Virus record (IMG/VR): IMGVR_UViG_3300046167_000554
Location: 62,001 to 126,000 of that record
Source of the DNA: a virus
DNA length: 64,000 nucleotides
Reading direction: 5' to 3' (one strand)
Made by a program: the position numbers and the translations under genes. The stretch's first letter is position 1, and each line of letters starts with the position of its first letter. Below the pieces are notes generated by a model that was not told where the DNA came from, did no database searches, and worked only from the letters and a program-made list of their open reading frames with translations. This document shows positions 1 through 64,000 of the stretch, one piece after another.

Positions 1-2
1 AT

Positions 3-356
3 AATAATCCAAAACTTAAGAATTTATTTGGTGGAATGTCTGCATTAGGATATGCAGCCGAACATAAATATACGGATATATGTTTGATTGGGTTTGATGC
101 ATTAGAACATGCAGACCCTACAAGTATATACAGTGGTGATTACTTAAATTACCAAGATGAGTATACAGAGGAGTCGAGAGTCTTCCATACTCAACAACAA
201 CAGTTTCTTGCTCTGTTAAAAGAGTATGAAAACATTAATGTTTATTGGAAAAAACCCCTTGACGGGTTGGTGAAGGTAGACTATAATGTACTTAACTATG
301 AAAATAGTGAAGAGTGGATACTTGGGGTGGGTCACCCATCTGAAGTATCTTTATAA
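3..356 (+). CDS. C-terminal part of a Rossmann-like, possibly sugar-transfer protein (5' end outside window)
   Basis: The frame is open from the first bases of the window, so the true start lies upstream; the first visible ATG is at 36. The visible 118 residues begin with a Gly-rich turn followed by GYAAEHKYTDICLIGFDAL. That resembles the nucleotide-binding beta-alpha-beta of DUF115/MptE-like or sialyltransferase-like phage proteins (helix, then a hydrophobic strand ending in GxD). The rest is hydrophilic and Tyr-rich. I cannot assign the family. The tandem with gp32 downstream suggests the end of an accessory gene before the replication/virion block. Confidence 0.5.
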   Translation, partial: NNPKLKNLFGGMSALGYAAEHKYTDICLIGFDALEHADPTSIYSGDYLNYQDEYTEESRVFHTQQQQFLALLKEYENINVYWKKPLDGLVKVDYNVLNYENSEEWILGVGHPSEVSL

Positions 357-391
357 AATTGTAATAAAATGCGATATAATTGTAATAAAAT
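357..391 (+). promoter_or_regulatory. Direct repeats in the gp32 leader (possible autoregulatory operator)
   Basis: A 14-base sequence, AATTGTAATAAAAT, occurs at 357-370 and again, exactly, at 378-391, immediately before the ribosome site (AGGAGA, about 392-397) of gene 32. In T4, gp32 represses its own translation by binding cooperatively to unstructured A/U-rich leader repeats. These repeats have the right place and composition for that role. TATAAT at 375-380 could alternatively be a -10 box. Function is inferred. Confidence 0.45.
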
Positions 392-402
392 AGGAGAATA
401 CA

Positions 403-1311
403 ATGTCAAGTAGTTTAGATAAACTAAGAGCTGCAATGGAAACAGCTTCACCAACAGAAGGTGCAAAAAAATCCTACAATGACGATACTATGTGGAAACC
501 CGAACTCGATAAGAGTGGTAATGGTTATGCAGTAGTTCGTTTCTTGCCTACTCCCGATGGAGAAGAGATGCCTTGGGTATCATACTTCGACCATGGATTC
601 CAAGGGCCAGGTGGATGGTATATTGAGAAGTCTTTAACGACTCTTAATAAACAAGACCCTGTTAGTGAATATAATACCCAGTTGTGGAATACAGGTATTG
701 AAGCAAATAAAGAGATTGCACGTAAACAGAAAAGACGTTTACATTATGTGTCCAATGTCTATGTTGTTTCAGACCCTAAAAATCCCGACAACGAAGGTAA
801 AGTATTCAAATATAGATTTGGTAAAAAAATCTTTGAAGCACTCAAGGAAGCAATCTCACCAGCATTTGAAGATGAGAAAGCAATCAATCCTTTTGACTTA
901 AGAGATGAAGGTGCAAACTTTCAAAATCAAAATCAGAAAAGGTCGATGGTTACTGGAACTACTGATAAATCAGAGTTTCGATTCAGCCTTGCACCATTAT
1001 TTACTGATGAAAATAAACTAAACGACATATATACAAGTGTCCATAGTTTAAGTGGTATTATTGCACCAAGTGAATTCAAATCCTACGAGGAACTCAAAGA
1101 GAAACTCGATAGAGTATTAGGTTTACAAGGTTCAGTAAGTAACTCTACAGCAGAGTCAGTTGCAGAAGATATGGAAGAAGTGCCATGGTCTAATGTAAAC
1201 ACTGAAACTGTTGCAGAAGAACCTGTAATCTCATCAGCAGAAGCAACCTCACCACAAGTAGAGGAAGATGATGCGATGGATTACTTTAAGAAGTTAGCTG
1301 CAGATAGCTAG
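403..1311 (+). CDS. 32: Single-stranded DNA-binding protein gp32
   Basis: 302 residues, the usual gp32 length. It coats ssDNA during replication, recombination and repair, and in T4 recruits UvsY and other proteins. An N-terminal basic/Ser segment (1-20) corresponds to the cooperativity domain. The OB-fold core has GNGYAVVRFLPTP at about 39-51 and VSYFDHGFQGPGGWY at about 59-73. The C-terminus is strongly acidic, ending in EEDDAMDYFKKLAADS, the known protein-interaction tail. The zinc-coordinating His/Cys cluster of T4 gp32 is not visible: the matching stretch, after TTLNKQDPVSEYN, has no cysteines. The ATG at 403 has a good AGGAGA site. Confidence 0.93.
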   Translation: MSSSLDKLRAAMETASPTEGAKKSYNDDTMWKPELDKSGNGYAVVRFLPTPDGEEMPWVSYFDHGFQGPGGWYIEKSLTTLNKQDPVSEYNTQLWNTGIEANKEIARKQKRRLHYVSNVYVVSDPKNPDNEGKVFKYRFGKKIFEALKEAISPAFEDEKAINPFDLRDEGANFQNQNQKRSMVTGTTDKSEFRFSLAPLFTDENKLNDIYTSVHSLSGIIAPSEFKSYEELKEKLDRVLGLQGSVSNSTAESVAEDMEEVPWSNVNTETVAEEPVISSAEATSPQVEEDDAMDYFKKLAADS

Positions 1312-1522
1312 TCTTCTTACAATGGGGTAGTCGTGTTTATTCAAAATGTGTCCTTGAAAATAAGACGACTACGAACTGAGGCCGTGGATTGGTTTAAATA
1401 TGTCATGTATTTAAATTGGGGGTATTCAGTAAGGGAAAGGTCAATAGCATATAGCGGATTGGTCGGTGAAGAACGGGTTGCTGTAAAGCGTGGGGTGACT
1501 TCACATTTTTTAGGAAATAAAT
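1312..1522 (+). ncRNA. Gene-free, G-rich structured stretch between gp32 and rpsU (leader or small RNA candidate)
   Basis: About 210 bases without a convincing gene; the 67-residue frame here is unlike its neighbours. The plus strand is visibly richer in G than the flanks. It holds inverted repeats: GTAGTCGT (1327-1334) with ACGACTAC (1365-1372), and a 10-pair stem GGTTTAAATA/TATTTAAATT at about 1391-1417. Near the end, GTG-ACTT-CAC is followed by six T (about 1506-1511), a weak terminator-like end, and then the rpsU ribosome site TAGGA. It may be the 5' leader of rpsU or an independent small RNA. I recognise no known RNA family. Confidence 0.35.
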
Positions 1523-1759
1523 ATGCCAAGTGTTAAACCAAGATTGAATCCGAAGAATAGAATGGAAGAACCATTCGATAGACTTCTTCGTAGATTCAAA
1601 AAAGAATGCGATAACGCAGGTATCGTACAAGAGGTTAGAGATAGAAAGTATCACGAGAAACCTAACGATACTAAGAATCAGAAGAACCAAGATTTAAAGA
1701 GAAAGAAAAAGTTAGACCTTAAGAGACGTAACAACGCAAACTACAGAAAGATAAGATAA
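1523..1759 (+). CDS. rpsU: Phage-encoded 30S ribosomal protein bS21
   Basis: 78 residues. The core [19 protein letters not shown], followed by [14 protein letters not shown], matches the bacterial bS21 signature (PFD-ALRRFK--C-KAG, then EVR-R-(Y/F)-EKP). A very basic helix follows ([15 protein letters not shown]). bS21 sits on the 30S platform beside the 3' end of 16S rRNA, next to the anti-Shine-Dalgarno region. Phage copies are known from pelagiphages and can be taken up by host ribosomes. Translation starts at ATG 1523 after TAGGA. The stop overlaps the next gene's start (TAATG). Confidence 0.93.
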
Positions 1760-1956
1760 TGAGTAATTGGCATGGGGGGAAAGGTTCCAAGAGAAGGAAC
1801 TCAAACGAAGAAGCCTATGCTGATGGATGGGAACTTGCATTCGGAAAAAAGAAACCTGTAGTTAAGGTAAGAAAAGAAACACCAAGTCATGGTGCATCAC
1901 AAGTCCATTCGGACAAAACAAAATATAATAGGAAGAAGTCAGACCCAATACTATAA
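1759..1956 (+). CDS. Small basic GGKGS-motif phage protein, unknown function
   Basis: 65 residues, translationally coupled to rpsU through TAATG. The N-terminus WHGGKGSKRRNSNEEAYADG, followed by WELAFGKKK, fits a small family I recall from T4-like marine phages (GGKGSxxR, then a short helix with W and FG). The C-terminal half is basic and probably disordered. No catalytic motif is visible. Coupling to bS21 might suggest an RNA- or ribosome-related role, but that is inference only. Confidence 0.7.
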   Translation: MSNWHGGKGSKRRNSNEEAYADGWELAFGKKKPVVKVRKETPSHGASQVHSDKTKYNRKKSDPIL

Positions 1957-1959
1957 ATA
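1952..1959 (+). promoter_or_regulatory. T4-type late promoter TATAAATA, five bases before ATG
   Basis: The perfect late box TATAAATA is followed by GTAGT and then the ATG of the next gene at 1965. T4 late boxes are centred about 10 bases before the RNA start, so transcription would begin at or next to the A of ATG and give a leaderless message. Confidence 0.75.
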
Positions 1960-1964
1960 GTAGT

Positions 1965-2582
1965 ATGTCTCGACTCACCTTCAAAGAAATAGAATTACTT
2001 AAACCCGTAGAACTCCAAGAAAGACAGAAGGAGTCCTTAGACTGGTTTAAATCAAACCTCAAGACAATCAAGTCATATGCAAAACCCGATAAGGTTTTAA
2101 ACCAAGCTGGTGAAGACATCATACCTACAGAAATGATAGTAGGAGAGATGTACATGTTTATGTATGATGCAAAACACAAAGATACCCTTCCCTACTACGA
2201 CAGATTCCCTTTAATCTTTATGTTAGAGAGTTACAACAATGGATTCTTAGGACTTAACTTACACTATCTACACCCTAGATTTAGAGTAGGACTACTAGAG
2301 AACTTGTATGCATACTCTAATGATTTTGATGATGAGAGTGTTGCAGATGAGAACGTTAGACTAGGGTTAAGATATCAATCACTTGCAACTGCATCCAATC
2401 TAAGAGTTGCAAAACCATGTGTCAAACAATATCTATTTGAACACTTGGACTCTAAGATAGTTAAAGTGAATCCAAGTCAGTGGGACTTTGTTCCTTTATT
2501 ACCACTTTCTAAGTTTACAAGTGCAACAGGAAGTATAAATACTAACACAGTTTACAGGGAAACTAGAGAAAAAATCATATGA
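1965..2582 (+). CDS. Conserved T4-like virion-associated protein, function not assigned
   Basis: 205 residues. The recognisable core has MYMFMYDAKHKDTLPYYDRF, then PLIFMLESYNNGFLGLNLHY and LHPRFR, a block I associate with a conserved protein of marine T4-like phages in the head/baseplate neighbourhood. A basic helix stands at the N-terminus (ELQERQKESLDWFKSNLK). The gene is driven by a late promoter placed directly before its ATG, and its end overlaps the next gene by four bases (ATGA). Both point to a structural or assembly role. It could correspond to the gp2 DNA-end-protector position, but I cannot confirm that. Confidence 0.75.
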   Translation: MSRLTFKEIELLKPVELQERQKESLDWFKSNLKTIKSYAKPDKVLNQAGEDIIPTEMIVGEMYMFMYDAKHKDTLPYYDRFPLIFMLESYNNGFLGLNLHYLHPRFRVGLLENLYAYSNDFDDESVADENVRLGLRYQSLATASNLRVAKPCVKQYLFEHLDSKIVKVNPSQWDFVPLLPLSKFTSATGSINTNTVYRETREKII

Positions 2583-3328
2583 GTATACTAGACAGATTGA
2601 TTGGTCTTAAATCGGGAGATGAAAATCTTCAGATAGATAAATTAAAGTACAACTTTGACACGGGTGCAAGAGGAAACTATTTCATGGTTAACATCTTTGG
2701 GGTGGGCCACAAGGTATTGCACTTGAAGGTTGGAGATGTGAAACTGTACAAATTCCTTCTAGAGAATTGGAGGGCAAGTCAGTGGTCTTCATACGGCCCT
2801 GTTAGGAACATTCCAAACAATATAACAATGGATGGTCAAAGAGTTCCTATGACATTTTTATGTGACCAACACTTTGCAGATAAGTTTATATTAGATGCAT
2901 GGCAGTCCTATATCTATACTGGAACTGGAACACATGAAGACCAAGGTAATTCATTGAGACCTACATTTAGATATCAACAAGACTATGTTGGTAGAGTAGA
3001 GATTATCTCTATGAGAAAGGATGGTGCAGATGCAATGAAGACAACACTTCATAATGCATACCCAATAACATTAGGTGCTATGACACATAACACTGGTGCA
3101 AGAGATGAGATAATGAAATTTGAAGTAACATTCTCATTTGAAACATTTGATACTGAGTATGTAAATGCACCTAAATTATCCTTACTAAATAAAGGTAGAA
3201 GAGTATTAGATGCACTTCTAGAAACTGATAAATTGCGTGGAAGGTTTGGAAATAAAGTCCGAAGTTTAGACGCGAGATTGAAAAAATACGATGATAGATT
3301 GACTAGAATTTCAAATATCTTCGGTTAA
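2579..3328 (+). CDS. 54: Tail-tube-fold baseplate protein, probable tube initiator gp54
   Basis: 249 residues. The C-terminal half carries tube-fold hallmarks shared with gp19/gp54: YVGRVEIISMRKDGADAMKT, then a hydrophobic strand ITLGAMTHNTGARDEIMKFEV, then VTFSFETFDTEY (about 140-195). Such proteins sit on the hub and nucleate polymerisation of the gp19 tube. It is one of three tube-fold proteins in the window (with gp19 and the protein at 61268). Its place in front of gp26 fits a baseplate role. A tail completion protein of the same fold is the alternative. Confidence 0.6.
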   Translation: MSILDRLIGLKSGDENLQIDKLKYNFDTGARGNYFMVNIFGVGHKVLHLKVGDVKLYKFLLENWRASQWSSYGPVRNIPNNITMDGQRVPMTFLCDQHFADKFILDAWQSYIYTGTGTHEDQGNSLRPTFRYQQDYVGRVEIISMRKDGADAMKTTLHNAYPITLGAMTHNTGARDEIMKFEVTFSFETFDTEYVNAPKLSLLNKGRRVLDALLETDKLRGRFGNKVRSLDARLKKYDDRLTRISNIFG

Positions 3329-3343
3329 AATATGGAGTAAATT

Positions 3344-4045
3344 ATGGCATTACCGATACAATCGGCACCTACATTTTTTTGTGAGTTGCCCAGTGATGGT
3401 ACTGAAGTAAAATTTAGACCCTTCCTAGTGAAGGAACAAAGGAATCTTCTCCTAACTAAAGAAGACCCAAATCAAAAAGAGATTACAGAAAACATTATAA
3501 CTTTGTTGACTGCATGTACTTTTGAAAAATTGGATATATCAAAGTTATCTACTTTTGATGTTGAATACTTATTTCTACAAGTTAGGTCAAAGTCTGTTGG
3601 AGAAACAGTTAAACTGAATTTACCTTGTCAGAAAGATGATACACATCCTAAAGTTGAACTACCTATTAACCTTGCAGATGTTTCTGTAGATAAGAGTAAT
3701 ATGATTGACAATACAGTAATGATTAATGATGAAATTGGAATTGTTCTGAAATACCCAACTCTTATGGAGTCTATGAATATTTCAGAAAACGATGAATCAC
3801 AACTCTTGGATGTTATGAAAAAATGCATTGTTAGGATTTTTGATAATGAAGAAGTACATGAAATGATGGAGACACCCGATAGTGAAATAGAATCATTTCT
3901 AGACGGAATGACTATTGGTCAACTAGAAAAGGTTGGTGCATTCTTTACAGGAGCTCCTAATCTTTCACACACTGTAACTTACAAATGTCCTGAATGTGAA
4001 ACAGAACAGTCAATGACTATTAGGGGTCTAGAGAATTTTTTTTAA
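3344..4045 (+). CDS. 26: Baseplate hub protein gp26 / tail assembly chaperone-like
   Basis: 233 residues, matching the T4 gp26 family (T4 baseplate protein family). The N-terminus PIQSAPTFFCELPSDGTEV, then KFRPFLVKEQRNLL, is typical. The C-terminus carries a zinc-ribbon-like pair YKCPECETEQ (about 219-228). In T4 gp26 is needed to make the central hub. The gene ends in a run of eight T (4036-4043) directly before its TAA, and the -1 frame runs into the gp51-like reading frame that follows. A frameshifted fusion is therefore possible, like the chaperone pairs of other tailed phages that lie just before the tape measure. Confidence 0.88.
   Translation: MALPIQSAPTFFCELPSDGTEVKFRPFLVKEQRNLLLTKEDPNQKEITENIITLLTACTFEKLDISKLSTFDVEYLFLQVRSKSVGETVKLNLPCQKDDTHPKVELPINLADVSVDKSNMIDNTVMINDEIGIVLKYPTLMESMNISENDESQLLDVMKKCIVRIFDNEEVHEMMETPDSEIESFLDGMTIGQLEKVGAFFTGAPNLSHTVTYKCPECETEQSMTIRGLENFF
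4036..4043 (+). promoter_or_regulatory. Candidate -1 ribosomal frameshift site (T8 run at the end of gp26)
   Basis: The in-frame codons read AAT TTT TTT TAA, so U UUU UUU is a classical slippery heptamer placed immediately before the gp26 stop. Slipping back one base gives TTA ATA GCT CTT TCT CAT GAT AGC and then the ATG at 4066, with no stop, joining gp26 to the gp51-like frame. A short CATG-ATAG-CATG hairpin lies 14 bases downstream. Not proven. Confidence 0.6.
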
Positions 4046-4065
4046 TAGCTCTTTCTCATGATAGC

Positions 4066-4224
4066 ATGATTAATTACTATCAAACCAACTTTCAACTCAT
4101 GCAACACCATAAATACACATTGAGTGACTTAGACGGAATGATACCTTGGGAAAGAGAGATATATTCGACATTACTTATGAACTACTTGAAAGAGGAGAAA
4201 GACCGACTGAGTCAAAAGAAATAA
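4066..4224 (+). CDS. 51: gp51-like small hub assembly protein (possibly made as gp26-gp51 frameshift fusion)
   Basis: A 52-residue frame from ATG 4066 to TAA 4222-4224, containing YTLSDLDGMIPWEREIYSTL and LLMNYLKEEK. I recall this pattern (start of helix, D-L-D-x-MIP-(W/F)-ERE, then a Leu-rich helix) from gp51 hub-assembly proteins of marine T4-like phages. T4 gp51 itself is longer. There is no convincing ribosome site before ATG 4066. The frame continues upstream without a stop to the T8 run inside gp26, which favours expression as a -1 extension of gp26. Confidence 0.7.
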   Translation: MINYYQTNFQLMQHHKYTLSDLDGMIPWEREIYSTLLMNYLKEEKDRLSQKK

Positions 4225-4248
4225 CTAACTAAATTAGAGGACACACTA

Positions 4249-4629
4249 ATGAGCGATATAGATAAATTCTCGGGAGACATGAGTCGTAACGAGGTTGAAA
4301 TAGACTTGAAGAAGTTCATGGCCATGGTATCAGAGATTGGCGAACTTAAACAAGAAATTTTTGAATTGACAAACGAAGACAGAAAGAATCCATGGCAGAA
4401 ATGGATTTTCGCTGCAAAAACAATTGATGCATGGAGAATTATACCAAGAGCATTCTTAGGTATATACATGTATCTTCTTTACTACGCAACATTTTGGTTC
4501 ATGGACTTAGCAGACCCAACACTAGAACAATCAGGTTTGATATCTGTATTAGTCGGTGCTGGTGCGGCATGGTTTGGACTATACACTTCAAGTGCAGCTA
4601 AAGAACATGGGGACACTAACCCTAACTAG
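4249..4629 (+). CDS. Two-helix membrane protein, holin-like candidate
   Basis: 126 residues. The acidic/helical N-terminal half (1-48) is followed by W-x-KWIFAAKTIDAWRIIPRA and two hydrophobic segments at about 67-87 (FLGIYMYLLYYATFWFMDLA) and 97-113 (ISVLVGAGAAWFGLY), then a short polar tail. The loop between them has DPTLEQ. I recall similar small membrane proteins in marine phages being called putative holins. It sits between the gp51-like gene and the tape measure. The long N-terminal domain is unusual for a holin, so another membrane role is possible. Confidence 0.65.
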   Translation: MSDIDKFSGDMSRNEVEIDLKKFMAMVSEIGELKQEIFELTNEDRKNPWQKWIFAAKTIDAWRIIPRAFLGIYMYLLYYATFWFMDLADPTLEQSGLISVLVGAGAAWFGLYTSSAAKEHGDTNPN

Positions 4630-4639
4630 GATTTAACAG

Positions 4640-6607
4640 ATGGCAGACGACCCACAAATACAAGGATTAGCTAAGACAATTTCAAGATTGTTGCTTGTTA
4701 ATGAAGCACAATTTGATGAACAACGTGCAGAGTTAAAGGAAGCTAAGAAACAGACTACCCAATTAGAAAGAACTGCTAACAAGATAAGTCAATCTAATGA
4801 AAAACAAATAAAGGAATTAGAAAAGAAACTTAAAGATGCTGAGGCTGCCAAAGCAGAAACAGTTATGCAAAAAATCCAAAAAGCATTTGGATTAGGTGGA
4901 CTAGGTGTCGATGAAGCAATCACCAAAAGTGGTAATCGTATTAAGAAGGGTGAACTAGGATTTGAAGCTGCATTAAATGCTTACAATAAAAGGATTCAAG
5001 ATGCATCAGATGACAGTGCAAAGGCGTACTCAAAGGTGGGTGAAGATTTAGCAAAGTCTAACAAAGAAGTTGCAGAAGGTTTTAAAACTGCATTTAGTAA
5101 TGTTGGAGATGACTTTAGTGAACTTTTTGGAAGTGCAATGGGGAGTCAGTTAAAAGATGCTGGTAAGAAAGTAAAGGCACTTATTAACATCCCATTTAAA
5201 CTGGTAAAAGGGATATTCCCATCATTCAAAGTACTTGGTGGTGTACTAAAAAATACTGGTCTTAGACTTAAGAAATTTGGGATGGGTTTAAAAAACATGT
5301 TCACTGGTGGTATACTAGGAAAACTAAAAATAGCACTCTTTGTTGGTGCTGGTATTTTAGGTTTTATTGCTATTAGAAAATTCATTAAGAGTGGTTTTAT
5401 GGAAGGTATCAAACTTATGATACATGCATTTGTACAAGGTTTTGATAGATTAAGAATTGCATTCCTTGAAGCTTTTGGTAAACAAGGTAAAGCAGATGAA
5501 ATTAGAAAGAAGACTATTGCACGAGAAATAGACGAACAAAAAAGATTAGGAAATATTAGTGAAGATGCAACAGGCAAGGATTTATATACTCAAGCTCTAG
5601 CTAATAATGAAGTAAGAGACTATATGGGTAATGATGAGACCTTCAATATGAGCTCAGATTTTGTCGGTAAGGAAGCTGGTCTTTCTGAAGAGGCTGTAGG
5701 GGGTATCAGAACTAATGCATCCGAAGGTGCATTAGATATCTATGGGACATTAAAGGGAAGAGAGGCAGCTGTAGATTACGATAGTCGAGAAATGACTTTC
5801 ATCCAAAAGGCAGATTTTGCCACAGGATTACAAGAACAGTATAATGTTAAGATAGGTTACTTAAATGCAGAGGGTAAACCAACTACTGCAGAAGAACTAG
5901 CAGCTGATTTAAATATGAATCTTGCAGAAGTAGTTACATTTGTCCAAGCAAATGACGATTTAACGATGGGTGATAATAATAAAATTTATAAGAAGGGAGA
6001 CTTTTTAATTAAAAAACAAGAAGATGGTAACTTTGCATTCCAAGGGGAAGCAGGATTTTTAAACTCTATGTATGAGAACACTGCAAGTTTTTTTGGTTCA
6101 GATAGTGACCAAACAGAAAGAATACCAATTGTTGGAGCTCCCGATGTTAAATCAACTATAGATACACAATATAGTCTATTAGATGAAGAACAACAAGAAC
6201 AATTAAGAAACACTATATCTCCACAAGGTGTTTCAGATACTGCTAGGTATGAAAAACTAAGAAGAAATGACCCCGAGTTCCTTGAAGCAGTTAAGGAAGA
6301 ATATGGTATAAACGCACACTTCTTGAGGAAGGATGCTAATGTAGACCAATTTGGAATGGTTGGTGATGTTCCTGTTACAAAATTGTTAATGTTAAACGAA
6401 CAATATTTAAGGGAGATGAAACTCTATAGAACACAGTTAGATGATTTCATGTCTCAAGGACAAGTTAAAGATTATGGTAATAGTAATATTAATACCATCA
6501 TGAATCAAGGTGGAAACGTTACTAATATTAGTTCAGGCACCCCAACTGCACAAGATGTAAACAATTTTTTCATGCCAACTCATGATAATGGTGTACCTAA
6601 GTATTAA
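4640..6607 (+). CDS. 29: Probable tail tape measure / hub protein gp29
   Basis: 655 residues, near the size of T4 gp29. The N-terminal coiled coil (about 20-75, Glu/Lys/Gln-rich heptads) is followed by an amphipathic basic stretch and a hydrophobic segment at about 228-247 (LKIALFVGAGILGFIAIRKF), the usual membrane-active part of tape measures. After that comes a soluble C-terminal domain (300-655) ending in a Gly/Asn-rich tail. Tape measures set tail length and exit into the host during DNA entry. Its place after gp26/gp51 and before gp48 is the T4 order. The stop overlaps the end of the opposing gene by 11 bases. Confidence 0.7.
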   Translation: MADDPQIQGLAKTISRLLLVNEAQFDEQRAELKEAKKQTTQLERTANKISQSNEKQIKELEKKLKDAEAAKAETVMQKIQKAFGLGGLGVDEAITKSGNRIKKGELGFEAALNAYNKRIQDASDDSAKAYSKVGEDLAKSNKEVAEGFKTAFSNVGDDFSELFGSAMGSQLKDAGKKVKALINIPFKLVKGIFPSFKVLGGVLKNTGLRLKKFGMGLKNMFTGGILGKLKIALFVGAGILGFIAIRKFIKSGFMEGIKLMIHAFVQGFDRLRIAFLEAFGKQGKADEIRKKTIAREIDEQKRLGNISEDATGKDLYTQALANNEVRDYMGNDETFNMSSDFVGKEAGLSEEAVGGIRTNASEGALDIYGTLKGREAAVDYDSREMTFIQKADFATGLQEQYNVKIGYLNAEGKPTTAEELAADLNMNLAEVVTFVQANDDLTMGDNNKIYKKGDFLIKKQEDGNFAFQGEAGFLNSMYENTASFFGSDSDQTERIPIVGAPDVKSTIDTQYSLLDEEQQEQLRNTISPQGVSDTARYEKLRRNDPEFLEAVKEEYGINAHFLRKDANVDQFGMVGDVPVTKLLMLNEQYLREMKLYRTQLDDFMSQGQVKDYGNSNINTIMNQGGNVTNISSGTPTAQDVNNFFMPTHDNGVPKY

Positions 6608-7229
6608 ACTGATAATCTAGTACAGACTCTTCTGTAAACTCAATCTCTTTTATCGTCTTCATAACTCTTTCACTGTTTGTATACATGTCAGGTCTATCCT
6701 CTTGAACATGCATCTCAATCATGTTAGGTGTCTCAACTGCAAACAAATCATTCCCACTTTTAGAATACAACTCTAACCAAGTATCAAAGTCTATTGATTC
6801 ATTACGAAAGGTTGACACATCCCATAACACAAACTCTTGGTCTAACTTATTCAAGTGTATAAGTGCATGAACTCTATGGGTGCCTGGATGCACAATCCAC
6901 TTATCATCTTTCATGTAAGCTTGTGGAGTTGAGTACAACCCCTTAGTTCTAATCTCATTGATTAACCATATGAGTTTAGTTGCATGAAAGTTCTGATTGT
7001 ATTCATGAATATCCATCTTCTCTTTGAAGTTCTTTGCAACAACTGGTTCTAAGTCTTTGTGTTTCAGTAGATGTTTTGCATATGTGATATGTGCATCAGG
7101 TTTACGTTCCCATTTATTTTCAAGTGCTTCACCTAGTGTTACTAACTTAGGTCTAACATGAAACTCGTCAAAGATGACTCTGAGTTCATCTATATCCTTT
7201 TGAGTGTGTAAGTGTTTAATTATTTCCAT
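6597..7229 (-). CDS. HPG-x-x-R (ParB-like) domain protein, unknown function
   Basis: 210 residues, the last gene of the minus-strand operon. A helix LIWLINEIRTKGLYSTPQAY is followed by KWIVHPGTHRVHAL at about 110-123 and then FVLWDV at about 133-138. The HPG-x-x-R loop looks like the nucleotide-binding motif of ParB/sulfiredoxin-like domains. The same helix-HPGSVR-strand-WD pattern recurs in the N-terminal half of the protein at 42903, where it is fused to a glycosyltransferase-like domain. The operon also contains kdsB and a HAD phosphatase, so a sugar-related or modification role is possible. It overlaps kdsB by 14 bases and converges on gp29. Confidence 0.6.
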   Translation of the reverse strand: MEIIKHLHTQKDIDELRVIFDEFHVRPKLVTLGEALENKWERKPDAHITYAKHLLKHKDLEPVVAKNFKEKMDIHEYNQNFHATKLIWLINEIRTKGLYSTPQAYMKDDKWIVHPGTHRVHALIHLNKLDQEFVLWDVSTFRNESIDFDTWLELYSKSGNDLFAVETPNMIEMHVQEDRPDMYTNSERVMKTIKEIEFTEESVLDYQFNT

Positions 7230-7956
7230 TTAAGTATTCCTCTACTAACTTTATATCTTTGGGGGAGTCTACTGATAGACCCACATCATCTACATGCACC
7301 ATCTGAACATCATAACCATTCTCTAAGTATCTCAACATCTCTACACTCTCAGATTTCTCTAAACTCTGCATAGGTAGTTCTCTGAATAGTTTAAGTCGTT
7401 CTTTAGAGAATGCATAGAGTCCTAGTTGTTGATAAACGTTTCCATTCTCATGTCGTGGAAAGGGTATACCGAGACGTGAGTAATACATTGCACAATGATA
7501 TGAATTGAACACTACCTTCACTATATCATTATCCATAACCTTGTAGGGTTCGGTAATCTTGACATATGCATTTACAGTTCCGATATTAGGATTGAAGTAT
7601 TCAATCATTCTATCAATTGCATCAGGGTCAATCAGGGGTTCGTCACCTTGGATGTTAACGTATATGTCTGCATCAAGTGTATCAAGTGTAAGTGCAATTC
7701 GGTCAGTCCCCGTTTCTACATCGTCATCTACCCTGATTACATTCAGGTCATTGTCATTACAGTAGTTCTCAATTCGGTCATCATCCGTAACCACGTAGAC
7801 TTCGTCTAGTTTCTTCGACAACGATGCTCGGTCATAGACACGTTGTATCATTGGTTGGCCACTAATCATTGCAAGGGGTTTACCCTCGAATCTAGTTGAA
7901 CCCCAACGGGAAGGTATTAGACCGACTGTATTGATTTTGCTCTGTTCCAACAACAT
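7216..7956 (-). CDS. kdsB: 3-deoxy-manno-octulosonate (Kdo) cytidylyltransferase
   Basis: 246 residues, normal KdsB length. KdsB activates Kdo with CTP to CMP-Kdo for lipopolysaccharide core synthesis in the cytoplasm. Visible motifs are VGLIPSRWGSTRFEGKPL (about 11-28, nucleotide-binding loop), VYVVTDDDRI (53-62), YVNIQGDEPLIDP (99-111, metal/substrate site) and a C-terminal VDSPKDI (equivalent to VDTPEDL). The start overlaps the upstream HAD gene by 40 bases, but no later in-frame ATG would keep the essential N-terminal strand. A phage copy may serve host envelope remodelling or nucleotide-sugar supply for virion glycosylation. Confidence 0.92.
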   Translation of the reverse strand: MLLEQSKINTVGLIPSRWGSTRFEGKPLAMISGQPMIQRVYDRASLSKKLDEVYVVTDDDRIENYCNDNDLNVIRVDDDVETGTDRIALTLDTLDADIYVNIQGDEPLIDPDAIDRMIEYFNPNIGTVNAYVKITEPYKVMDNDIVKVVFNSYHCAMYYSRLGIPFPRHENGNVYQQLGLYAFSKERLKLFRELPMQSLEKSESVEMLRYLENGYDVQMVHVDDVGLSVDSPKDIKLVEEYLNGNN

Positions 7957-8498
7957 TCTATTTCACCATATCCATATTCTGCAAATATAAAGTCCACACC
8001 TGATGCATCTGCACATTCTTTGTCTACTATCATGTCACCAACATAGACTGCATCACATGGACTTGTATTACAATGTGCAAGAGTATATAGTAGTTGGTCA
8101 GGTGAGGGTTTACCTCTTAGACCTTCAGTGGGACAACAGATAAAATCAAACTCAACATCTAGTTTAGATAGAATGTCATGTGTTCTATCTTTATGTTTGG
8201 ATGTAACGACTGCAATCTTTTTACCTTGGGACTTAAGGTACTTTAAGTGTTGTTCCACACCATCATAGAACTTAATCAAGTCACTGTTTTCTTGAGAGTG
8301 GTAATTGTATTCCACCATTAGTTGGTCTTGGTCAGTAAGTATACCCATCTCAGTTAAGATATCTTTAAAGGGTTTACCGATAAGTTTAAAGTATTCCTCA
8401 AAGGGTCTACCAGTGTTAAGGGAGTTGAATGACTTCTCCATGTTCTCTTCTGAGTCAATCAAGACTCCATCTAAATCAAATACATATAATGTTTTCAT
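7917..8498 (-). CDS. HAD-superfamily phosphatase (phosphoglycolate phosphatase-like)
   Basis: 193 residues. All HAD motifs are in place: motif I FDLDGVLIDS with D8 and D10, motif II VVTSK (97-101), the motif III lysine GKPSP at 129-133, and motif IV VGDMIVD with D155/D159. The cap is helical and inserted after motif I (subclass I type). Members hydrolyse small phosphorylated metabolites; the substrate is not predictable. It lies with kdsB, so a sugar phosphate is plausible. The architecture differs from the capless KdsC (Kdo-8-P phosphatase), so I do not call it kdsC. The start overlaps the gp4 end by four bases. Confidence 0.88.
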   Translation of the reverse strand: MKTLYVFDLDGVLIDSEENMEKSFNSLNTGRPFEEYFKLIGKPFKDILTEMGILTDQDQLMVEYNYHSQENSDLIKFYDGVEQHLKYLKSQGKKIAVVTSKHKDRTHDILSKLDVEFDFICCPTEGLRGKPSPDQLLYTLAHCNTSPCDAVYVGDMIVDKECADASGVDFIFAEYGYGEIECCWNRAKSIQSV

Positions 8499-8947
8499 TT
8501 CTTTTTTCCTTTCTTAGGTACTAAGTGGTCTTCAGTTAATATTCGGAACCCATACTTTCTATCGTTACAGTATTCATTTGCAGCTGCAAACTTTGCTTGA
8601 TTGACAACGTAGGTTGCAACTTCGTTGAGGTAACGTTTGGTTTGTCGTTTAGGTTCCTTCGGGGGTTTGAGTTGTTTCTTGGGTTTAACCTCTATAATCT
8701 CACGGACTATTTGTCCCTTTGTGGTTACATACTTTATAAAGAAGTCAGGAAAGTATCTATGTACTCTTTTATCAACAGGTGATATGTAAGGAATTACAAT
8801 TTCTTCACTTCCCCATTCGATAATTGCAGTGTTGTTATCACAATACATCATGAATCTTCGTTCCCAAAGAGAACGATAATAGATTTTTGTAGGGTCTCCT
8901 CTATATTTTTTGTAGTTCTTTGGTTTAAACTTCCCACTGTATGACAT
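8495..8947 (-). CDS. 4: Head completion protein gp4
   Basis: 150 residues, the T4 gp4 length. The N-terminus SYSGKFKPKNYKKYRGDPTK and the block YYRSLWERRFMMYCD, EEIVIPYISPVDKRVHRYFP are diagnostic. DF and IEVKPKKQ follow, in the arrangement of a PD-(D/E)xK-like nuclease core (D after HRYFP, E-x-K). gp4 (also called gp50/4) acts in finishing packaged heads before tail joining. I chose ATG 8947 (MSYSGKF) over a TTG three codons upstream because the family begins there. It is first in a minus-strand unit read from the late promoter at 8985-8978. Confidence 0.92.
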   Translation of the reverse strand: MSYSGKFKPKNYKKYRGDPTKIYYRSLWERRFMMYCDNNTAIIEWGSEEIVIPYISPVDKRVHRYFPDFFIKYVTTKGQIVREIIEVKPKKQLKPPKEPKRQTKRYLNEVATYVVNQAKFAAANEYCNDRKYGFRILTEDHLVPKKGKKK

Positions 8948-8977
8948 AAATAACAATACTATATTAACGAATATAAC

Positions 8978-8985
8978 TATTTATA
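8978..8985 (-). promoter_or_regulatory. Minus-strand T4-type late promoter
   Basis: TATTTATA on the plus strand reads TATAAATA on the minus strand and stands about 30 bases before the gp4 ATG. It would drive the four-gene minus operon (gp4, HAD, kdsB, HPG-x-x-R protein) at late times. Confidence 0.7.
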
Positions 8986-8997
8986 CAGGACAAATGC

Positions 8998-10209
8998 ATG
9001 GCATCTCTAGACAAACTACTAGGTAAAATTGAAAAAGCTCAGTCAGCAATCAAATCTTTCAAAGGAACAGTATCAAAATTCAAGAATCTAAACTTCAATT
9101 CATTGGTTGATGAACTTGCAGAACAGAAAGGTCTTGCAAATAGTATACTAGATGCACGAAGAAGTTCTCTGCAAAGACAGTTGTCTGCAAAGAACACATC
9201 CAAACGTGCATGTAAAGGTCTACCTGATGAGAACACTAAGGATTTTATGTATCCACAAGACTTGGATTTTCATGAAAATTATATAACCTTTAGGTCTAGA
9301 CCTAGACAATTGCAATCTTTGAGTGATGGTACAACAGAAAGTCAAAGTGGTATACTAGGTAGAAGTGCAGAATTTGAAGTACATCTATACATTCCCGACA
9401 CACTTCTATCCCAAGCAAATGTTCAATATAAACAAGAAAGTATGGGTGGTATTAATAGAGTTGTAACTGATTTAATTACAGACCCAGGCTCATTAGGTGG
9501 TACTGGAACTAAGGAAGCACTAGCAAATACGGCACTCAGTACTGCAGTGAAGTTTGCATCTACCCTAAGTGGGGGTGGAGTTGAAGCAAGAGCTGGTATT
9601 GCAATAAATCCTATGAAGGAAATGATGTTTGAGGGTATAGGATTCCGTTCATGGAACTTTACATATGAATTTTACCCTAGAAGTAATTGGGAAGCAGCAG
9701 AAATAAACCATATCATTTATGCATTTAGAACTGCTATGTTACCCGACACATTTAATTTTGACTTGTTTGAGGGTGGTAATTCAAGTGCTCAAATGTTCCA
9801 AGACCAGTTCTTTAACTACCCCAATATATTTGATATAAGTTTTAACGGCCCGATTAAAGATAGAGTGGATGGGTTTCTTCCAGCAGTTTGCACTAAGTGT
9901 GATGTTGACCATACAGGTGGTCAGAAGTTCTCAGTATATGAAGATGGTCAACCTGTTAAATCTACCATGACATTAGAGTTTATGGAAATAAGGTTAATGA
10001 CACAAAATAATTATCAAACTCTTTCTCCCGTATCTAATAAGGGTGGTCTTCTTAAACTCAAAGAAGGGGGTTCTATAATAGAAGGAGACCGAATGACTCT
10101 TGGTGATTTGAAGAATAATTATACAGAACTGGGTACAAGTCTTAAGAAAAATATCGGTGGATTTTTAGGTGACAAAAATATGTCAGGCGAAAATGATGGG
10201 GGTGATTAA
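8998..10209 (+). CDS. 48: Baseplate tail-tube cap gp48
   Basis: 403 residues, close to T4 gp48 (about 364). The N-terminal amphipathic helix (1-45) is followed by DLDFHENYITFRSRPRQLQ at about 85-103 and the characteristic block PMKEMMFEGIGFRSWNFTYE, then FYPRSNWEAAEINHIIYAFR (about 203-241), shared with gp54/gp48 tube-cap proteins. It closes the hub and forms the platform on which the tube grows. It lies directly before gp53. No good plus-strand late box is visible just upstream, where the divergent minus-strand box lies. Confidence 0.85.
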   Translation: MASLDKLLGKIEKAQSAIKSFKGTVSKFKNLNFNSLVDELAEQKGLANSILDARRSSLQRQLSAKNTSKRACKGLPDENTKDFMYPQDLDFHENYITFRSRPRQLQSLSDGTTESQSGILGRSAEFEVHLYIPDTLLSQANVQYKQESMGGINRVVTDLITDPGSLGGTGTKEALANTALSTAVKFASTLSGGGVEARAGIAINPMKEMMFEGIGFRSWNFTYEFYPRSNWEAAEINHIIYAFRTAMLPDTFNFDLFEGGNSSAQMFQDQFFNYPNIFDISFNGPIKDRVDGFLPAVCTKCDVDHTGGQKFSVYEDGQPVKSTMTLEFMEIRLMTQNNYQTLSPVSNKGGLLKLKEGGSIIEGDRMTLGDLKNNYTELGTSLKKNIGGFLGDKNMSGENDGGD

Positions 10210-10218
10210 TCATGGCAA

Positions 10219-10923
10219 ATGAACTTTTTCAAGAACTTCCCCAATGTTGAGTATACACTTAATGATGGTAAGGTAATATCAATCAAAGACTTTTTCCGAA
10301 AGTCTAAAATAGAAACAGAAGCACTCGACAGTTTAGTTTCATACACTTACTATGAAATACAAGATGGTGAAAGACCCGATGTAGTTGCAACTAAACTATA
10401 TGGTAATGGTGACTTGCATTGGACATTGTTCCTTGCAAACGAATTTACTAACTACAATGATTGGCATAAAGACAACCAAACCTTTGAGACATACATGAGT
10501 GAAAAGTATGAAGGTCAGTACCTAGTCGGAAATGAAACAACAGATATTATAACATCAACCAATAAGTTTTTACTAGGAGAGAAGATAACTTCAACAGGTA
10601 AAGAAGCACACGTAGTTAAGGTCGACCCAACTATGAAACGTATTGGTGTTATAGGAAATCAGTTTGATGGTAATGATGTGGTAACAGGAAGTGTTAGTGG
10701 TAAGTCAATGACTGTACTTAATGCAATAGAACAGAGAGATGGTATTGCATATTATAAAGACCTCAATGGAGTTAGAAAGAACTTCTTTGAGAATGGGTTC
10801 TCTTCTGTATCTTTCTTTGATGAAGAATGGGAAACAAACGAAGCAAAAAGAAGAATAAAAGTGATACGTCCCGAATTGATTTCTGCAGTAGTTAATCAGT
10901 TTGAACGTATTATGTCAGTATAA
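10219..10923 (+). CDS. 53: Baseplate wedge protein gp53
   Basis: 234 residues. NFFKNFPNVEYTLNDGKV, ISIKDFFRKSKIE and YYEIQDGERPDVVATKLYGN, then LHWTLFLANEF and DWH, are the conserved gp53/LysM-like wedge pattern. gp53 joins wedges around the hub. After residue 120 there is a two-strand insertion (FLLGEKITSTGKEAHVVKV). Another ATG at 10212 lies in a different frame and gives MANELFQ, very like an expected start MAN-FF. A one-base indel at the 5' end is possible, in which case the true start would be 10212. Confidence 0.9.
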   Translation: MNFFKNFPNVEYTLNDGKVISIKDFFRKSKIETEALDSLVSYTYYEIQDGERPDVVATKLYGNGDLHWTLFLANEFTNYNDWHKDNQTFETYMSEKYEGQYLVGNETTDIITSTNKFLLGEKITSTGKEAHVVKVDPTMKRIGVIGNQFDGNDVVTGSVSGKSMTVLNAIEQRDGIAYYKDLNGVRKNFFENGFSSVSFFDEEWETNEAKRRIKVIRPELISAVVNQFERIMSV

Positions 10924-10926
10924 ACT

Positions 10927-11364
10927 ATGAGTAGTAATCATAAAGCAGGTGAATTTTTCATTGAGGCAATATCAATTGTTACTCAAGCAGGTGATGTAGT
11001 TGATATAACAAAAATTGTAGTAATTTTAGAATGTATGAAAGTATATACGAAAATGTTTACAACTGCAGACATCATGGTTTTGGATGGAGTCAACTTACTT
11101 AAGAATTATGAGATTGTAGGACAGGAAAATGTAAGAATATCTGTAAGACAGAAAGAAGGTTTGGAAGATAAGTCTGATAACTCTCAATCTATAGATAGAA
11201 CATTTAGAATTACAAAGATTCATAACATTCAACGTATAAACGAAACCACACAAGCCTATCAACTTTTATGTCAAGACCCTAGGATGATACAAGTACAGAA
11301 GGAAAGAATTTCTCAATGTCTCTATGGTTCTTACAGTGCAATGATATTAGGGTATCCTAACTAA
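10927..11364 (+). CDS. 27: Baseplate hub gp27, N-terminal part (frame broken)
   Basis: 145 residues before a stop. ECMKVYTKMFTTADIMVLDG, then KNYEIVGQENVRISVR and FRITKIHNIQRINETTQAYQ, have the strand pattern of the first tube-like domain of gp27 hub proteins. The frame ends after SAMILGYPN. Reading one base on (dropping one G of the GGG at 11350-11352) gives GILTNSIKLRKKR, which then joins a third frame, DRGMGRHNACKQP. The gene therefore appears split by single-base insertions rather than naturally ended. An intact gp27 is essential in T4. Confidence 0.75.
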   Translation: MSSNHKAGEFFIEAISIVTQAGDVVDITKIVVILECMKVYTKMFTTADIMVLDGVNLLKNYEIVGQENVRISVRQKEGLEDKSDNSQSIDRTFRITKIHNIQRINETTQAYQLLCQDPRMIQVQKERISQCLYGSYSAMILGYPN

Positions 11365-11396
11365 CAGTATTAAATTAAGAAAGAAGAGACCGAGGC

Positions 11397-12155
11397 ATGG
11401 GTAGACACAATGCCTGCAAACAACCAATTCTAGCACCCGACATGACTGTTTATAATTGCATTAAACATATGGTTAGTAATGCAAATACTTCTCTAGATGC
11501 ACCATGGAGAAACTCATGTTTCTTTTATCAAACACTCAATGGTGGTTTTAGATTCCATGATATTGCAGAAATGTATCAAAGAGAACATCCAGTTGTTTTC
11601 ACTAGAACTCCTAAGAATGTAGATAAAGAGAATTATGATATAAACATAAACTCTCCACGAGGATTGAATACACAAATACTAGACATTCATAGACCACAAG
11701 CTTTCGATGCATTAACAGGTGTTACAAGTGGTATGTATGCGTCTACACTTAGAGTGTGGAATCCAATAACACAAAGAGTAGAAGAACACATTTACAATAT
11801 GAAAGATGCATTCAACAGGGATGGTCATATGCATAAACCTTCTGCACATATAGATGTCCAAGAAATTACTGCAACACCTGATGATGCAATAACAACATCA
11901 GACCAAAAGTATTCACAAACAGATATTCAACCTGCGGTGAATGAATCATTTGATTCTAAGATTGTTAATGTCGACACCATGGTTCATTCGTATGGTAATG
12001 CAACAACACTAGATGCACCACAACCTTTCTTAGGTGAAACATATGATGACAATGGTGTACTAGAAAGAAATGCATTGATGCATTTACTTCATCAAAATAT
12101 GTATACAGTAGTAGTTCCATTTAGAACAGACCTAACTGTAGGGACAAGTCGTTAA
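11397..12155 (+). CDS. 27: Baseplate hub gp27, middle part (frame broken)
   Basis: 252 residues following the N-terminal part. APDMTVYNCIKHMVSNANTS, then FFYQTLNGGFRFHDIAEM, match the phage-hub pattern in which a short helix precedes a strand bearing a Phe-Gly-rich turn. The C-terminus VVVPFRTDLTVGTSR ends at a stop, but dropping one G of the GGG at 12141-12143 continues as TVGQVVKLMIPEPETD, a natural hub strand that runs into the next reading frame. The ATG at 11397 is probably not a real start. Its Met is internal to gp27. Confidence 0.75.
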   Translation: MGRHNACKQPILAPDMTVYNCIKHMVSNANTSLDAPWRNSCFFYQTLNGGFRFHDIAEMYQREHPVVFTRTPKNVDKENYDININSPRGLNTQILDIHRPQAFDALTGVTSGMYASTLRVWNPITQRVEEHIYNMKDAFNRDGHMHKPSAHIDVQEITATPDDAITTSDQKYSQTDIQPAVNESFDSKIVNVDTMVHSYGNATTLDAPQPFLGETYDDNGVLERNALMHLLHQNMYTVVVPFRTDLTVGTSR

Positions 12156-12159
12156 ACTT

Positions 12160-13428
12160 ATGATACCTGAACCTGAAACAGATAAACCTGAAGGTACAGT
12201 AGATAAGAAGAATGATAATCGATACTTAATAACTGAAATAAAACTTATGGGTAAACCAGCAGACAACCAAGGGACTTTAACAATGACTTGTGTTAGAGAA
12301 GGTATATCAAAAGAATTAGAACCGAGTGTAAGCAAAATGAGTCAACAAATACACCCGAGGATGATGAGTTTTTATGGAGTCGTAGAAGATAGACATGACC
12401 CTATGAAGATAGGTAGAGTTCGTGTTCGTATACATGGAATTCACAATGCAGATAAAACACAAATTGCAACACCTGATTTACCATGGGCCCAAGTTCTACT
12501 ACCAACAACCTCAGCAGGTCTATCAGGATTTGGAACACAACATGGACTCGTAGAAGGGTCTACAGTATTTGGTTTCTTTAGAGATTCGTCTCAACAGAAC
12601 CCAATCATTACTGGAACAGTAGCAGGTATCCCACAAGAAGGATGGAAGGTTGACGTTACAGGTAAAGAAGTTGCACGTAGTGTGGAGACTGGGTTCAATG
12701 ACCCAAGAAGGGTTGGTGAAGGAATCAGTGCATATACAGATACTATTGATGGAGTTGCAACTACTGAAAACCCTAATAGAAGTTGGGGACTAGAAGTAGG
12801 ATTAGACGATTCTCCTCAGATACCCGAAAGTATATCATTAAATTACTATCCAAAAGCAGACAAGGAAACTGGTAAAACTCTTGAAGCTTCTACTATCACG
12901 GAACCAACAACCAAAGAAACACCTTACTACCCATTAGAGTTTGGAGTAAGTGATGTAGACATCCATGCAAGAGGTGAGATAACATATGCAGACAGAGACT
13001 TTTCTCTATTAGATAACATGTCTTATGTCACTAAAGCAAAACCAGTTTACCCATTCAATAAAACCCTGAAGACAGAGTCAGGACATCTACTTGAGTTAGA
13101 CGATACAGTAGGTGCAGAAAGAATATCAGTTGCACATAGGTCGGGAACATTCCATTCAATAGAACCCGATGGGTCACAAATGACTAGAATAGTCAATGAC
13201 CAATACACTGTAATATGCAAAGACAATGAAGTGCATATCGGTGGTAAAGTAAATGTTGTGATAATGGGTGACTCTAATATTAAGACATATGGTGATGTTA
13301 AATTGAAGGGTTATGGTAAAGGTGAGATTGATGTTACAGGAACAATGCTTATTAAGTCAGGTGATAACATGACTATTCAATCTGCAAAAGTATTGTCCCT
13401 AAAAGGTCAAGTCGTACAACAAGGATAA
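12160..13428 (+). CDS. 5: Baseplate hub spike gp5 (OB-fold plus needle, no lysozyme), with gp27 tail at its N-terminus
   Basis: 422 residues. Residues 1-59 (NRYLITEIKLMGKP and onwards) look like the end of gp27. gp5 proper probably starts at Met60 (12337), MSQQIHPRMMSFYGVVEDRH. The OB-fold has GRVRVRIHGIH, LPWAQVLLP, GLVEGSTVFGFF and NPIITGTVAG (about 84-155). No glycoside hydrolase domain is visible, unlike T4 gp5. The C-terminus (about 320-422) has repeating short strands (KVNVVIMGDSNIKTYGDVKL, KGYGKGEIDV) of a beta-helical membrane-piercing needle. No stop separates the gp27 tail from gp5: this is either a fusion or a further indel. Confidence 0.88.
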   Translation: MIPEPETDKPEGTVDKKNDNRYLITEIKLMGKPADNQGTLTMTCVREGISKELEPSVSKMSQQIHPRMMSFYGVVEDRHDPMKIGRVRVRIHGIHNADKTQIATPDLPWAQVLLPTTSAGLSGFGTQHGLVEGSTVFGFFRDSSQQNPIITGTVAGIPQEGWKVDVTGKEVARSVETGFNDPRRVGEGISAYTDTIDGVATTENPNRSWGLEVGLDDSPQIPESISLNYYPKADKETGKTLEASTITEPTTKETPYYPLEFGVSDVDIHARGEITYADRDFSLLDNMSYVTKAKPVYPFNKTLKTESGHLLELDDTVGAERISVAHRSGTFHSIEPDGSQMTRIVNDQYTVICKDNEVHIGGKVNVVIMGDSNIKTYGDVKLKGYGKGEIDVTGTMLIKSGDNMTIQSAKVLSLKGQVVQQG

Positions 13429-13433
13429 TTATA

Positions 13434-15272
13434 ATGACAGAAGAAAAGGTAGTTGTTACACCAGGCTTAGTTGTAGCTGAAACTGCAAATGCATTGAAGG
13501 TTGTATTACCTACTGCACTTCCATGTCCGACTGAGGACATATTCTCTATACCTTCAGTAGAAGATTTACTAAAACCTCTTTTAGAAATTGCACAACTTCC
13601 CGAGAAGTTGGATGCAAAACTAGCTTTGATGAAGAAAGAGAAGGAAGAAGAGATAGTCCTACTCGTCAAGAAGTTGGAGAACCCCGACTTAACTGCAGAG
13701 GAAAGAGCTGCAATACTAGAAGAGATAAGAATTGCAGAAGACTATGTTGACAATGTTATTATGGGTGAACTCTTTGAACAGTTCAGAGACATAAAAAAAT
13801 CTATTGAAAAGTATTTTGATAAATTACAAAAACTACTTAGTCCATATTGGAAAGAGTCCGAAGGGAAGAAAAATTTACAACAGGAACTTACGGATGCTAT
13901 CGATGAGTTGGTTGCAGATTTTCATATGTATATTCCTAACAAAATATCAGAGTTGATAGGAAAAATTGTACCACTTAGTTTAACCATTAACATCCTAGGT
14001 TTATCAATTGATATTGTTAAATTGGTAACTACTCCTTCTTATAGGGATGAGATAACAGACCAAATAGCTGGGAAGAATTTTGTAACTCAAATTATATCTA
14101 AAAGAAAACGACTTGCAGAAGTTAACAAAGAGTTAATGAATGCAAAGAACATGACTATAGAACAAATTGAGACATTAGAGAAACAGAAAGAACAACTAGA
14201 AAAAGAAATCCTTGCACTAGAAGAAAAGAGACGTGCATGGGTTGATAAGTTTTTTAATTTAGTTCCTGATGCAATCAGGAAGTTTGATGGTAAACTCTCA
14301 GAACTTAATGAAGATAGAAAGGCAAAACTCACATGGGACTACATCAAAACAGAAATTAAAGAATGGGTTACGAATGCACATATAAAAGCATTAGAGAAAC
14401 TTATTGATTTGTTTGATGAGATATGGGACTTACTTGGATTACCCGAGTTACCAATATCATCTATACAAGAACTATTGACAATGGACATACCTGCGTTAAT
14501 AGAAAAGGTCAAAGCATCCCTAAAGAGAAAGTTTCAAACTACTGCTAGTGAACTTAGAGAAAAGATTGCAGAGATTGATAAGAAACTGGAAACTGAAACC
14601 GACCCTGCTACGATTGATAAACTAAACGAAGAGAAGAGAGAACTAGAACAGAAACTTTTAGATGAGAAAGGAAAGTATCTAAGACAATTGGAAGAAGCAG
14701 TACTTGGATTTGAGATACCAATTATAGGAATGACCATTGAGGAGATAATAGGAAAGGATACTCGTACTAATTCAACCCTTGAAGAAAGACTACAAAGATT
14801 TGAAGAAAGGTTAGTAGACTTCAAAGAGAACTGGCAACAGAAACTTCTCTTTGCATGGGTCAAGTTAATAAAGAAATTCCTACAAGCAATCGGATTAGGT
14901 AAGTTAATCGATATGTTATTGTTAACTATGTGTGACTTCCTAAACCTAATTGGAAATCCATTTGCAGCTATGATTACTATACCTAATTTAGATGGTATAA
15001 TAGATTCATCCACATACAAACCTACAGTTCGTGTTGCAAATAAGAGTGACAGTAGTCTAGACTCAACATTAAAGGCCTCAGATGGAACTGCATTGGGTAA
15101 TTCATTCCCTATCGATGGTAATAGTGGAGATTTATATGTATTTGTTAATGGAGTCAGACAAGTTGAGGGTTCTGCAGACAATGAGTTTAGTGTAGTTGGT
15201 AACAATATAGTTATGAACACATTATTAGATGAAGGTTTGGTTGTTTGTGCAATTAAGGTTCCAACTGATTAA
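13434..15272 (+). CDS. Large coiled-coil tail protein, tape-measure-like or hub-associated
   Basis: 612 residues. Long Glu/Lys/Leu heptad stretches lie at about 55-105, 218-265 and 365-410, with hydrophobic segments near 180-196 (LSLTINILGLSIDIVKL), 430-445 and 490-520 (KLIDMLLLTMCDFLNLIG). The last 60 residues form a small beta domain (DLYVFVNGVRQVEGSADNEF, then VVGNNIV) of the FNGV type common in phage fibres. It lies between gp5 and gp25. The alternation of coiled coil and hydrophobic helices resembles tape measures, so it competes with the protein at 4640 for that role. No homologue recognised. Confidence 0.7.
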   Translation: MTEEKVVVTPGLVVAETANALKVVLPTALPCPTEDIFSIPSVEDLLKPLLEIAQLPEKLDAKLALMKKEKEEEIVLLVKKLENPDLTAEERAAILEEIRIAEDYVDNVIMGELFEQFRDIKKSIEKYFDKLQKLLSPYWKESEGKKNLQQELTDAIDELVADFHMYIPNKISELIGKIVPLSLTINILGLSIDIVKLVTTPSYRDEITDQIAGKNFVTQIISKRKRLAEVNKELMNAKNMTIEQIETLEKQKEQLEKEILALEEKRRAWVDKFFNLVPDAIRKFDGKLSELNEDRKAKLTWDYIKTEIKEWVTNAHIKALEKLIDLFDEIWDLLGLPELPISSIQELLTMDIPALIEKVKASLKRKFQTTASELREKIAEIDKKLETETDPATIDKLNEEKRELEQKLLDEKGKYLRQLEEAVLGFEIPIIGMTIEEIIGKDTRTNSTLEERLQRFEERLVDFKENWQQKLLFAWVKLIKKFLQAIGLGKLIDMLLLTMCDFLNLIGNPFAAMITIPNLDGIIDSSTYKPTVRVANKSDSSLDSTLKASDGTALGNSFPIDGNSGDLYVFVNGVRQVEGSADNEFSVVGNNIVMNTLLDEGLVVCAIKVPTD

Positions 15273-15280
15273 CGGAGTGT

Positions 15281-15288
15281 TATAAATA
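15281..15288 (+). promoter_or_regulatory. T4-type late promoter TATAAATA, five bases before gp25 ATG
   Basis: TATAAATA, then GAAGT, then ATG at 15294. The spacing is the same as at 1952, 33844 and 54989, predicting RNA initiation at the start codon. Confidence 0.75.
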
Positions 15289-15293
15289 GAAGT

Positions 15294-15716
15294 ATGGCAG
15301 TTAATATTAAATCAGAAGGCAAGAATGTTGCAACTCCGAACAGGTATAAAGACTTAGATATTTTCTTTACACCTCATCCAGTCACGGGTGACATAACAGT
15401 AAAAACTGATACGGATGCAATAAGACGTTCTGTAAGAAACATAGTCCTAACCAATAAATATGAGAGACCATTTAAACCAAATTTTGGTGGTTCTCTTAGA
15501 GACATGTTGTTCGAATTGGACACTATGCCGAAAATTAGAAGGGTAAAAGAACGAATAGTAAAAACTGTAGAAACATTTGAACCTAGAGTTAATAACGTAT
15601 CAGTAATATTAGAAGAGAGTCAAAATACAAACACAATTAGATGTACTATATTCTATAATATCAACAATAGTGTATCTAATCAGAGAGTAGAATTCACACT
15701 AACAAGGGCAAGATAA
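15294..15716 (+). CDS. 25: Baseplate wedge protein gp25
   Basis: 140 residues (T4 gp25: 132). Family signature: YKDLDIFFTPHPVTGDI, DAIRRSVRNIVLTNKYERPF, PNFGGSLRDMLFE, and a beta end with TIFYNI. gp25 is the conserved wedge core shared with type VI secretion TssE and carries the EPR-like motif of the sheath initiator (here FEPRVNNV at about 96-103). It would start the sheath on the baseplate. Its last base is the first base of the gp6 start (ATAATGG). Confidence 0.95.
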   Translation: MAVNIKSEGKNVATPNRYKDLDIFFTPHPVTGDITVKTDTDAIRRSVRNIVLTNKYERPFKPNFGGSLRDMLFELDTMPKIRRVKERIVKTVETFEPRVNNVSVILEESQNTNTIRCTIFYNINNSVSNQRVEFTLTRAR

Positions 15717-17362
15717 TGGCAGTAAACAGTTCACAAATAAACGTAACAGATTTAGACTTCGATAGTATCTCTGATAATCTTAAAAACTATCTTAAAGGAC
15801 AGGACAAATTTAAAGACTATGACTTTGAAGGGTCTAGTATGTCTGTTCTTATTGACTTACTTTCATATGCATCACATATCGGTGCAGTGAACACTAATAT
15901 TGCAGCCTCAGAATTATTTTTAGACTCTGCACAATTAAGAAAGAATGTAGTGTCTCGTGCAAAGGATTTAGGTTTTACACCTGCTTCGGAAGTGTGTGCA
16001 AGTGCAACAGTAGATGTAACAATTAATGATGTTAGAAACCCTGATGGAACTTACCCGACACCCACTCAGATGACTATGCCTAGAGGAACTATTTTCTCTA
16101 CAACCTTTGATGGAGTTAACTACTACTTTGTGGTTACATCTTCAGCATTACCATCACAAAATAACACAACTTTCTTGTATTCAATGGTAGAAATAGTCCA
16201 AGGGACATATGCAACAGACCAATACGTGGTAGATACACAAATCAAAAACAATAAGTTTGTGTTATCAAATGGAAGAGTAGACAAAGCAAGAATGGTAGTA
16301 AGTGTAAATTCAGGTGGTGTATCTGAAACTTTTGCACTTGCAACAGATGTATCTGCAATCAAATCTACTACAGCAGTTTACTACACTCAAGAAAACGAAG
16401 ATGGATTTACCGAAATATATTTTGGTGACGGAGTACTAGGTAAAAAACTACTAGATGGTGATATCATAAGTGCAACATACATTATCGTAGATGCACAACA
16501 CGCTAATGGTGCAAAAAGATTTGCACAACAAACTGCAATCAATAGTTATGCAAGTTCAACTGTAATCACTACTGTAAATGCAAATGGTGGTGCAGAGAAA
16601 GAAAGTATAGAGTCAATCAAGTTTAAGGCAAACAAATTTTACACTTCACAAAACAGATTGGTAACCCTTAACGACTACAAAGCAAAAGTACAAGAGTATT
16701 ATCCGAATGCAGATGCAGTTGCAGTATGGGGTGGTGAAGACAATGACCCACCAGTATATGGTAAAGTATTCGTTGCACTTAAACCTAAGAATGCAGATTA
16801 CTTATCAGAAACAGAGAAGAAACAAATTAAAGGTCAACTTAACAAATTAAACATGTTAACTGTTAGACCCGAATTGATTGACCCCGAAATTGTTAAGATA
16901 CTTATCTCAACAGTATTCAAGTATGATGCATCTAAGACAGATTTATCAATAGGTGAATTGCAAACATTAGTAACTGGTGCAATCAATGAGTTTGATAATA
17001 CAAACCTAAAAGACTTTGATGCAGTATTCAGACATTCAAATCTATTGAAAGCAATTGACGATGCAGACAATTCAGTTCTATCCAATATTACAAACATTAG
17101 ACTTAGGAAAGCAGCCCAAGCTAAGATTAATCAAGAAGTAGGTTATACAGTAGACTTTGGTAATGGATTCAATAATCCCCATTCAGGACACAATAAGGAT
17201 GCTGGTGGTATTACAACTACTACTGGTTTCATGGTATCGGGAGATTCAGTCAACACACAATATTATGACGATGATGGAAGTGGTAACCTAAGACGTTACT
17301 ATCTATCAGGGTCAACAAGAGTTTATCAGGATAATGAATGCTGGAACAGTGGATTATTCTAA
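15716..17362 (+). CDS. 6: Baseplate wedge protein gp6, main part
   Basis: 548 residues before an apparent frameshift. The N-terminus SSQINVTDLDFDSISDNLKN, then YLKGQDKFKDYDFEGSSMSV and LIDLLSYASHIGAVNTNIAA, is the standard start of gp6/gpJ wedge proteins. The core has FTEIYFGDGVLGKKL (about 225-239) and NRLVTLNDYKAKVQEYYPNA (about 315-334). gp6 dimers form the ring that holds the baseplate and transmits the conformational change. The end, NECWNSGLF, is artefactual: the natural C-terminus continues in the next frame. Confidence 0.93.
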   Translation: MAVNSSQINVTDLDFDSISDNLKNYLKGQDKFKDYDFEGSSMSVLIDLLSYASHIGAVNTNIAASELFLDSAQLRKNVVSRAKDLGFTPASEVCASATVDVTINDVRNPDGTYPTPTQMTMPRGTIFSTTFDGVNYYFVVTSSALPSQNNTTFLYSMVEIVQGTYATDQYVVDTQIKNNKFVLSNGRVDKARMVVSVNSGGVSETFALATDVSAIKSTTAVYYTQENEDGFTEIYFGDGVLGKKLLDGDIISATYIIVDAQHANGAKRFAQQTAINSYASSTVITTVNANGGAEKESIESIKFKANKFYTSQNRLVTLNDYKAKVQEYYPNADAVAVWGGEDNDPPVYGKVFVALKPKNADYLSETEKKQIKGQLNKLNMLTVRPELIDPEIVKILISTVFKYDASKTDLSIGELQTLVTGAINEFDNTNLKDFDAVFRHSNLLKAIDDADNSVLSNITNIRLRKAAQAKINQEVGYTVDFGNGFNNPHSGHNKDAGGITTTTGFMVSGDSVNTQYYDDDGSGNLRRYYLSGSTRVYQDNECWNSGLF

Positions 17363-17588
17363 AGGAAAGATTTCAATCAATGCCATCATGTTTACCTCAA
17401 CAGTAAACGTTGATAGTACGATTGACTTTACAGTTATCCCATCAGGTAACGATGTAGTTGCAATTAGAGGTTCTCTAATTGACATATCAACATCTGATGT
17501 TAAGGTAACTGCTGAAGTAGACACCATCGCAAGTGGTGAAAGTAGTGCTGGAGTTGGGTATACATCCACCTCTAGTAGTTCATATTAA
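17334..17588 (+). CDS. 6: gp6 C-terminal part in another frame
   Basis: 84 residues. NAGTVDYSKGKISINAIMF, then DSTIDFTVIPSGNDVVAIRG and SLIDISTSDVKV, match the expected gp6 C-terminal domain (G-T-(V/I)-DY-x-x-G-x-(I/V), then P-x-(G/S)-x-DVV). Joining VYQDN to NAGTVDY by dropping one base near 17335-17340 (for instance the G in AATGAAT) restores a gp6 of about 623 residues. The Met at 17334 is not a real start. Confidence 0.8.
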   Translation: MNAGTVDYSKGKISINAIMFTSTVNVDSTIDFTVIPSGNDVVAIRGSLIDISTSDVKVTAEVDTIASGESSAGVGYTSTSSSSY

Positions 17589-17671
17589 TATGAATAAAGT
17601 GGTCTGAGATGGTAGGTTCCATGCTCAGAGTAAGCATTCCATTAACTTGGTTTTTATAGGAGAAAAACAAA
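17589..17671 (+). promoter_or_regulatory. Leader with hairpin before the 17672 gene
   Basis: CTGAG (17604-17608) pairs with CTCAG (17624-17628), extended by TGG/CCA inside and closing a loop around TAGGTT. A stretch ending in TTTTTATAGGAG precedes the ATG. The leader before 34581 ends almost identically (TTTTTATAGGA) and also carries hairpins. It could be an RNA stabiliser or processing signal in the late message. Not a clear terminator. Confidence 0.4.
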
Positions 17672-18148
17672 ATGGCAGATAAAAAAATAAGTGCATTAAC
17701 ATCAGTTTCAGATAGTGATATCGGTGCAGATGATTTATTACACATTGTAGATAACCCAGGCGGAACACCTGTAAACAAGAAGATGACTATTGGTCAACTT
17801 TTTGAAAACATTCCAACTCACCTTGCAGTTGACGACATTACAACTTTGTCTTCAACAGCAGCAGCTAACCTTGCTAGTTCTTTTGCATCTGCATTAGACC
17901 TTTCAGGTGCTGGTAGTGATATTGCGTTTACATTAGATGACGGAACAGACGTAGGTCAGTTAAAAATCATCTATATGAAAACTGCACCAGCTGGTTCGTA
18001 TATGGCTGACATCACAGTAGAATCATGGGGATATTCCTCAGATGAAACTGAACAGATTAAGTTAAATGCGTTAGGTGATGCAGTAATATGTTTTTGGGAT
18101 GGTTCCAAATGGTTCCCTATCACAAATCATGGTGCAACATTAACTTAA
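17672..18148 (+). CDS. Small virion/fibre accessory protein
   Basis: 158 residues. The N-terminus KISALTSVSDSDIGADDLLH, then IVDNPGGTP and KMTIGQLF, is the common phage fibre/head-fibre attachment module (K-I-S-x-L-x-x-x-x, then a second strand with a conserved D-N). The C-terminal 70 residues form a predicted beta domain ending CFWDGSKWFPITNHGATLT, a pattern often seen in surface-exposed decorations. It lies between gp6 and the large baseplate protein. The exact location on the particle is unknown. Confidence 0.7.
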   Translation: MADKKISALTSVSDSDIGADDLLHIVDNPGGTPVNKKMTIGQLFENIPTHLAVDDITTLSSTAAANLASSFASALDLSGAGSDIAFTLDDGTDVGQLKIIYMKTAPAGSYMADITVESWGYSSDETEQIKLNALGDAVICFWDGSKWFPITNHGATLT

Positions 18149-18164
18149 TATAGGATAACCATAA

Positions 18165-21100
18165 ATGTCACATACAGATTATGTCAGTGAACGTTTAAGT
18201 CACAGACTTCCAACTTTATTACCCGAGTATTTAAAGGAAGAAGCACCTGCGTTTGAACAATTCATCCGTGCATATTTTGAATTCTTAGAAGCAGAGATAA
18301 TTACTCTAGATTCTCAGAGTGACATTGATGGTATTTTATTAGAAGACAGTCAGGGTTCCATCTTTTTGGAACCCGAAACTGTTGGTGCAACACCCGACAG
18401 AGAAATTTCCAAGATTGTCAATGAGGCATCTATTGGAAACACTAATTCAACTGCAGACCCATATGTTGTCGGAGAGTACATCTTCGGAAAGACAACAGGT
18501 GCAGTTGCACGTATTGAAGTCATTAATAAAAATGTCTTATACGTCAAATCAATTTCAGGAAATGGTTTTAAAAGTAATGAAACCATTGAAGGTAGGAACA
18601 CAAAACAAACTGCAGTAATTAAAACATACAAAGAAAATTCTATACTTGCAAATAACAAGTTACTAGACTATTCGGATATCGACCATACTTCAGAAGAGTT
18701 TCTACAATATTACCAAAACGACTTTATTCCATCATTAGATTTATCATCTACACAGAATAAACGTCTTACAGTTAAAAATATAAACGACCTTTATCAAAAG
18801 AAAGGTACTGCAGAGTCTTTACAATTCTTAATGAGAATAATGTTTGGACAGGATGCAGAGGTCAGATATCCAATTGACGAGACATCACATGTCTCCGAAT
18901 CAGATTACAGTCAAAGAAGAAGGATGGTGGTTCAACTAACGAACTCAAACCTACTTCCAAAGTCAACAGATAAAATACAACACCTAAGAAGTTCAGATTC
19001 GTTTGTTCTTGCAGAGTCTATTATAGAACAGGTGTTTACCTTAGACGCTGCAGAAGGTATCTATTCATTAGAGATAATGGATAACCATGTTGGAACCTTT
19101 GAGAAAGGTGTATTCGTTACATTCCTTGACAGAGACGGAATAACAGAGTATACTGGTACAACATTAGGTGTAATAAATGGAGTAGATTTCAATGAGTCGT
19201 CCATCTACATCGAACATGATGATAGTGGAGTCATATCTACCGAAGATGGTGATGGTATTCTGTTTGAAGAAACAGGTGCTGGTTCACTATACACATTAAA
19301 TGATAGGATTAATTTTGTTGGTCAGAAACTAGACTCAGGTGTAGTTGAAGCAAAATCAATAGTCGATGGTATCACTTCAGGTGGTGTCGAACACATATAC
19401 ATTGAAGATGGTGGAACAGGTTTCCATAACACTTATAGTGCAACAACTAAAGGAACAGTTGATAGCATGAGGTCAGAGGATGGTGAAGACTATGTTGTCA
19501 TGGAAGACAGTGCAAACATCATTACCGAAACCTCTAAAGCATCTACACTAGTATCATTTGACAGTGCATTAGACACTGCAATAAAAGAAGGACACACTGT
19601 ATTTGGAACTAATGTAGATACAGTAAAAGTAGTTTCCATTGCAGACGATAGAAAATCTATAGTAGTTTCCAAACCAATATCTTTATCTACCGACTCTATA
19701 ATTCAAGTCGGTCTACCTCAAATGGTAGTGTTTGATAATACAGATACAGGTGGTTCGGGTGCAGAGGCCTTTATCGGTTCGGTTGGTGATGAAGTAATAC
19801 AAGAGAATGCATCACACTATGGTCAGTTTACATATACTGCAACTGCAAACCAAACACTATTCAATGGTAAAGATGATTTAAATAGAAGAATGTTCTTCAA
19901 TGATGGAACAGTTCAAGTGTTTGTTGATGGTGTAAAGAGAGACCCGTTAAATGCAACATCGGGTTATACACATAAGAACGATAGAGTGACATTTATCAAT
20001 GGTTTATCAGCAGGTGCAATAGTAGACATATACAGAGAGTTCAATAACGTCTTATACGAAGACGGAACACGAATGAACTTAGAAACTACTGAATCTAATA
20101 TCAGAAGTATCTTCATAAACAACCAAGGAACAGGTTATAAAATAGTTCCTAAAGTATATACAGGTGGTTACATCTACTTTAAAACTTCTGCAGAAGTAAA
20201 TCAATATGAAAAAGCAGAAGGTCTAACAGGTGGTACATCAAATGCAACTGGTAAAGTATTAAGACTTGAACCCAACAATAAGAGAATAGTAGTATCAAGA
20301 GACTCAACAGATACAGGAACCTTTGTAGCAGGTGAGATAATTAACGGAACAACTGCAGTCAATGTTGCAACTCAAGTCAATGTAACTAGTGGAACTGGTG
20401 CAAAGATATTTGCATGGTCAAGTAAGATTGGTGGTATTACCTCAGTCAACTTTGAAAGTCAAGGATATAACTTTGATTCAAATGGTGTGTTAGGTTCATC
20501 TTCACAACATAATATGTTGATTGAAACACCGACTGCAATTCCAACAAAAGATTTAGTACTAACTGGACAAGTATCAGGAACAACTGCAACTGCAGTATCT
20601 TATGATGCAGATAGACACATACTAAAATACTCATCATTAAATGGAGAGTTTGTTGATGGTGAACAAGTAAAATACAACAATACAGATTATTTTCATATCC
20701 TAAAAACACAAAGATTTAATGGTCAAGGTGTTATGGGTGGTGAAGGTATTATAGAAAGACAGTTCTTAGGAGATAGAGGTCAAGCAAGTTCAAGTGTTGC
20801 AAATATACAAGATGGATATCTCTATCAATCTCACTCATATGTTATCAAAGTCGGTGAGTCTATTAACAAATACAGGTCAGCAGTTAAAGACCTACTTCAC
20901 CCAGCAGGACACATCTTCTTTGGTGAGGTTGCAATTAAGAATAATATATCTGCAGTACCTGAAAATCAATTTAAATTTGTACCTACCATTGTAATATATG
21001 GAGAACCTACACTAGGTGTTGCAAATGCATTTACAAATTCAAGTAGAAGAATACAGTTATACACACTAGACTCTGAAATGAATGACCCACTTGTTGTTCT

Positions 21101-21989
21101 TAGAGCATGTGGGGTTCCCTCACCCGAAACAAACCCTGTAACTGGGGGTGCAATTCTACCATATCAGAAAGTTAATGGTGTAGAAAGTGGTAGAGGAACA
21201 GAAGTCGGAGACTCTATGATGAGAAGTCGTCATATGAACATTCTGAAAATTGTATCTAAGAATATGGCAATAACCCAGTCTTCACCAAGAATTGATGGAG
21301 TAATGTCAGTATTAAATATTGCAACTGCAAATAATGGTTATCTTAGAGTTGAAACCGAGAGAAGACCATCCGACCAAGGTAAGGTATTCCAAATATGGGA
21401 ACCTAACAATGAAGTGTTAATCCTTGAAAGTGGTGGACTTATAGAACTTGAAGAAGAGGCTTGCATCTTAAGGTTTGAACCCGATAAGGATGCAGAAGTT
21501 AAAGGTGACTATGGTGAGAGAATCATATCCGAGGATGGAACAGAACTTTTACGTTTAGAAAGTGCAACAACAGTTGAACCAGTACACTACTTTACGTCAG
21601 AAAGAAACATTGAGTACACTGGAAAGTATATGTATTTTGAAGACCACGATAGGATTGTATCTGAAAGTGGTGAACCAATCATCCAAGACGACAGTAGTGG
21701 TGGAAATTTATCATCATTCGTTCCACTTGGTAGTACAATTAGAACTATAAATACAATTGCAAGACAAAATACATATGATATATCATATTATTTGAAAGAT
21801 GAAACTAACAATGACGATATTGTATTAGAAGATGGAAGTGGTAATGTAATGGTTGAAGGTGCAAAGTCCGAAGGACTCAAAATATCCGACCTAGACAACA
21901 TGTATCCGAAGTTTTACATAGCGGATTATGAAAATCATCAAAGAAAAAGAACAAATTTAACATTTAGTGCATATATAAAGTCTGCATAG
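18165..21989 (+). CDS. Very large baseplate wedge/tail structural protein
   Basis: 1274 residues. The N-terminal block LPTLLPEYLKEEAPAFEQFI, then RAYFEFLEAE, and LTVKNINDLYQKKGTAESLQ with FLMRIMFGQDAEVRYP (about 200-240), is the conserved start of large baseplate proteins in marine T4-like phages, occupying the gp7 position. The middle is a series of short beta repeats of the type ILFEETGAG, YIEDGGTGF, VYVDG. Residues 560-620 hold a fibre-like segment (FTYTATANQTLFNGKDDL, then VFVDGVKRDPLN). It probably forms the outer wedge that carries fibres. Function is inferred from position and size. Confidence 0.8.
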   Translation: MSHTDYVSERLSHRLPTLLPEYLKEEAPAFEQFIRAYFEFLEAEIITLDSQSDIDGILLEDSQGSIFLEPETVGATPDREISKIVNEASIGNTNSTADPYVVGEYIFGKTTGAVARIEVINKNVLYVKSISGNGFKSNETIEGRNTKQTAVIKTYKENSILANNKLLDYSDIDHTSEEFLQYYQNDFIPSLDLSSTQNKRLTVKNINDLYQKKGTAESLQFLMRIMFGQDAEVRYPIDETSHVSESDYSQRRRMVVQLTNSNLLPKSTDKIQHLRSSDSFVLAESIIEQVFTLDAAEGIYSLEIMDNHVGTFEKGVFVTFLDRDGITEYTGTTLGVINGVDFNESSIYIEHDDSGVISTEDGDGILFEETGAGSLYTLNDRINFVGQKLDSGVVEAKSIVDGITSGGVEHIYIEDGGTGFHNTYSATTKGTVDSMRSEDGEDYVVMEDSANIITETSKASTLVSFDSALDTAIKEGHTVFGTNVDTVKVVSIADDRKSIVVSKPISLSTDSIIQVGLPQMVVFDNTDTGGSGAEAFIGSVGDEVIQENASHYGQFTYTATANQTLFNGKDDLNRRMFFNDGTVQVFVDGVKRDPLNATSGYTHKNDRVTFINGLSAGAIVDIYREFNNVLYEDGTRMNLETTESNIRSIFINNQGTGYKIVPKVYTGGYIYFKTSAEVNQYEKAEGLTGGTSNATGKVLRLEPNNKRIVVSRDSTDTGTFVAGEIINGTTAVNVATQVNVTSGTGAKIFAWSSKIGGITSVNFESQGYNFDSNGVLGSSSQHNMLIETPTAIPTKDLVLTGQVSGTTATAVSYDADRHILKYSSLNGEFVDGEQVKYNNTDYFHILKTQRFNGQGVMGGEGIIERQFLGDRGQASSSVANIQDGYLYQSHSYVIKVGESINKYRSAVKDLLHPAGHIFFGEVAIKNNISAVPENQFKFVPTIVIYGEPTLGVANAFTNSSRRIQLYTLDSEMNDPLVVLRACGVPSPETNPVTGGAILPYQKVNGVESGRGTEVGDSMMRSRHMNILKIVSKNMAITQSSPRIDGVMSVLNIATANNGYLRVETERRPSDQGKVFQIWEPNNEVLILESGGLIELEEEACILRFEPDKDAEVKGDYGERIISEDGTELLRLESATTVEPVHYFTSERNIEYTGKYMYFEDHDRIVSESGEPIIQDDSSGGNLSSFVPLGSTIRTINTIARQNTYDISYYLKDETNNDDIVLEDGSGNVMVEGAKSEGLKISDLDNMYPKFYIADYENHQRKRTNLTFSAYIKSA

Positions 21990-21992
21990 TGT

Positions 21993-22000
21993 TATAAATA
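21993..22000 (+). promoter_or_regulatory. T4-type late promoter before gp8
   Basis: TATAAATA followed by a 29-base leader with TAGGAG and then the gp8 ATG at 22030. Here a normal leader is present, in contrast to the five-base-spaced promoters. Confidence 0.75.
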
Positions 22001-22029
22001 GTATTAAATATCTTAGGAGATAAAATAAA

Positions 22030-23508
22030 ATGGCAGCAATAATTACAGAAAAGTTTAGAGTACATAACGCTAGACAATTCAAAGAAGATTTTGGAGAGGC
22101 AGCTTCAAACACTTACATATTCATAGGACGTTCATACCCATGGACTGATGATACAGTTCCACCAACACCTGCCAATGCAGTTGGTGAAGAAATCGATGCA
22201 TGGTCAGATATGATTGCAATGAAGGAAGTAACTTCTGCAGATGTATCCCATGGTTTAACAAGATATGATTGGGACATCAATGGTGCAACTAAGTATGATG
22301 AATACTCACATGATGTTTCAGCTGCAAATCCATCATCAGCTACAAGTGCAACTAACTTGTATGATGCAAGATTCTTTGTTATAACAGAAGACTACAATGT
22401 ATACAAATGTATTAGAAGTGGAAGAAATAGTTCAGGTGTTGTTGTTAACTCAACAGAAAAACCTTCAGGAACTAGTCCAACTTCTCTAGTAACAACAACT
22501 GATACCGACGCTGCCGCGGGTAGAGGTTATATTTGGAAATACATGTATACTGTAACTGCATCAGATACAATCAAATTTGTAACAAACGACTTCATTCCAA
22601 TTAAAACACTGGGTGCTCAAACAGAAATCAATGGTGATTTAGGTGCATTCGGTTCAGCAGGAACAGATGATGGTTCTGCACAATACGATGTTGAAAACCA
22701 AGCAGTTGATGGTGCAGTTCACCATGTACACGTAAGTGCAGCTGGTTCAGGTTACGTTGGAAACAGTGGAACACATAACTACACTGGTATAACTATCGAT
22801 GGAGATGGTTCAGGTGGACTATGTACAGTTCACGTTGTATCAGAACAGGTTTCACATATTACAGTAACAACGCCAGGAACAGGATATAAACGTGCATCAA
22901 TTGATATTGCAAATATATCAGGTATCGGTAGTGGTAGTGGTGCAAGTGCAAAAGTTATTATCTCTCCTTTATATGGACATGGTGCAGACCCAGTTTCAGA
23001 ACTAGGTGGAAACTATGTAATCGTAAACTCAAGATTAGAGTTTGCTGAAGGTTCAGGTGACTTCCCAACAGACAATGATTTCAGAAGAGTTGGTTTAATA
23101 CAAGACCCATTCAATGTTGGAACAACAACAGTTGCAACAGCATCTACATTGACTGCATATAACCAGTTCTCATGTTCAAGTGTTGCATCTTTAAGTATTG
23201 ATGATACTATATTGAATGCAAACTCAAATGGAGCTGCAGTTGCAGTTGCAAAGGTTGTGTCATTAAGTACTTCAGGAAACATAGTTAAGTACACTACTAT
23301 CGCAAATAATGGTGGTGAGTATGTAAACTTTACAAATGGTGACCAAGTTTATGTAGATGGTTCAAGTGTTGCAACAACAGTAGCACTAAGTGCATCACAT
23401 CCCGAAGTTCAAAGATATTCAGGTGAAATCATGTATATTGAAAACAGAGGTGCAGTGACTAGAGCAGCTGACCAAATCGAAGATATTAAATTAATTATAG
23501 AAATGTAA
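22030..23508 (+). CDS. 8: Baseplate wedge protein gp8
   Basis: 492 residues; T4 gp8 is about 334, so there is an insertion. The conserved blocks are KFRVHNARQFKEDF, SNTYIFIGRSYPWTDDTVPP, SDMIAMKEVTSADVSHGLTR, YDWDINGATKYDEYSHDV, and later FFVITEDYNVYKCIRSG with GYIWKYMYTVTASDTIKF (about 160-190). gp8 dimers connect wedge arms with gp6, gp7 and gp10. The middle (about 230-330) holds Gly/Ser-rich beta repeats absent from T4. Good late promoter and ribosome site. Confidence 0.9.
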   Translation: MAAIITEKFRVHNARQFKEDFGEAASNTYIFIGRSYPWTDDTVPPTPANAVGEEIDAWSDMIAMKEVTSADVSHGLTRYDWDINGATKYDEYSHDVSAANPSSATSATNLYDARFFVITEDYNVYKCIRSGRNSSGVVVNSTEKPSGTSPTSLVTTTDTDAAAGRGYIWKYMYTVTASDTIKFVTNDFIPIKTLGAQTEINGDLGAFGSAGTDDGSAQYDVENQAVDGAVHHVHVSAAGSGYVGNSGTHNYTGITIDGDGSGGLCTVHVVSEQVSHITVTTPGTGYKRASIDIANISGIGSGSGASAKVIISPLYGHGADPVSELGGNYVIVNSRLEFAEGSGDFPTDNDFRRVGLIQDPFNVGTTTVATASTLTAYNQFSCSSVASLSIDDTILNANSNGAAVAVAKVVSLSTSGNIVKYTTIANNGGEYVNFTNGDQVYVDGSSVATTVALSASHPEVQRYSGEIMYIENRGAVTRAADQIEDIKLIIEM

Positions 23509-23513
23509 TTTAC

Positions 23514-23530
23514 GGGGTTCTTAGAACCCC
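23514..23530 (+). other. Strong RNA hairpin between gp8 and the 2233-residue protein gene
   Basis: GGGGTTC-TTA-GAACCCC is a perfect 7-pair stem with a 3-base loop, 20 bases before the next ATG. No T run follows on either strand, so it is not a classical terminator. It may limit read-through, stabilise a processed end or slow decay. Confidence 0.6.
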
Positions 23531-23550
23531 AACAAACAATTGGAAATACT

Positions 23551-26500
23551 ATGCCTGAAAAGACAGACTTAAATATATCACCTTATTACGATGACTACTC
23601 AGAGGATAAGAACTTTCATAAGGTTCTTTATCGTGCTGGTCGTCCTATTCAAGCAAGAGAGTTAACTCAATCTCAATCAATTTTACAAAATCAAATTGAG
23701 AGATTTGGTGACCACATGTTTGAAGAGGGTTCTATTGTTCAAGGAGCTCAAACAGATGTCGACATGGAAATGTACTATGTCAAAGTCAAGAGTGCAAATC
23801 CGAATGATAGTGGAACTGCAACATCTGAGACTTATAGAACGTCTTTCCATGGTAAACTTGTCATCGGTCAAACTTCAGGAGTAGTTGCAAAGGTATTATC
23901 ATCAAGTGCAGAAACTTCAACAGATAAGATGACCTTGTTTGTTAAGTATATGAGACAGGGAACAGATTCTGCAAACTCATTTAAATTTACTGCAAACGAA
24001 GAACTACGTGAATGTCAAGTAGATTCAGGTGGAACATATTCAGAAGTATCAAACAATAACGAATTCCAAGTAGAAACTACAGCAAATGCACCTTGTGGTA
24101 TTGGTTCAATGTCAAAAATATCAGAAGGTATTATATATCTTAGGGGTTTCTTTGTCAAGGTTGATGCACAAGAATTAATACTAGAGAAGTATTCATTCAA
24201 ACCATCATATAGAATTGGTTTGACAATTACAGAAAGTATGGTAGACTCATCTTCTGATACCTCTTTACAAGATAATTCAACAGGTACATCAAACGAAAAC
24301 GCTGCTGGTGCAGATAGACTTAAAGTTGGATTAACACTTTCTAAGTTCACCATTACAGAAACTACAGATGCAAACTTTGTAGAACTTGCAAGAGTTAATC
24401 AAGGTGTCATTGAGATGAAGGTCAATAGACCTATGTACAATGCAATTGAAAACACACTTGCAAGAAGAACATTCGATGCAAATGGTGACTTTATTGTAAC
24501 ACAATTCACTCAATCAATGAGAGAACATTTAGATAACACTATTAACAGAGGGTTCTATCCTGCTAAAAATGGTGGAGATGAAAGTCAATTTGTTATGCAA
24601 ATATCGCCAGGTAAAGCATACGTTAGAGGTTATGAGATTGATAAGATTGGAACAACAACAGTTCCATTCCCAAAAGCAAGAACAACTAAGTCACTTGCAA
24701 ACACTAAGACACCTATTAGATTAGGAAACAAATTAAAAGTTAAAAATGCACACTCATTTCCCGAGTTTGGTAATGAGTCTTCAGGACAATCACAATCACC
24801 TTTCGGTGTTGTAAAGATTTATGATGCAGTTGTAGCTTCAGTAGGAACAGAGAATGCAAGTGGACATATTGGTTTTGCAAGAGTAAGAGATATTGACCAT
24901 AAGTCAGGAACTTCATCAAGTGGAGTATTTGCAAATAGTTCTATCTTTAACATGTACATGTTCGATATTAAGATGTTCACAAAACTTACTGGAACTGCAA
25001 GTGGAACAATCAATGTTGGTGATAAAGTAACAGGAAACGAAAGTAATGCAACTGGTATAGTTGCATATAAATCTAATAATGACCTTTATCTACATGACGT
25101 AATAGGTTCATTCTTAACTTCAGGTACAGAAGATTTAACATTTGGAAACTCAACAGGTAGTTTTGCAAACATATCTGCAGTAAGAAGTTATAATATTGAT
25201 AGAGCAAGGTCTCTATTCCAAGCACCAAAAGTCGGTGGTTCTGCACAAAAATTTACTGCAGACATTAGTTTAGATGCAGACAAAGTGTTGAGTGGAACAC
25301 TTAACATGACTCTTAATAGTCCAACTGTAACAGGTTTTGGAACAAGGTTCTCTGCAGAATTAAAAGAAGGAGATATCCTAGTTGATGGTGTTGGTAATGA
25401 GAGAATTATTCAGTCGTTCAATGCAGACTTTAGTGAGATTACCTTAACAGATGGTGCAGTTGCAACATACAGTGGTAATGTAACAAGAAGACGTGCAAAA
25501 CTAGATGACCAAGACCAAACTGCAAACATATTTGCATGGCCTAGAAACTGGGTTAAGACACATGATGCAGACTTTATAAAAGTAAGAAGACAACAAACAG
25601 AAACAATTTCATCTTCAGGTGCAATACAAATATCACAAACAGATGGTGCATTTGAAGCTAGAAATGCAGACAACTTTAGTATATCAGTTGTAGATGTAAC
25701 TGGTGCAACTTCACCAACACTAGGAAATGGTGACATACTAAACATAGAAGATTATACAAGTGCATCTCCTACAGAAAATGGAGATGGTCAGAACATTTCA
25801 ATCTCAGGATTTGGAGCTGCAAACGAAGATGTTATTCTTAAAGTAACATACTCTATTTTAATTGCAGACCCCGATGCAAGAAGTAAAGACCATAGAAAAG
25901 GAAGGGTTCTAAAAGTAAGTGGAGATAGAAGTGGTTCTTACACTGGTGTGTATGGTTCTGCATTTGCAGATAAAGAAATTACACTAGGTGTTGCAGACGT
26001 ATTTAAGATACATGCTATCTATGAAGGAACAGGGGGAACAACACCTCTTTCTCCTAACGCAACATTTGCTAATACAGTAGGAACGTTTGCAAACTATGAG
26101 ACAATCGTAGGACAAACATCAGATGCACGTGCAGTCATTATAGACTTTAACGCAGGTGCAACATCATATTACTATATGATATCAGGAGTATTTACCGAAG
26201 ATGAGTCTATTGTAGGACAAACTTCAGGTGCAACAGGAACAGTAGATAGTGTATCACAAGGTTCACCAAATATCAAAAACAGATACTTCTTTGACAATGG
26301 TCAAAGAGATGGTTACTATGACTTAGGTAAAATATCACTTAAGCCTGGCGAACCAGCACCTTCAAACTCTATTATTATAGTGTTTGATTACTTTGAAGCA
26401 GGAGCAGGTGACTTCTTTGACGTTGGTTCTTATGACGAGAGTCTTTATAAAGAGATTCCAGTTTACTCACCAAACAAAGTAGACTTGGGTGGATTAGAAC

Positions 26501-29500
26501 CCGATGGAACATTTGAACTTTCAGATTGTGTTGACTTTAGACCAGTTGCTGGTATTGTTCACAATGATACTGATTTTGGAACTGCACCTATGAATGTTGC
26601 AAGTCCAACCGACTTATCAACTGCAATTCAGTTTGCACCATTCGGATATGAAACTGGAACAAGTTTCGATAGTTCTAGAACAGGTATTTCACAAACTAAT
26701 GCATCAACACCCGATACACCTATCAATGGTTCAACAGTTCAAGGTGATATCACTTTCTATGTTGGAAGAATTGATAAACTATTCTTACATCAATCAGGTA
26801 TATTCCAAATAGCAACAGGGATACCAGCTTTATCTCCAACCAAACCAAAGGTTATTGATAATGCAATTGAACTATTCGAATTACAAATACCACCTTACAC
26901 TGCAAAACTTGACAGTATAAGAGTAAGGTCACAAGACCATAGACGATATACCATGAAGGATATCGGTAAGATAAACAACAGGGTTACTAACCTTGAAAGA
27001 GTTACATCTCTTTCTTTATTAGAAAAAGATACACAAACAAAACAGATACTAGATGCAGATGGATTCGATAGATTCAAGTCAGGTTTCTTAGTTGATAACT
27101 TTAGAGGTCATAAGATTGGTGATGTAAATCATCCCGACTATAGAGTTGCTATTGACACTAAACTAGGTGTACTAAGACCACAATCTTATTCACAATTCTT
27201 TGACATGACACTGAATACTGCATCATCTCAAAACTTTACACAAACTGGTGATTTAATCACCTTACCATATAGTGAAGTTAGTTATGTTAATCAAAGTAAA
27301 GCATCAAGACATATTAATGTTAACCCATACCATGTGTTTGCATTTATTGGAACTGTAAAGTTAACACCCGAATCAGATATTTGGAATGATAGTGAAAGAT
27401 TACCTGAAGTTAAAATTAACAGAGAAGGTAACTTTGATGCAGTCATGTCAGAAAATGCTAATGCAATGGGAACAGTTTGGAACTCATGGCAAACCACATG
27501 GGCAGGAGAACCTTCAGTAGTTTCATCAGAGGTATCTGCAACTTCTAATGGTTCATGGAGTGGAGACCCATCACAAGGTGGTGAATGGGTAGCAGGACTT
27601 GAGATTACTAGAGAGATTACAGAGACACCTGAAATACAAACAAGAACAGGTGTAACTACAAGTGTTGTAGAAGATATTGTTGAAACAAGAAACGATAGAA
27701 TTGTAAGTGTTGCACTTATACCTTTCATTCGTTCAAGAACGATTGAGATTGATGCAACAAACTTGAAACCAAATTCAAACCATTACTTCTACTTCGATAA
27801 TATTGCAGTAGACAAATATGTTAGACCACATAGTGCAACATATTCACAAGACAGTGGTGTAACAACAACATCATATTGTAAAACAGATGGTAATGGTAGA
27901 CTTAGAGCATTCTTTACAATACCTAATAATGATACAGAAAGGTTCCCAACAGGACAAAGAGAGTTAAGAGTAACATCTTCTTTCTATAACCTAAGTAACC
28001 CTGCGTCTAATGGTAGTGGAATGTATCAAGCACAAGGATTATTGCAATCATCACAAACAGAGATTACTGCTACAAGAAATGGTAGAGTTATTCTTGACAG
28101 AGTTAGGGGTGAGAGAACAATTAATAGAAGAGGTGAAAGACTTGCAACATCAACATTTGATGAGAATGCACCACCAATACCAGTTGACCAAACACCACCA
28201 ATTCTTGACCCAATTGATGAGTTACCACCAGTACCACCTAGAGGGCCACAATTACCACCACCACCGCCACCGCCACCACCAATCGTGCCACCAATATTAC
28301 CACCAGTAATTGATAGACCAGTGCCGATAGAACTACCAATCATAATAGACGATAGGGGCCCTAATGTCAGAGACTTCGTGTTAGTACCTGATGGAAGGTT
28401 TGTGAGTTCAAGATTAGAAAGAGGTTGGGGTGACCCACTTGCACAATCATTCTTGGTTGAAGCAGCGGGTGGAATGATGATGTCATCAATAGACATATTC
28501 TTCCAATCAAAAGACGCTAACTTACCAGTATCAGTAGATATAAGAAACATGGTAAATGGATATCCTGGCCAGACAATATTACCATTCTCAACAGTGACTA
28601 AAAATCCTGAAGATGTTAATGTCTCAGAAGATGGTGCAACTGCAACAACATTTACATTTGACTCACCAGTTCTTCTAGAAGAAGATTGTGAATATTGTTT
28701 CGTAGTATACTCAAACTCAAATGAATATGAGTGTTTCATATCTAGAATGGGTGAAACAGACCTTGCAACAAGTCAAACAATTAGTGGACAACCATACGCA
28801 GGTTCGTTGTTTATGTCTCAGAATGCATCCACATGGACTGCAGAACAGACTGATGACCTCAAGTTTAACATGAAGATTGCTAAATTTGATACATCTAAAA
28901 CCCCTGTATTATACTTTGAAAATAATGACTTGTCAAGTGCAAAATTACAAGAGAGTCCAATAGAAACATTTAGTGGACAAACATATGTTAAGGTATACAA
29001 CTATATGCATGGTATGTACAACACTGCATCTAATGTAACACTTTCGGGTGTAACAGGAGATAAGACAGGTTGTGTTATGACTATAGGAACACCTAGTGTA
29101 ACAGGAACACCTAATAATGGAACCTTTACGGGTAAAGCATCAACAGGTGGAACAGGAACAGGATTGACATTCGATATAACTGTAGTTGACAATGCAATAA
29201 CAAGTTGTACAATTGCAACTACTGGAAGTGGATATACAGCTGCAGACTCAATCACTATTACAGATTTTGATGGTGCAACTACAGCTGATGCAACTGTAAC
29301 AGTAAGTACTGTTGAAGACACATTAGGTGGAATACCAGTTAATGCAATTAACAAAACATTTACTACAATTGCAAATATGGGTATCGACTCATTCACTGTA
29401 GTACCCGACTTGTCACCATATAACCTTAAAACAAGTTATGCATCTGATGACTCAACATTGGGTGGTGGTGCAAATGTAATGTCAACACGAAACTATTACT

Positions 29501-30252
29501 TTGATGCAATTCATACAATGATACCAAATGTTCAATTAAAGAACACTAATATCTTTGTTGCAGTTAAGACAACCCCTATGAATTCACCTGAAGGGTCAAT
29601 CAGTGGAACAGTATATTCTAGAAGAACAAGTTCAGAGTTTATAACACTGAATGATAACGTGTTCTTTGATTCACCAAGTATTATTGCATCTCCAATTAAT
29701 GAAGTAAGTGAAATGTCAAGTACTAAATCATTTGAATGTGCAGTACAATTACAATCATACAACCCTAATTTATCCCCAATTATTGATACAGGGTCTATTG
29801 GTGCAATTGCAATTGCAAACAGACTAAACAACATAGATACCAGTGCAGATGTACCTACAGGAACCACGTATGTGAGTTCTAACGAACCCGAAGGAGATAA
29901 CAATGCAATGGTGTACGTCACACGTAAGGTGAACCTTAAAACACCTGCTAGTTCAATTAGAGTAACAGCAGATGTCTTTAGACCACCTACAACAGATGTG
30001 AAGTTTATGTATAAGATTATTAAGAACGATGAAGACACACCATTAGATGATATCGGTTTCTCATACTTTAATACAGATGGTTCACCCGATATATCAACAG
30101 AAGCAGATGCAAGAAACTTTAAAGAATATGAATTCACTGCAGATGATTTGCCTGAGTTTAGTTCATTCATTATTAAAATCGTAGGACAAGGAGAAAGTAC
30201 ATCAGTAGTACCATTGGTATCTGCATTGAGATGTATTGCACTTGCAACGTAA
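23551..30252 (+). CDS. Giant tail/baseplate protein with DUF4815-type N-terminus and polyproline hinge
   Basis: 2233 residues, the largest protein in the window. The N-terminus NISPYYDDYSEDKNFHKVLY, then RAGRPIQARELTQSQSILQN and QIERFGDHMFEEGSIV (about 8-65), is the DUF4815 pattern of phage tail proteins. The central region has many beta repeats (VTGNESNATGIV, IVGQTSGATGTV). Residues about 1535-1595 form a proline-rich hinge with a run of nine prolines. The C-terminal third is beta-rich with FDSPVLLEEDCEYCFVVYSN. It probably projects from the baseplate as a rigid-hinge-rigid appendage, perhaps replacing gp10/gp11/gp12. Position supports this; function is inferred. Confidence 0.8.
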   Translation: MPEKTDLNISPYYDDYSEDKNFHKVLYRAGRPIQARELTQSQSILQNQIERFGDHMFEEGSIVQGAQTDVDMEMYYVKVKSANPNDSGTATSETYRTSFHGKLVIGQTSGVVAKVLSSSAETSTDKMTLFVKYMRQGTDSANSFKFTANEELRECQVDSGGTYSEVSNNNEFQVETTANAPCGIGSMSKISEGIIYLRGFFVKVDAQELILEKYSFKPSYRIGLTITESMVDSSSDTSLQDNSTGTSNENAAGADRLKVGLTLSKFTITETTDANFVELARVNQGVIEMKVNRPMYNAIENTLARRTFDANGDFIVTQFTQSMREHLDNTINRGFYPAKNGGDESQFVMQISPGKAYVRGYEIDKIGTTTVPFPKARTTKSLANTKTPIRLGNKLKVKNAHSFPEFGNESSGQSQSPFGVVKIYDAVVASVGTENASGHIGFARVRDIDHKSGTSSSGVFANSSIFNMYMFDIKMFTKLTGTASGTINVGDKVTGNESNATGIVAYKSNNDLYLHDVIGSFLTSGTEDLTFGNSTGSFANISAVRSYNIDRARSLFQAPKVGGSAQKFTADISLDADKVLSGTLNMTLNSPTVTGFGTRFSAELKEGDILVDGVGNERIIQSFNADFSEITLTDGAVATYSGNVTRRRAKLDDQDQTANIFAWPRNWVKTHDADFIKVRRQQTETISSSGAIQISQTDGAFEARNADNFSISVVDVTGATSPTLGNGDILNIEDYTSASPTENGDGQNISISGFGAANEDVILKVTYSILIADPDARSKDHRKGRVLKVSGDRSGSYTGVYGSAFADKEITLGVADVFKIHAIYEGTGGTTPLSPNATFANTVGTFANYETIVGQTSDARAVIIDFNAGATSYYYMISGVFTEDESIVGQTSGATGTVDSVSQGSPNIKNRYFFDNGQRDGYYDLGKISLKPGEPAPSNSIIIVFDYFEAGAGDFFDVGSYDESLYKEIPVYSPNKVDLGGLEPDGTFELSDCVDFRPVAGIVHNDTDFGTAPMNVASPTDLSTAIQFAPFGYETGTSFDSSRTGISQTNASTPDTPINGSTVQGDITFYVGRIDKLFLHQSGIFQIATGIPALSPTKPKVIDNAIELFELQIPPYTAKLDSIRVRSQDHRRYTMKDIGKINNRVTNLERVTSLSLLEKDTQTKQILDADGFDRFKSGFLVDNFRGHKIGDVNHPDYRVAIDTKLGVLRPQSYSQFFDMTLNTASSQNFTQTGDLITLPYSEVSYVNQSKASRHINVNPYHVFAFIGTVKLTPESDIWNDSERLPEVKINREGNFDAVMSENANAMGTVWNSWQTTWAGEPSVVSSEVSATSNGSWSGDPSQGGEWVAGLEITREITETPEIQTRTGVTTSVVEDIVETRNDRIVSVALIPFIRSRTIEIDATNLKPNSNHYFYFDNIAVDKYVRPHSATYSQDSGVTTTSYCKTDGNGRLRAFFTIPNNDTERFPTGQRELRVTSSFYNLSNPASNGSGMYQAQGLLQSSQTEITATRNGRVILDRVRGERTINRRGERLATSTFDENAPPIPVDQTPPILDPIDELPPVPPRGPQLPPPPPPPPPIVPPILPPVIDRPVPIELPIIIDDRGPNVRDFVLVPDGRFVSSRLERGWGDPLAQSFLVEAAGGMMMSSIDIFFQSKDANLPVSVDIRNMVNGYPGQTILPFSTVTKNPEDVNVSEDGATATTFTFDSPVLLEEDCEYCFVVYSNSNEYECFISRMGETDLATSQTISGQPYAGSLFMSQNASTWTAEQTDDLKFNMKIAKFDTSKTPVLYFENNDLSSAKLQESPIETFSGQTYVKVYNYMHGMYNTASNVTLSGVTGDKTGCVMTIGTPSVTGTPNNGTFTGKASTGGTGTGLTFDITVVDNAITSCTIATTGSGYTAADSITITDFDGATTADATVTVSTVEDTLGGIPVNAINKTFTTIANMGIDSFTVVPDLSPYNLKTSYASDDSTLGGGANVMSTRNYYFDAIHTMIPNVQLKNTNIFVAVKTTPMNSPEGSISGTVYSRRTSSEFITLNDNVFFDSPSIIASPINEVSEMSSTKSFECAVQLQSYNPNLSPIIDTGSIGAIAIANRLNNIDTSADVPTGTTYVSSNEPEGDNNAMVYVTRKVNLKTPASSIRVTADVFRPPTTDVKFMYKIIKNDEDTPLDDIGFSYFNTDGSPDISTEADARNFKEYEFTADDLPEFSSFIIKIVGQGESTSVVPLVSALRCIALAT

Positions 30253-30458
30253 TGGGAGTAAAGGTAGACGGACACTCAAAACTAGAACGAGATGAGAGTT
30301 CACACGCAATAGTTAATACTGATATGGAACAGTATAGACTTGCAAAGAAACGAAAAGAAGTATTTCATAATCAAAAAAATGAAATAAATACATTAAAGGA
30401 AGAAGTATCTGAAATAAAAGGACTTCTTCAGAATATTTTAGGAAAATTAAATGGCTAA
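30252..30458 (+). CDS. Small coiled-coil protein, conserved in T4-like marine phages
   Basis: 68 residues from ATG 30252, which overlaps the upstream stop (TAATG). It has GVKVDGHSKLERDESSHAIV, then NTDMEQYRLAKKRK, followed by a heptad region ending in SEIKGLLQNILGKLNG. I recall this short family (K-V-x-GH-x-x-L-x-RD, then A-I-x-NTD) between structural genes of related phages. It is probably a virion or chaperone component of unknown role. An upstream in-frame ATG at 30231 lies inside the previous gene and is less likely. The end overlaps the next gene by eight bases. Confidence 0.75.
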   Translation: MGVKVDGHSKLERDESSHAIVNTDMEQYRLAKKRKEVFHNQKNEINTLKEEVSEIKGLLQNILGKLNG

Positions 30459-31704
30459 GACTGTAGACACATTCAGTACTATTGAAGACTTCAGAGTCAG
30501 GTATAACGAACTTGCAACTGATGTCGGAGATAAGTCGGGACTAAGAACTCAACAAACGGGTACTATTATTGATGCTGTAAATTCTATAGAAGATAAATCA
30601 TTCTTCTTCCAAGAGTTTATTTACAATGTAACATCATCACAAACAGTATTCAATGGAGACGATGCATTTGATAATTCCTTACTTTTCAGAAGAGATAGAA
30701 TTCAAGTATTCCATATAGATGGTGGAGTAAGTAAACACTTACTAGAGGGTAATGACTACTCTATTGCATCACCTGATGGAAATCTTCATAAAGAAATTCA
30801 ATTAAACGTAGCTGCAGAAAGTGGAGATAAACTAGTTGTTTACTCATTCACTGGTTCTTACTTAGGAACTGTTTCAAGTGGAACAGGTGCAGTTGGATAC
30901 TTCTCAGAAACATCTGCAAACACAATCTATAATAACAATGATAGTGGAATAATTTTAAATGGAACTTCAGTAGGAAGAACTACAGCACTTGAATCAGGTT
31001 ATGAAATACAATTAGCAGGTGAAACATACGTAGAAGATAACGTAACACTTGCAACAAGTAAGACACTTACTGCACCTACTTTGACTACAGGTGGTGCATC
31101 TATTACAGGAACAACTGGAACAGGATTTACAAACATAACATCCACATTGTTTAGTGGTAATGTTAATGGTACAACTGCAACCTTATCGGGTACAGTTACT
31201 GGTGGTTCTTTAACAGATGGTACTTTAACTTCTACAGGTGGTACTATTACTGGTGCAGCTTCTATTACATCTACAAAATTCGTAGGTGATGTCTATAAGG
31301 ATGATGGAACCACAAAGATTTTAGAAAACTCAACGGGTGCATTGACTGGTACAGTATCTAGTTTATCAAACCATGATACCGATGACCTTTCAGAAGGTAC
31401 TGCAAAATTCTTTACTGATGCAAGAGCAAGAAGTGCAATTAGTGTTGGTGGAGATTTAACATATAATAGTAGTACAGGTGTGATTTCCTTTACTCAAACT
31501 GAAGGTGATATCACTGCAATTACTACAAATAGTAGTAGTGGTTTGTCAGGTGGAGTCACAGTAGGAGCAGCTTCTTTGTCTGTAAATACATCGAATGGTG
31601 TGAAAAAAGTAAGTAATAATGTAGTTTTAGATTATGAGACTGTAAGTTCTGCACCAAGTAGTGTTGGTTCAACTTCAACTGGTCACTTATGGTTTGTGAT
31701 ATGA
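30451..31704 (+). CDS. Tail fibre-like protein
   Basis: 417 residues. The N-terminal domain (1-60) has a helix-strand pattern FSTIEDFRVRYNELATDVG, followed by a beta domain with FNGDDAF, RRDRIQVFHIDGGVSKHLLE (60-130). From 150 on it is a Gly/Thr/Ser/Asn-rich beta shaft with TGTVSSLSNHDTDDLSEGTA and KFFTDARARSAISVGGDLTY, the repeat unit also present at 38487 and 38750. The C-terminus SAPSSVGSTSTGHLWFVI closes with an aromatic strand. It lies just before the Pro/Tyr repeat proteins and is probably the start of the fibre module. Confidence 0.8.
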   Translation: MAKTVDTFSTIEDFRVRYNELATDVGDKSGLRTQQTGTIIDAVNSIEDKSFFFQEFIYNVTSSQTVFNGDDAFDNSLLFRRDRIQVFHIDGGVSKHLLEGNDYSIASPDGNLHKEIQLNVAAESGDKLVVYSFTGSYLGTVSSGTGAVGYFSETSANTIYNNNDSGIILNGTSVGRTTALESGYEIQLAGETYVEDNVTLATSKTLTAPTLTTGGASITGTTGTGFTNITSTLFSGNVNGTTATLSGTVTGGSLTDGTLTSTGGTITGAASITSTKFVGDVYKDDGTTKILENSTGALTGTVSSLSNHDTDDLSEGTAKFFTDARARSAISVGGDLTYNSSTGVISFTQTEGDITAITTNSSSGLSGGVTVGAASLSVNTSNGVKKVSNNVVLDYETVSSAPSSVGSTSTGHLWFVI

Positions 31705-31705
31705 T

Positions 31706-33013
31706 ATGTCAGACGAAATATATTTAAATACTGGTACAACGATACAACAGCCCTATCAAGCGCAAGGGCCTGCTAACGCACAACAACCCGTTATTGCACA
31801 ACAGGTTAGAAACTATACTGCTAATGCAAGACAACCTAGTGAGTATCAGACTCGTACACCATTTACATATAGAAATCCAAGTAATGCACGTCAACCTAGT
31901 ATAAGGAATACACAAAGTCCCTTTACATATGCAAGACAAGGTCAATCACCATTTACGTATAACTTTAGGTCACCTAGTACATATACAAGACAGGGTCAAA
32001 CACCATTTACATACAGTCATAGACAACCTATAACATATGCAAGACAGGGTCAAACACCATTTACGTATGATTATCAGTCACCTTCAACATATAGAACCCC
32101 TGTAAATCAACAAGAACCTAATATAAGGAGTAAACAATCTCCTTTTACATATGGTCATCCAGCAGCTGCCCAATCACCTTTTACATATAACTATAGAAGT
32201 CCGTTTACGTATCAAAGAACTGGTCAGTCACCATTTACATATCAAGCAACTGGGACAACACCAGTGATATACAGTTACCAACAACCTTTTCCGTATATTG
32301 CAAATGGACAGCAACCAAACATAAGGAATGCACAACAACCATATCCATATAGTACTACACAAGCATCTTCCCATCAGCAACCAAATTTAGCAAGTGGAAG
32401 ACAACCTTACATATATGCAGCGTACACTTATCACAATACTGGTTCTACAGGAACTACTGCCCCAGTATATCAAATAGATGTTAGTTCACAAGACCAAAAT
32501 GATGCGAATGCTTATATTTGGGTTAAAACTGTAGGAAGTAATTTAGAAGTATATGTATCTGCAAACTTCGACAATTATGCTGACTTTACATCAACAAGTG
32601 GTGGCAGTGGGACTATAAGTACTAACACTAATTATAAAGTTGCAACATTGGTAGATGGAGCTGGGTATAAAGTAAGATATACAGCAGGTAGTTACTATAA
32701 TATAACACAAGAGGGTGGTGAACCTACAGTAATAGGATTAGTACTAGCAAGTAATGTTCCAAACTCAACCAGTACAACTGGTGGTGTTACTATAGGAACA
32801 AACTCACTTTGGGGGTCAGGTAGTGTTCATTATGTACGTTCTAGAGTTCGTGCTTTGCCAGATGAAGGATTTGAAGGAATCGGAAGTGCTGGTGCGTCTG
32901 TAGATATAAATCTATTCTTTGATAAAACAGGAGCTACAACTATCTCATACCCAATTTCAATGATGTGTGAAACAGATTTCCCTGAAGAGGAAGAAGAGGA
33001 AGAAGGAGTATAA
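31706..33013 (+). CDS. Pro/Tyr/Arg-rich repeat fibre protein A, with globular C-terminal domain
   Basis: 435 residues. Residues about 15-230 are built of 8- and 10-residue units such as RQGQTPFTY, NYRSPFTY, NARQPSIR and QQPYPY, rich in Pro, Tyr, Phe, Thr, Gln and Arg, with no Cys. The alternation 8+10 gives an 18-residue period. Residues about 245-405 form a non-repetitive domain (VYQIDVSSQDQNDANAYIWV and onwards), and the end is an acidic run (FPEEEEEEEGV). No known fold recognised. It is presumably a fibre shaft or adhesive with a terminal receptor- or particle-binding domain, translated with its neighbour at 33017. Confidence 0.8.
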   Translation: MSDEIYLNTGTTIQQPYQAQGPANAQQPVIAQQVRNYTANARQPSEYQTRTPFTYRNPSNARQPSIRNTQSPFTYARQGQSPFTYNFRSPSTYTRQGQTPFTYSHRQPITYARQGQTPFTYDYQSPSTYRTPVNQQEPNIRSKQSPFTYGHPAAAQSPFTYNYRSPFTYQRTGQSPFTYQATGTTPVIYSYQQPFPYIANGQQPNIRNAQQPYPYSTTQASSHQQPNLASGRQPYIYAAYTYHNTGSTGTTAPVYQIDVSSQDQNDANAYIWVKTVGSNLEVYVSANFDNYADFTSTSGGSGTISTNTNYKVATLVDGAGYKVRYTAGSYYNITQEGGEPTVIGLVLASNVPNSTSTTGGVTIGTNSLWGSGSVHYVRSRVRALPDEGFEGIGSAGASVDINLFFDKTGATTISYPISMMCETDFPEEEEEEEGV

Positions 33014-33016
33014 ACC

Positions 33017-33838
33017 ATGCCTACAGGACAACAGCCATATATATACCAACACCAAATCGTGTTCCAACAGGTAACTATTACTGAGCTTCAAGGACAGTCT
33101 CCTTTTACTTATCAACATCAGTCTCCTTTTACTTATCAAAATTCAGGAAGAAATCCTATTGCTAATGTATCTGCACAACAACCTTTTCCGTATATTGCAA
33201 ATGGACAGCAACCTTATCCATATATTGCAAATGGACAAGAACCAAACATAAGGAATGCACAACAACAGTTCTTTTATCAAGACCAAAGGAATGCAAGACA
33301 ACCTATTATCTATCAACATAGGTCTCCACTTACATATAGAAATCCTGTTAATGCACAAAATCCTATAAGTGGAGTTAATGCACAACAACCTTACCCTTAC
33401 ATTGCAAATGGTCAAAGTCCATATATTGCAGATGCACAACAACCATATCCGTATACTGCAAATGCACAAAATCCAAGTATCGAATCTGCACAACAACCTT
33501 ATCCATATATTGCAAATGCAAGAAACCCTAGTACATATCAACATAGGTCTCCACTTACGTATAGGAATCCTGTATCGGGTCAACAACCTCATATTGTAAA
33601 TAAACAATCACCATTTTTCTATACAGGTTCTTACCAAGTAGCGTATGCATATAGAAGTCCATTCATTGCACAAGTGCAACAACCCTCAACTAGACCTGTA
33701 GGCCCAGTTGCAAAAGTAAAAGGAATATACCGAAATAATAACGGAACTGTAGAGAAAGTAAACCAAGTATATGTAAATGATGGTGGTTCTTTAGAAAAAA
33801 TTCATCAATCTGTACCTACTGCTCAGTTTCAGAAATAA
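33017..33838 (+). CDS. Pro/Tyr/Arg-rich repeat fibre protein B
   Basis: 273 residues, three bases after protein A. Residues about 20-215 carry the same repeats: QQPYPYIANGQ, QSPFTYQHQ, HRSPLTYRNPVNAQNP, NAQNPSIESAQQPYPYIANA. The C-terminal 50 residues contain two copies of a short beta unit (VKGIYRNNNGTVEKVNQVY, then VNDGGSLEKIHQS), similar to the W/G beta units of phage fibre tips and to the N-terminus of protein C. It shares repeats with A, C and D. No homologue recognised. Confidence 0.8.
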   Translation: MPTGQQPYIYQHQIVFQQVTITELQGQSPFTYQHQSPFTYQNSGRNPIANVSAQQPFPYIANGQQPYPYIANGQEPNIRNAQQQFFYQDQRNARQPIIYQHRSPLTYRNPVNAQNPISGVNAQQPYPYIANGQSPYIADAQQPYPYTANAQNPSIESAQQPYPYIANARNPSTYQHRSPLTYRNPVSGQQPHIVNKQSPFFYTGSYQVAYAYRSPFIAQVQQPSTRPVGPVAKVKGIYRNNNGTVEKVNQVYVNDGGSLEKIHQSVPTAQFQK

Positions 33839-33843
33839 TTCTG

Positions 33844-33851
33844 TATAAATA
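33844..33851 (+). promoter_or_regulatory. T4-type late promoter TATAAATA, five bases before ATG
   Basis: TATAAATA, then GTTAT, then ATG at 33857: the recurring five-base spacing that predicts a leaderless transcript. Confidence 0.75.
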
Positions 33852-33856
33852 GTTAT

Positions 33857-34189
33857 ATGGCTATACTTGCAAACTTATTCATCGACCAAGGCACCGACTT
33901 TTCTATTACTGTAGATGTAACAGATAGTAATGGTGAAATTTTAAATATGTCAGGATATTCTTCTGCTGGTCAAATTAGAAAGACTTATGAGTCTTCAACA
34001 GTAAGTGCAACATTCACCACTTCTATATCTGCAGCTGCTGGTCAAGTTACCTTATCTTTAAATGATACAGTAACATCAGCATTAGGTGCTGGAAGATATG
34101 TTTATGACCTAAACGTCACATCAAGTGGTGGAGTTACAACAAGAGTAGTTGAAGGACAAGCAATTGTAACGCCAGGTGTAACGAGGTAA
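33857..34189 (+). CDS. Small Ig-like/beta-sandwich baseplate or fibre-adaptor protein
   Basis: 110 residues. ANLFIDQGTDFSITVDVTDS, then GEILNMSGYSSAGQIRK, FTTSISAAAGQVTLSLND and GAGRYVYDLNVTSSGGVTTR form the conserved strand pattern of a small BppU-N/Ig-like family common in marine T4-like phages (the family starts with an I-x-QG-(T/A)-x-F block). It likely forms an adaptor between baseplate and fibre. It is four bases before the next gene. Confidence 0.75.
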   Translation: MAILANLFIDQGTDFSITVDVTDSNGEILNMSGYSSAGQIRKTYESSTVSATFTTSISAAAGQVTLSLNDTVTSALGAGRYVYDLNVTSSGGVTTRVVEGQAIVTPGVTR

Positions 34190-34192
34190 ATC

Positions 34193-34432
34193 ATGGCAAT
34201 AAAAGGAACATTAAGTAGAGTAGCAACCATAGGTGGTAGAGTCGCAGGTGCAACCAATGTCCGTGCAAAACAAGTAGCAATCGGAACTGGTGCTGGTGCA
34301 GACCTTTCTGCAAAATCAATCAACGACCTTGCAGACGTAACTGCATCTGAAACAGATGACGGACTCTTATCATATGATGCAACATCAGATAAATGGACTA
34401 CGACTACAGTTTTAGATGGTGGAACATTCTAA
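34193..34432 (+). CDS. Small fibre accessory protein ending in DGGTF
   Basis: 79 residues. The basic N-terminal segment (KGTLSRVATIGGRVAGATNV) is followed by a strand region SINDLADVTASETDDGLLSY, then DATSDKWTTTTVLDGGTF. The last part is the phage 'L-x-D-V-x-x-x-x-x-x-(D)-G-x-x-L-x-Y-x-x-x-x-x-x-W' fibre repeat. The end GGTF is shared with the protein at 34581, and GGSF with that at 38487. Confidence 0.7.
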   Translation: MAIKGTLSRVATIGGRVAGATNVRAKQVAIGTGAGADLSAKSINDLADVTASETDDGLLSYDATSDKWTTTTVLDGGTF

Positions 34433-34580
34433 AACACTAAATAACTATACAAATCAAGGATACCAACCAGTGAAGGTATCGACCCTCATAGTGAGAGGAT
34501 AGAATTTTATATATTATGTAATCACGACCTCGACAGTGACAGGTCATTTAAAATAACTCAATTTTTATAGGAAAATAAAA
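34433..34580 (+). promoter_or_regulatory. Structured leader with three hairpins and a variant late box
   Basis: CTAAATA at 34437-34443 resembles a variant late promoter. Downstream are GATACC/GGTATC (34459-34464 with 34475-34480), CTCA/TGAG (34485-34488 with 34492-34495) and GACCT/AGGTC (34526-34530 with 34541-34545), then TTTTTATAGGA before the ATG at 34581. No open frame fits. It may control expression or stability of the large fibre message. Confidence 0.4.
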
Positions 34581-36197
34581 ATGGCAACAGTAATTCAAAT
34601 TAAAAGAAGTACAGCGTTATCAGCACCAGCAATCTCAGATTTAGCAGAAGGTGAATTAGCGTACGTACAGGATAGAGCGAATTCAGGTGCTGGAGCAAAA
34701 TTATACATCGAATCTGTAGATTCTGATAACAGTACTCCATTAATACAAGCCATCGGTGGTAAGTATTATACGGATATGTTAGCAGGTTCTTCTGCAACTC
34801 CTGCCAACTTTAAAGTTGGTAATGGTTCAACAGCAGGTGCAAGTGTACAATTAATGGAAGACTCAGACAACGGAACAAACTTTGTTGCGTTGAAAGCTGC
34901 AGATACATTAGGTGCTTCAACAACTTTCGTTCTACCAACAGCAGATGGTAGTGCAAACCAAGTCATCGGTACAGATGGTTCAGGTAACTTATCATTCTTA
35001 TCAACAACATCAACACTAGCAGGTGCAACGGATTCAGATATTTCTTCTCCAACAGGTGGACAACTACTTGTTCATGACGGAAGTAATTCTTTTGACAACG
35101 TATCAATGAGTGGTGACGTTACTATGGCATCTAGTGGTGCAGTAACAATCGGAAACGATAAAGTTACAACTGCTAAGATTCTAGACAGTAATGTAACAGT
35201 AGGAAAAATCGACTTCTTAGTAGACGAAGACAATATGGCTTCTGACTCTGCAGTCAAAGTTCCTTCTCAGCAATCTGTTAAAGCATATGTAGATTCACAA
35301 GTAACAGCACAGGACTTAGACCTTGCTGGTGATAGTGGAACTGGTGCAGTCGACTTAGACTCTCAGTCAATCACATTTACTGGTGGAACTGGTGTAACAA
35401 CTTCTGTTTCAGGTCAAGCAGCGACTTTCGCTATTGGTCAGGCAGTTGCAACAACATCTAACGTAACTTTCAACAACGTAGACGTTGATGGAACACTTAC
35501 ATCTGATGACATCACATCTACAAACATTGCAGCTTCAGGAAACTTAACTGTTTCAGGAAACTTGACAGTAAACGGAACAACAACAACAGTTAACTCTACA
35601 ACAGTAGAAATTGATGACCCTGTATTTGAAATCGGTGAAGGAACTTCAGACGATAACTTAGACAGAGGTATCAAATTCAACTGGCACAATGGTTCAGCTG
35701 CTAAAGTTGGTTTCTTTGGTTTAGACGATTCAACTGGTAAATTCACATTTATCCAAGATGCAACAGACACATCTTCAGTCTTCTCAGGAAGTGCTGGTAA
35801 TGTAGCATTTGGTGGAATAGAAGGTACTGGTCTTGCATTAAGTGGTTCAATTACATCTATCGATGGTGCAGCTCCAACAGCTGGACAGTTAATGGTTGGT
35901 AATGGTACTAACGGAGATATGGAACTTGCAACTTTAACTGCTGGTGAAGGTATTGACGTAACTAATGCAGATGGTGCTATCACTATTGCTTCTGAAGTCG
36001 GTACTGCTTCTAACCTAGGTGCTGTTATTATTGCAGCTGCTGAAGGTATGGACGTATCTTACTCAGGTGGAACTGCAACAATTAGTGCCGAAGACGCAAC
36101 TGATTCAAACAAAGGTATTGCAAGTTTTGCTTCTGCTAACTTTACAGTATCTAGTGGTGCAGTTACAGTCACTGGTATTGACGGCGGAACATTTTAA
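34581..36197 (+). CDS. Tail fibre protein
   Basis: 538 residues. The N-terminus ATVIQIKRSTALSAPAISDL, then AEGELAYVQDRANSGAGAKL, is the attachment module also found at 36223 and in the Mtd/fibre N-terminal family (I-(Q/N)-(I/F)-KRS-x-x-x-x-x-P, then L-x-x-GE-(L/V)-A). The middle has the fibre repeats LSFLSTTSTLAGATDSDISS and VPSQQSVKAYVDSQVTAQDL (trimeric shaft elements). The C-terminus has SVFSGSAGNVAFGGIEGTGL and ends GIDGGTF. It would be trimeric and host-contacting. Confidence 0.85.
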   Translation: MATVIQIKRSTALSAPAISDLAEGELAYVQDRANSGAGAKLYIESVDSDNSTPLIQAIGGKYYTDMLAGSSATPANFKVGNGSTAGASVQLMEDSDNGTNFVALKAADTLGASTTFVLPTADGSANQVIGTDGSGNLSFLSTTSTLAGATDSDISSPTGGQLLVHDGSNSFDNVSMSGDVTMASSGAVTIGNDKVTTAKILDSNVTVGKIDFLVDEDNMASDSAVKVPSQQSVKAYVDSQVTAQDLDLAGDSGTGAVDLDSQSITFTGGTGVTTSVSGQAATFAIGQAVATTSNVTFNNVDVDGTLTSDDITSTNIAASGNLTVSGNLTVNGTTTTVNSTTVEIDDPVFEIGEGTSDDNLDRGIKFNWHNGSAAKVGFFGLDDSTGKFTFIQDATDTSSVFSGSAGNVAFGGIEGTGLALSGSITSIDGAAPTAGQLMVGNGTNGDMELATLTAGEGIDVTNADGAITIASEVGTASNLGAVIIAAAEGMDVSYSGGTATISAEDATDSNKGIASFASANFTVSSGAVTVTGIDGGTF

Positions 36198-36222
36198 TAA
36201 CGTTTAATACTAGGAGACCATA

Positions 36223-37050
36223 ATGGCAACAGTAATTAATTTTAAAAGAAGTTCGACTCAGAATTCAGTCCCAGCTACATCCGATTTATCATTGGGTGAA
36301 GTTGCGATTAATACCTATCATGGTAGAATGTATACTGAGAAGAATGACGGGTCAGCATCGATTACAGAAATCGGTTCTAACCCTGCTTCTTTAACTGTTA
36401 ATGATGCTTTTAGTTTTCCTACATCAGATGGTAGTTCTAATCAGATTTTGCAGACAAATGGAAGTGGAACAGTATCTTGGGCTTCACAAGCTAGTTCAGG
36501 TATTGTAATATTCACATATTCTATTGGGTCTACAACAACTACAGTAACTGGGAATGACGATAGTTCAAACTCATTATTGTATAGTGCTGGTACAGAACAG
36601 GTATTCTTGAATGGTGTTAAGTTGATAGATGGTGGAACCGATTATACGGCCACTAACTCAACTACAATTACACTTGAAGAGAATGCATTATCAGGTGATG
36701 TCATCGAAGTAGTAGCAATAACAGCTGCAGCTAACCTTGTTCAAGGTTACTATACTGCAAGTAGTTATTCTGCAACGACAGCTGACCAAGTATTATCATC
36801 TAATGCAATTGCAAACAAAGGCATTAAATATGTGCTTAACGCAACTCATGCCTCAGCAGGCACACACGCTGCAGAGGTTTTATTAATTAATGATGGTTCT
36901 AGTGCATACTTCGTTCAATACGGAGATGTGTACTCTAATTCATCGTTGTTCAGTTTGACTGCTGATGTTGATTCAGGAAATATGAGACTTCTCGTAACTC
37001 CTGCCAACACCAACACGACAATTGATACGTTCCAAATTAGACATTCTTAA
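36223..37050 (+). CDS. Tail fibre protein with shared attachment and tip modules
   Basis: 275 residues. The N-terminus VINFKRSSTQNSVPATSDLS, then LGEVAINTYHGRMY, is the same attachment module as at 34581. A middle domain (about 95-165) has FTYSIGSTTTTVTG, VFLNGVKLIDGGTDYTATNS, the FNGV-type module. The C-terminal 90 residues (THAAEVLLINDGSSAYFVQY and onwards) are shared with the proteins at 37064 and 37573. The RBS is TAGGAG. Confidence 0.8.
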   Translation: MATVINFKRSSTQNSVPATSDLSLGEVAINTYHGRMYTEKNDGSASITEIGSNPASLTVNDAFSFPTSDGSSNQILQTNGSGTVSWASQASSGIVIFTYSIGSTTTTVTGNDDSSNSLLYSAGTEQVFLNGVKLIDGGTDYTATNSTTITLEENALSGDVIEVVAITAAANLVQGYYTASSYSATTADQVLSSNAIANKGIKYVLNATHASAGTHAAEVLLINDGSSAYFVQYGDVYSNSSLFSLTADVDSGNMRLLVTPANTNTTIDTFQIRHS

Positions 37051-37063
37051 GGGGGATTGAACT

Positions 37064-37474
37064 ATGGCAAAATCAAATGCATTTAAAATCGCAGAGTTAA
37101 TAAGAGTCTTCTCTTACGATTCATCTGCTGATGTTATCACTACTTCTAAAGAACTAGATACTAAACATAGAACTTCAAGTTCTTTGACAACAACTGCAAC
37201 TACAGAGGTAAATTTAGATACCTTTGCTCATGCTTCATATAGAGCAGCGAGATACATTGTAGCAATGTCAAGTGGTTCGGATTTCCATTCCACAGAAATA
37301 GTATTAGTACATGACGGAAGTGCAGTGACGATGACACAGTATGGTACACTTAAATCTGCCTCTTTGGCATCATTTGATTCAGATATTTCTGGAACAGATG
37401 CGAGATTAAGAATAACTCCAGCGTCAAGCAGTTCTACAGTAATTAATATTCATAGAGTATTAGTTTCAGCGTAA
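37064..37474 (+). CDS. Small fibre-tip protein
   Basis: 136 residues. The N-terminal short segment (AFKIAELIRVFSYDSSADVI) is followed by a beta domain SYRAARYIVAMSSGSDFHST, then EIVLVHDGSAVTMTQYGTL and ARLRITPASSSSTVINIHRV. The same strand order (YR-A-(R/K)-Y-x-V, H-x-TE, VHDG, TQYG, LRI) recurs at 36223 and 37573/38051, so this may be a tip domain expressed alone. A strong terminator follows at 37496. Confidence 0.75.
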   Translation: MAKSNAFKIAELIRVFSYDSSADVITTSKELDTKHRTSSSLTTTATTEVNLDTFAHASYRAARYIVAMSSGSDFHSTEIVLVHDGSAVTMTQYGTLKSASLASFDSDISGTDARLRITPASSSSTVINIHRVLVSA

Positions 37475-37495
37475 AACTTCTTTATATTATACGGA

Positions 37496-37522
37496 AAGGG
37501 GAACTTCGGTTCCCCTTTTTTT
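37496..37522 (+). terminator. Rho-independent terminator with UUCG loop
   Basis: AAGGGGAAC (37496-37504), loop TTCG, GTTCCCCTT (37509-37517), then five more T (seven in a row from 37516). It is a near-ideal intrinsic terminator ending the fibre operon that precedes the late promoter at 37543. Confidence 0.95.
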
Positions 37523-37542
37523 GTTCTTTATTTCTCAAATGT

Positions 37543-37550
37543 TATAAATA
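37543..37550 (+). promoter_or_regulatory. T4-type late promoter
   Basis: TATAAATA 23 bases before the ATG at 37573 and just after the terminator, so it starts a new fibre transcript. Confidence 0.75.
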
Positions 37551-37572
37551 GTATAACACAAGAGATTCTTTT

Positions 37573-38410
37573 ATGGCAACAAAATCTAAATTTTATGCAG
37601 ACCTAGGATTAGAATCAGCAAGTAATTTGCAAGTTGATGGTAATGCAACCATTACAGGTGATTTAACAGTTAACGGTACAACGGTAACAGTTAATTCTTC
37701 CCCAAACTTCAGTAGCTGATTCAATGTTAGAACTTGCAAACGGCAATACATCTTCAGATACACTAGATATTGGGTTCTATGGTAATTACGATGATGGATT
37801 ATCAGACAGTGGTGCTACAGAATTTACAGGTCTATTCAGAGATGCAACAGATTCCACATGGAAATTATTTGATGGTCTTGAAGTAGAACCCTGGTTCAAC
37901 TGTTAATATAACAGGAACAGGATATGCACTTGCAGACATACTCGTAGGAGATTTAACTGCAACAACTATCACTGCAACTAATAGTATCACAGGTGCTTTC
38001 TATTGTTTTCCCAACATCAGATGGTACAAGTGGTCAGGCAATAGTCACAAATGGTTCAGGAACCCTTATCCTTTGCAACAGTATCAGGTGGTTTAGACGG
38101 TGGAACTATAACAACTACATCAACAACTGCAACTACAATGGATAGTTTTGCAATAGGAACATATAGAAGTGCAAAATATCAAGTCTCTATATCAGATTCT
38201 ACTAGTGGAGACTATCAACATACAGAAGTCTCAGTAGTTCATGACGGAACTAGTGCATACTTTACCCAATACGGAACAATAACAACAGATACAAGTGAAT
38301 TAGCTACTTTCGGAGTAGACATAAACATAAATACCCTTAGAATCAGAGTCACATCTGCCTCAGCAAATTCAACTGTATATAAATTTAAAAAAATACTTGT
38401 AGATATCTAA
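37573..38410 (+). pseudogene. Fibre protein gene broken by four apparent one-base insertions
   Basis: From ATG 37573 the frame reads ATKSKFYADLGLESASNLQV, then DGNATITGDLTVNGTTVTVN, and hits a stop at 37719. The coding continues in other frames. Dropping one C of CCCC near 37701 gives SVADSMLELANGNTSSDTLD, one C near 37890 gives PGSTVNITGTGYALADILVG, one T near 37999 gives SIVFPTSDGTSGQAIV, and one C near 38064 gives GTLSFATVSGGLDGGTI. The last fragment (38051-38410) ends in the tip module shared with 36223 and 37064. Restored length is about 277 residues. A sequencing or assembly fault is the simplest reading; true decay of a fibre gene is possible. Confidence 0.75.
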
Positions 38411-38440
38411 AAAAAGTGCGTGCCGAGAGGACACACTTAT

Positions 38441-38448
38441 TATAAATA
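38441..38448 (+). promoter_or_regulatory. T4-type late promoter
   Basis: TATAAATA 38 bases before the ATG at 38487, with an AGGA-like site further on. It begins the next fibre transcript. Confidence 0.7.
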
Positions 38449-38486
38449 TCTGTATAATAACACATTCTTAGACTAGGACAACGAAT

Positions 38487-38750
38487 ATGGCAACAAAAAA
38501 CACATTTGTAGTAGAGTATGGGATTACAGTTGGTTCTACCGAAATTATCACTTCTTCTGGAAAACTTGCAGCTGCAGCGATTTCAGAATTAGATACAGAC
38601 AATCTTTCGGAAGGGTCATCAAATCAATACTTTACTAACGCAAGAGCTAGTAGAACAGCTATTTCACTTGCATCAGGCGAAACAAATCTAAGTTATAACT
38701 CATCAAATGGTGAACTCAGTTTACCAGGTGTTAACGGAGGGTCATTCTAA
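38487..38750 (+). CDS. Short fibre protein ending in NGGSF
   Basis: 87 residues. ATKNTFVVEYGITVGSTEII, then TSSGKLAAAAISELDTDNLS, EGSSNQYFTNARASRTAISL and LSYNSSNGELSLPGVNGGSF. It is essentially one attachment module (V-x-x-G-(I/L)-(T/S)-VG) plus one shaft repeat of the type in 30451 and 38750. It overlaps the next start by one base (TAATGG). It may be the N-terminal half of a two-gene fibre. Confidence 0.75.
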   Translation: MATKNTFVVEYGITVGSTEIITSSGKLAAAAISELDTDNLSEGSSNQYFTNARASRTAISLASGETNLSYNSSNGELSLPGVNGGSF

Positions 38751-40721
38751 TGGCAGGCGAAAAGAATTTTAATATTAAAAATGGTCTATCCGTTGGTGGT
38801 GTAGAAGTTATAACTAGTGCTGGTGCCTTTTAACAGGTACAGCAATTGTAGAATCAATTGACGATAGAGTCAATGCTCTATTAGTGGCAGGAACAGGAAT
38901 CACATTAACATATGATGATTCTGCTGGAAGTTTAACAGTATCAGGACAACAAGGTGATATCACAGGTATCGTTGCAGGTGCCTTGGTCTTACTGGTGATG
39001 CAACTTCAGGTGATGCAACATTAGCAGTTGGTGCTGGAACAGGTATTACTGTAAATGCAGATGACATTGCAATCGACCTTAAAGATGAAGATGACATGTT
39101 ATCAGACAGTGCATCTCACGCTGCATCACAGCAGTCTATCAAAGCATACGTTGATGCAAGTATCTTAACAAAAGATAATACAGACGAGATTACAGAAGGA
39201 AGTTCAAACCTCTACTTTACTGCAGAAAGAGTTGCAGATACAGTTGGTGGAATGGTCGGTTCAAATACAGAAACAGGAATTACAGTCTCATATGACGATA
39301 GTGATAACACTTTAGACTTTGTAGTTGGAACACTTAACCAAAATACAACAGGTAGTGCAGCTACTTTAACTACTCCAAGAACTATTTCAGGTACTGCATT
39401 TGATGGTTCTGCAGACATTACTTTAACGACTGCTGGAATTACAGAAAACACAAACCTATACTTCACAAACGAAAGAGTTGACGACAGAGTTAATTCTTTA
39501 ATTGTTGCTGGAACAGGACTTACATCTACATATGATGACAGTGCTGGAACACTTACACTTAACGGACAAGTTGGTGATGTGACTAGTGTAGTTGCTGGTG
39601 CTGGTTTAACAGGTGGTGGAACTTCAGGTGACGTTACTTTAGACCTAGATGCGACAGTAGCAGGTGACGGACTTGCACACTCAAGTGGTGTTCTTTCCGT
39701 AACAGTAGATGACAGTTCAATCGAAACAGATTCAGACACATTAAGAGTCAAAGCAAGTGGTGTTACTAATGCCATGTTAGCAGGTTCTATTGCAAACAGT
39801 AAACTTGCAAATGATAGTGTAACAGTTAACTCACAAGAAGTTGACTTAGGTTCTTCTATCACATTAACGACTGCAAATGTCGGTGAGAATACAAACCTTT
39901 ACTATACAGACGAAAGAGTTGACGATAGAGTTAATGCATTATTGGTTGCTGGTACTAACATAACAACATCATATGATGACAGTGCTGGAACATACACAAT
40001 TAACTCTTCAGGTAAAACACAAGAAGAAATAGAAGACATTGTAAACGGATTAGTAGTTGGTGGAACAAACATCACTTCTACATATGATGACGCTGCTGGA
40101 ACACTTACACTTGCTGGATTATCAGACAGTGCTATCCAAGGTAAAATTACTGTAACGGATGCTGGTGGAGATGGTTCACTTGCATACAGTGGTGGAACAA
40201 TTACATATACTGGCCCTAGTGCATCTGAGACAAGAGCTCATTTAAGTGCTGGAACTGGTGTAACATATTCAGGTGGTGCATTCAGTATTGGTCAGGCAGT
40301 TGCAACTTCAAGTAACGTAACGTTTGCAGACTTAGTAGTAAGTGGTAACCTAACAGTTAATGGTGCTACTTCAACAGTAAGTTCTACTAATACAACAATG
40401 ACCGACTCATTAATTGAGTTAGGAAATGGAACTACTGGTTCTCCAGCTGGAGACGCAGGTATAGTCATTGAAAGAGGTGATGAAAGTAACGTGTTTATGG
40501 GTTGGGACGACAGTGCATCAAGTTTTGCATTCGGAACAACTACTGCAACAGGTGCTTCAACTGGTGCATTAACAGTGACACCAGCAGCGGTATCCACGGG
40601 TGCATTGACAATAACAAATGCATCTAATAGTGGTGGAACTGCAAGAAATGTTTACCAATCAACATCAGCTCCTACGAGTGGTGATGGTGCGGTTGGTGAT
40701 TTATGGGTACTTTACTCCTAA
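38750..40721 (+). CDS. Large tail fibre protein (5' part frameshifted; intact frame from 39096)
   Basis: From ATG 38750: AGEKNFNIKNGLSVGGVEVI, then a stop at 38830. Removing one C and one T in GCCTTTT (38824-38830) gives GALTGTAIVESIDDRVNALL. Removing the same two bases in GCCTT near 38982 gives GAGLTGDATSGDATLAVGAG, which joins the open frame 39096-40721 (541 residues). The protein is a shaft of repeated units NLYFTNERVDDRVNSL and (A/V)GT-x-(L/I)T-(S/T)-(T/S)YDDSAGTLTL (about four copies). It ends with EIGNGTT-like and tip strands. Restored length is about 655 residues. Confidence 0.8.
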
Positions 40722-40772
40722 TATAGGGGTTTAGTATCTCAATAAATAACAATAATTAATGGAATAAAGTAA

Positions 40773-41870
40773 ATGGCATCAGGTTCACAAAAAGTAAAAA
40801 CACCAACAGGTTGGAATTCAACCCAAGGTGCATGGGTAAAGACAGGTTCTTCCACATGGAAAGCAGTCGACCAAATTTATGTTAAAACACCTACAGGGTG
40901 GAATGATGCATCAGGTCAAGAATTAACTCAAATACCTTATCCGTATATTGCAAATGCACAAGAACCAAACATAAGGGATGCACAACAACCTTATCCGTAT
41001 ATTGCAAATGCACAAGAACCAAACATAAGGGATGCACAACAACCATACCCTTACATTGCAAATAATCAGCAACCAAACATAAGGGATGCACAACAACCTT
41101 ATCCTTATATAGCGAACGCAAGACAACCTTCTACATATCAACATAGAAGTCCATTTACTTACAGAAACCCAAGTAATGCAAGACAACCTAGTACGTATCA
41201 ACATAGAAGTCCATTTACGTATCAAAGAACTGGTCAAACACCTTTCACATATCAATATAGAAGTCCATTTACGTATGCTAGACAAGGTCAAACACCATTT
41301 ACGTATAACTATAGGTCACCTAGTACGTATGCAAGACAGGGTCAAACACCATTTACGTATAACTTTAGGTCACCTAGTACGTATGCAAGACAAGGTCAAA
41401 CACCTTTCACATACCAGTATAGAAGTCCCTTTACATATGCAAGACAGGGTCAAACACCATTTACGTATAACTATAGGTCTCCGTTCACTTACAGGAACCC
41501 TGTATCTGCACAACAACCTACTATTAAGAATGCACAGCAACCTACTATTAAGAGTGCTCAGCAACCTAATATAAGGTCAGCACAACAACCTAATATAAGG
41601 TCAGCACAAGAACCAAATATTAGGAATGCAAGACAACCAAATAACGCACAGAATCCATTTACGTTCCAAAACCCGTTTACATTCAATGCAAGACAACCAA
41701 ACAATGCAAGACAACCAAACAATGCAAGACAACCGAATAATGCAAGACAACCAAACAATGCAAGAAGTCCAAGTATTGCTCAACAGCCAGGCTCATATAT
41801 CGCATACTTCCAACAATCATATTTCTTTACATTTGGAAGTCCAAGTCAGTTCCCTGGCGAGGAACCTTAA
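40773..41870 (+). CDS. Pro/Tyr/Arg-rich repeat fibre protein C
   Basis: 365 residues. The N-terminus (1-52) has two copies of VKTPTGWN in a Trp-rich beta unit, similar to the C-terminal unit of protein B. Then come about four 18-residue units PYPYIANAQEPNIRDAQQ, about ten alternating 8/10-residue units (QYRSPFTY / ARQGQTPFTY / NYRSPSTY), several 8-residue units (SAQQPNIR) and six-residue NARQPN tandems. The last 35 residues are aromatic (SYIAYFQQSYFFTFGSPSQF). The composition is extremely Pro/Gln/Arg/Tyr-rich and Cys-free. A rod-like extended or beta structure is likely; no family recognised. Confidence 0.8.
   Translation: MASGSQKVKTPTGWNSTQGAWVKTGSSTWKAVDQIYVKTPTGWNDASGQELTQIPYPYIANAQEPNIRDAQQPYPYIANAQEPNIRDAQQPYPYIANNQQPNIRDAQQPYPYIANARQPSTYQHRSPFTYRNPSNARQPSTYQHRSPFTYQRTGQTPFTYQYRSPFTYARQGQTPFTYNYRSPSTYARQGQTPFTYNFRSPSTYARQGQTPFTYQYRSPFTYARQGQTPFTYNYRSPFTYRNPVSAQQPTIKNAQQPTIKSAQQPNIRSAQQPNIRSAQEPNIRNARQPNNAQNPFTFQNPFTFNARQPNNARQPNNARQPNNARQPNNARSPSIAQQPGSYIAYFQQSYFFTFGSPSQFPGEEP
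40935..41150 (+). repeat. Four tandem 54-base in-frame repeats in gene C
   Basis: CCTTATCC-type unit starts fall at 40935, 40989, 41043 and 41097, exactly 54 bases apart, encoding the 18-residue PYPYIA-NAQEPNIRDAQQ unit. Unit 3 differs by synonymous and Ala/Asn changes. Further 54-base units of a second type (8+10 residues) follow up to about 41500. Confidence 0.9.
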
Positions 41871-41880
41871 GGAGTAAATT

Positions 41881-42843
41881 ATGCCAATTGGATTTAGAGT
41901 CATACCATATCACGCACATGCAAGGACTTCTGTTAATGTACAGACGCCGTTCACTTTTCAAGCACCATTCACGTTTCAGGCACCCTTTACGTTTCAGGCA
42001 CCTTTTACGTTTCAGAACCCGTTCATTGCACAAGCAAGACAACCGAATAATGCAAGACAACCTTTTACGTTTCAGAACCCATTTACGTACAATTATAGAA
42101 GTCCTTATACGTACAACCATAGGTCACCATTTACGTACCAACATAGAAGTCCTTTTACGTATCAACATAGAAGTCCTTTTACGTATCAACATAGGTCACC
42201 ATTTACGTACAGAAGTCCTGTATCTGCAAGAGAACCAAACATAAGGTCAGCACAACAACCTTATCCGTATATTGCATCTGCACAAGAACCAAACATAAGG
42301 TCGGCACAACAACCTTATCCGTATATTGCTAACAATCAACAACCTACGATTAAGAATGCACAACAACCTTATCCGTATATTGCTAACAATCAACAACCTA
42401 ATATAAGGAATGCTCAACAACCTTATCCGTATATTGCAAATGCACAAGAACCTAATATTAGGTCAGCACAGCAACCTTATCCGTATATTGCTAATGCACA
42501 AGAACCTAATATTAGAAACAATCAAGCACCATTTACATACCAAAACCCTGTAAATGGACAAGAACCTAATATTAGAAACGCTCAGACTCCGTTTACGTAT
42601 CAAAGAACTGGTCAAACACCATTTACTTACCAGTATAGAAGTCCTTCTACTTATGCAAGACAGGGTCAGACTCCGTTTACGTATCAACATAGAAGTCCGT
42701 TCACATATCAAAGAACTGGTCAGACTCCATTTACGTATCAACATAGAAGTCCATTCACGTATGCAAGACAGGGTCAAACCCCCGAAGCAAGATGGGATGG
42801 AGTTGGTTCACAACAGTGGCCTGCAACACCTATTAGTGGATAG
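41881..42843 (+). CDS. Pro/Tyr/Arg-rich repeat fibre protein D
   Basis: 320 residues, ten bases after C with GGAG before ATG. Only the first 20 residues (PIGFRVIPYHAHARTSVNV) and the last 20 (EARWDGVGSQQWPATPISG) are non-repetitive. Between them: QAPFTF tandems, HRSPFTYQ units, five exact 54-base units encoding SAQQPYPYIANAQEPNIR, and RQGQTPFTY/QHRSPFTY alternations. There is no Cys and hardly any acidic residue other than E in the EPNI units. It is followed by a terminator at 42865. Together with A-C it forms an unknown fibre family. Confidence 0.8.
   Translation: MPIGFRVIPYHAHARTSVNVQTPFTFQAPFTFQAPFTFQAPFTFQNPFIAQARQPNNARQPFTFQNPFTYNYRSPYTYNHRSPFTYQHRSPFTYQHRSPFTYQHRSPFTYRSPVSAREPNIRSAQQPYPYIASAQEPNIRSAQQPYPYIANNQQPTIKNAQQPYPYIANNQQPNIRNAQQPYPYIANAQEPNIRSAQQPYPYIANAQEPNIRNNQAPFTYQNPVNGQEPNIRNAQTPFTYQRTGQTPFTYQYRSPSTYARQGQTPFTYQHRSPFTYQRTGQTPFTYQHRSPFTYARQGQTPEARWDGVGSQQWPATPISG
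42259..42528 (+). repeat. Five tandem 54-base in-frame repeats in gene D
   Basis: Unit starts (CCTTATCCGTATATTGC) fall at 42259, 42313, 42367, 42421 and 42475, exactly 54 bases apart. They are near-identical to the units of gene C 1.2 kb upstream, providing DNA homology for unequal exchange. Confidence 0.9.
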
Positions 42844-42864
42844 TACTAAAGTAAAAGAAAGAAG

Positions 42865-42886
42865 AGGGACTATGTCCCTTTTTTTT
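42865..42886 (+). terminator. Rho-independent terminator after the repeat-fibre genes
   Basis: AGGGAC (42865-42870), loop TAT, GTCCCT (42874-42879), then seven T; A-T pairs extend the stem outward. It separates the fibre genes from the glycosyltransferase-like gene. Confidence 0.93.
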
Positions 42887-42890
42887 CGTC

Positions 42891-42897
42891 CTAAATA
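42891..42897 (+). promoter_or_regulatory. Variant late box CTAAATA, five bases before ATG
   Basis: CCTAAATA immediately after the terminator, then TATGC and ATG at 42903. It matches TATAAATA in its last six bases and shows the same five-base spacing as the full late boxes. Confidence 0.55.
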
Positions 42898-42902
42898 TAT
42901 GC

Positions 42903-44477
42903 ATGGAACATATTGAATCATTAGAAGACCTAAAACAGGTAGTAAAACCAAATCAAAACTATAGGGAAAAATCTTTCCATATTGGTAATTTCGATTTAAA
43001 AAGAGAAAAGACTGAAAAAGAAGAAGAGACTTTAAGTATGTTAGAGTACCTTTTTAATGAAATATGTCCACCATTAAAATATTTCACTTGGGGTGATTTT
43101 TTAGAACAAAGAAAGAAAGACAAATTTACGGGTTTCAATGGTTTACAGAACCAATCTTCTACCTACCACTACTTCTTACCACATGGTTATACTGCAGAGG
43201 TAAGACCCGAAAAGGTGACAAGAGGTCATGCTGGTATGGATATGAAGAATTTAGAAGGCTATATTGATATTAGAGACATTGCAAATTGGGAAGTTATTGA
43301 AGGTGGAAAGGATAAAGACCATCCACATGCATATGAAAGTCTTTCCTCAATGTATTACCATAGTGCAAAAGCACATTGGATTATACAAGACATCCAAAAG
43401 AATGGACTAATACATCCTATTCAAGGTATAACAAAGGAAAGTGGAGACAAGTTTGGATTTGCAATTCATCCAGGCTCTGTTCGTTCAGGATGTTTTGAAG
43501 AGATGGAAGACCCATCTATGGAAGTAATGATATGGGACAAACATGATGTCATTACTGGTATTGAACCAATGACATTAAATGATGCACTTGAGTTTTGGAA
43601 AAATAGATTAGAAGAACAGGATGCAGATGTATACAACGTATCCTTTATGTTCAATGAAGGTCATTTAGAGTTCCAACACGACCTATCTAATTTAAATTTC
43701 AGACCAAAGGTACATGAGTTCAATAAGAAGGTACATGAACTTTCCAAAGGTAAACCCATCAATATTTACATTGGATATGATAGTAGACACACTACATTAC
43801 CTGAAATTAATAAACATTCTATACTCACCAGTATTAAAAGGGGTCTAGGTAATGGTTGGTTTCATGACCAAGTCAGATGGGAACCTGAGATTAAGTTCCT
43901 TGACAAATCTAAAATTCCCGAGTATAATAGAGAGTATGCAAATCAATCTACTGAGTTTACATATAGTAGATTTCTAATTCCTTACCTAGAAAACTATGAA
44001 GGGTTTAGTATATTCTTAGATGATGATTTCATCTTTGAGAAAAGTATACTACCAATGTTCTATTATCTAAATCCTGATGATGCAGTTGCATGTGTAAAGT
44101 ATCCACATTACGAACATGATACAACTAAATTTGATGGAGAAGTCAACATAGATTATCCATGTAAGTTGTGGTCAAGTCTAATGGTGTTTAATAATGGACA
44201 TGAAGATTGCAAGAAACTAACACCCGAAGTTGTTAACACTTGGACTGGAAAACAGTTACATCAGTTTGAGTGGACAGATAAGATTAGTGAGATACCTCAA
44301 AAATATGTCTTTGTAGAGGGTTATGATGACCCCAAAGAGAAGTGGGATTTTACTGCAATTCACTATACAAGAGGTGGCCCATGGGTAGAAGGTATGGATT
44401 TTAGTGGTATAAATAATTTGGAACACTATAATAAGTGGTTAAACAAACATAAGAACGAGGTAATTAATAATGAATAG
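42903..44477 (+). CDS. HPG-x-x-R domain fused to a glycosyltransferase-like domain
   Basis: 524 residues. The N-terminal half has HWIIQDIQKNGLIHPIQGIT and FAIHPGSVRSG (about 158-197), then EVMIWD, matching the protein at 6597. The C-terminal half looks like a GT-A nucleotide-sugar transferase: PINIYIGYDSRHTTLPEINK (285-304), TEFTYSRFLIPYL (350-362), FSIFLDDDFIFE with the DxD-type motif at 373-375, and a late HYTRGGPW (487-494) that may bind metal. It may transfer a sugar to a phage or host target. It lies directly after the repeat fibres, so they are candidate substrates. Confidence 0.7.
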   Translation: MEHIESLEDLKQVVKPNQNYREKSFHIGNFDLKREKTEKEEETLSMLEYLFNEICPPLKYFTWGDFLEQRKKDKFTGFNGLQNQSSTYHYFLPHGYTAEVRPEKVTRGHAGMDMKNLEGYIDIRDIANWEVIEGGKDKDHPHAYESLSSMYYHSAKAHWIIQDIQKNGLIHPIQGITKESGDKFGFAIHPGSVRSGCFEEMEDPSMEVMIWDKHDVITGIEPMTLNDALEFWKNRLEEQDADVYNVSFMFNEGHLEFQHDLSNLNFRPKVHEFNKKVHELSKGKPINIYIGYDSRHTTLPEINKHSILTSIKRGLGNGWFHDQVRWEPEIKFLDKSKIPEYNREYANQSTEFTYSRFLIPYLENYEGFSIFLDDDFIFEKSILPMFYYLNPDDAVACVKYPHYEHDTTKFDGEVNIDYPCKLWSSLMVFNNGHEDCKKLTPEVVNTWTGKQLHQFEWTDKISEIPQKYVFVEGYDDPKEKWDFTAIHYTRGGPWVEGMDFSGINNLEHYNKWLNKHKNEVINNE

Positions 44478-45027
44478 TTTAGTATATACAGAAGAGAGTA
44501 AGTTAATAGTTGAAAAACCTAATGGGTTAAAGTATGAATTTGATAATGTTGATGCTCCTGATTTAGGATTTGAGTATGATATGGTTGTCTATGATGACAT
44601 AGAAGTCAAAGTTTTAAAGTGGGATGATGAGAAGGGTGACTTCAATTCACAAGATAAGATACCATTAACAAACGAAGAGAAGGATGCAATTGAAACTTAC
44701 ATTGCAAACTCTGAACCACCTATTGGATGGAACCTGAACAATCAATATCTACAACAAATAAATGAAATTTGTCATCAATATGTTGATGATTGTTCTGAAA
44801 AGTATGGTTTTCAAAATCATATAGAGTGTACATATGTAGGAAGAGAGGGGTCAGCACATCCTTACAGAAGTAATGCAAAACGTGTACTAGAATATGCAGA
44901 TGCAGTATGGTGTATCTATGTACAGATTGCAGATGAAATTCAATCTACAAGAGAAGATTTATTAAAATCTATAGATGAATACCTTCAAGTTTTACCCGAA
45001 GCACAACAAGCTAGCTCCCGATTCTAG
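44470..45027 (+). CDS. Unknown protein of the fibre-modification cluster
   Basis: 185 residues; its start overlaps the glycosyltransferase-like gene by eight bases, indicating coupled translation. The N-terminal part is beta-rich and acidic (KPNGLKYEFDNVDAPDLGFE, then DDIEVKVLKW). The C-terminal part is helical (LQQINEICHQYVDDCSEKYG, then YADAVWCIYVQIADEIQSTR). There are four cysteines and no motif I can name. A chaperone or assembly factor for fibres is one possibility, from position only. Confidence 0.65.
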   Translation: MNSLVYTEESKLIVEKPNGLKYEFDNVDAPDLGFEYDMVVYDDIEVKVLKWDDEKGDFNSQDKIPLTNEEKDAIETYIANSEPPIGWNLNNQYLQQINEICHQYVDDCSEKYGFQNHIECTYVGREGSAHPYRSNAKRVLEYADAVWCIYVQIADEIQSTREDLLKSIDEYLQVLPEAQQASSRF

Positions 45028-45048
45028 ACAACAGTAAAAAGGTTTTCA

Positions 45049-45774
45049 GTGAAGATACATTATGTAACTGAACCATTCAAGTTATCAGAAATACCTTTAA
45101 AGGATGTTTATGTCTTTGATGATTTCTTATCTTCAGAAATGCATCGTGCAATAGATTCACATATATATCGTTCAAGTATATGGTCTAAGACAAATCAAGT
45201 TAGAGGAGATAGTCCTACTGGGTTAGCACATCATAGTTTTTGGGGTGCAACATATTTTCGTGGAGTAGAAGGTGGAAGTAAGAAAGTAGTTGATAATGAT
45301 ATGAATCCAAGGGATACTTATCTTGCACAATGGTTTAATAGAAAGATACAAACCGACTTTGGATTTCAGTGGGTCAGATTTCAATACATGGGACTGAATT
45401 CACAAACACAAGGTCTTCAAGGAACAACACATGCAGATTGTTCACCTGAAGATGAGTGGAATCTTTCATTTCTTTACTATACCAATAAATTTTGGAATAA
45501 GGAATGGGGTGGTTCATTGAGATTTTACGATGAAATGCAACAAGGAATTGATGGTAGAGATGAACATATTAAAAATCATCAAATTGGTGAAGTAGAGTTT
45601 AAACCCAACAGACTGTTAATGTTTGACGGAAGAATTCCACATGGTGCAGATGCACCTTCTCCTAAAGCAAGATATATGGATAGAAAATCCATTGTTCTTA
45701 GAGGAGACGAAATAAGATTAATAAAAGATACAAGTGAGTGGTTTCATGCCAACGATAGAATTTACAACATTTAA
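45049..45774 (+). CDS. 2-oxoglutarate/Fe(II)-dependent oxygenase (hydroxylase-like)
   Basis: 241 residues from GTG 45049 (AAAGG upstream). The double-stranded beta-helix core carries H128-x-D130 (GTTHADCSPED), G-G-x-L-R-F-Y-DE (154-162), distal H198 (GRIPHGADAPS) and R212 in YMDRKSIVLR, a likely 2-oxoglutarate anchor. This is the arrangement of the prolyl-4-hydroxylase-like 2OG-FeII_Oxy family. Such enzymes hydroxylate protein side chains or small molecules using O2 and 2OG. It lies two genes after the Pro-rich fibres. The substrate is unknown. The last 29 bases overlap the next gene. Confidence 0.85.
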   Translation: MKIHYVTEPFKLSEIPLKDVYVFDDFLSSEMHRAIDSHIYRSSIWSKTNQVRGDSPTGLAHHSFWGATYFRGVEGGSKKVVDNDMNPRDTYLAQWFNRKIQTDFGFQWVRFQYMGLNSQTQGLQGTTHADCSPEDEWNLSFLYYTNKFWNKEWGGSLRFYDEMQQGIDGRDEHIKNHQIGEVEFKPNRLLMFDGRIPHGADAPSPKARYMDRKSIVLRGDEIRLIKDTSEWFHANDRIYNI

Positions 45775-46630
45775 TACAAAAACACTAGAGGACTTTAGGC
45801 CTGTTCTTGCTAAGAAACTTACACCTGAGTGGTGGAAAAAAACTAAAGTTAATGTTGATGTACGAGGACATAAAGTGCAAACTATACGTTCTTGTCCTGC
45901 TATGGATGATTGGTTAAAGAGTGGTTGGTTGTTAACTGCAAATAGAGACATACATGTAGATTTAGAGACTGGTTCTGATAGTACTTTTAAGACAAGAGCT
46001 CATAATGGGTATGGTTCTCCATCTCATCCTAATGTGCAGACTGCAAATGCATTTGAATACTTAGGAGATTCAGGCCCTGTTAAGGATGCATTCAAAATGA
46101 AGAATCCATGGAACATAATAACTCCAAAGGGGTATTCATGTTTTTACTTAGACCCATTCTTATTTCAAAATGAATACTTTGCAACATGGCAAGGTATAAT
46201 AGATACTGATAACTTTAATAAAAATATTGATAATGCACAAATCATATTCTACCCTAAAGTAACTCACTCATTTACTATAACAAAGGGTACTCCTCTTTGT
46301 CAAGTAATACCATTCAAAAGGGAGACTTGGAATGCATCTTACATTGTACAGGACTCACAAACCTTTACAGAGAATAGGTCTATAGTTACCTCTCATCATG
46401 ATAACGAGTTTCCTACTATGGACGAGATGGGTAGACATAAGGGTCTATCGGAAGAGGAAAGAAAGATAACTGGTAAGATGGGTGCATATAGAAAACAAGG
46501 ATACTGGCAAGAGAAAGGTAAAAACTTTAAACAAGATAATCCACCACCTGAATGTCCTATGCATGTGGTCAGTGAAGACACACCTGAAATTCAATTAGAA
46601 CTTCCAATAGGAGACAATAATGGCAGTTAG
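45746..46630 (+). CDS. Cupin-like/DUF6065-like phage protein
   Basis: 294 residues from ATG 45746, preferred over an upstream GTG at 45734 because MPTIEFTTFN is a natural start. Visible blocks: RSCPAMDDWLKSGWLLTANR, VQTANAFEYLGDSGPVKDAF, KMKNPWNIITPKGYSCFYLD, then FFYPKVTHSFTITKGTPLCQV-like strands and IPFKRETW. The arrangement is beta-barrel-like and recalls the DUF6065 family of marine phages and bacteria that travels with 2OG oxygenases. Family name from memory; function unknown. Confidence 0.65.
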   Translation: MPTIEFTTFNTKTLEDFRPVLAKKLTPEWWKKTKVNVDVRGHKVQTIRSCPAMDDWLKSGWLLTANRDIHVDLETGSDSTFKTRAHNGYGSPSHPNVQTANAFEYLGDSGPVKDAFKMKNPWNIITPKGYSCFYLDPFLFQNEYFATWQGIIDTDNFNKNIDNAQIIFYPKVTHSFTITKGTPLCQVIPFKRETWNASYIVQDSQTFTENRSIVTSHHDNEFPTMDEMGRHKGLSEEERKITGKMGAYRKQGYWQEKGKNFKQDNPPPECPMHVVSEDTPEIQLELPIGDNNGS

Positions 46631-47327
46631 ATTACTATTTCCTACCTTTATATTTGAAGTAGATTTACTTAATGATGATTTACATCCTAATGATGGACTC
46701 ACTAAAGAGTACCTAAATCTATTAAAAGATACTATGGATGGAATGAGACAAAGAGACCCCGAAGGACGAAGAATATCTAATGCATATACTGGGTGGCAAT
46801 CCAACGATGGTTGTGAAACAAATCCAATATTTGCACAACTACATAAAAAGATATCACGAGTCTTTCAGAGAGAGGTTATTCCATTTCATGGTTTGGACTC
46901 ATCAAATGCAGTCATGCAAATGGGTAATATGTGGGCAAACATAAACGATTTTAGTGCATGGAACAAACCACATTTACATAATGGGTGTTGGTATAGTGGT
47001 GCATTCTATATCCATGCAGATGGAGACGAAGGTTCTTTAGATATTATAGATAAAGACTGTAAGGTCGTATCAGACTTTCCACATTCAACTAGAACACCTA
47101 CATCTTATAGTATTCAACCTACATCAGGAAAGTTAGTGTTGTTCCCTAGTGGTACTATGCATATGGTAGAACCTAACATGACAAACAAAGAACGTTATTC
47201 AGTTGCATTTAATATTGAAATGAGATATCAGACTAATGAAGGTAGATATCCAATAAATGAAGATACTTACAATGGGGACGAATTTAAATTTGAAATAGAC
47301 CCTAATGGAGACCCCATACTGAAGTAG
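46620..47327 (+). CDS. 2OG-Fe(II) oxygenase, 2OG-FeII_Oxy_5-like
   Basis: 235 residues. The N-terminus LLFPTFIFEVDLL is typical of this family (L-F-P-x-x-(I/V)). The core has WNKPHLHNGCWYSGAFYIHA (115-134; H118 or H120 as metal ligand), GKLVLFPSGTMHMVEPN (170-186; H181 distal) and RYSVAFNIEM (192-201; R192 for 2OG). It is common in T4-like marine phages near tail genes. The target is unknown. It overlaps the previous gene by 11 bases. Confidence 0.85.
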   Translation: MAVRLLFPTFIFEVDLLNDDLHPNDGLTKEYLNLLKDTMDGMRQRDPEGRRISNAYTGWQSNDGCETNPIFAQLHKKISRVFQREVIPFHGLDSSNAVMQMGNMWANINDFSAWNKPHLHNGCWYSGAFYIHADGDEGSLDIIDKDCKVVSDFPHSTRTPTSYSIQPTSGKLVLFPSGTMHMVEPNMTNKERYSVAFNIEMRYQTNEGRYPINEDTYNGDEFKFEIDPNGDPILK

Positions 47328-47332
47328 ATATC

Positions 47333-47339
47333 CTAAATA
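47333..47339 (+). promoter_or_regulatory. Variant late box CTAAATA, five bases before ATG
   Basis: CCTAAATA, then GATAT, then ATG at 47345. It has the same exact spacing as the full late boxes that directly precede start codons. Confidence 0.55.
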
Positions 47340-47344
47340 GATAT

Positions 47345-47605
47345 ATGGATATCATAGTAAACCCAGCAATTCTTTGGAACGTCATCATAACTGTAATAGT
47401 TTTGCCGATTGGATTCCTTGTTCGTTCAATCTTAACGGAACAAAATAGACTAAACATTCTTGTCAATAGAACTAGAGAAGAGATAGCTAGAGACTATGTT
47501 ACTAGAGACCAAATAGAAAAAGACTTCGAAAGAATCATGGATACTATAACACGTATTGATGAGAAACTAGACAGACTTCAAACAAAGACATACTTCCAAG
47601 ACTAA
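47345..47605 (+). CDS. Small membrane-anchored coiled-coil protein
   Basis: 86 residues. A single N-terminal hydrophobic helix at about 8-29 (AILWNVIITVIVLPIGFLVR) is followed by a charged coiled coil (LNILVNRTREEIARDYVTRD, then IEKDFERIMDTITRIDEKLD). Similar small proteins occur before gp13 in marine T4-like phages. An inner-membrane spanin/holin-associated or virion role is possible. No lipobox seen. Confidence 0.7.
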   Translation: MDIIVNPAILWNVIITVIVLPIGFLVRSILTEQNRLNILVNRTREEIARDYVTRDQIEKDFERIMDTITRIDEKLDRLQTKTYFQD

Positions 47606-47610
47606 AAACG

Positions 47611-47618
47611 TATAAATA
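47611..47618 (+). promoter_or_regulatory. T4-type late promoter before gp13
   Basis: TATAAATA, then a 22-base leader with AAAGGA and ATG at 47641. It likely drives the neck and terminase genes. Confidence 0.75.
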
Positions 47619-47640
47619 GTATTACAAAAGGAATACTATT

Positions 47641-48456
47641 ATGGCACAACCGAATTCAAAAGACACATTTAAGCAATACATTAAGAGGGCTCTTGGAGCT
47701 CCAGTCTTGGAAATCAATGTTGATGATGACCAAATGGACGATAGAGTCGATGAAGCACTTCAATATTTTCGTGAATACCACTATGATGGTAGTGTAAAAA
47801 CTTATCTAAAACATCAACTTACTGAAGAAGAACTTACTGCATGGAAAACAAACGAAACCCATAATGCCGCAACAACTGGAACTCAGAATATTGCAAACCA
47901 AACTTATGGAGAAGGTCAGAACTATATCACACTTCCCGAACATGTCCTTTCAGTTATAAACCTATTCCCATTCTCAAGTGGTGTCAAATCTAATATGTTT
48001 GATTTACAATATCAACTTAGACTAAATGACCTTTGGGATTTAACATCTACAAGTATTTTATACTACTCACAAGTGCAATCTCATCTTACAATGATGAACA
48101 ACATGTTGGTGGGTCAGATACCAATACGTTTCAATATGCATAGTAATAGACTATACATAGATTACAATGCAGATAAACTAACAGCAGGTGAGTTCATTAT
48201 CATCGAATGTTACAGAAAGTTAGACCCAACAGATATGACTGATATCTATAACGATATGTGGTTGAAGAAATATGCAACTGCAAAAGTTAAATATCAATGG
48301 GGTGAGAACCTTTCTAAATTTCAAGGTATTCAGTTGCCTGGCGGAGTTACACTTGATGCACAACAAATAAAACAAGAAGCACAAGAAGAGATTCAAAGAC
48401 TAGAAGAAGAATCAAGATTGAACTTTGAAATGCCTGTCATGGATATGATTGGTTAA
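47641..48456 (+). CDS. 13: Neck protein gp13
   Basis: 271 residues (T4 gp13: 309). The N-terminus SKDTFKQYIKRALGAPVLEI, then NVDDDQMDDRVDEALQYFRE and YHYDGS, is diagnostic. The middle has YITLPEHVLSVINLFPFSSG and the C-terminus has DMWLKKYATAKVKYQWGENL with SKFQGIQLPGGVTLD. gp13 forms the connector ring that joins portal to tail after packaging, with gp14. Good late promoter; gp14 follows after 14 bases. Confidence 0.93.
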   Translation: MAQPNSKDTFKQYIKRALGAPVLEINVDDDQMDDRVDEALQYFREYHYDGSVKTYLKHQLTEEELTAWKTNETHNAATTGTQNIANQTYGEGQNYITLPEHVLSVINLFPFSSGVKSNMFDLQYQLRLNDLWDLTSTSILYYSQVQSHLTMMNNMLVGQIPIRFNMHSNRLYIDYNADKLTAGEFIIIECYRKLDPTDMTDIYNDMWLKKYATAKVKYQWGENLSKFQGIQLPGGVTLDAQQIKQEAQEEIQRLEEESRLNFEMPVMDMIG

Positions 48457-48470
48457 TACGGACATAAATT

Positions 48471-48791
48471 ATGCCTACAAATGTATTTTTTAACCATGCA
48501 GTAAACACTGAACAACACCTCTATGAGGACTTAGTTGTTGAATCGTTAAGAATGTATGGACATGAAACATTCTACCTACCGAGAGAAATTGTAGAGGAAG
48601 ATACAATTCTTGGAGAAGATGTGCAATCATCTTTCGGTGATGCATATTCTGTAGAGATGTACTTAGAAAATACGGAAGCATTTGAAGGAGAGGGAGACCT
48701 CATGTCTAAGTTTGGTGTCCAAGTAAGAGACCAAGCAACCTTTGTTCTTTCTCTTAAGAACATGGGAAAGATTCATATCACTAGACTCTAA
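48471..48791 (+). CDS. 14: Neck protein gp14, N-terminal part (frame broken)
   Basis: 106 residues. TNVFFNHAVNTEQHLYEDLV, then VESLRMYGHETFYLPREIVE and EDTILGEDVQSSFGDAYSVE, are the standard gp14 start. The true frame changes near 48761: dropping one A of AAGAA converts LKNMGKIHITRL (stop) into LRTWERFISLDSNL, which continues in the next open frame. gp14 closes the neck above gp13 and binds the tail. Confidence 0.85.
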   Translation: MPTNVFFNHAVNTEQHLYEDLVVESLRMYGHETFYLPREIVEEDTILGEDVQSSFGDAYSVEMYLENTEAFEGEGDLMSKFGVQVRDQATFVLSLKNMGKIHITRL

Positions 48792-49326
48792 CCTTGCAAC
48801 ATCACTAAGACCTAATGAAGGAGACCTAATCTACTTCCCTCTTAGTGGTTCAATGTTTGAAATTAAATTCGTAGAACATGAGAATCCATTCTATCAAGTT
48901 GGAAAACTATTCGTGTTCAAAATGCAGTGTGAACTCTTTGAATACAGTGGAGAAGATTTCGATACTGGAATGGCTGCAGACTTCATAGAAAACGAACAAG
49001 CATACACAATCGAGATGACTATGGCAAGTGGTGGAAGTGGAAGTTATACAGTTGGTGAAGTAATCAATTACAACTCTGCATCTGCTGGAGAGGTCATTGG
49101 TTGGGTAGAATCAACACGAACACTTACTATTAAAGATAACACTAGAACACTTGCAATCGGTGATACCTTAGTCGGTGTGTCATCAACTGCATCATATGTT
49201 ATCGAAACAATTGTAGATGTCTTGACATTTGCAAACGATGGTAATGCACAAAACAAAGACTTTGAAGATAAAGCAGATGGATACTTAGACTTCTCAGAAA
49301 CCAATCCTTTCGGTGAGGTCTCATAA
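48742..49326 (+). CDS. 14: Neck protein gp14, C-terminal part (frame broken)
   Basis: 194 residues. The real sequence is TWERFISLDSNLATSLRPNE, then GDLIYFPLSGSMFEIKFVEH and ENPFYQVGKLFVFKMQCELF, which joins to the N-terminal part. A later insert, YTVGEVINYNSASAGEVIGW, adds a small beta module not in T4. The restored gp14 is about 285 residues. The stop overlaps the gp15 start (TAATG). Confidence 0.85.
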   Translation: MFFLLRTWERFISLDSNLATSLRPNEGDLIYFPLSGSMFEIKFVEHENPFYQVGKLFVFKMQCELFEYSGEDFDTGMAADFIENEQAYTIEMTMASGGSGSYTVGEVINYNSASAGEVIGWVESTRTLTIKDNTRTLAIGDTLVGVSSTASYVIETIVDVLTFANDGNAQNKDFEDKADGYLDFSETNPFGEVS

Positions 49327-50375
49327 TGTTTGGAACATATTTTTATAATGAAACGATTAAGAGAGCAGTCTCTATCTTTGGAACATGTTTTAATAACATT
49401 ACAGTTAAGAAAGTAAAAGCAGACGGAACTGTTCTAACCGAACAAAAGGTTCCAATATCATACGGCCCAAAACAGAAATTCCTAGAAAGACTAGCAGAAG
49501 ATGCTGACCTAAACGATGGTATGAGAAGTGCAATCAGTCTACCAAGACTTGCATTTGAATTAAATGGTTTTAATTACGACCCACAAAGACAACAAAATAA
49601 ACTAATTAGAAATACAAGAACAACAGTTGAAGCAAATGATATCGGAAAGAGAGGGTATCAATATCAACCAGCACCTTATGACTTGAACTTTACACTAAGT
49701 GTTCTTGCAAAGAACATGAATGATGCATTACAAATCGTAGAACAGATATTACCATATTTCCAACCCGAGTATACAGTCACTATGAAAATGATTGATACTA
49801 TGACTGATTACAGAGATGTACCGATAGTATTGAATTCAGTTGCAATGAATGATACTTATGAGGGTGGATTTGAAGAAAGACGTGTAATAGAATATACACT
49901 AGAGTTCACAATGAAGTTATACATGTTCGGCCCTGTTTATACTGGTGAAGTTATCAGAAATGTTATTGAAAGAGATTACATTGGTGATGGTAATGATGCA
50001 TTTACAAGTACAGAAATAGATGCAGCTGGTCTAGTCAAAGAGGTCAAACACTATGAACCTGCGTTCTCAGCAGTTTCAAATGCAGTTTCAGGTTCCACAA
50101 CAGTGACCTTTCCTACTGCAATAAATAGTTCTATAAGTGCAAATGATGAGGTATTCGGAACAAACCTATCAACTAATCCGACTGTCTCAAGTATTGCAGA
50201 AGATAAACAATCAATAGTAGTGTCTAGTGCAGTTACTATAGATGCAAACACTACACTTAAATTTGTAGGTTCTGTAGATGCAAACGATACATTTGTAATT
50301 GCAGAAACTGTAAGTTTTTATGATGACGGAGCTGGTTCTACATTTACTGAAGACAAGGTCACCGATGCGAGTTAA
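49326..50375 (+). CDS. 15: Tail sheath stabiliser/completion protein gp15
   Basis: 349 residues (T4 gp15: 272). The N-terminus MFGTYFYNETIKRAVSIFGT, then FNNITVKKV, the core ISYGPKQKFLERLAEDADLN and LPRLAFELNGFNYDPQRQQN, then DLNFTLSVLAKNMNDALQIV and YFQPEYTVTMKM, are the gp15 signature. gp15 caps the finished tail as a hexamer and binds the neck. The extra 80 residues at the C-terminus have the same FPTAINSSISANDEVFG beta repeat style as the giant baseplate proteins. Confidence 0.93.
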   Translation: MFGTYFYNETIKRAVSIFGTCFNNITVKKVKADGTVLTEQKVPISYGPKQKFLERLAEDADLNDGMRSAISLPRLAFELNGFNYDPQRQQNKLIRNTRTTVEANDIGKRGYQYQPAPYDLNFTLSVLAKNMNDALQIVEQILPYFQPEYTVTMKMIDTMTDYRDVPIVLNSVAMNDTYEGGFEERRVIEYTLEFTMKLYMFGPVYTGEVIRNVIERDYIGDGNDAFTSTEIDAAGLVKEVKHYEPAFSAVSNAVSGSTTVTFPTAINSSISANDEVFGTNLSTNPTVSSIAEDKQSIVVSSAVTIDANTTLKFVGSVDANDTFVIAETVSFYDDGAGSTFTEDKVTDAS

Positions 50376-50377
50376 CT

Positions 50378-50785
50378 ATGAAAGACAATATAGACGATAA
50401 GTTAAACGACTTATTAGATATCGATACAGAAATCAAAACAGTAAGTTCCAATGTAGTAAAGGTCACTCCTCGTTCAGAGAGTATTGAGAGTGACTATAAG
50501 TATGCACGTGAGAACCTCTACAACCTCGTAGAGAGGGGTCAGGATGCAATTGAAGGAATACTCGAACTATCTAAAGAAACCGAACACCCGAGGGCATACG
50601 AGGTCGCAGGACAGCTTATAAAGACTGTCGGTGAGACTGCAGAGAAACTACTTGATGTGCAGAAAAAGATTAAAGATTTAGAAAAAGATGACGAAAGGAA
50701 AATAGGTACACAACACAATCACCTATATGTGGGGTCTACTTCAGAACTACAAAAGTTCCTAAAGAAAGAGAAACAAAAAGAATAG
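50378..50785 (+). CDS. 16: Small terminase subunit gp16
   Basis: 135 residues (T4 gp16: 164). The helical pattern SESIESDYKYARENLYNLVE, then RGQDAIEGILELSKETEHPR and AYEVAGQLIKTVGETAEKLL, matches gp16 of marine T4-like phages. It recognises concatemeric DNA and stimulates gp17. The C-terminus has HNHLYVGSTSELQKFLKKEK. It is three bases from gp15 and from gp17, so cotranslated. Confidence 0.92.
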   Translation: MKDNIDDKLNDLLDIDTEIKTVSSNVVKVTPRSESIESDYKYARENLYNLVERGQDAIEGILELSKETEHPRAYEVAGQLIKTVGETAEKLLDVQKKIKDLEKDDERKIGTQHNHLYVGSTSELQKFLKKEKQKE

Positions 50786-50788
50786 AGT

Positions 50789-52378
50789 ATGGTTGCAAAA
50801 ATTAATGATGGTTATCTTGGTAATAATCTTGTAAAACGTGCTGGTGTAGAAACCAAGTATACGGATGAGGAATTACAAGAGTACATAAAATGTTCTAATA
50901 ACCCTGTTCATTTTATAGAATCATATTGTTCCATTATATCATTAGATGAAGGTCTTGTCAAATTTAAACTTCGTGGATATCAACAAAATCTAATAGAACA
51001 CTATGATGATAATCGTTTCAATGTAGTTCTTGCATCACGTCAGAGTGGTAAGTCAATCACATCATGTGCATATCTATTATGGTATCTACTATTCAATCCC
51101 GAGGTTACTGTAGCAGTTCTTGCTAACAAAGGTGTAATTGCAAGGGAAATGATATCCCGTATTGTTACCATGTTAGAGAGTGTTCCATTCTTCTTACAAC
51201 CAGGCGTCAAGATTCTAAACAAAGGTAATATCGAGTTTGGAAATGATAGTAAAGTAGTTGCAGCTGCAACATCTTCGAGTTCTATTCGTGGATTGTCTAT
51301 AAACCTCTTGTATCTTGATGAGTTTGCGTTCGTAGAAAATGCAGAAGAGTTCTATACATCTACCTATCCCGTTGTTACCTCGGGTAAAAATTCAAAGGTT
51401 ATTATCACATCTACTGCAAATGGTGTTGGTAATATGTTCTATAAGATATATGAGAGTGCAGTTCAGAAACAATCTGAGTACAAACACTTCCTTATCAACT
51501 GGTTTGATGTGCCAGGCAGAGATGAAGAGTGGAAGAAACAGACCATTGCAAACACATCCGAAACCCAGTTCGAACAGGAGTATGGAAATAGTTTCCTAGG
51601 AACAGGAACAACATTGATTAATTCAAATACTTTACTAGGAATGAGGTCAATTGACCCTGATTGGAATCGTGATAACATAAATATATACGATAGACCAGTA
51701 GAAGGACACGAGTACGTTTGTACTGTTGATGTTTCACAAGGACGTGGTATCGACTATTCTACTTTTTCTATCTTTGATGTATCGGTTCAACCCTTCAAAC
51801 AGGTTGCAACGTATAGAGATAATATGATATCCCCTATGTTATTACCCGATGTTATCAATAAGTATGCACATCCATACAACGATGCATTAGTTATTATAGA
51901 GAATAATGCAGAAGGAAGTTTGGTTGCAAAGATGTTACACTATGATGTCGAATATGAAAGTGTATTCGTTCAAGGAATGAGTAAGGCAGAAGATATTGGT
52001 GTAACAATGAACAGGAAAATCAAGAGGATTGGATGTTCAACATTAAAAGAATTATTAGAAGAAAATCGATTGACGTTAATCGATAGGACGACTATAACAG
52101 AACTGATGACCTTTGTCCATAAAGGAACCTCATATGAGGCAGACAGAGGGTATCATGATGATATGGTTATGAATTGTGTTTTGTTTAGTTGGTTTATAAC
52201 AACCCCCTATTTCGAACACTTAACAGATAAAGCTGTAAAAACGTTACTGTATTCTGAACAACAGAAACTAATAGAGGATGATTTACTCCCAGCAGGAGTC
52301 TTCGGTGCATTAGAAGGTCAAGAAGAGACCTTTGTAGATGTAGAAGGGGATAGATGGTTTGTAGATAGTACTTCTTAG
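50789..52378 (+). CDS. 17: Large terminase subunit gp17 (packaging ATPase-nuclease)
   Basis: 529 residues. The ATPase has a Q-motif-like LRGYQQNLIEHY (61-72), Walker A ASRQSGKS (82-89), Walker B LLYLDE (173-178) and a coupling motif TSTANG (207-212). The RNaseH-like nuclease has YVCTVDVSQGRGIDYS with D314, E at VIIENNAEGS, and late HDDMVMN acidic residues. It translocates DNA into the prohead using ATP and cuts headful lengths. All catalytic residues are present. No intein or intron is visible, unlike some T4-like terminase genes. Confidence 0.96.
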   Translation: MVAKINDGYLGNNLVKRAGVETKYTDEELQEYIKCSNNPVHFIESYCSIISLDEGLVKFKLRGYQQNLIEHYDDNRFNVVLASRQSGKSITSCAYLLWYLLFNPEVTVAVLANKGVIAREMISRIVTMLESVPFFLQPGVKILNKGNIEFGNDSKVVAAATSSSSIRGLSINLLYLDEFAFVENAEEFYTSTYPVVTSGKNSKVIITSTANGVGNMFYKIYESAVQKQSEYKHFLINWFDVPGRDEEWKKQTIANTSETQFEQEYGNSFLGTGTTLINSNTLLGMRSIDPDWNRDNINIYDRPVEGHEYVCTVDVSQGRGIDYSTFSIFDVSVQPFKQVATYRDNMISPMLLPDVINKYAHPYNDALVIIENNAEGSLVAKMLHYDVEYESVFVQGMSKAEDIGVTMNRKIKRIGCSTLKELLEENRLTLIDRTTITELMTFVHKGTSYEADRGYHDDMVMNCVLFSWFITTPYFEHLTDKAVKTLLYSEQQKLIEDDLLPAGVFGALEGQEETFVDVEGDRWFVDSTS

Positions 52379-52400
52379 GATTCGTTAGAGAATAAATACT

Positions 52401-52408
52401 TATAAATA
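52401..52408 (+). promoter_or_regulatory. T4-type late promoter before gp18
   Basis: TATAAATA followed by a 37-base leader with CAGGAG and the ATG at 52446. It is upstream of the highly expressed sheath and tube genes. Confidence 0.75.
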
Positions 52409-52445
52409 AAACAGTAAACACTTTTTACATTAACAGGAGAAAAGT

Positions 52446-54449
52446 ATGGCATTTCAAGTATCACCAGGCATTCAGGTCTCAGAAGTAGACTTAACGAATG
52501 TTGTGCCAGCGGTATCGTCAACAGTCGGTGCATTCGCAGGTAGTTTCCAATGGGGCCCTGTTGATGAGGTAGTAACAGTTTCCGATAGTCAAGGTTTAGT
52601 AGATAACTTCTATCATCCAGCAAATACAGATGCTGGTGCAGAAGACTTCTATACTGCAGAGGGGTTCCTAAGATATGGTTCTGCTCTCAGAATAGTAAGG
52701 ATTAATGCAACTGGTTTGTATTCTGCAAACTATTCAGGACATGCAACTTCATTAATCAAGAACCTAGAAGAATATCGTTCAACATATAAAGATTTATCAC
52801 AACATGCAACAGTTGGTAAGTTCACTGCAAAATACGCAGGATTACTAGGTAATTCACTAAGAACATCAGTATGTGCATCTAGTGATGCATACTATAATGA
52901 TGCAGTATCATCCTCTAGTGCATCTGCTGGTGCAGCTGCTATTGGTGCAACTGCTATTACTTTAGTTGCTGATGGTGGTGTAAAATTCACTGTAGGTGAT
53001 ATTATAACTTTTGCTAACCACACTACACATTATCAAGTTACTGCAATTAATACTGATGTATTAACAATTAAAGCACTTAATCAACCTGCTGGAACTGGAC
53101 TAACATCAGCAATCGTGAACTCAACATCTATCGATAGATACTGGGAACACTATGCATCATTTGATAAAGCACCAAGTAAGAGTGCATCTGCACTTGCAGC
53201 TGGTGGTTCAGATGATGAAATGCATATTGTAGTTATAGACGAAGATGGTTTATTCACTGGAACAGCTGGAACAGTATTAGAAACATTCGGTTTCGTATCA
53301 GGTGCAACAGACGCTAAAGACGCATCAGGACAATCAAACTACTATGTAAACGTTTTAGAGACTGGTTCTCAGTATGTTTATGTAACTGGACATGAAACTT
53401 CAACTCACCCAGCAGCTAATAGTGTACATACACATGCATTATCAGGTACTACTGCATTCGGTAGACCTTCTGCACCTATTCAAACATCAATGGCTGGTGG
53501 TGCAAATGGAAGAACAGGTACTGCTGGAGAGAAACATGGTACATGGACAGACCATTTCAGTGATGGAGAAACATCAGACGTATCATTCTTAGTTGTTGGT
53601 TCAACAAGATGTGATAGTGGTAGTGGTGTTGACCAAGATACACTTGCAGATTGGACAACATTAACCAACCAAGCAATCCTACTATGTGAAGGAAGAAAAG
53701 ACTGTATGGCAGTTGTTTCTCCTAGAAGAGCATCAGTAGTTAACGTAACTTCAGAGTCATCACAATTAACAAACGTCTTAGCGGACTATGCAACAGCATC
53801 ATCTTCTTCATATGCAGTATTCGACAGTGGTTGGGTATATGGATATGACAGATACAATGATAAGTACTGTTGGACACCTGCTTGTGGACATACTGCTGGT
53901 CTAATGGTTCGTTCAGACCTATTGAGAGATGCATGGTTCTCACCTGCTGGATTCTCAAGAGGACAATACTTAGGTATTACTAAACTTGCATTCAATCCTT
54001 CTAAATCATCTAGAGATGACTTATATAGAAATAGGATTAACCCAGTTGTAACATTTGCTGGACAAGGAACTGTATTATTCGGTGATAAGACTGCATTAAC
54101 AGTACCATCTGCATTTGATAGAATTAACGTAAGAAGACTATTCATCGTATTAGAGAAAGCAATTGCAACTGCAGCTAAAGCTCAGTTGTTTGAATTCAAC
54201 GATGCATTCACAAGAGCACAATTTAGAGCTGCTGTTGAACCTTTCTTAAGAGACGTTAAAAACAGACGTGGACTAGTAGACTTCTCAGTTGTTTGTGACG
54301 AAACAAATAACACGGATACAGTGATTGACAGAAATGAATTTGTATGTTCAATCTTTGTCAAACCTGCTAAATCAATTAACTTTATTACATTGAACTTTGT
54401 TGCTGCGAGAAGTGGTGTCGAGTTTAGTGAAATATATGGTGCAGTTTAA
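52446..54449 (+). CDS. 18: Tail sheath protein gp18
   Basis: 667 residues (T4 gp18: 659). The N-terminus FQVSPGIQVSEVDLTNVVPA, then VSSTVGAFAGSFQWGPVDEV, is the contractile-sheath signature. The C-terminal domain has RINVRRLFIVLEKAIATAAK, FEFNDAFTRAQFRAAVEPFL and GLVDFSVVCDETNNT, the conserved interlocking fold. The middle variable domains (about 150-330) contain Ala/Gly/Thr-rich loops (SSASAGAAAIGATAITLVAD). It forms the contracting outer tail. Confidence 0.96.
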   Translation: MAFQVSPGIQVSEVDLTNVVPAVSSTVGAFAGSFQWGPVDEVVTVSDSQGLVDNFYHPANTDAGAEDFYTAEGFLRYGSALRIVRINATGLYSANYSGHATSLIKNLEEYRSTYKDLSQHATVGKFTAKYAGLLGNSLRTSVCASSDAYYNDAVSSSSASAGAAAIGATAITLVADGGVKFTVGDIITFANHTTHYQVTAINTDVLTIKALNQPAGTGLTSAIVNSTSIDRYWEHYASFDKAPSKSASALAAGGSDDEMHIVVIDEDGLFTGTAGTVLETFGFVSGATDAKDASGQSNYYVNVLETGSQYVYVTGHETSTHPAANSVHTHALSGTTAFGRPSAPIQTSMAGGANGRTGTAGEKHGTWTDHFSDGETSDVSFLVVGSTRCDSGSGVDQDTLADWTTLTNQAILLCEGRKDCMAVVSPRRASVVNVTSESSQLTNVLADYATASSSSYAVFDSGWVYGYDRYNDKYCWTPACGHTAGLMVRSDLLRDAWFSPAGFSRGQYLGITKLAFNPSKSSRDDLYRNRINPVVTFAGQGTVLFGDKTALTVPSAFDRINVRRLFIVLEKAIATAAKAQLFEFNDAFTRAQFRAAVEPFLRDVKNRRGLVDFSVVCDETNNTDTVIDRNEFVCSIFVKPAKSINFITLNFVAARSGVEFSEIYGAV

Positions 54450-54461
54450 GGAGCATAAAAC

Positions 54462-54959
54462 ATGGCAACAATAGACCAATTTAAAGCACAATTAATCGGT
54501 GGTGGCCCAAGAGCAAACCGATTTAGAGTGTTCTTACCTAGAGCAGGTAATAAGATAGAATTTTTGTGTAAAGCTGCACAAATACCACCTGCTACTATAG
54601 GTACAGTCCCAGTAAACTTTAGAGGACATATCCTTAAACTTGCTGGTGACAGAACATTTGAACCATGGTCAGTAACTATTATTAATGATGTAGAATTCTC
54701 ATCAAGAACTGCTCTAGAAGGATGGCAGACTGAGATTCAATCATTAGATAGTGGTGAAGGCTCAACAACCACTGATTACTTACTATCACGTGCGTATGTT
54801 GAACAGTTAAATAAAGATGACTCAGTACTAGCGAGATATGAATTCTTCAATATGTTCCCAACTTCAATCGGTGCGATTGACCTATCTTATGAAAATGTTG
54901 ATGCACTGGAAGAGTTTACAGTTGATTTTGAATTCTCTCACTGGGAAAGAGTCATTTAA
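54462..54959 (+). CDS. 19: Tail tube protein gp19
   Basis: 165 residues (T4 gp19: 163). ANRFRVFLPRAGNKIEFLCK, then AAQIPPATIGTVPVNFRGHI, FEPWSVTIINDVEFSSRTAL and YEFFNMFPTSIGAIDLSYEN are the family core. It forms the inner tube through which DNA and the tape measure exit. It is twelve bases after gp18 with AAGGAG before ATG. Confidence 0.96.
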   Translation: MATIDQFKAQLIGGGPRANRFRVFLPRAGNKIEFLCKAAQIPPATIGTVPVNFRGHILKLAGDRTFEPWSVTIINDVEFSSRTALEGWQTEIQSLDSGEGSTTTDYLLSRAYVEQLNKDDSVLARYEFFNMFPTSIGAIDLSYENVDALEEFTVDFEFSHWERVI

Positions 54960-54988
54960 TAAACGTGAAAAAGACCACTTTAAAGTGG

Positions 54989-54996
54989 TATAAATA
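54989..54996 (+). promoter_or_regulatory. T4-type late promoter TATAAATA, five bases before gp20 ATG
   Basis: TATAAATA, then TTAGT, then ATG at 55002. Just upstream, GACCACTTTA/TAAAGTGGT (about 54973-54989) forms a hairpin that overlaps the box by a base or two, which could be the end signal of the gp19 message. Confidence 0.75.
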
Positions 54997-55001
54997 TTAG
55001 T

Positions 55002-56537
55002 ATGGAAATTTTTGGTTACGAAATAACTCGTAAAAAAGACGAGTTGAGAAATTTAGAGGTTGCAAATGCATCCTCTTTTGTTGCACCTGTTGAGGATGAT
55101 GGGACTCCCGTTATTGCACAACAGCCTGGTGGGTTTATATCAGGTGGTGCGTATGGTTCATATGTCGATATGGAAGGTGGTATTAAGAATGAGACAGGTC
55201 TCATTAAGAAATACCGAGAAATATCTTTAGTCCCCGAGTGTGACTTAGCGATTGAGGATATAATAAACGAGTGTATTACATCGGATGTTCAAGACCGAAT
55301 TGTAGCACTTGACTTAAGAGATGTTGAACTATCTGAAAGTATCAAAGGAAAGGTGCATAACGAGTTCAATAACATCTTATCTATGATGAAGTTCAATCAG
55401 AACTCTCATGAAATTTTCAGAAAATGGTACGTAGATGGAAGAGTATACTTCCATAAAGTTGTTGACTCTAAAAATATCAAGAAAGGTATTGTCGACATAA
55501 GAAACGTTGACCCGTTGAAGATTAAAAAAATCCGAAACGTAGAGAAAGACAAAGACCCGAAGACGGGTGTAGAAAAGATTGTAAAGGTTGAAGAGTTTTA
55601 TGTCTTCAACGATAAAGGTTTCGATAAGGGTGGTTCAGCTGGAGAAGGAAACACACTTAAGATTGCTCCCGAGGCAGTATCATATACTACTTCAGGACTA
55701 TTAGACTACAGTAAGAATGTAGTCATCGGGTATCTTCATAAAGCATTGAAGACTGCAAATCAGTTATCAATGATGGAAGATGCACTTGTTATCTATAGGA
55801 TATCAAGAGCTCCCGAAAGAAGGATATTCTACATAGATGTAGGTAACCTTCCAAAAGCAAAGGCAGAACAGTACCTTGCAGACGTAATGAATAAGTATAG
55901 AAATAAACTTATCTATAATGCAGATACTGGTGAAATCAAAGATGACAGAAAACATATGAGTATGTTGGAAGATTTTTGGTTACCGAGAAGAGAAGGTGGT
56001 AGAGGAACTCAAATTGAGACTTTGCCTGGCGGACAGAACCTTTCAGAGATAGAAGATATAGAATACTTCAAGAAGAAGTTATATCGTTCACTGAATGTTC
56101 CAGTCTCAAGAATGGAATCAGAGAATGGTTTCAACATGGGAAGGTCTGCAGAGATTACTAGAGATGAAGTTAAGTTCAACAAGTTTACGAACAGACTTCA
56201 GAAGAAATTCTCAAGAGTGTTTACAGACATTCTTAGAACACAATTAGTGTTAAAAGAAATTGTAAGTGCAGAAGAGTTTGATAAGTTTAGAGATTTTATA
56301 CTCTATAACTTTGAAACAGACAATCACTTTAAAGAACTTAAAGAGTTTGAACTGTTAAGAGATAGAATGGATGTTCTATCACAAGTTAGTGAATATGTTG
56401 GACAATATTACTCTAAAGAGTATGTTAGAAAATACATTTTAATGCAGTCCGAAGATGACATTAAATTAATTAATGCTCAAATTGACCTAGAGTCAAATGA
56501 TGAGGACGATAATGATGAAGAAGGAGATGATTACTAA
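55002..56537 (+). CDS. 20: Portal protein gp20
   Basis: 511 residues (T4 gp20: 524). REISLVPECDLAIEDIINEC, then FRKWYVDGRVYFHKVVDSKN and IRNVDPLKIKKIRNV, MEDALVIYRISRAPERRIFY with IDVGNLPKAKAEQYLADVMN, and FWLPRREGGRGTQIETLPGG are portal signatures. It makes the dodecameric vertex that nucleates the head and through which DNA passes. The C-terminus is acidic (DDNDEEGDDY). The stop overlaps the next ATG (TAATG). Confidence 0.96.
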   Translation: MEIFGYEITRKKDELRNLEVANASSFVAPVEDDGTPVIAQQPGGFISGGAYGSYVDMEGGIKNETGLIKKYREISLVPECDLAIEDIINECITSDVQDRIVALDLRDVELSESIKGKVHNEFNNILSMMKFNQNSHEIFRKWYVDGRVYFHKVVDSKNIKKGIVDIRNVDPLKIKKIRNVEKDKDPKTGVEKIVKVEEFYVFNDKGFDKGGSAGEGNTLKIAPEAVSYTTSGLLDYSKNVVIGYLHKALKTANQLSMMEDALVIYRISRAPERRIFYIDVGNLPKAKAEQYLADVMNKYRNKLIYNADTGEIKDDRKHMSMLEDFWLPRREGGRGTQIETLPGGQNLSEIEDIEYFKKKLYRSLNVPVSRMESENGFNMGRSAEITRDEVKFNKFTNRLQKKFSRVFTDILRTQLVLKEIVSAEEFDKFRDFILYNFETDNHFKELKEFELLRDRMDVLSQVSEYVGQYYSKEYVRKYILMQSEDDIKLINAQIDLESNDEDDNDEEGDDY

Positions 56538-56710
56538 TGAGTAGTGAAATAGCAAAAACAATAGTTGACCAAATTGCAAATGGTAAACTAGATGCGGCAA
56601 AAGAATCAGTTTTTACTGGTATGAAAGAAAAGGCTGCAGAAACTGTTGACATGAAAAGAGTCGAAATGCAAGTAGACTGGGTAAACAACACGAGTCAGGA
56701 AGACAAATAA
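56537..56710 (+). CDS. 67: Small prohead core protein, gp67-like candidate
   Basis: 57 residues, ATG overlapping the gp20 stop and stop overlapping the next start. It is a helical charged protein: SSEIAKTIVDQIANGKLDAA, then KESVFTGMKEKAAETVDMKR. Marine T4-like phages carry a similar short protein between gp20 and gp21 that fills the gp67 position (prohead core). The helix-turn-helix spacing and position agree; sequence similarity to T4 gp67 itself is weak. Confidence 0.7.
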   Translation: MSSEIAKTIVDQIANGKLDAAKESVFTGMKEKAAETVDMKRVEMQVDWVNNTSQEDK

Positions 56711-57012
56711 TGAAAACATTTGCAGAGATATCACACATCTTACACGAAGCAAAATTTAAAATTGCATCGGGTGAGAAAGAGTTATCTAAAGAAACTGCAA
56801 AGGTTGGTGGGAAGAAAGTAAACATTGTTTATGTGCAGAACAAACGAAATAAAGTTGATGTGTACATGGACGGAAGAAAATTTAGTGGAGATATGCCGTA
56901 TAAAGATTTGAAATCTGCTCAGAAAGAGATGAAAGATATCAAAAAAATTATGGGTAACATGTCCGAAGAAGGAATTACAATAGGGGAAATCTTAGATGAA
57001 ATTAATATCTGA
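56710..57012 (+). CDS. Prohead core-associated protein (gp68 position)
   Basis: 100 residues. KTFAEISHILHEAKFKIASG, then EKELSKETAKVGGKKVNIVY and VQNKRNKVDVYMDGRKFSGD, then a helix KDLKSAQKEMKDIKKIM. Such basic proteins with an N-terminal helix ending LxEAKFK-x-x-x-GEKEL lie between portal and protease in related phages, and the N-terminal part resembles gp21-cleavable core proteins. It overlaps gp21 by 17 bases. The exact T4 equivalent is uncertain. Confidence 0.7.
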   Translation: MKTFAEISHILHEAKFKIASGEKELSKETAKVGGKKVNIVYVQNKRNKVDVYMDGRKFSGDMPYKDLKSAQKEMKDIKKIMGNMSEEGITIGEILDEINI

Positions 57013-57649
57013 ATATAATGACTACTCAATATCACCAGTAATCGTTGAAGCAAACGAAAAGGGTGAGAAAGAACACTTTATTGAAGGTGTTTTCATGCAG
57101 TCCAACATCAAAAACAGAAATGGTCGTGTTTACCCTAAAGAAGTAATGTTAAAAGAGGTCAACAGATACAGGGACGAGTTCATCAATAAGCAACGTGCTT
57201 TTGGTGAGTTAGGACATCCTGAAGGCCCAACAATCAATTTAGACAAAGTGTCTCACATGATTACATCTTTAGAAGAAGATGGTAATAACTTCGTGGGACG
57301 AGCAAAGATTTTAAGCACACCCAATGGTCAAATCGTAAAGAATTTAATCAATGATGGTGCTAAATTAGGAGTATCATCTAGAGGATTAGGTTCCTTGGAA
57401 GAAAAAGGTGGTATTCAACATGTGAAAAGTGACTTTCAACTTGCAACTGCAGCTGATATCGTTGCCGACCCGTCTGCACCCGAAGCCTTCGTAGAAGGTA
57501 TTATGGAAGGTGTTGAGTGGGTAATGGAGAGTGGTATCCTTAAAGCTAAAGATGCAGAAATTATGCAGAAACAACTTAAAACTGCAAAACTAAATAAGTT
57601 AGAAGAAACTAAGTTAAATCTATGGAAAAGGTTCGTTGAGAGTCTATAA
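56996..57649 (+). CDS. 21: Prohead core protease gp21
   Basis: 217 residues (T4 gp21: 212). SNIKNRNGRVYPKEVMLKEV, then AFGELGHPEGPTINLDKVSH with catalytic His74, GAKLGVSSRGLGSL with catalytic Ser127 or Ser128, and DFQLATAADIVADPSAPEAF (about 146-165). It is a serine protease of the herpes/T4 prohead type that cleaves scaffold and capsid precursors during maturation. All expected residues are present. The start overlaps the preceding gene. Confidence 0.95.
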   Translation: MKLISEYNDYSISPVIVEANEKGEKEHFIEGVFMQSNIKNRNGRVYPKEVMLKEVNRYRDEFINKQRAFGELGHPEGPTINLDKVSHMITSLEEDGNNFVGRAKILSTPNGQIVKNLINDGAKLGVSSRGLGSLEEKGGIQHVKSDFQLATAADIVADPSAPEAFVEGIMEGVEWVMESGILKAKDAEIMQKQLKTAKLNKLEETKLNLWKRFVESL

Positions 57650-57651
57650 CA

Positions 57652-57659
57652 TATAAATA
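57652..57659 (+). promoter_or_regulatory. T4-type late promoter before gp22
   Basis: TATAAATA followed by a 39-base leader with CAGGAG and the ATG at 57699. It drives scaffold and capsid. Confidence 0.75.
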
Positions 57660-57698
57660 AAAAAGAGAATACAAAATAATCTCAAACAGGAGAAAGAA

Positions 57699-59069
57699 AT
57701 GGCAGATTTAGAAAATAACCTAGAACAAGCAATAGAAGAGGCAATGCAGCCTGATTCTAAAGCAGAAAAAGGTGACTCAAAACCTGTAAAGCAAGGTTCA
57801 TCAGATGCAGCTTCAATCGAAGGTGGAAAGGGTGAAGTCGTCAAACCTGAAGAAAATCCTGTTGACAAAGCAGTTGCCTCAGTAAAAGGTGCAGAGAAAG
57901 GAACCAAAGAAGTGAGTGGAGATGCTCAACAGAAAGGTGAAGCTCCTGCCGAGAAGCAAGTAAAACTTAAAAAAGTTAAAGAAGATTCTGATGAAGACAG
58001 TTCAATGTCTAAAATGGAATCAATCAAGGCTATCGTCAACAACATGAAGGAAATGACTAAGGAAGAAATTCAACAAGTATTGGGAACAATATCTGAAGAA
58101 GAGTTAGACGAAACCTTGACTAAAGCAGAAGTCGCAAGACAAGTAGTCGAATCATTAAAAGCAATGGACGAAGAGTCAGTTGCAGAAACATTTGAAAAAA
58201 TGAAGAAAAAGTCAGACGATGACGAAGATGAAGACGAAGTCAAAGAAGAAAAAGATGAAGACGAAGATGAAGACGAAGATGACAAAGAAGTCAAAGAGTC
58301 TGCATCAGTTGAAGCATCTTTAGTTGAAATTGAAATAGATGACGACCTATCAGCAATTTCTGAAGCATTAGACTTATCAGAAGAAAATGCTGAGAAAGCA
58401 AAAACTATCTTTACAGCTGCAGTGAAATCAAAAGTTGCAGAACTTAAAGAAGAGTTAGAGTCTCAGTATTCACAAAATTTAAAAACCTCAGTTGATACTG
58501 TTAAAGGTGACCTTACGGAAGCAGTTGACAAGTATCTTTCATATTGTGCAGAAGAGTGGACGAAAGAAAACGAACTTGCAATAGAAAGAGGTTTGAGGTC
58601 AGAAATGACAGAAGGGTTTATTGATGGATTAAAGACATTGTTCACTGAACATTATGTCGAAGTTCCTGAAGATAAATACAATGTTATTGACGAACTCGCA
58701 AATCGTCTCGATGAGATGGAACAAAAACTTGATGGTGAAGTCACTAGAAATATGGACATCACTGAAGAGTTAGATACTCTCAAGAGAAGTAATGTGGTTA
58801 GAGAAGCTGGAAACGACTTATCTGAATCACAAAAAGAGAAATTAGAATCTTTATCAAATGGTGTAGACTTCAAAGACGTAGAAGACTTTCAAGAGAAAGT
58901 AGTTGAAATCAAAGAAGCTTATTTCCCAAGTGATGTAGATTCTATAGTAGAAGAAACTCTAGTAATGGAAGGTGAAGGTACATACGAGGACGAAAGTTCT
59001 GAACCTGTACTTGACCCAACTATTGCAAGATATTCATCTGCGATTAGTAAACTTAAACCATTAGGTTAA
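57699..59069 (+). CDS. 22: Prohead scaffold protein gp22
   Basis: 456 residues, longer than T4 gp22 (269). It is highly charged and helical. Acidic runs lie at about 167-200 (SDDDEDEDEVKEEKDEDEDE), and coiled-coil stretches at ENAEKAKTIFTAAVKSKVAE, LKEELESQYSQ and LANRLDEMEQKLDGEV. The scaffold fills the prohead and is cut by gp21. The N-terminal 100 residues (Lys/Gln/Glu, low complexity) are an addition compared with T4. The C-terminus PTIARYSSAISKLKPLG resembles scaffold ends that contact gp23. It precedes gp23 by 17 bases. Confidence 0.9.
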   Translation: MADLENNLEQAIEEAMQPDSKAEKGDSKPVKQGSSDAASIEGGKGEVVKPEENPVDKAVASVKGAEKGTKEVSGDAQQKGEAPAEKQVKLKKVKEDSDEDSSMSKMESIKAIVNNMKEMTKEEIQQVLGTISEEELDETLTKAEVARQVVESLKAMDEESVAETFEKMKKKSDDDEDEDEVKEEKDEDEDEDEDDKEVKESASVEASLVEIEIDDDLSAISEALDLSEENAEKAKTIFTAAVKSKVAELKEELESQYSQNLKTSVDTVKGDLTEAVDKYLSYCAEEWTKENELAIERGLRSEMTEGFIDGLKTLFTEHYVEVPEDKYNVIDELANRLDEMEQKLDGEVTRNMDITEELDTLKRSNVVREAGNDLSESQKEKLESLSNGVDFKDVEDFQEKVVEIKEAYFPSDVDSIVEETLVMEGEGTYEDESSEPVLDPTIARYSSAISKLKPLG

Positions 59070-59086
59070 AATTAAAGGAAAATAAA

Positions 59087-60385
59087 ATGTTTTTATCAGA
59101 AAACTTACAAGAAAAGTGGAGCCCTATTCTAGAACACTCCGATTTGCCAAAAATCGAAGACAACTACAAAAGAGCAGTCACAGCAGTTATCCTAGAAAAC
59201 CAAGAAAAAGCTCTTAACGAAGATAGAGTTACTCTTGACGAAGCTGCACCTTTAAATGCTACTGGTAGTTCTGCAATTAGTAACTGGGACCCGATTTTAA
59301 TATCCCTAGTTCGTAGAGCTATGCCAAATCTCGTTGCATACGACATTTGCGGTGTTCAACCAATGACAGGCCCAACAGGACTTATCTTTGCTATGAAAGC
59401 AAGATATAACGATTATTCTACAGCTGGTAGAGAAAACAAGACTGAAGCATTATTCAATGAAGCAGAAACTGGTTACTCAAATGCAGCTCAAGATACATCT
59501 ACTCCTATTGCTGGCTCAAACCAAGACCCGTTCGCTAGTGCATACGCTACGAACACTGGTGCTGGTATGTCAACAGCAAGTGCAGAAGCACTTGGTGATG
59601 TTGAAGCATCAAATGGTTTTGCTCAGATGGCTTTCACAATTGAGAAAGCAACTGTAACAGCAAAATCAAGAGCATTAAAAGCTGAGTACACACTCGAATT
59701 AGCACAAGACCTCAAAGCAATCCATGGTCTTGACGCGGAATCAGAACTTGCGAATATTCTTTCATCAGAAATTCTTGCAGAAATCAACAGAGAAGTTATC
59801 AGAAATGTTAACATTCAAGGTAAAACTGGAGCAAGTGCTACTGCATCTGCTGGTACGTTTAACTTAGACGTTGATGCAAACGGAAGATGGTCTGTTGAGA
59901 AATTCAAAGGTCTATTGTTCCAAATCGAAAGAGAATCAAATGTAATAGCAAAAGAAACACGTAGAGGAAAAGGTAACTTTATCCTATGTAGTTCTGATGT
60001 TGCATCTGCTCTTTCAATGGCTGGTGTATTAGATTATACTCCTGCGTTATCTACTAACTTAAACGTTGACGATACTGGTAATACTTTTGCTGGTGTTCTA
60101 AACGGAAGAGTTAAAGTATATATCGACCCATATGCTGGTGTTGATTACTTAACAGTAGGTTATAGAGGGTCTAACCCTTATGACGCTGGTTTATTCTATT
60201 GCCCTTACGTTCCATTACAAATGGTTCGTGCAGTTGGTGAGAATACATTCCAACCAAAAATTGGTTTCAAAACTAGATACGGAATGGTATCTAACCCATT
60301 CGTAGGTGCTACACCTGCTAGTGGACTAGCTTCTGCTGGAACTAACCAATACTACAGAAAATTTGCAGTTAGCAACATTCTGTAA
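59087..60385 (+). CDS. 23: Major capsid protein gp23
   Basis: 432 residues (cleaved precursor; T4: 521). SENLQEKWSPILEHSDLPKI, then NWDPILISLVRRAMPNLVAY and DICGVQPMTGPTGLIFAMKA, are the gp23 core. Later come AFTIEKATVTAKSRALKAEY, TLELAQDLKAIHGLDAESEL and YDAGLFYCPYVPLQMVRAVG. It builds the icosahedral/prolate shell in hexamers. The gp21 cleavage site should lie after the N-terminal 60-70 residues, near LDEAAPLN. It is followed by a strong bidirectional terminator. Confidence 0.97.
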   Translation: MFLSENLQEKWSPILEHSDLPKIEDNYKRAVTAVILENQEKALNEDRVTLDEAAPLNATGSSAISNWDPILISLVRRAMPNLVAYDICGVQPMTGPTGLIFAMKARYNDYSTAGRENKTEALFNEAETGYSNAAQDTSTPIAGSNQDPFASAYATNTGAGMSTASAEALGDVEASNGFAQMAFTIEKATVTAKSRALKAEYTLELAQDLKAIHGLDAESELANILSSEILAEINREVIRNVNIQGKTGASATASAGTFNLDVDANGRWSVEKFKGLLFQIERESNVIAKETRRGKGNFILCSSDVASALSMAGVLDYTPALSTNLNVDDTGNTFAGVLNGRVKVYIDPYAGVDYLTVGYRGSNPYDAGLFYCPYVPLQMVRAVGENTFQPKIGFKTRYGMVSNPFVGATPASGLASAGTNQYYRKFAVSNIL

Positions 60386-60404
60386 GTCAATTAATTTTGA
60401 TACT

Positions 60405-60434
60405 AAAAAGGTCTCTTACGAGACCTTTTTTTTT
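60405..60434 (+). terminator. Bidirectional rho-independent terminator after gp23
   Basis: AAAAAGGTCTC (60405-60415), loop TTAC, GAGACCTTTTT (60420-60430) and more T to 60434. The A run on the left gives a T run on the opposite strand, so it can also end a leftward transcript (see the minus-strand RNA). Confidence 0.95.
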
Positions 60435-60722
60435 GTTTAATGACTTTAATCGTTCAATGTCTAGGGAATACCCTATTCTTTACAGCGTGTCCTTCTAGTG
60501 AGGCCTTACCCCAATTTTATCTAGGTGCATAGCTCGGCACCATAAAGAAATTCGTTTACCATACTTTCCCAATTCGTCAAAAATTTCAAGTACTTCTCTG
60601 TTCGGATTCTATCCACACCTCACGATTATATGCCACGTCTTAATTGACTTTAACAGTGTGGAACACCTTTTCTATACGGAACAACCTCTCACAACCAACT
60701 TACTTCCGTCTCGATTTCCTAC
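60405..60722 (-). ncRNA. Candidate structured non-coding RNA read leftward behind gp23
   Basis: About 380 bases (60436-60816) hold no plausible gene. The minus strand is G/A-rich and contains local hairpins, given as plus coordinates: ACGGAA/TTCCGT (60676-60681 with 60704-60709), GTGT/ACAC (60656-60659 with 60663-60666), GGAT/ATCC (60604-60607 with 60611-60614), GGTGC/GCACC (60524-60528 with 60537-60541) and TAGGG/CCCTA (60462-60466 with 60471-60475). A consensus promoter (60758-60729) and the bidirectional terminator bound a transcript of about 315 bases. I recognise no known RNA family. Confidence 0.55.
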
Positions 60723-60728
60723 TTTACT

Positions 60729-60758
60729 AGTATACCAAAAAGTTAGGTACATTGTCAA
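60729..60758 (-). promoter_or_regulatory. Minus-strand sigma70-type promoter for the candidate RNA
   Basis: On the minus strand, TTGACA (60758-60753), an 18-base spacer and TATACT (60734-60729). Start expected near 60722. It is the clearest host-type promoter I saw in this window, quite unlike the late boxes around it. Confidence 0.65.
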
Positions 60759-60766
60759 CCTAAATA
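60759..60766 (+). promoter_or_regulatory. Variant late box CCTAAATA before the 60817 gene
   Basis: CCTAAATA overlaps the far end of the leftward promoter region and lies 50 bases before the ATG at 60817, which has CAGGAG. It is likely the rightward promoter for the small genes and the tube-like protein downstream. Confidence 0.45.
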
Positions 60767-60816
60767 CAAGGTAAAGAATAATCTTTACATTACACATACA
60801 CACACAGGAGAAAAAT

Positions 60817-61035
60817 ATGAGTAATTCAGGAAAATCAGGGTTCGAAATCAGAGCCGACTTATTATCACAAGCAGAGGGTCTAATCGTCCTCAATTATCAG
60901 AGAGAGGTTGATGCTGTCTATATGCATAACGAAAACTTCCCAAATGATAAGAAACCTTTACCACTAAGAGAAATCACTGGTGAAGAGGTCATTCAAACTG
61001 CAAGACAGTTAAATGAGTTTGTAATAGAGAAGTAA
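60817..61035 (+). CDS. Small conserved phage protein
   Basis: 72 residues. GKSGFEIRADLLSQAEGLIV, then LNYQREVDAVYMHNENFPND and PLREITGEEVIQTARQLNEF. I recall this family (GF-E-IRA-(D/E)-LL-x-QA-(E/Q)-G) from T4-like marine phages near the capsid genes. It is helical and has no catalytic motif. Good CAGGAG ribosome site. Role unknown. Confidence 0.8.
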   Translation: MSNSGKSGFEIRADLLSQAEGLIVLNYQREVDAVYMHNENFPNDKKPLPLREITGEEVIQTARQLNEFVIEK

Positions 61036-61062
61036 CCTAAATAGTAGTACACGGAGATAATT

Positions 61063-61275
61063 ATGTATGATAAACAAGTGAATGTAATGGAAGGGCCATG
61101 GGAAGCAAAAACGTTTCCTAATGGGGAAGAGACAACGAATGTATTAAGTCGTAAGACAATCACAACGTTAATTAGAGATGGTTATCTATGTGAAGAAACT
61201 ACAACGAGAGAGTATCGAGATGGAGATTATTTCGATACTTCCTCGTCTAAACGGATACTAAAAATAAATGGTTGA
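61063..61275 (+). CDS. Small protein of unknown function
   Basis: 70 residues with a beta-rich, charged composition (GPWEAKTFPNGEETTNVLSR, then LIRDGYLCEETTTREYRDGD). It has a CGGAG site before ATG and a variant late box CTAAATA at 61037-61043. It overlaps the next gene by eight bases. It may be an anti-host or regulatory factor; nothing specific is visible. Confidence 0.65.
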   Translation: MYDKQVNVMEGPWEAKTFPNGEETTNVLSRKTITTLIRDGYLCEETTTREYRDGDYFDTSSSKRILKING

Positions 61276-61801
61276 TATCAATAAATCGATTCTTAATAAG
61301 AACAACTTCAGACTTATCGTTGATAAGTGTCCTACTGTTGAATACTTTGTAAGGTCAGTAAATATTCCTGGCTTAACATTTACAGAAGTAACTCAAGCGG
61401 CAGGTGTTGGGTTGGATGCATTTTTCCCTGGCGACAAAGTGTTCTATGAAACTATGTCAGTAGAGTTTCTAGTAGATGAAGACCTAGTGAACTTCAAAGA
61501 AATCTATGACTGGATGGATGCAATTGTTCCCGTTAGAGACCCATCATTATATAAGACTTACACATCAACAACATCTACTGAAAGTAAACAATACAGTGGA
61601 ACAGATAATACAAGTCAAACATCTGATATTACACTAGTAACAAATACAAACAAAAACTTACCTAATAGATACTTTAGGTTTCATGACTGTTTCCCAATAG
61701 GATTGAGTGGATTACAGTTAGAGAGTGGTGCAGAAGCAGAACCAGTAACTACTACAGTTGACTTTAGATTTAGTTATTACGAGATAGAAAGTACTTCCTA
61801 A
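61268..61801 (+). CDS. Tail-tube-fold virion protein
   Basis: 177 residues. The blocks KNNFRLIVDKCPTVEYFVRS, then VNIPGLTFTEVTQAAGVGLD, FFPGDKVFYETMSVEFLVDE and DLVNFKEIYDWMDAIVPVRD show the tube-fold strand order (the interface loop, then the V-x-F-x-VDED strand). It is a paralogue-like relative of gp19 and gp54 and sits between the capsid gene and uvsY, where T4-like marine phages carry a tail completion protein (gp3 position). Assignment to gp3 is not certain. Confidence 0.7.
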   Translation: MVDINKSILNKNNFRLIVDKCPTVEYFVRSVNIPGLTFTEVTQAAGVGLDAFFPGDKVFYETMSVEFLVDEDLVNFKEIYDWMDAIVPVRDPSLYKTYTSTTSTESKQYSGTDNTSQTSDITLVTNTNKNLPNRYFRFHDCFPIGLSGLQLESGAEAEPVTTTVDFRFSYYEIESTS

Positions 61802-61846
61802 ATTCCCTTACTAAATACCCATATATGTGGTATAATGGTATATATT

Positions 61847-62290
61847 ATGACGTTAGATGAATTAAAGAAACAGTGGACGGAAGATTGTCAAATAGATGAT
61901 ATCGAATTAGATAATGCATCACTTGAAGTTCCTAAACTACATGCAAAATACCAAGACTTACTAACCAGTAAGATACTTGTACTAAAACAATACCAAAACA
62001 AATACAATGAACTACTTAAAGATAAGTGGTTGTGGTATAATGGTAAAATGGATGAAGAGACTGTTAGAGAGAAAGGTTGGGAACCCGACCCATTTAATGG
62101 TCTTAAGATAATGAAGAATGACATGCAAATATTCTTCAATGCAGATAAAGATTTACAAGACCTCAATGCAAAGATTGAGTACCTCAAAGTTACTGTAGAC
62201 TTCCTAAAGGAATGTATGCAAAATATTACATGGAGACACCAAACGATTAGAAACACAATCGATTGGAGAAAGTTCATGGCAGGACAATAA
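61847..62290 (+). CDS. uvsY: Recombination mediator UvsY
   Basis: 147 residues from ATG 61847 (T4 UvsY: 137). An in-frame ATG at 61835 is less likely because UvsY begins M-x-L-(D/E)-(E/D)-L. It has LDELKKQWTEDCQIDDIELD, NASLEVPKLHAKYQDLL, then a helical region KYNELLKDKWLWYNGKMDEE and IFFNADKDLQDLNAKIEYLK, and the end TIRNTIDWRKFMAGQ. UvsY loads UvsX recombinase on gp32-coated ssDNA. It precedes the 2OG oxygenase and uvsW, as related phages often show. Confidence 0.9.
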   Translation: MTLDELKKQWTEDCQIDDIELDNASLEVPKLHAKYQDLLTSKILVLKQYQNKYNELLKDKWLWYNGKMDEETVREKGWEPDPFNGLKIMKNDMQIFFNADKDLQDLNAKIEYLKVTVDFLKECMQNITWRHQTIRNTIDWRKFMAGQ

Positions 62291-62964
62291 TGATATTAAA
62301 CAATTACTGTTACACAATACCTATGTTATTTGATGATAGTGAAGTCGAACAGATACATCAACATGCAATGCAATATCCTATTATGGAAGGACAGGTAGGT
62401 TTCCAAAAGAGTGACCCCGATGGGGAAGACAATGGTGGAAGAACCGATAGTAAGATAAGACAATCTGATGTAAGATGGTGTGAAGACATGTTACCACAAC
62501 ATTTAATAGATAAGTTATATGGTGCAGTTGAACATGCAAAGTCAGAATGTGGTTGGGGATTTGATTTTGAATATCAAGAAAAAAACCAGTATACCATATA
62601 CAAACATAGACCCGATGCAGAAGTAACGGGTGATTTCTATACATGGCATACAGATGCAGGCCCTACTCCATATGAACATAATGGTATGATAAGAAAGTTA
62701 AGTTACACTATTCAACTATCCGACCCTGATGATTATGAGGGTGGAAACTTTCAATGGATAGAAGATATACGTGCAAAGGATACTCTTACTAAAGGTAATT
62801 ACAATAGAAACATGGAAGACTTTGTTGTCACTGCACCATTCTCTGCAAAACAGAAGGGGTCTCTTATCCTATTCCCATCATTTCTACATCACCAAGTCAC
62901 ACCCTTAATAAGAGGAACTAGAATATCATTAGTTGGTTGGTTATGTGGATATCCTTATAGATAA
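62290..62964 (+). CDS. 2OG-Fe(II) oxygenase between uvsY and uvsW
   Basis: 224 residues from ATG 62290 (overlapping the uvsY stop), preferred over an upstream start at 62263 that would overlap 28 bases. The core has FYTWHTDAGPTPYEH with H120 and D122, RKLSYTIQLSDPDDYEGGNF, then GSLILFPSFLHHQVTPLIRG with H200 or H201, and R211 in RISLVGW. It is the 2OG-FeII_Oxy_3/PKHD-type arrangement found in phages and marine bacteria. The substrate is unknown; position suggests DNA or protein modification but is not proof. Confidence 0.88.
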   Translation: MILNNYCYTIPMLFDDSEVEQIHQHAMQYPIMEGQVGFQKSDPDGEDNGGRTDSKIRQSDVRWCEDMLPQHLIDKLYGAVEHAKSECGWGFDFEYQEKNQYTIYKHRPDAEVTGDFYTWHTDAGPTPYEHNGMIRKLSYTIQLSDPDDYEGGNFQWIEDIRAKDTLTKGNYNRNMEDFVVTAPFSAKQKGSLILFPSFLHHQVTPLIRGTRISLVGWLCGYPYR

Positions 62965-64000
62965 ATGAAAGTTACAGTATCAAAAGTGGATGAGGTCTTC
63001 ATGCACGTTGATTGTGATGATGGTCTTGCAAAAGACTTACATGACTTCTTCTCATTCAAAGTACCAGGCGCAAAGTTTATGCCTTCCTACAAGAATAAGT
63101 GGTGGGATGGTAAGGTCTATCTTTTTTCAATAAAAACACACAAAATTTATATCGGACTACTTCCATATGTAGATGAGTTCTGTAGAGAAAGAGGATTTGA
63201 GTTTGAAGGTGTTACAGATATCCTAGGAACTAAAACAAGAGAGAAAGTCAGTCAATCTTGGTTAGCAGATTTAAAACTTCCCTTTGAACCTAGAGATTAT
63301 CAGATAGATGCACTCAATGAAACAATTCAATATGGAAGACAACTACTATTGTCTCCAACTGCAAGTGGTAAGTCTCTTATCATTTATTTACTTGCAAGAT
63401 ACTATGATAAGAAAACAATAATTATTGTTCCTACTACATCGTTAGTAGAACAGATGACAAAGGATTTTGAAGAATATGGATATGATAAAGATGTGTGTAA
63501 AATTTATAGTGGTCAACCTGTATTTCCTGCTGACATTACGATATCAACATGGCAAAGTTTTGCTAAAGCACCTAAAGAAGTCCTACAAGGATTTGACGTA
63601 GTCGTAGGAGATGAAGCTCATCTATTCAAAGCAAATGTACTGAAAGGTATACTTGAAAAGATGAAGACGACTGCAATCCGTATAGGAACTACAGGAACCT
63701 TAGATGGTTCAGAGGTTCATAGATTGCAACTAGAAGGGTTGTTCGGCCCAGTCAAAAAGGTCATAACCACAAAGGAATTAATGGACGAAGGAACTATTGC
63801 AAATTTAAATATTGATTGTGTCATACTTCGTCATACTAAAATGAAGAAAATGACCTACCAAGATGAGATGGATTACCTCGTATCAAGTGATAGTAGAAAT
63901 GAGTTTATATGCAACTTAGTGTATTCCCTAAGAGGAAACACACTAGTATTGTTTCAATACATAGAAAAACATGGTCAACCATTATGGGAATTGTTCAATC
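62965..64000 (+). CDS. uvsW: DNA/RNA helicase UvsW, N-terminal part (3' end outside window)
   Basis: 345 residues visible; the frame is open to the window end. The N-terminal domain includes KFMPSYKNKWWDGKVYLFS (38-56). The helicase core has FEPRDYQIDALNETI (107-121, Q-motif region), Walker A SPTASGKS (130-137), IIIVPTTSLVEQM (152-164), DEAH (216-219) and GTTGTLDG (motif III). UvsW unwinds R-loops and branched DNA and converts replication from origin- to recombination-dependent mode. The start is coupled to the oxygenase stop. Confidence 0.93.
   Translation, partial: MKVTVSKVDEVFMHVDCDDGLAKDLHDFFSFKVPGAKFMPSYKNKWWDGKVYLFSIKTHKIYIGLLPYVDEFCRERGFEFEGVTDILGTKTREKVSQSWLADLKLPFEPRDYQIDALNETIQYGRQLLLSPTASGKSLIIYLLARYYDKKTIIIVPTTSLVEQMTKDFEEYGYDKDVCKIYSGQPVFPADITISTWQSFAKAPKEVLQGFDVVVGDEAHLFKANVLKGILEKMKTTAIRIGTTGTLDGSEVHRLQLEGLFGPVKKVITTKELMDEGTIANLNIDCVILRHTKMKKMTYQDEMDYLVSSDSRNEFICNLVYSLRGNTLVLFQYIEKHGQPLWELFN

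Follow-up and report, generated by a model that had tools for sequence, protein, structure and literature searches.

A gp26-like gene with a predicted −1 frameshift into a gp51-like tail in a T4-like virus, and its conservation among relatives

The stretch of DNA analysed here (the window; 64,000 nucleotides) comes from a marine T4-like phage and spans positions 62001-126000 of a record 153,514 bases long (IMG/VR IMGVR_UViG_3300046167_000554). All positions are those of the window, and the features of the locus are listed below.

2579..3328, + strand: upstream tail tube protein gene, 249 aa (phrog_45, E=3.3e-14)
3344..4045, + strand: gp26-like gene, putative short chaperone form (TAC-N), 233 aa (PF12322 and phrog_150 matches)
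3344..4224, + strand: predicted frameshift product, long form (TAC-NC), 293 aa (233 + 60), with a T4 gp51-like layout
4022..4026, + strand: AGGGG, a Shine-Dalgarno-like purine run and possible stimulator, 9 nt 5′ of the heptamer
4036..4042, + strand: slippery heptamer T_TTT_TTT in the gp26 frame (X_XXY_YYZ register)
4042..4224, + strand: −1 frame tail (TAC-C, gp51-like), 60 aa, LIALSHDSMINYYQTNF... (phrog_634 and C-terminus of phrog_150; aligns collinearly with the C-terminal end of T4 gp51)
4043..4045, + strand: 0-frame stop TAA, flush with the heptamer (read from the sequence)
4066..4224, + strand: mechanical ORF of 52 aa from an ATG, the inner part of the tail
4249-4629: 126-aa ORF (phrog_10198, unknown function) separating the tail from the tape measure candidate
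4640..6607, + strand: putative tape measure protein, 655 aa (from position and hydrophobicity/sequence character)

The gp26-like protein matches the profiles PF12322 (E=2.8e-58) and phrog_150 (E=8.9e-63), and its AlphaFold2 model has a mean pLDDT of 91.5. It is the only PF12322 match in the 153.5-kb record, which may be incomplete. A DNA end protector gene (phrog_429) also lies upstream of it. On the downstream side, the 126-aa ORF contains two hydrophobic segments, while the 655-aa protein has a coiled-coil-like start and a single strongly hydrophobic segment at about residue 231; profile searches of the latter against Pfam-type and PHROG families returned no family match.

The 3′ end of the gp26-like gene (4034-4045) reads AAT TTT TTT TAA in the gp26 frame. 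From 4042 onward, the −1 frame (LIALSHDSMINYYQTNFQ...) is open for 60 codons up to a stop that ends at 4224, and the gp51-like ORF starting at ATG 4066 shares this frame. After a slip, the full −1 reading would be LIALSHDSMINYYQTNFQLMQHHKYTLSDLDGMIPWEREIYSTLLMNYLKEEKDRLSQKK, terminating at 4224, and the gp26-gp51 fusion would contain the predicted junction peptide ...GLENFFLIALSHD.... The 60-aa tail matches phrog_634 (E=1e-25), the gp51 profile annotated as “baseplate hub assembly catalyst”. A second match (E=2e-5) is to positions 235-281 of phrog_150, at the C-terminal end of the gp26 family, so that the phrog_150 profile already includes fused proteins. No Shine-Dalgarno sequence was found before ATG 4066 (duplex energy +0.6 kcal/mol), and this ATG is probably not an independent start. 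The original prediction had described a T run adjoining the gp26 stop with an open −1 frame, together with a 52-residue gp51-like ORF that lacks a clear ribosome site, and was accurate in both respects. Its placing of the site just before the tape measure gene holds only approximately, because the 126-aa ORF separates the tail from the candidate gene.

The comparison drew on 106 gp26 loci, taken from phage genomes and viral contigs, among which 63 representatives fall below 70% identity. An in-frame T_TTT_TT(C/T/A) heptamer no more than about nine codons from the gp26 stop, with a gp51-like tail in the −1 frame, was present at 103 of the 106 loci; the T run and −1 phase, on which the original prediction turned, are thus conserved in relatives. 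Heptamer-bearing loci span marine contigs, isolated cyanophages and phages of Vibrio, Desulfovibrio, Stenotrophomonas and Delftia, and the three loci that lack the heptamer are those of T4, Vibrio phage K476 and Dickeya phage Ds25CZ. Relatives sought with Desulfovibrio and Vibrio proteins as queries were not found, nor were any found among genome contigs.

All 63 representatives retain the heptamer, where codon usage predicts 25.0 (summed log10P of -27 if the representatives were independent, which strictly they are not), and other Phe-Phe or Phe-Leu sites of the same genes are slippery in only 7 of 120 cases. Across these representatives, the two Phe codons follow a codon that stands for Ser, Asn, Asp, Ala, Thr or Gly but always ends in T, and the first Phe codon is invariably TTT. 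The second Phe is replaced by Leu (TTA) in six of them (L060, L064, L084, L091, L102 and L106), with the heptamer retained. T_TTT_TTA is also the heptamer of the well-known retroviral gag-pol frameshift site. In the GC-rich Delftia and Stenotrophomonas phages, TTT accounts for only 15-17% of Phe codons, yet GAT TTT TTC is present. By these counts, the conservation of heptamer and phase is far beyond chance, and that of the heptamer is a matter of selection on nucleotides, beyond constraint at the protein level.

A purine-GG, Shine-Dalgarno-like stretch lying 9-10 nt 5′ of the heptamer is conserved across the 63 representatives, and the group mean anti-Shine-Dalgarno duplex energy is −6.6 kcal/mol as against −4.9 kcal/mol for synonymous shuffles; the window’s own run (−5.9 vs. 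−5.75 kcal/mol) is indistinguishable from the synonymous expectation. Downstream hairpins with z below −2, starting about 5-9 nt after the heptamer, were predicted in 29 of the 63 relatives, and a search of the window for a downstream structural stimulator found none that was convincing (z about −0.3 to −0.5). The hairpin stems differ in sequence between relatives (L015 2210-2290, L040, L041, L060, L106 and others). Hairpins with such differing stems suggest that many marine T4-like phages have maintained a frameshift stimulator downstream of the heptamer.

The stop codon lies flush with the heptamer in 16 of the 63 representatives. Fifteen of these sites, that of the window included, form one group (support 89/79), the sixteenth falls outside it, and the tree needs two changes. 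Hairpin strength did not differ significantly between flush-stop and spaced sites (P=0.17). For the flush-stop subtype, a stop codon in the A site would be the obvious candidate stimulator and, because no clear downstream structure is predicted in the window, it may supply the pause there. We also raise, as a tentative and somewhat doubtful possibility, that in a marine T4-like clade the site moved flush to the stop (U_UUU_UUU_UAA/UAG), so that a “shifty stop” competition between release factor and slippage, and not a hairpin, sets the ratio of the two products. If this were true, the short/long ratio would depend on host release-factor levels.

T4 served as a natural control. It has two PF12322 genes, gp26 and gp51. 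The T4 gp26 gene, which encodes the short form, reads GAG TTC TTT, which is not slippery, and the gp26 genes of T4-type phages have this or similar codons there and no heptamer. T4 gp51 (249 aa) has the PF12322 domain at residues 1-201 (E=7.7e-55) followed by the tail in the same frame, and its alignment with the predicted fusion product of the window runs collinearly through the junction (T4 DVFKLLVNPDEIFTFYQ vs. window NFFLIALSHDSMINYYQ). A single PF12322 gene was found in the window record and in 10 of 10 other non-T4-type records checked, and two separate copies in T4 and two other T4-type records. Since T4 has a short gp26 and a fused gp51 and the frameshift-type phages are single-copy, the products of the latter would be a short and a long chaperone, like G/GT. 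T4, the textbook two-gene case, may derive by duplication and fusion. In a further T4-type contig (L112 3300-3743), the gp51 copy is split in two by a frame change near “FKNP/PIEII” (743 instead of 744 bases); the copy may be damaged, or the break may stem from an error in sequencing.

We consider it highly probable (roughly 90%) that a single gene at this locus gives rise to a pair of tail assembly chaperones via −1 ribosomal frameshifting. Most ribosomes would terminate at the gp26 stop codon (TAA, 4043) and yield the short form, TAC-N, while a minority would slip back one base on U_UUU_UUU (4036-4042) and yield TAC-NC, the 293-residue fusion of gp26 and gp51. If the pair works as lambda G/GT does, many short forms would coat the tape measure protein, a few long forms would recruit tail tube subunits by means of their extra C-terminal domain, and both would be absent from the finished tail. 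The signal in the sequence, its phase and conservation, the relatedness of the two parts to T4 gp26 and gp51 and the pattern of copy number are all observed; for the window phage itself, we infer the slippage, the slippage rate and the chaperone role alike. The −1 fusion of gp26 to a gp51-like tail, which was the core of the original prediction, is supported by the conserved heptamer, phase and frame, by the nucleotide constraint and by the T4 gp51 fusion. Counting against it are the negative results in the window for a downstream structure and for a Shine-Dalgarno-like run stronger than expected, the insignificant fold match to 2OB9, the T8 run, on which transcription could also slip, and the four phages described below that keep the −1 tail without a canonical heptamer.

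Frameshifting is reportedly conserved in several T4-like groups, with T4 using genes 26 and 51, according to Vladimirov, Gautam and Davidson, and Xu, Hendrix and Duda are said to have described the tail assembly chaperone frameshift of siphophages in 2004. The lambda heptamer is G_GGA_AAG, unlike the U_UUU_UUN of the window family. Genes 26 and 51 have been identified as the tail assembly chaperones of T4-like phages (Vladimirov, Gautam and Davidson, 2022, Virology 566:9-15; cited in PMC10885494 and PMC12846349), and the passages of later papers that draw on this work mention one short gene plus one fused long gene in some T4-like phages (PMC10885494) and polyT frameshift signals in T4-like TAC-N genes (PMC12846349). 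The proposed link between gp26/gp51 and the G/GT chaperone system is therefore right but not new. As the idea has been in print since 2022, what the present analysis contributes is strong confirmation obtained independently, a data set of large size and a flush-stop subtype that is distinct and testable. The window shares with T4 26/51 the PF12322 family, the short/long logic and the C-terminal tail; T4, however, has two separate genes, whereas the window has one gene plus a −1 frame, with the heptamer directly against the stop.

In lambda G/GT-type systems, the short gene lies between those for tail tube and tape measure, and a −1 frameshift close to its 3′ end gives rise to short and long forms (PMC5009743). 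The window’s predicted frameshift site is also near the end of the short gene, with a tail tube gene upstream, but there is no detectable sequence similarity and an extra ORF precedes the tape-measure candidate. Fold comparison of gp26 and T4-like gp51 against the PDB gave no significant match; for the gp26 model, the HK97 tail assembly chaperone gp13 (2OB9) ranked 27th and was not significant (E=2.8, probability 0.18, TM (target) 0.41), and it was not counted as evidence. A search for solved structures matching the family by sequence found none. Homology to lambda-type chaperones is thus not established by comparison of the models’ folds alone. The cyanophages (Kyanoviridae, such as S-SM1, P-SSM4 and S-PM2) have homologous gp26/gp51 in −1 phase with U_UUU_UUC, but differ in having one codon between heptamer and stop, an often strong downstream hairpin and an annotation as two genes. 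In the Vandenendeviridae/Andersonviridae (phage Adele), the short chaperone gene ends in a poly-T site at which a −1 frameshift is conserved, although the motif there is GTTTTT and differs from the window heptamer (PMC12846349).

Several other explanations could account for parts of this arrangement. Two proteins could be made separately, with the gp51-like ORF translated from ATG 4066 or by coupling to gp26 termination, the T run being incidental. Public cyanophage annotations do give gp51 its own CDS, and stop and start overlap in several distant phages. This explanation nevertheless has to contend with the lack of a Shine-Dalgarno sequence before ATG 4066 and with the relatives’ tails, the first 15 codons of which contain no ATG in 34 of 63 cases and none of ATG, GTG or TTG in 22. 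Codon-position entropy in the stretch before the first window ATG is 1.22/0.90/1.63 (positions 1/2/3), and by this measure the tail is constrained as a protein directly from the heptamer onward. With conservation upstream of the ATG, a heptamer kept beyond codon usage and a T4 gp51 that is itself a fusion, we regard separate translation as very improbable. Slippage by RNA polymerase is another alternative: one U added on T8 would yield the identical protein (NFF-LIALSH) from some mRNAs without any ribosomal slip, and the T8 run is present in the window and the flush-stop relatives. Most relatives, however, have six T’s followed by C or A (TTTTTTC or TTTTTTA in 41 of 63 heptamers), the conserved codon register suits ribosomal slippage on a heptamer, and the hairpins seen downstream in 29 of the 63 are typical of ribosomal stimulators; we would give transcriptional slippage little credence. 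Eight-base homopolymers are also prone to error, and a T lost in sequencing or assembly could have split a gene that is truly one fused ORF. The same T8 and phase, however, are found in four near-identical contigs from different metagenomes (L001, L002, L003 and L006) and in the 62%-identical L004 and L005, and relatives that include isolated, finished cyanophage genomes have non-homopolymer heptamers in the same arrangement. Sequencing error as the cause of the −1 arrangement was rejected, as independent contigs agree, and its probability is close to nil.

The remaining alternative accepts the frameshift but takes gp26 and gp26-51 to be baseplate hub assembly factors instead of tape-measure chaperones. 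In the classical T4 literature, gp26 and gp51 are counted among the hub assembly chaperones (PMC3004832), and T4 and several relatives have their tape measure gene in a non-adjacent position. Against this stand the short/long pair with a common N-domain, the position of the window gene between the tail tube gene and a tape-measure-like gene, and the published identification of 26/51 as T4-like chaperones, and we think an exclusive hub role unlikely. The two roles may coincide if the hub holds the tape measure.

As judged from its sequence, the window is an additional member of the T4-like frameshift chaperones, within the flush-stop subclade. On the reading of a frameshift-made chaperone pair, a picture drawn from sequence alone, gp26/gp51 of T4-like phages would form a single chaperone system, encoded by frameshifting in most of the divergent relatives. 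The “gp51” CDS annotated in many cyanophages and marine phages is then probably a wrongly delimited half of a single product.

A −1 gp51-like tail without the canonical heptamer was also observed in three Ackermannviridae-type phages and Vibrio phage K476 (L016 2235-2250, L113 1438-1450, L114 1441-1453 and L012 2214-2226). Two of the three are classified as such, and Klebsiella phage Madison was placed with them by similarity. The genes in these four phages end in ATT TTC ATT TAA or CTT TTT GCG TAA, and two of them (L113 and L114) have a tail that carries no annotation and lacks an early ATG. Since these phages keep the −1 tail without the heptamer, another route can hold the tail in phase.
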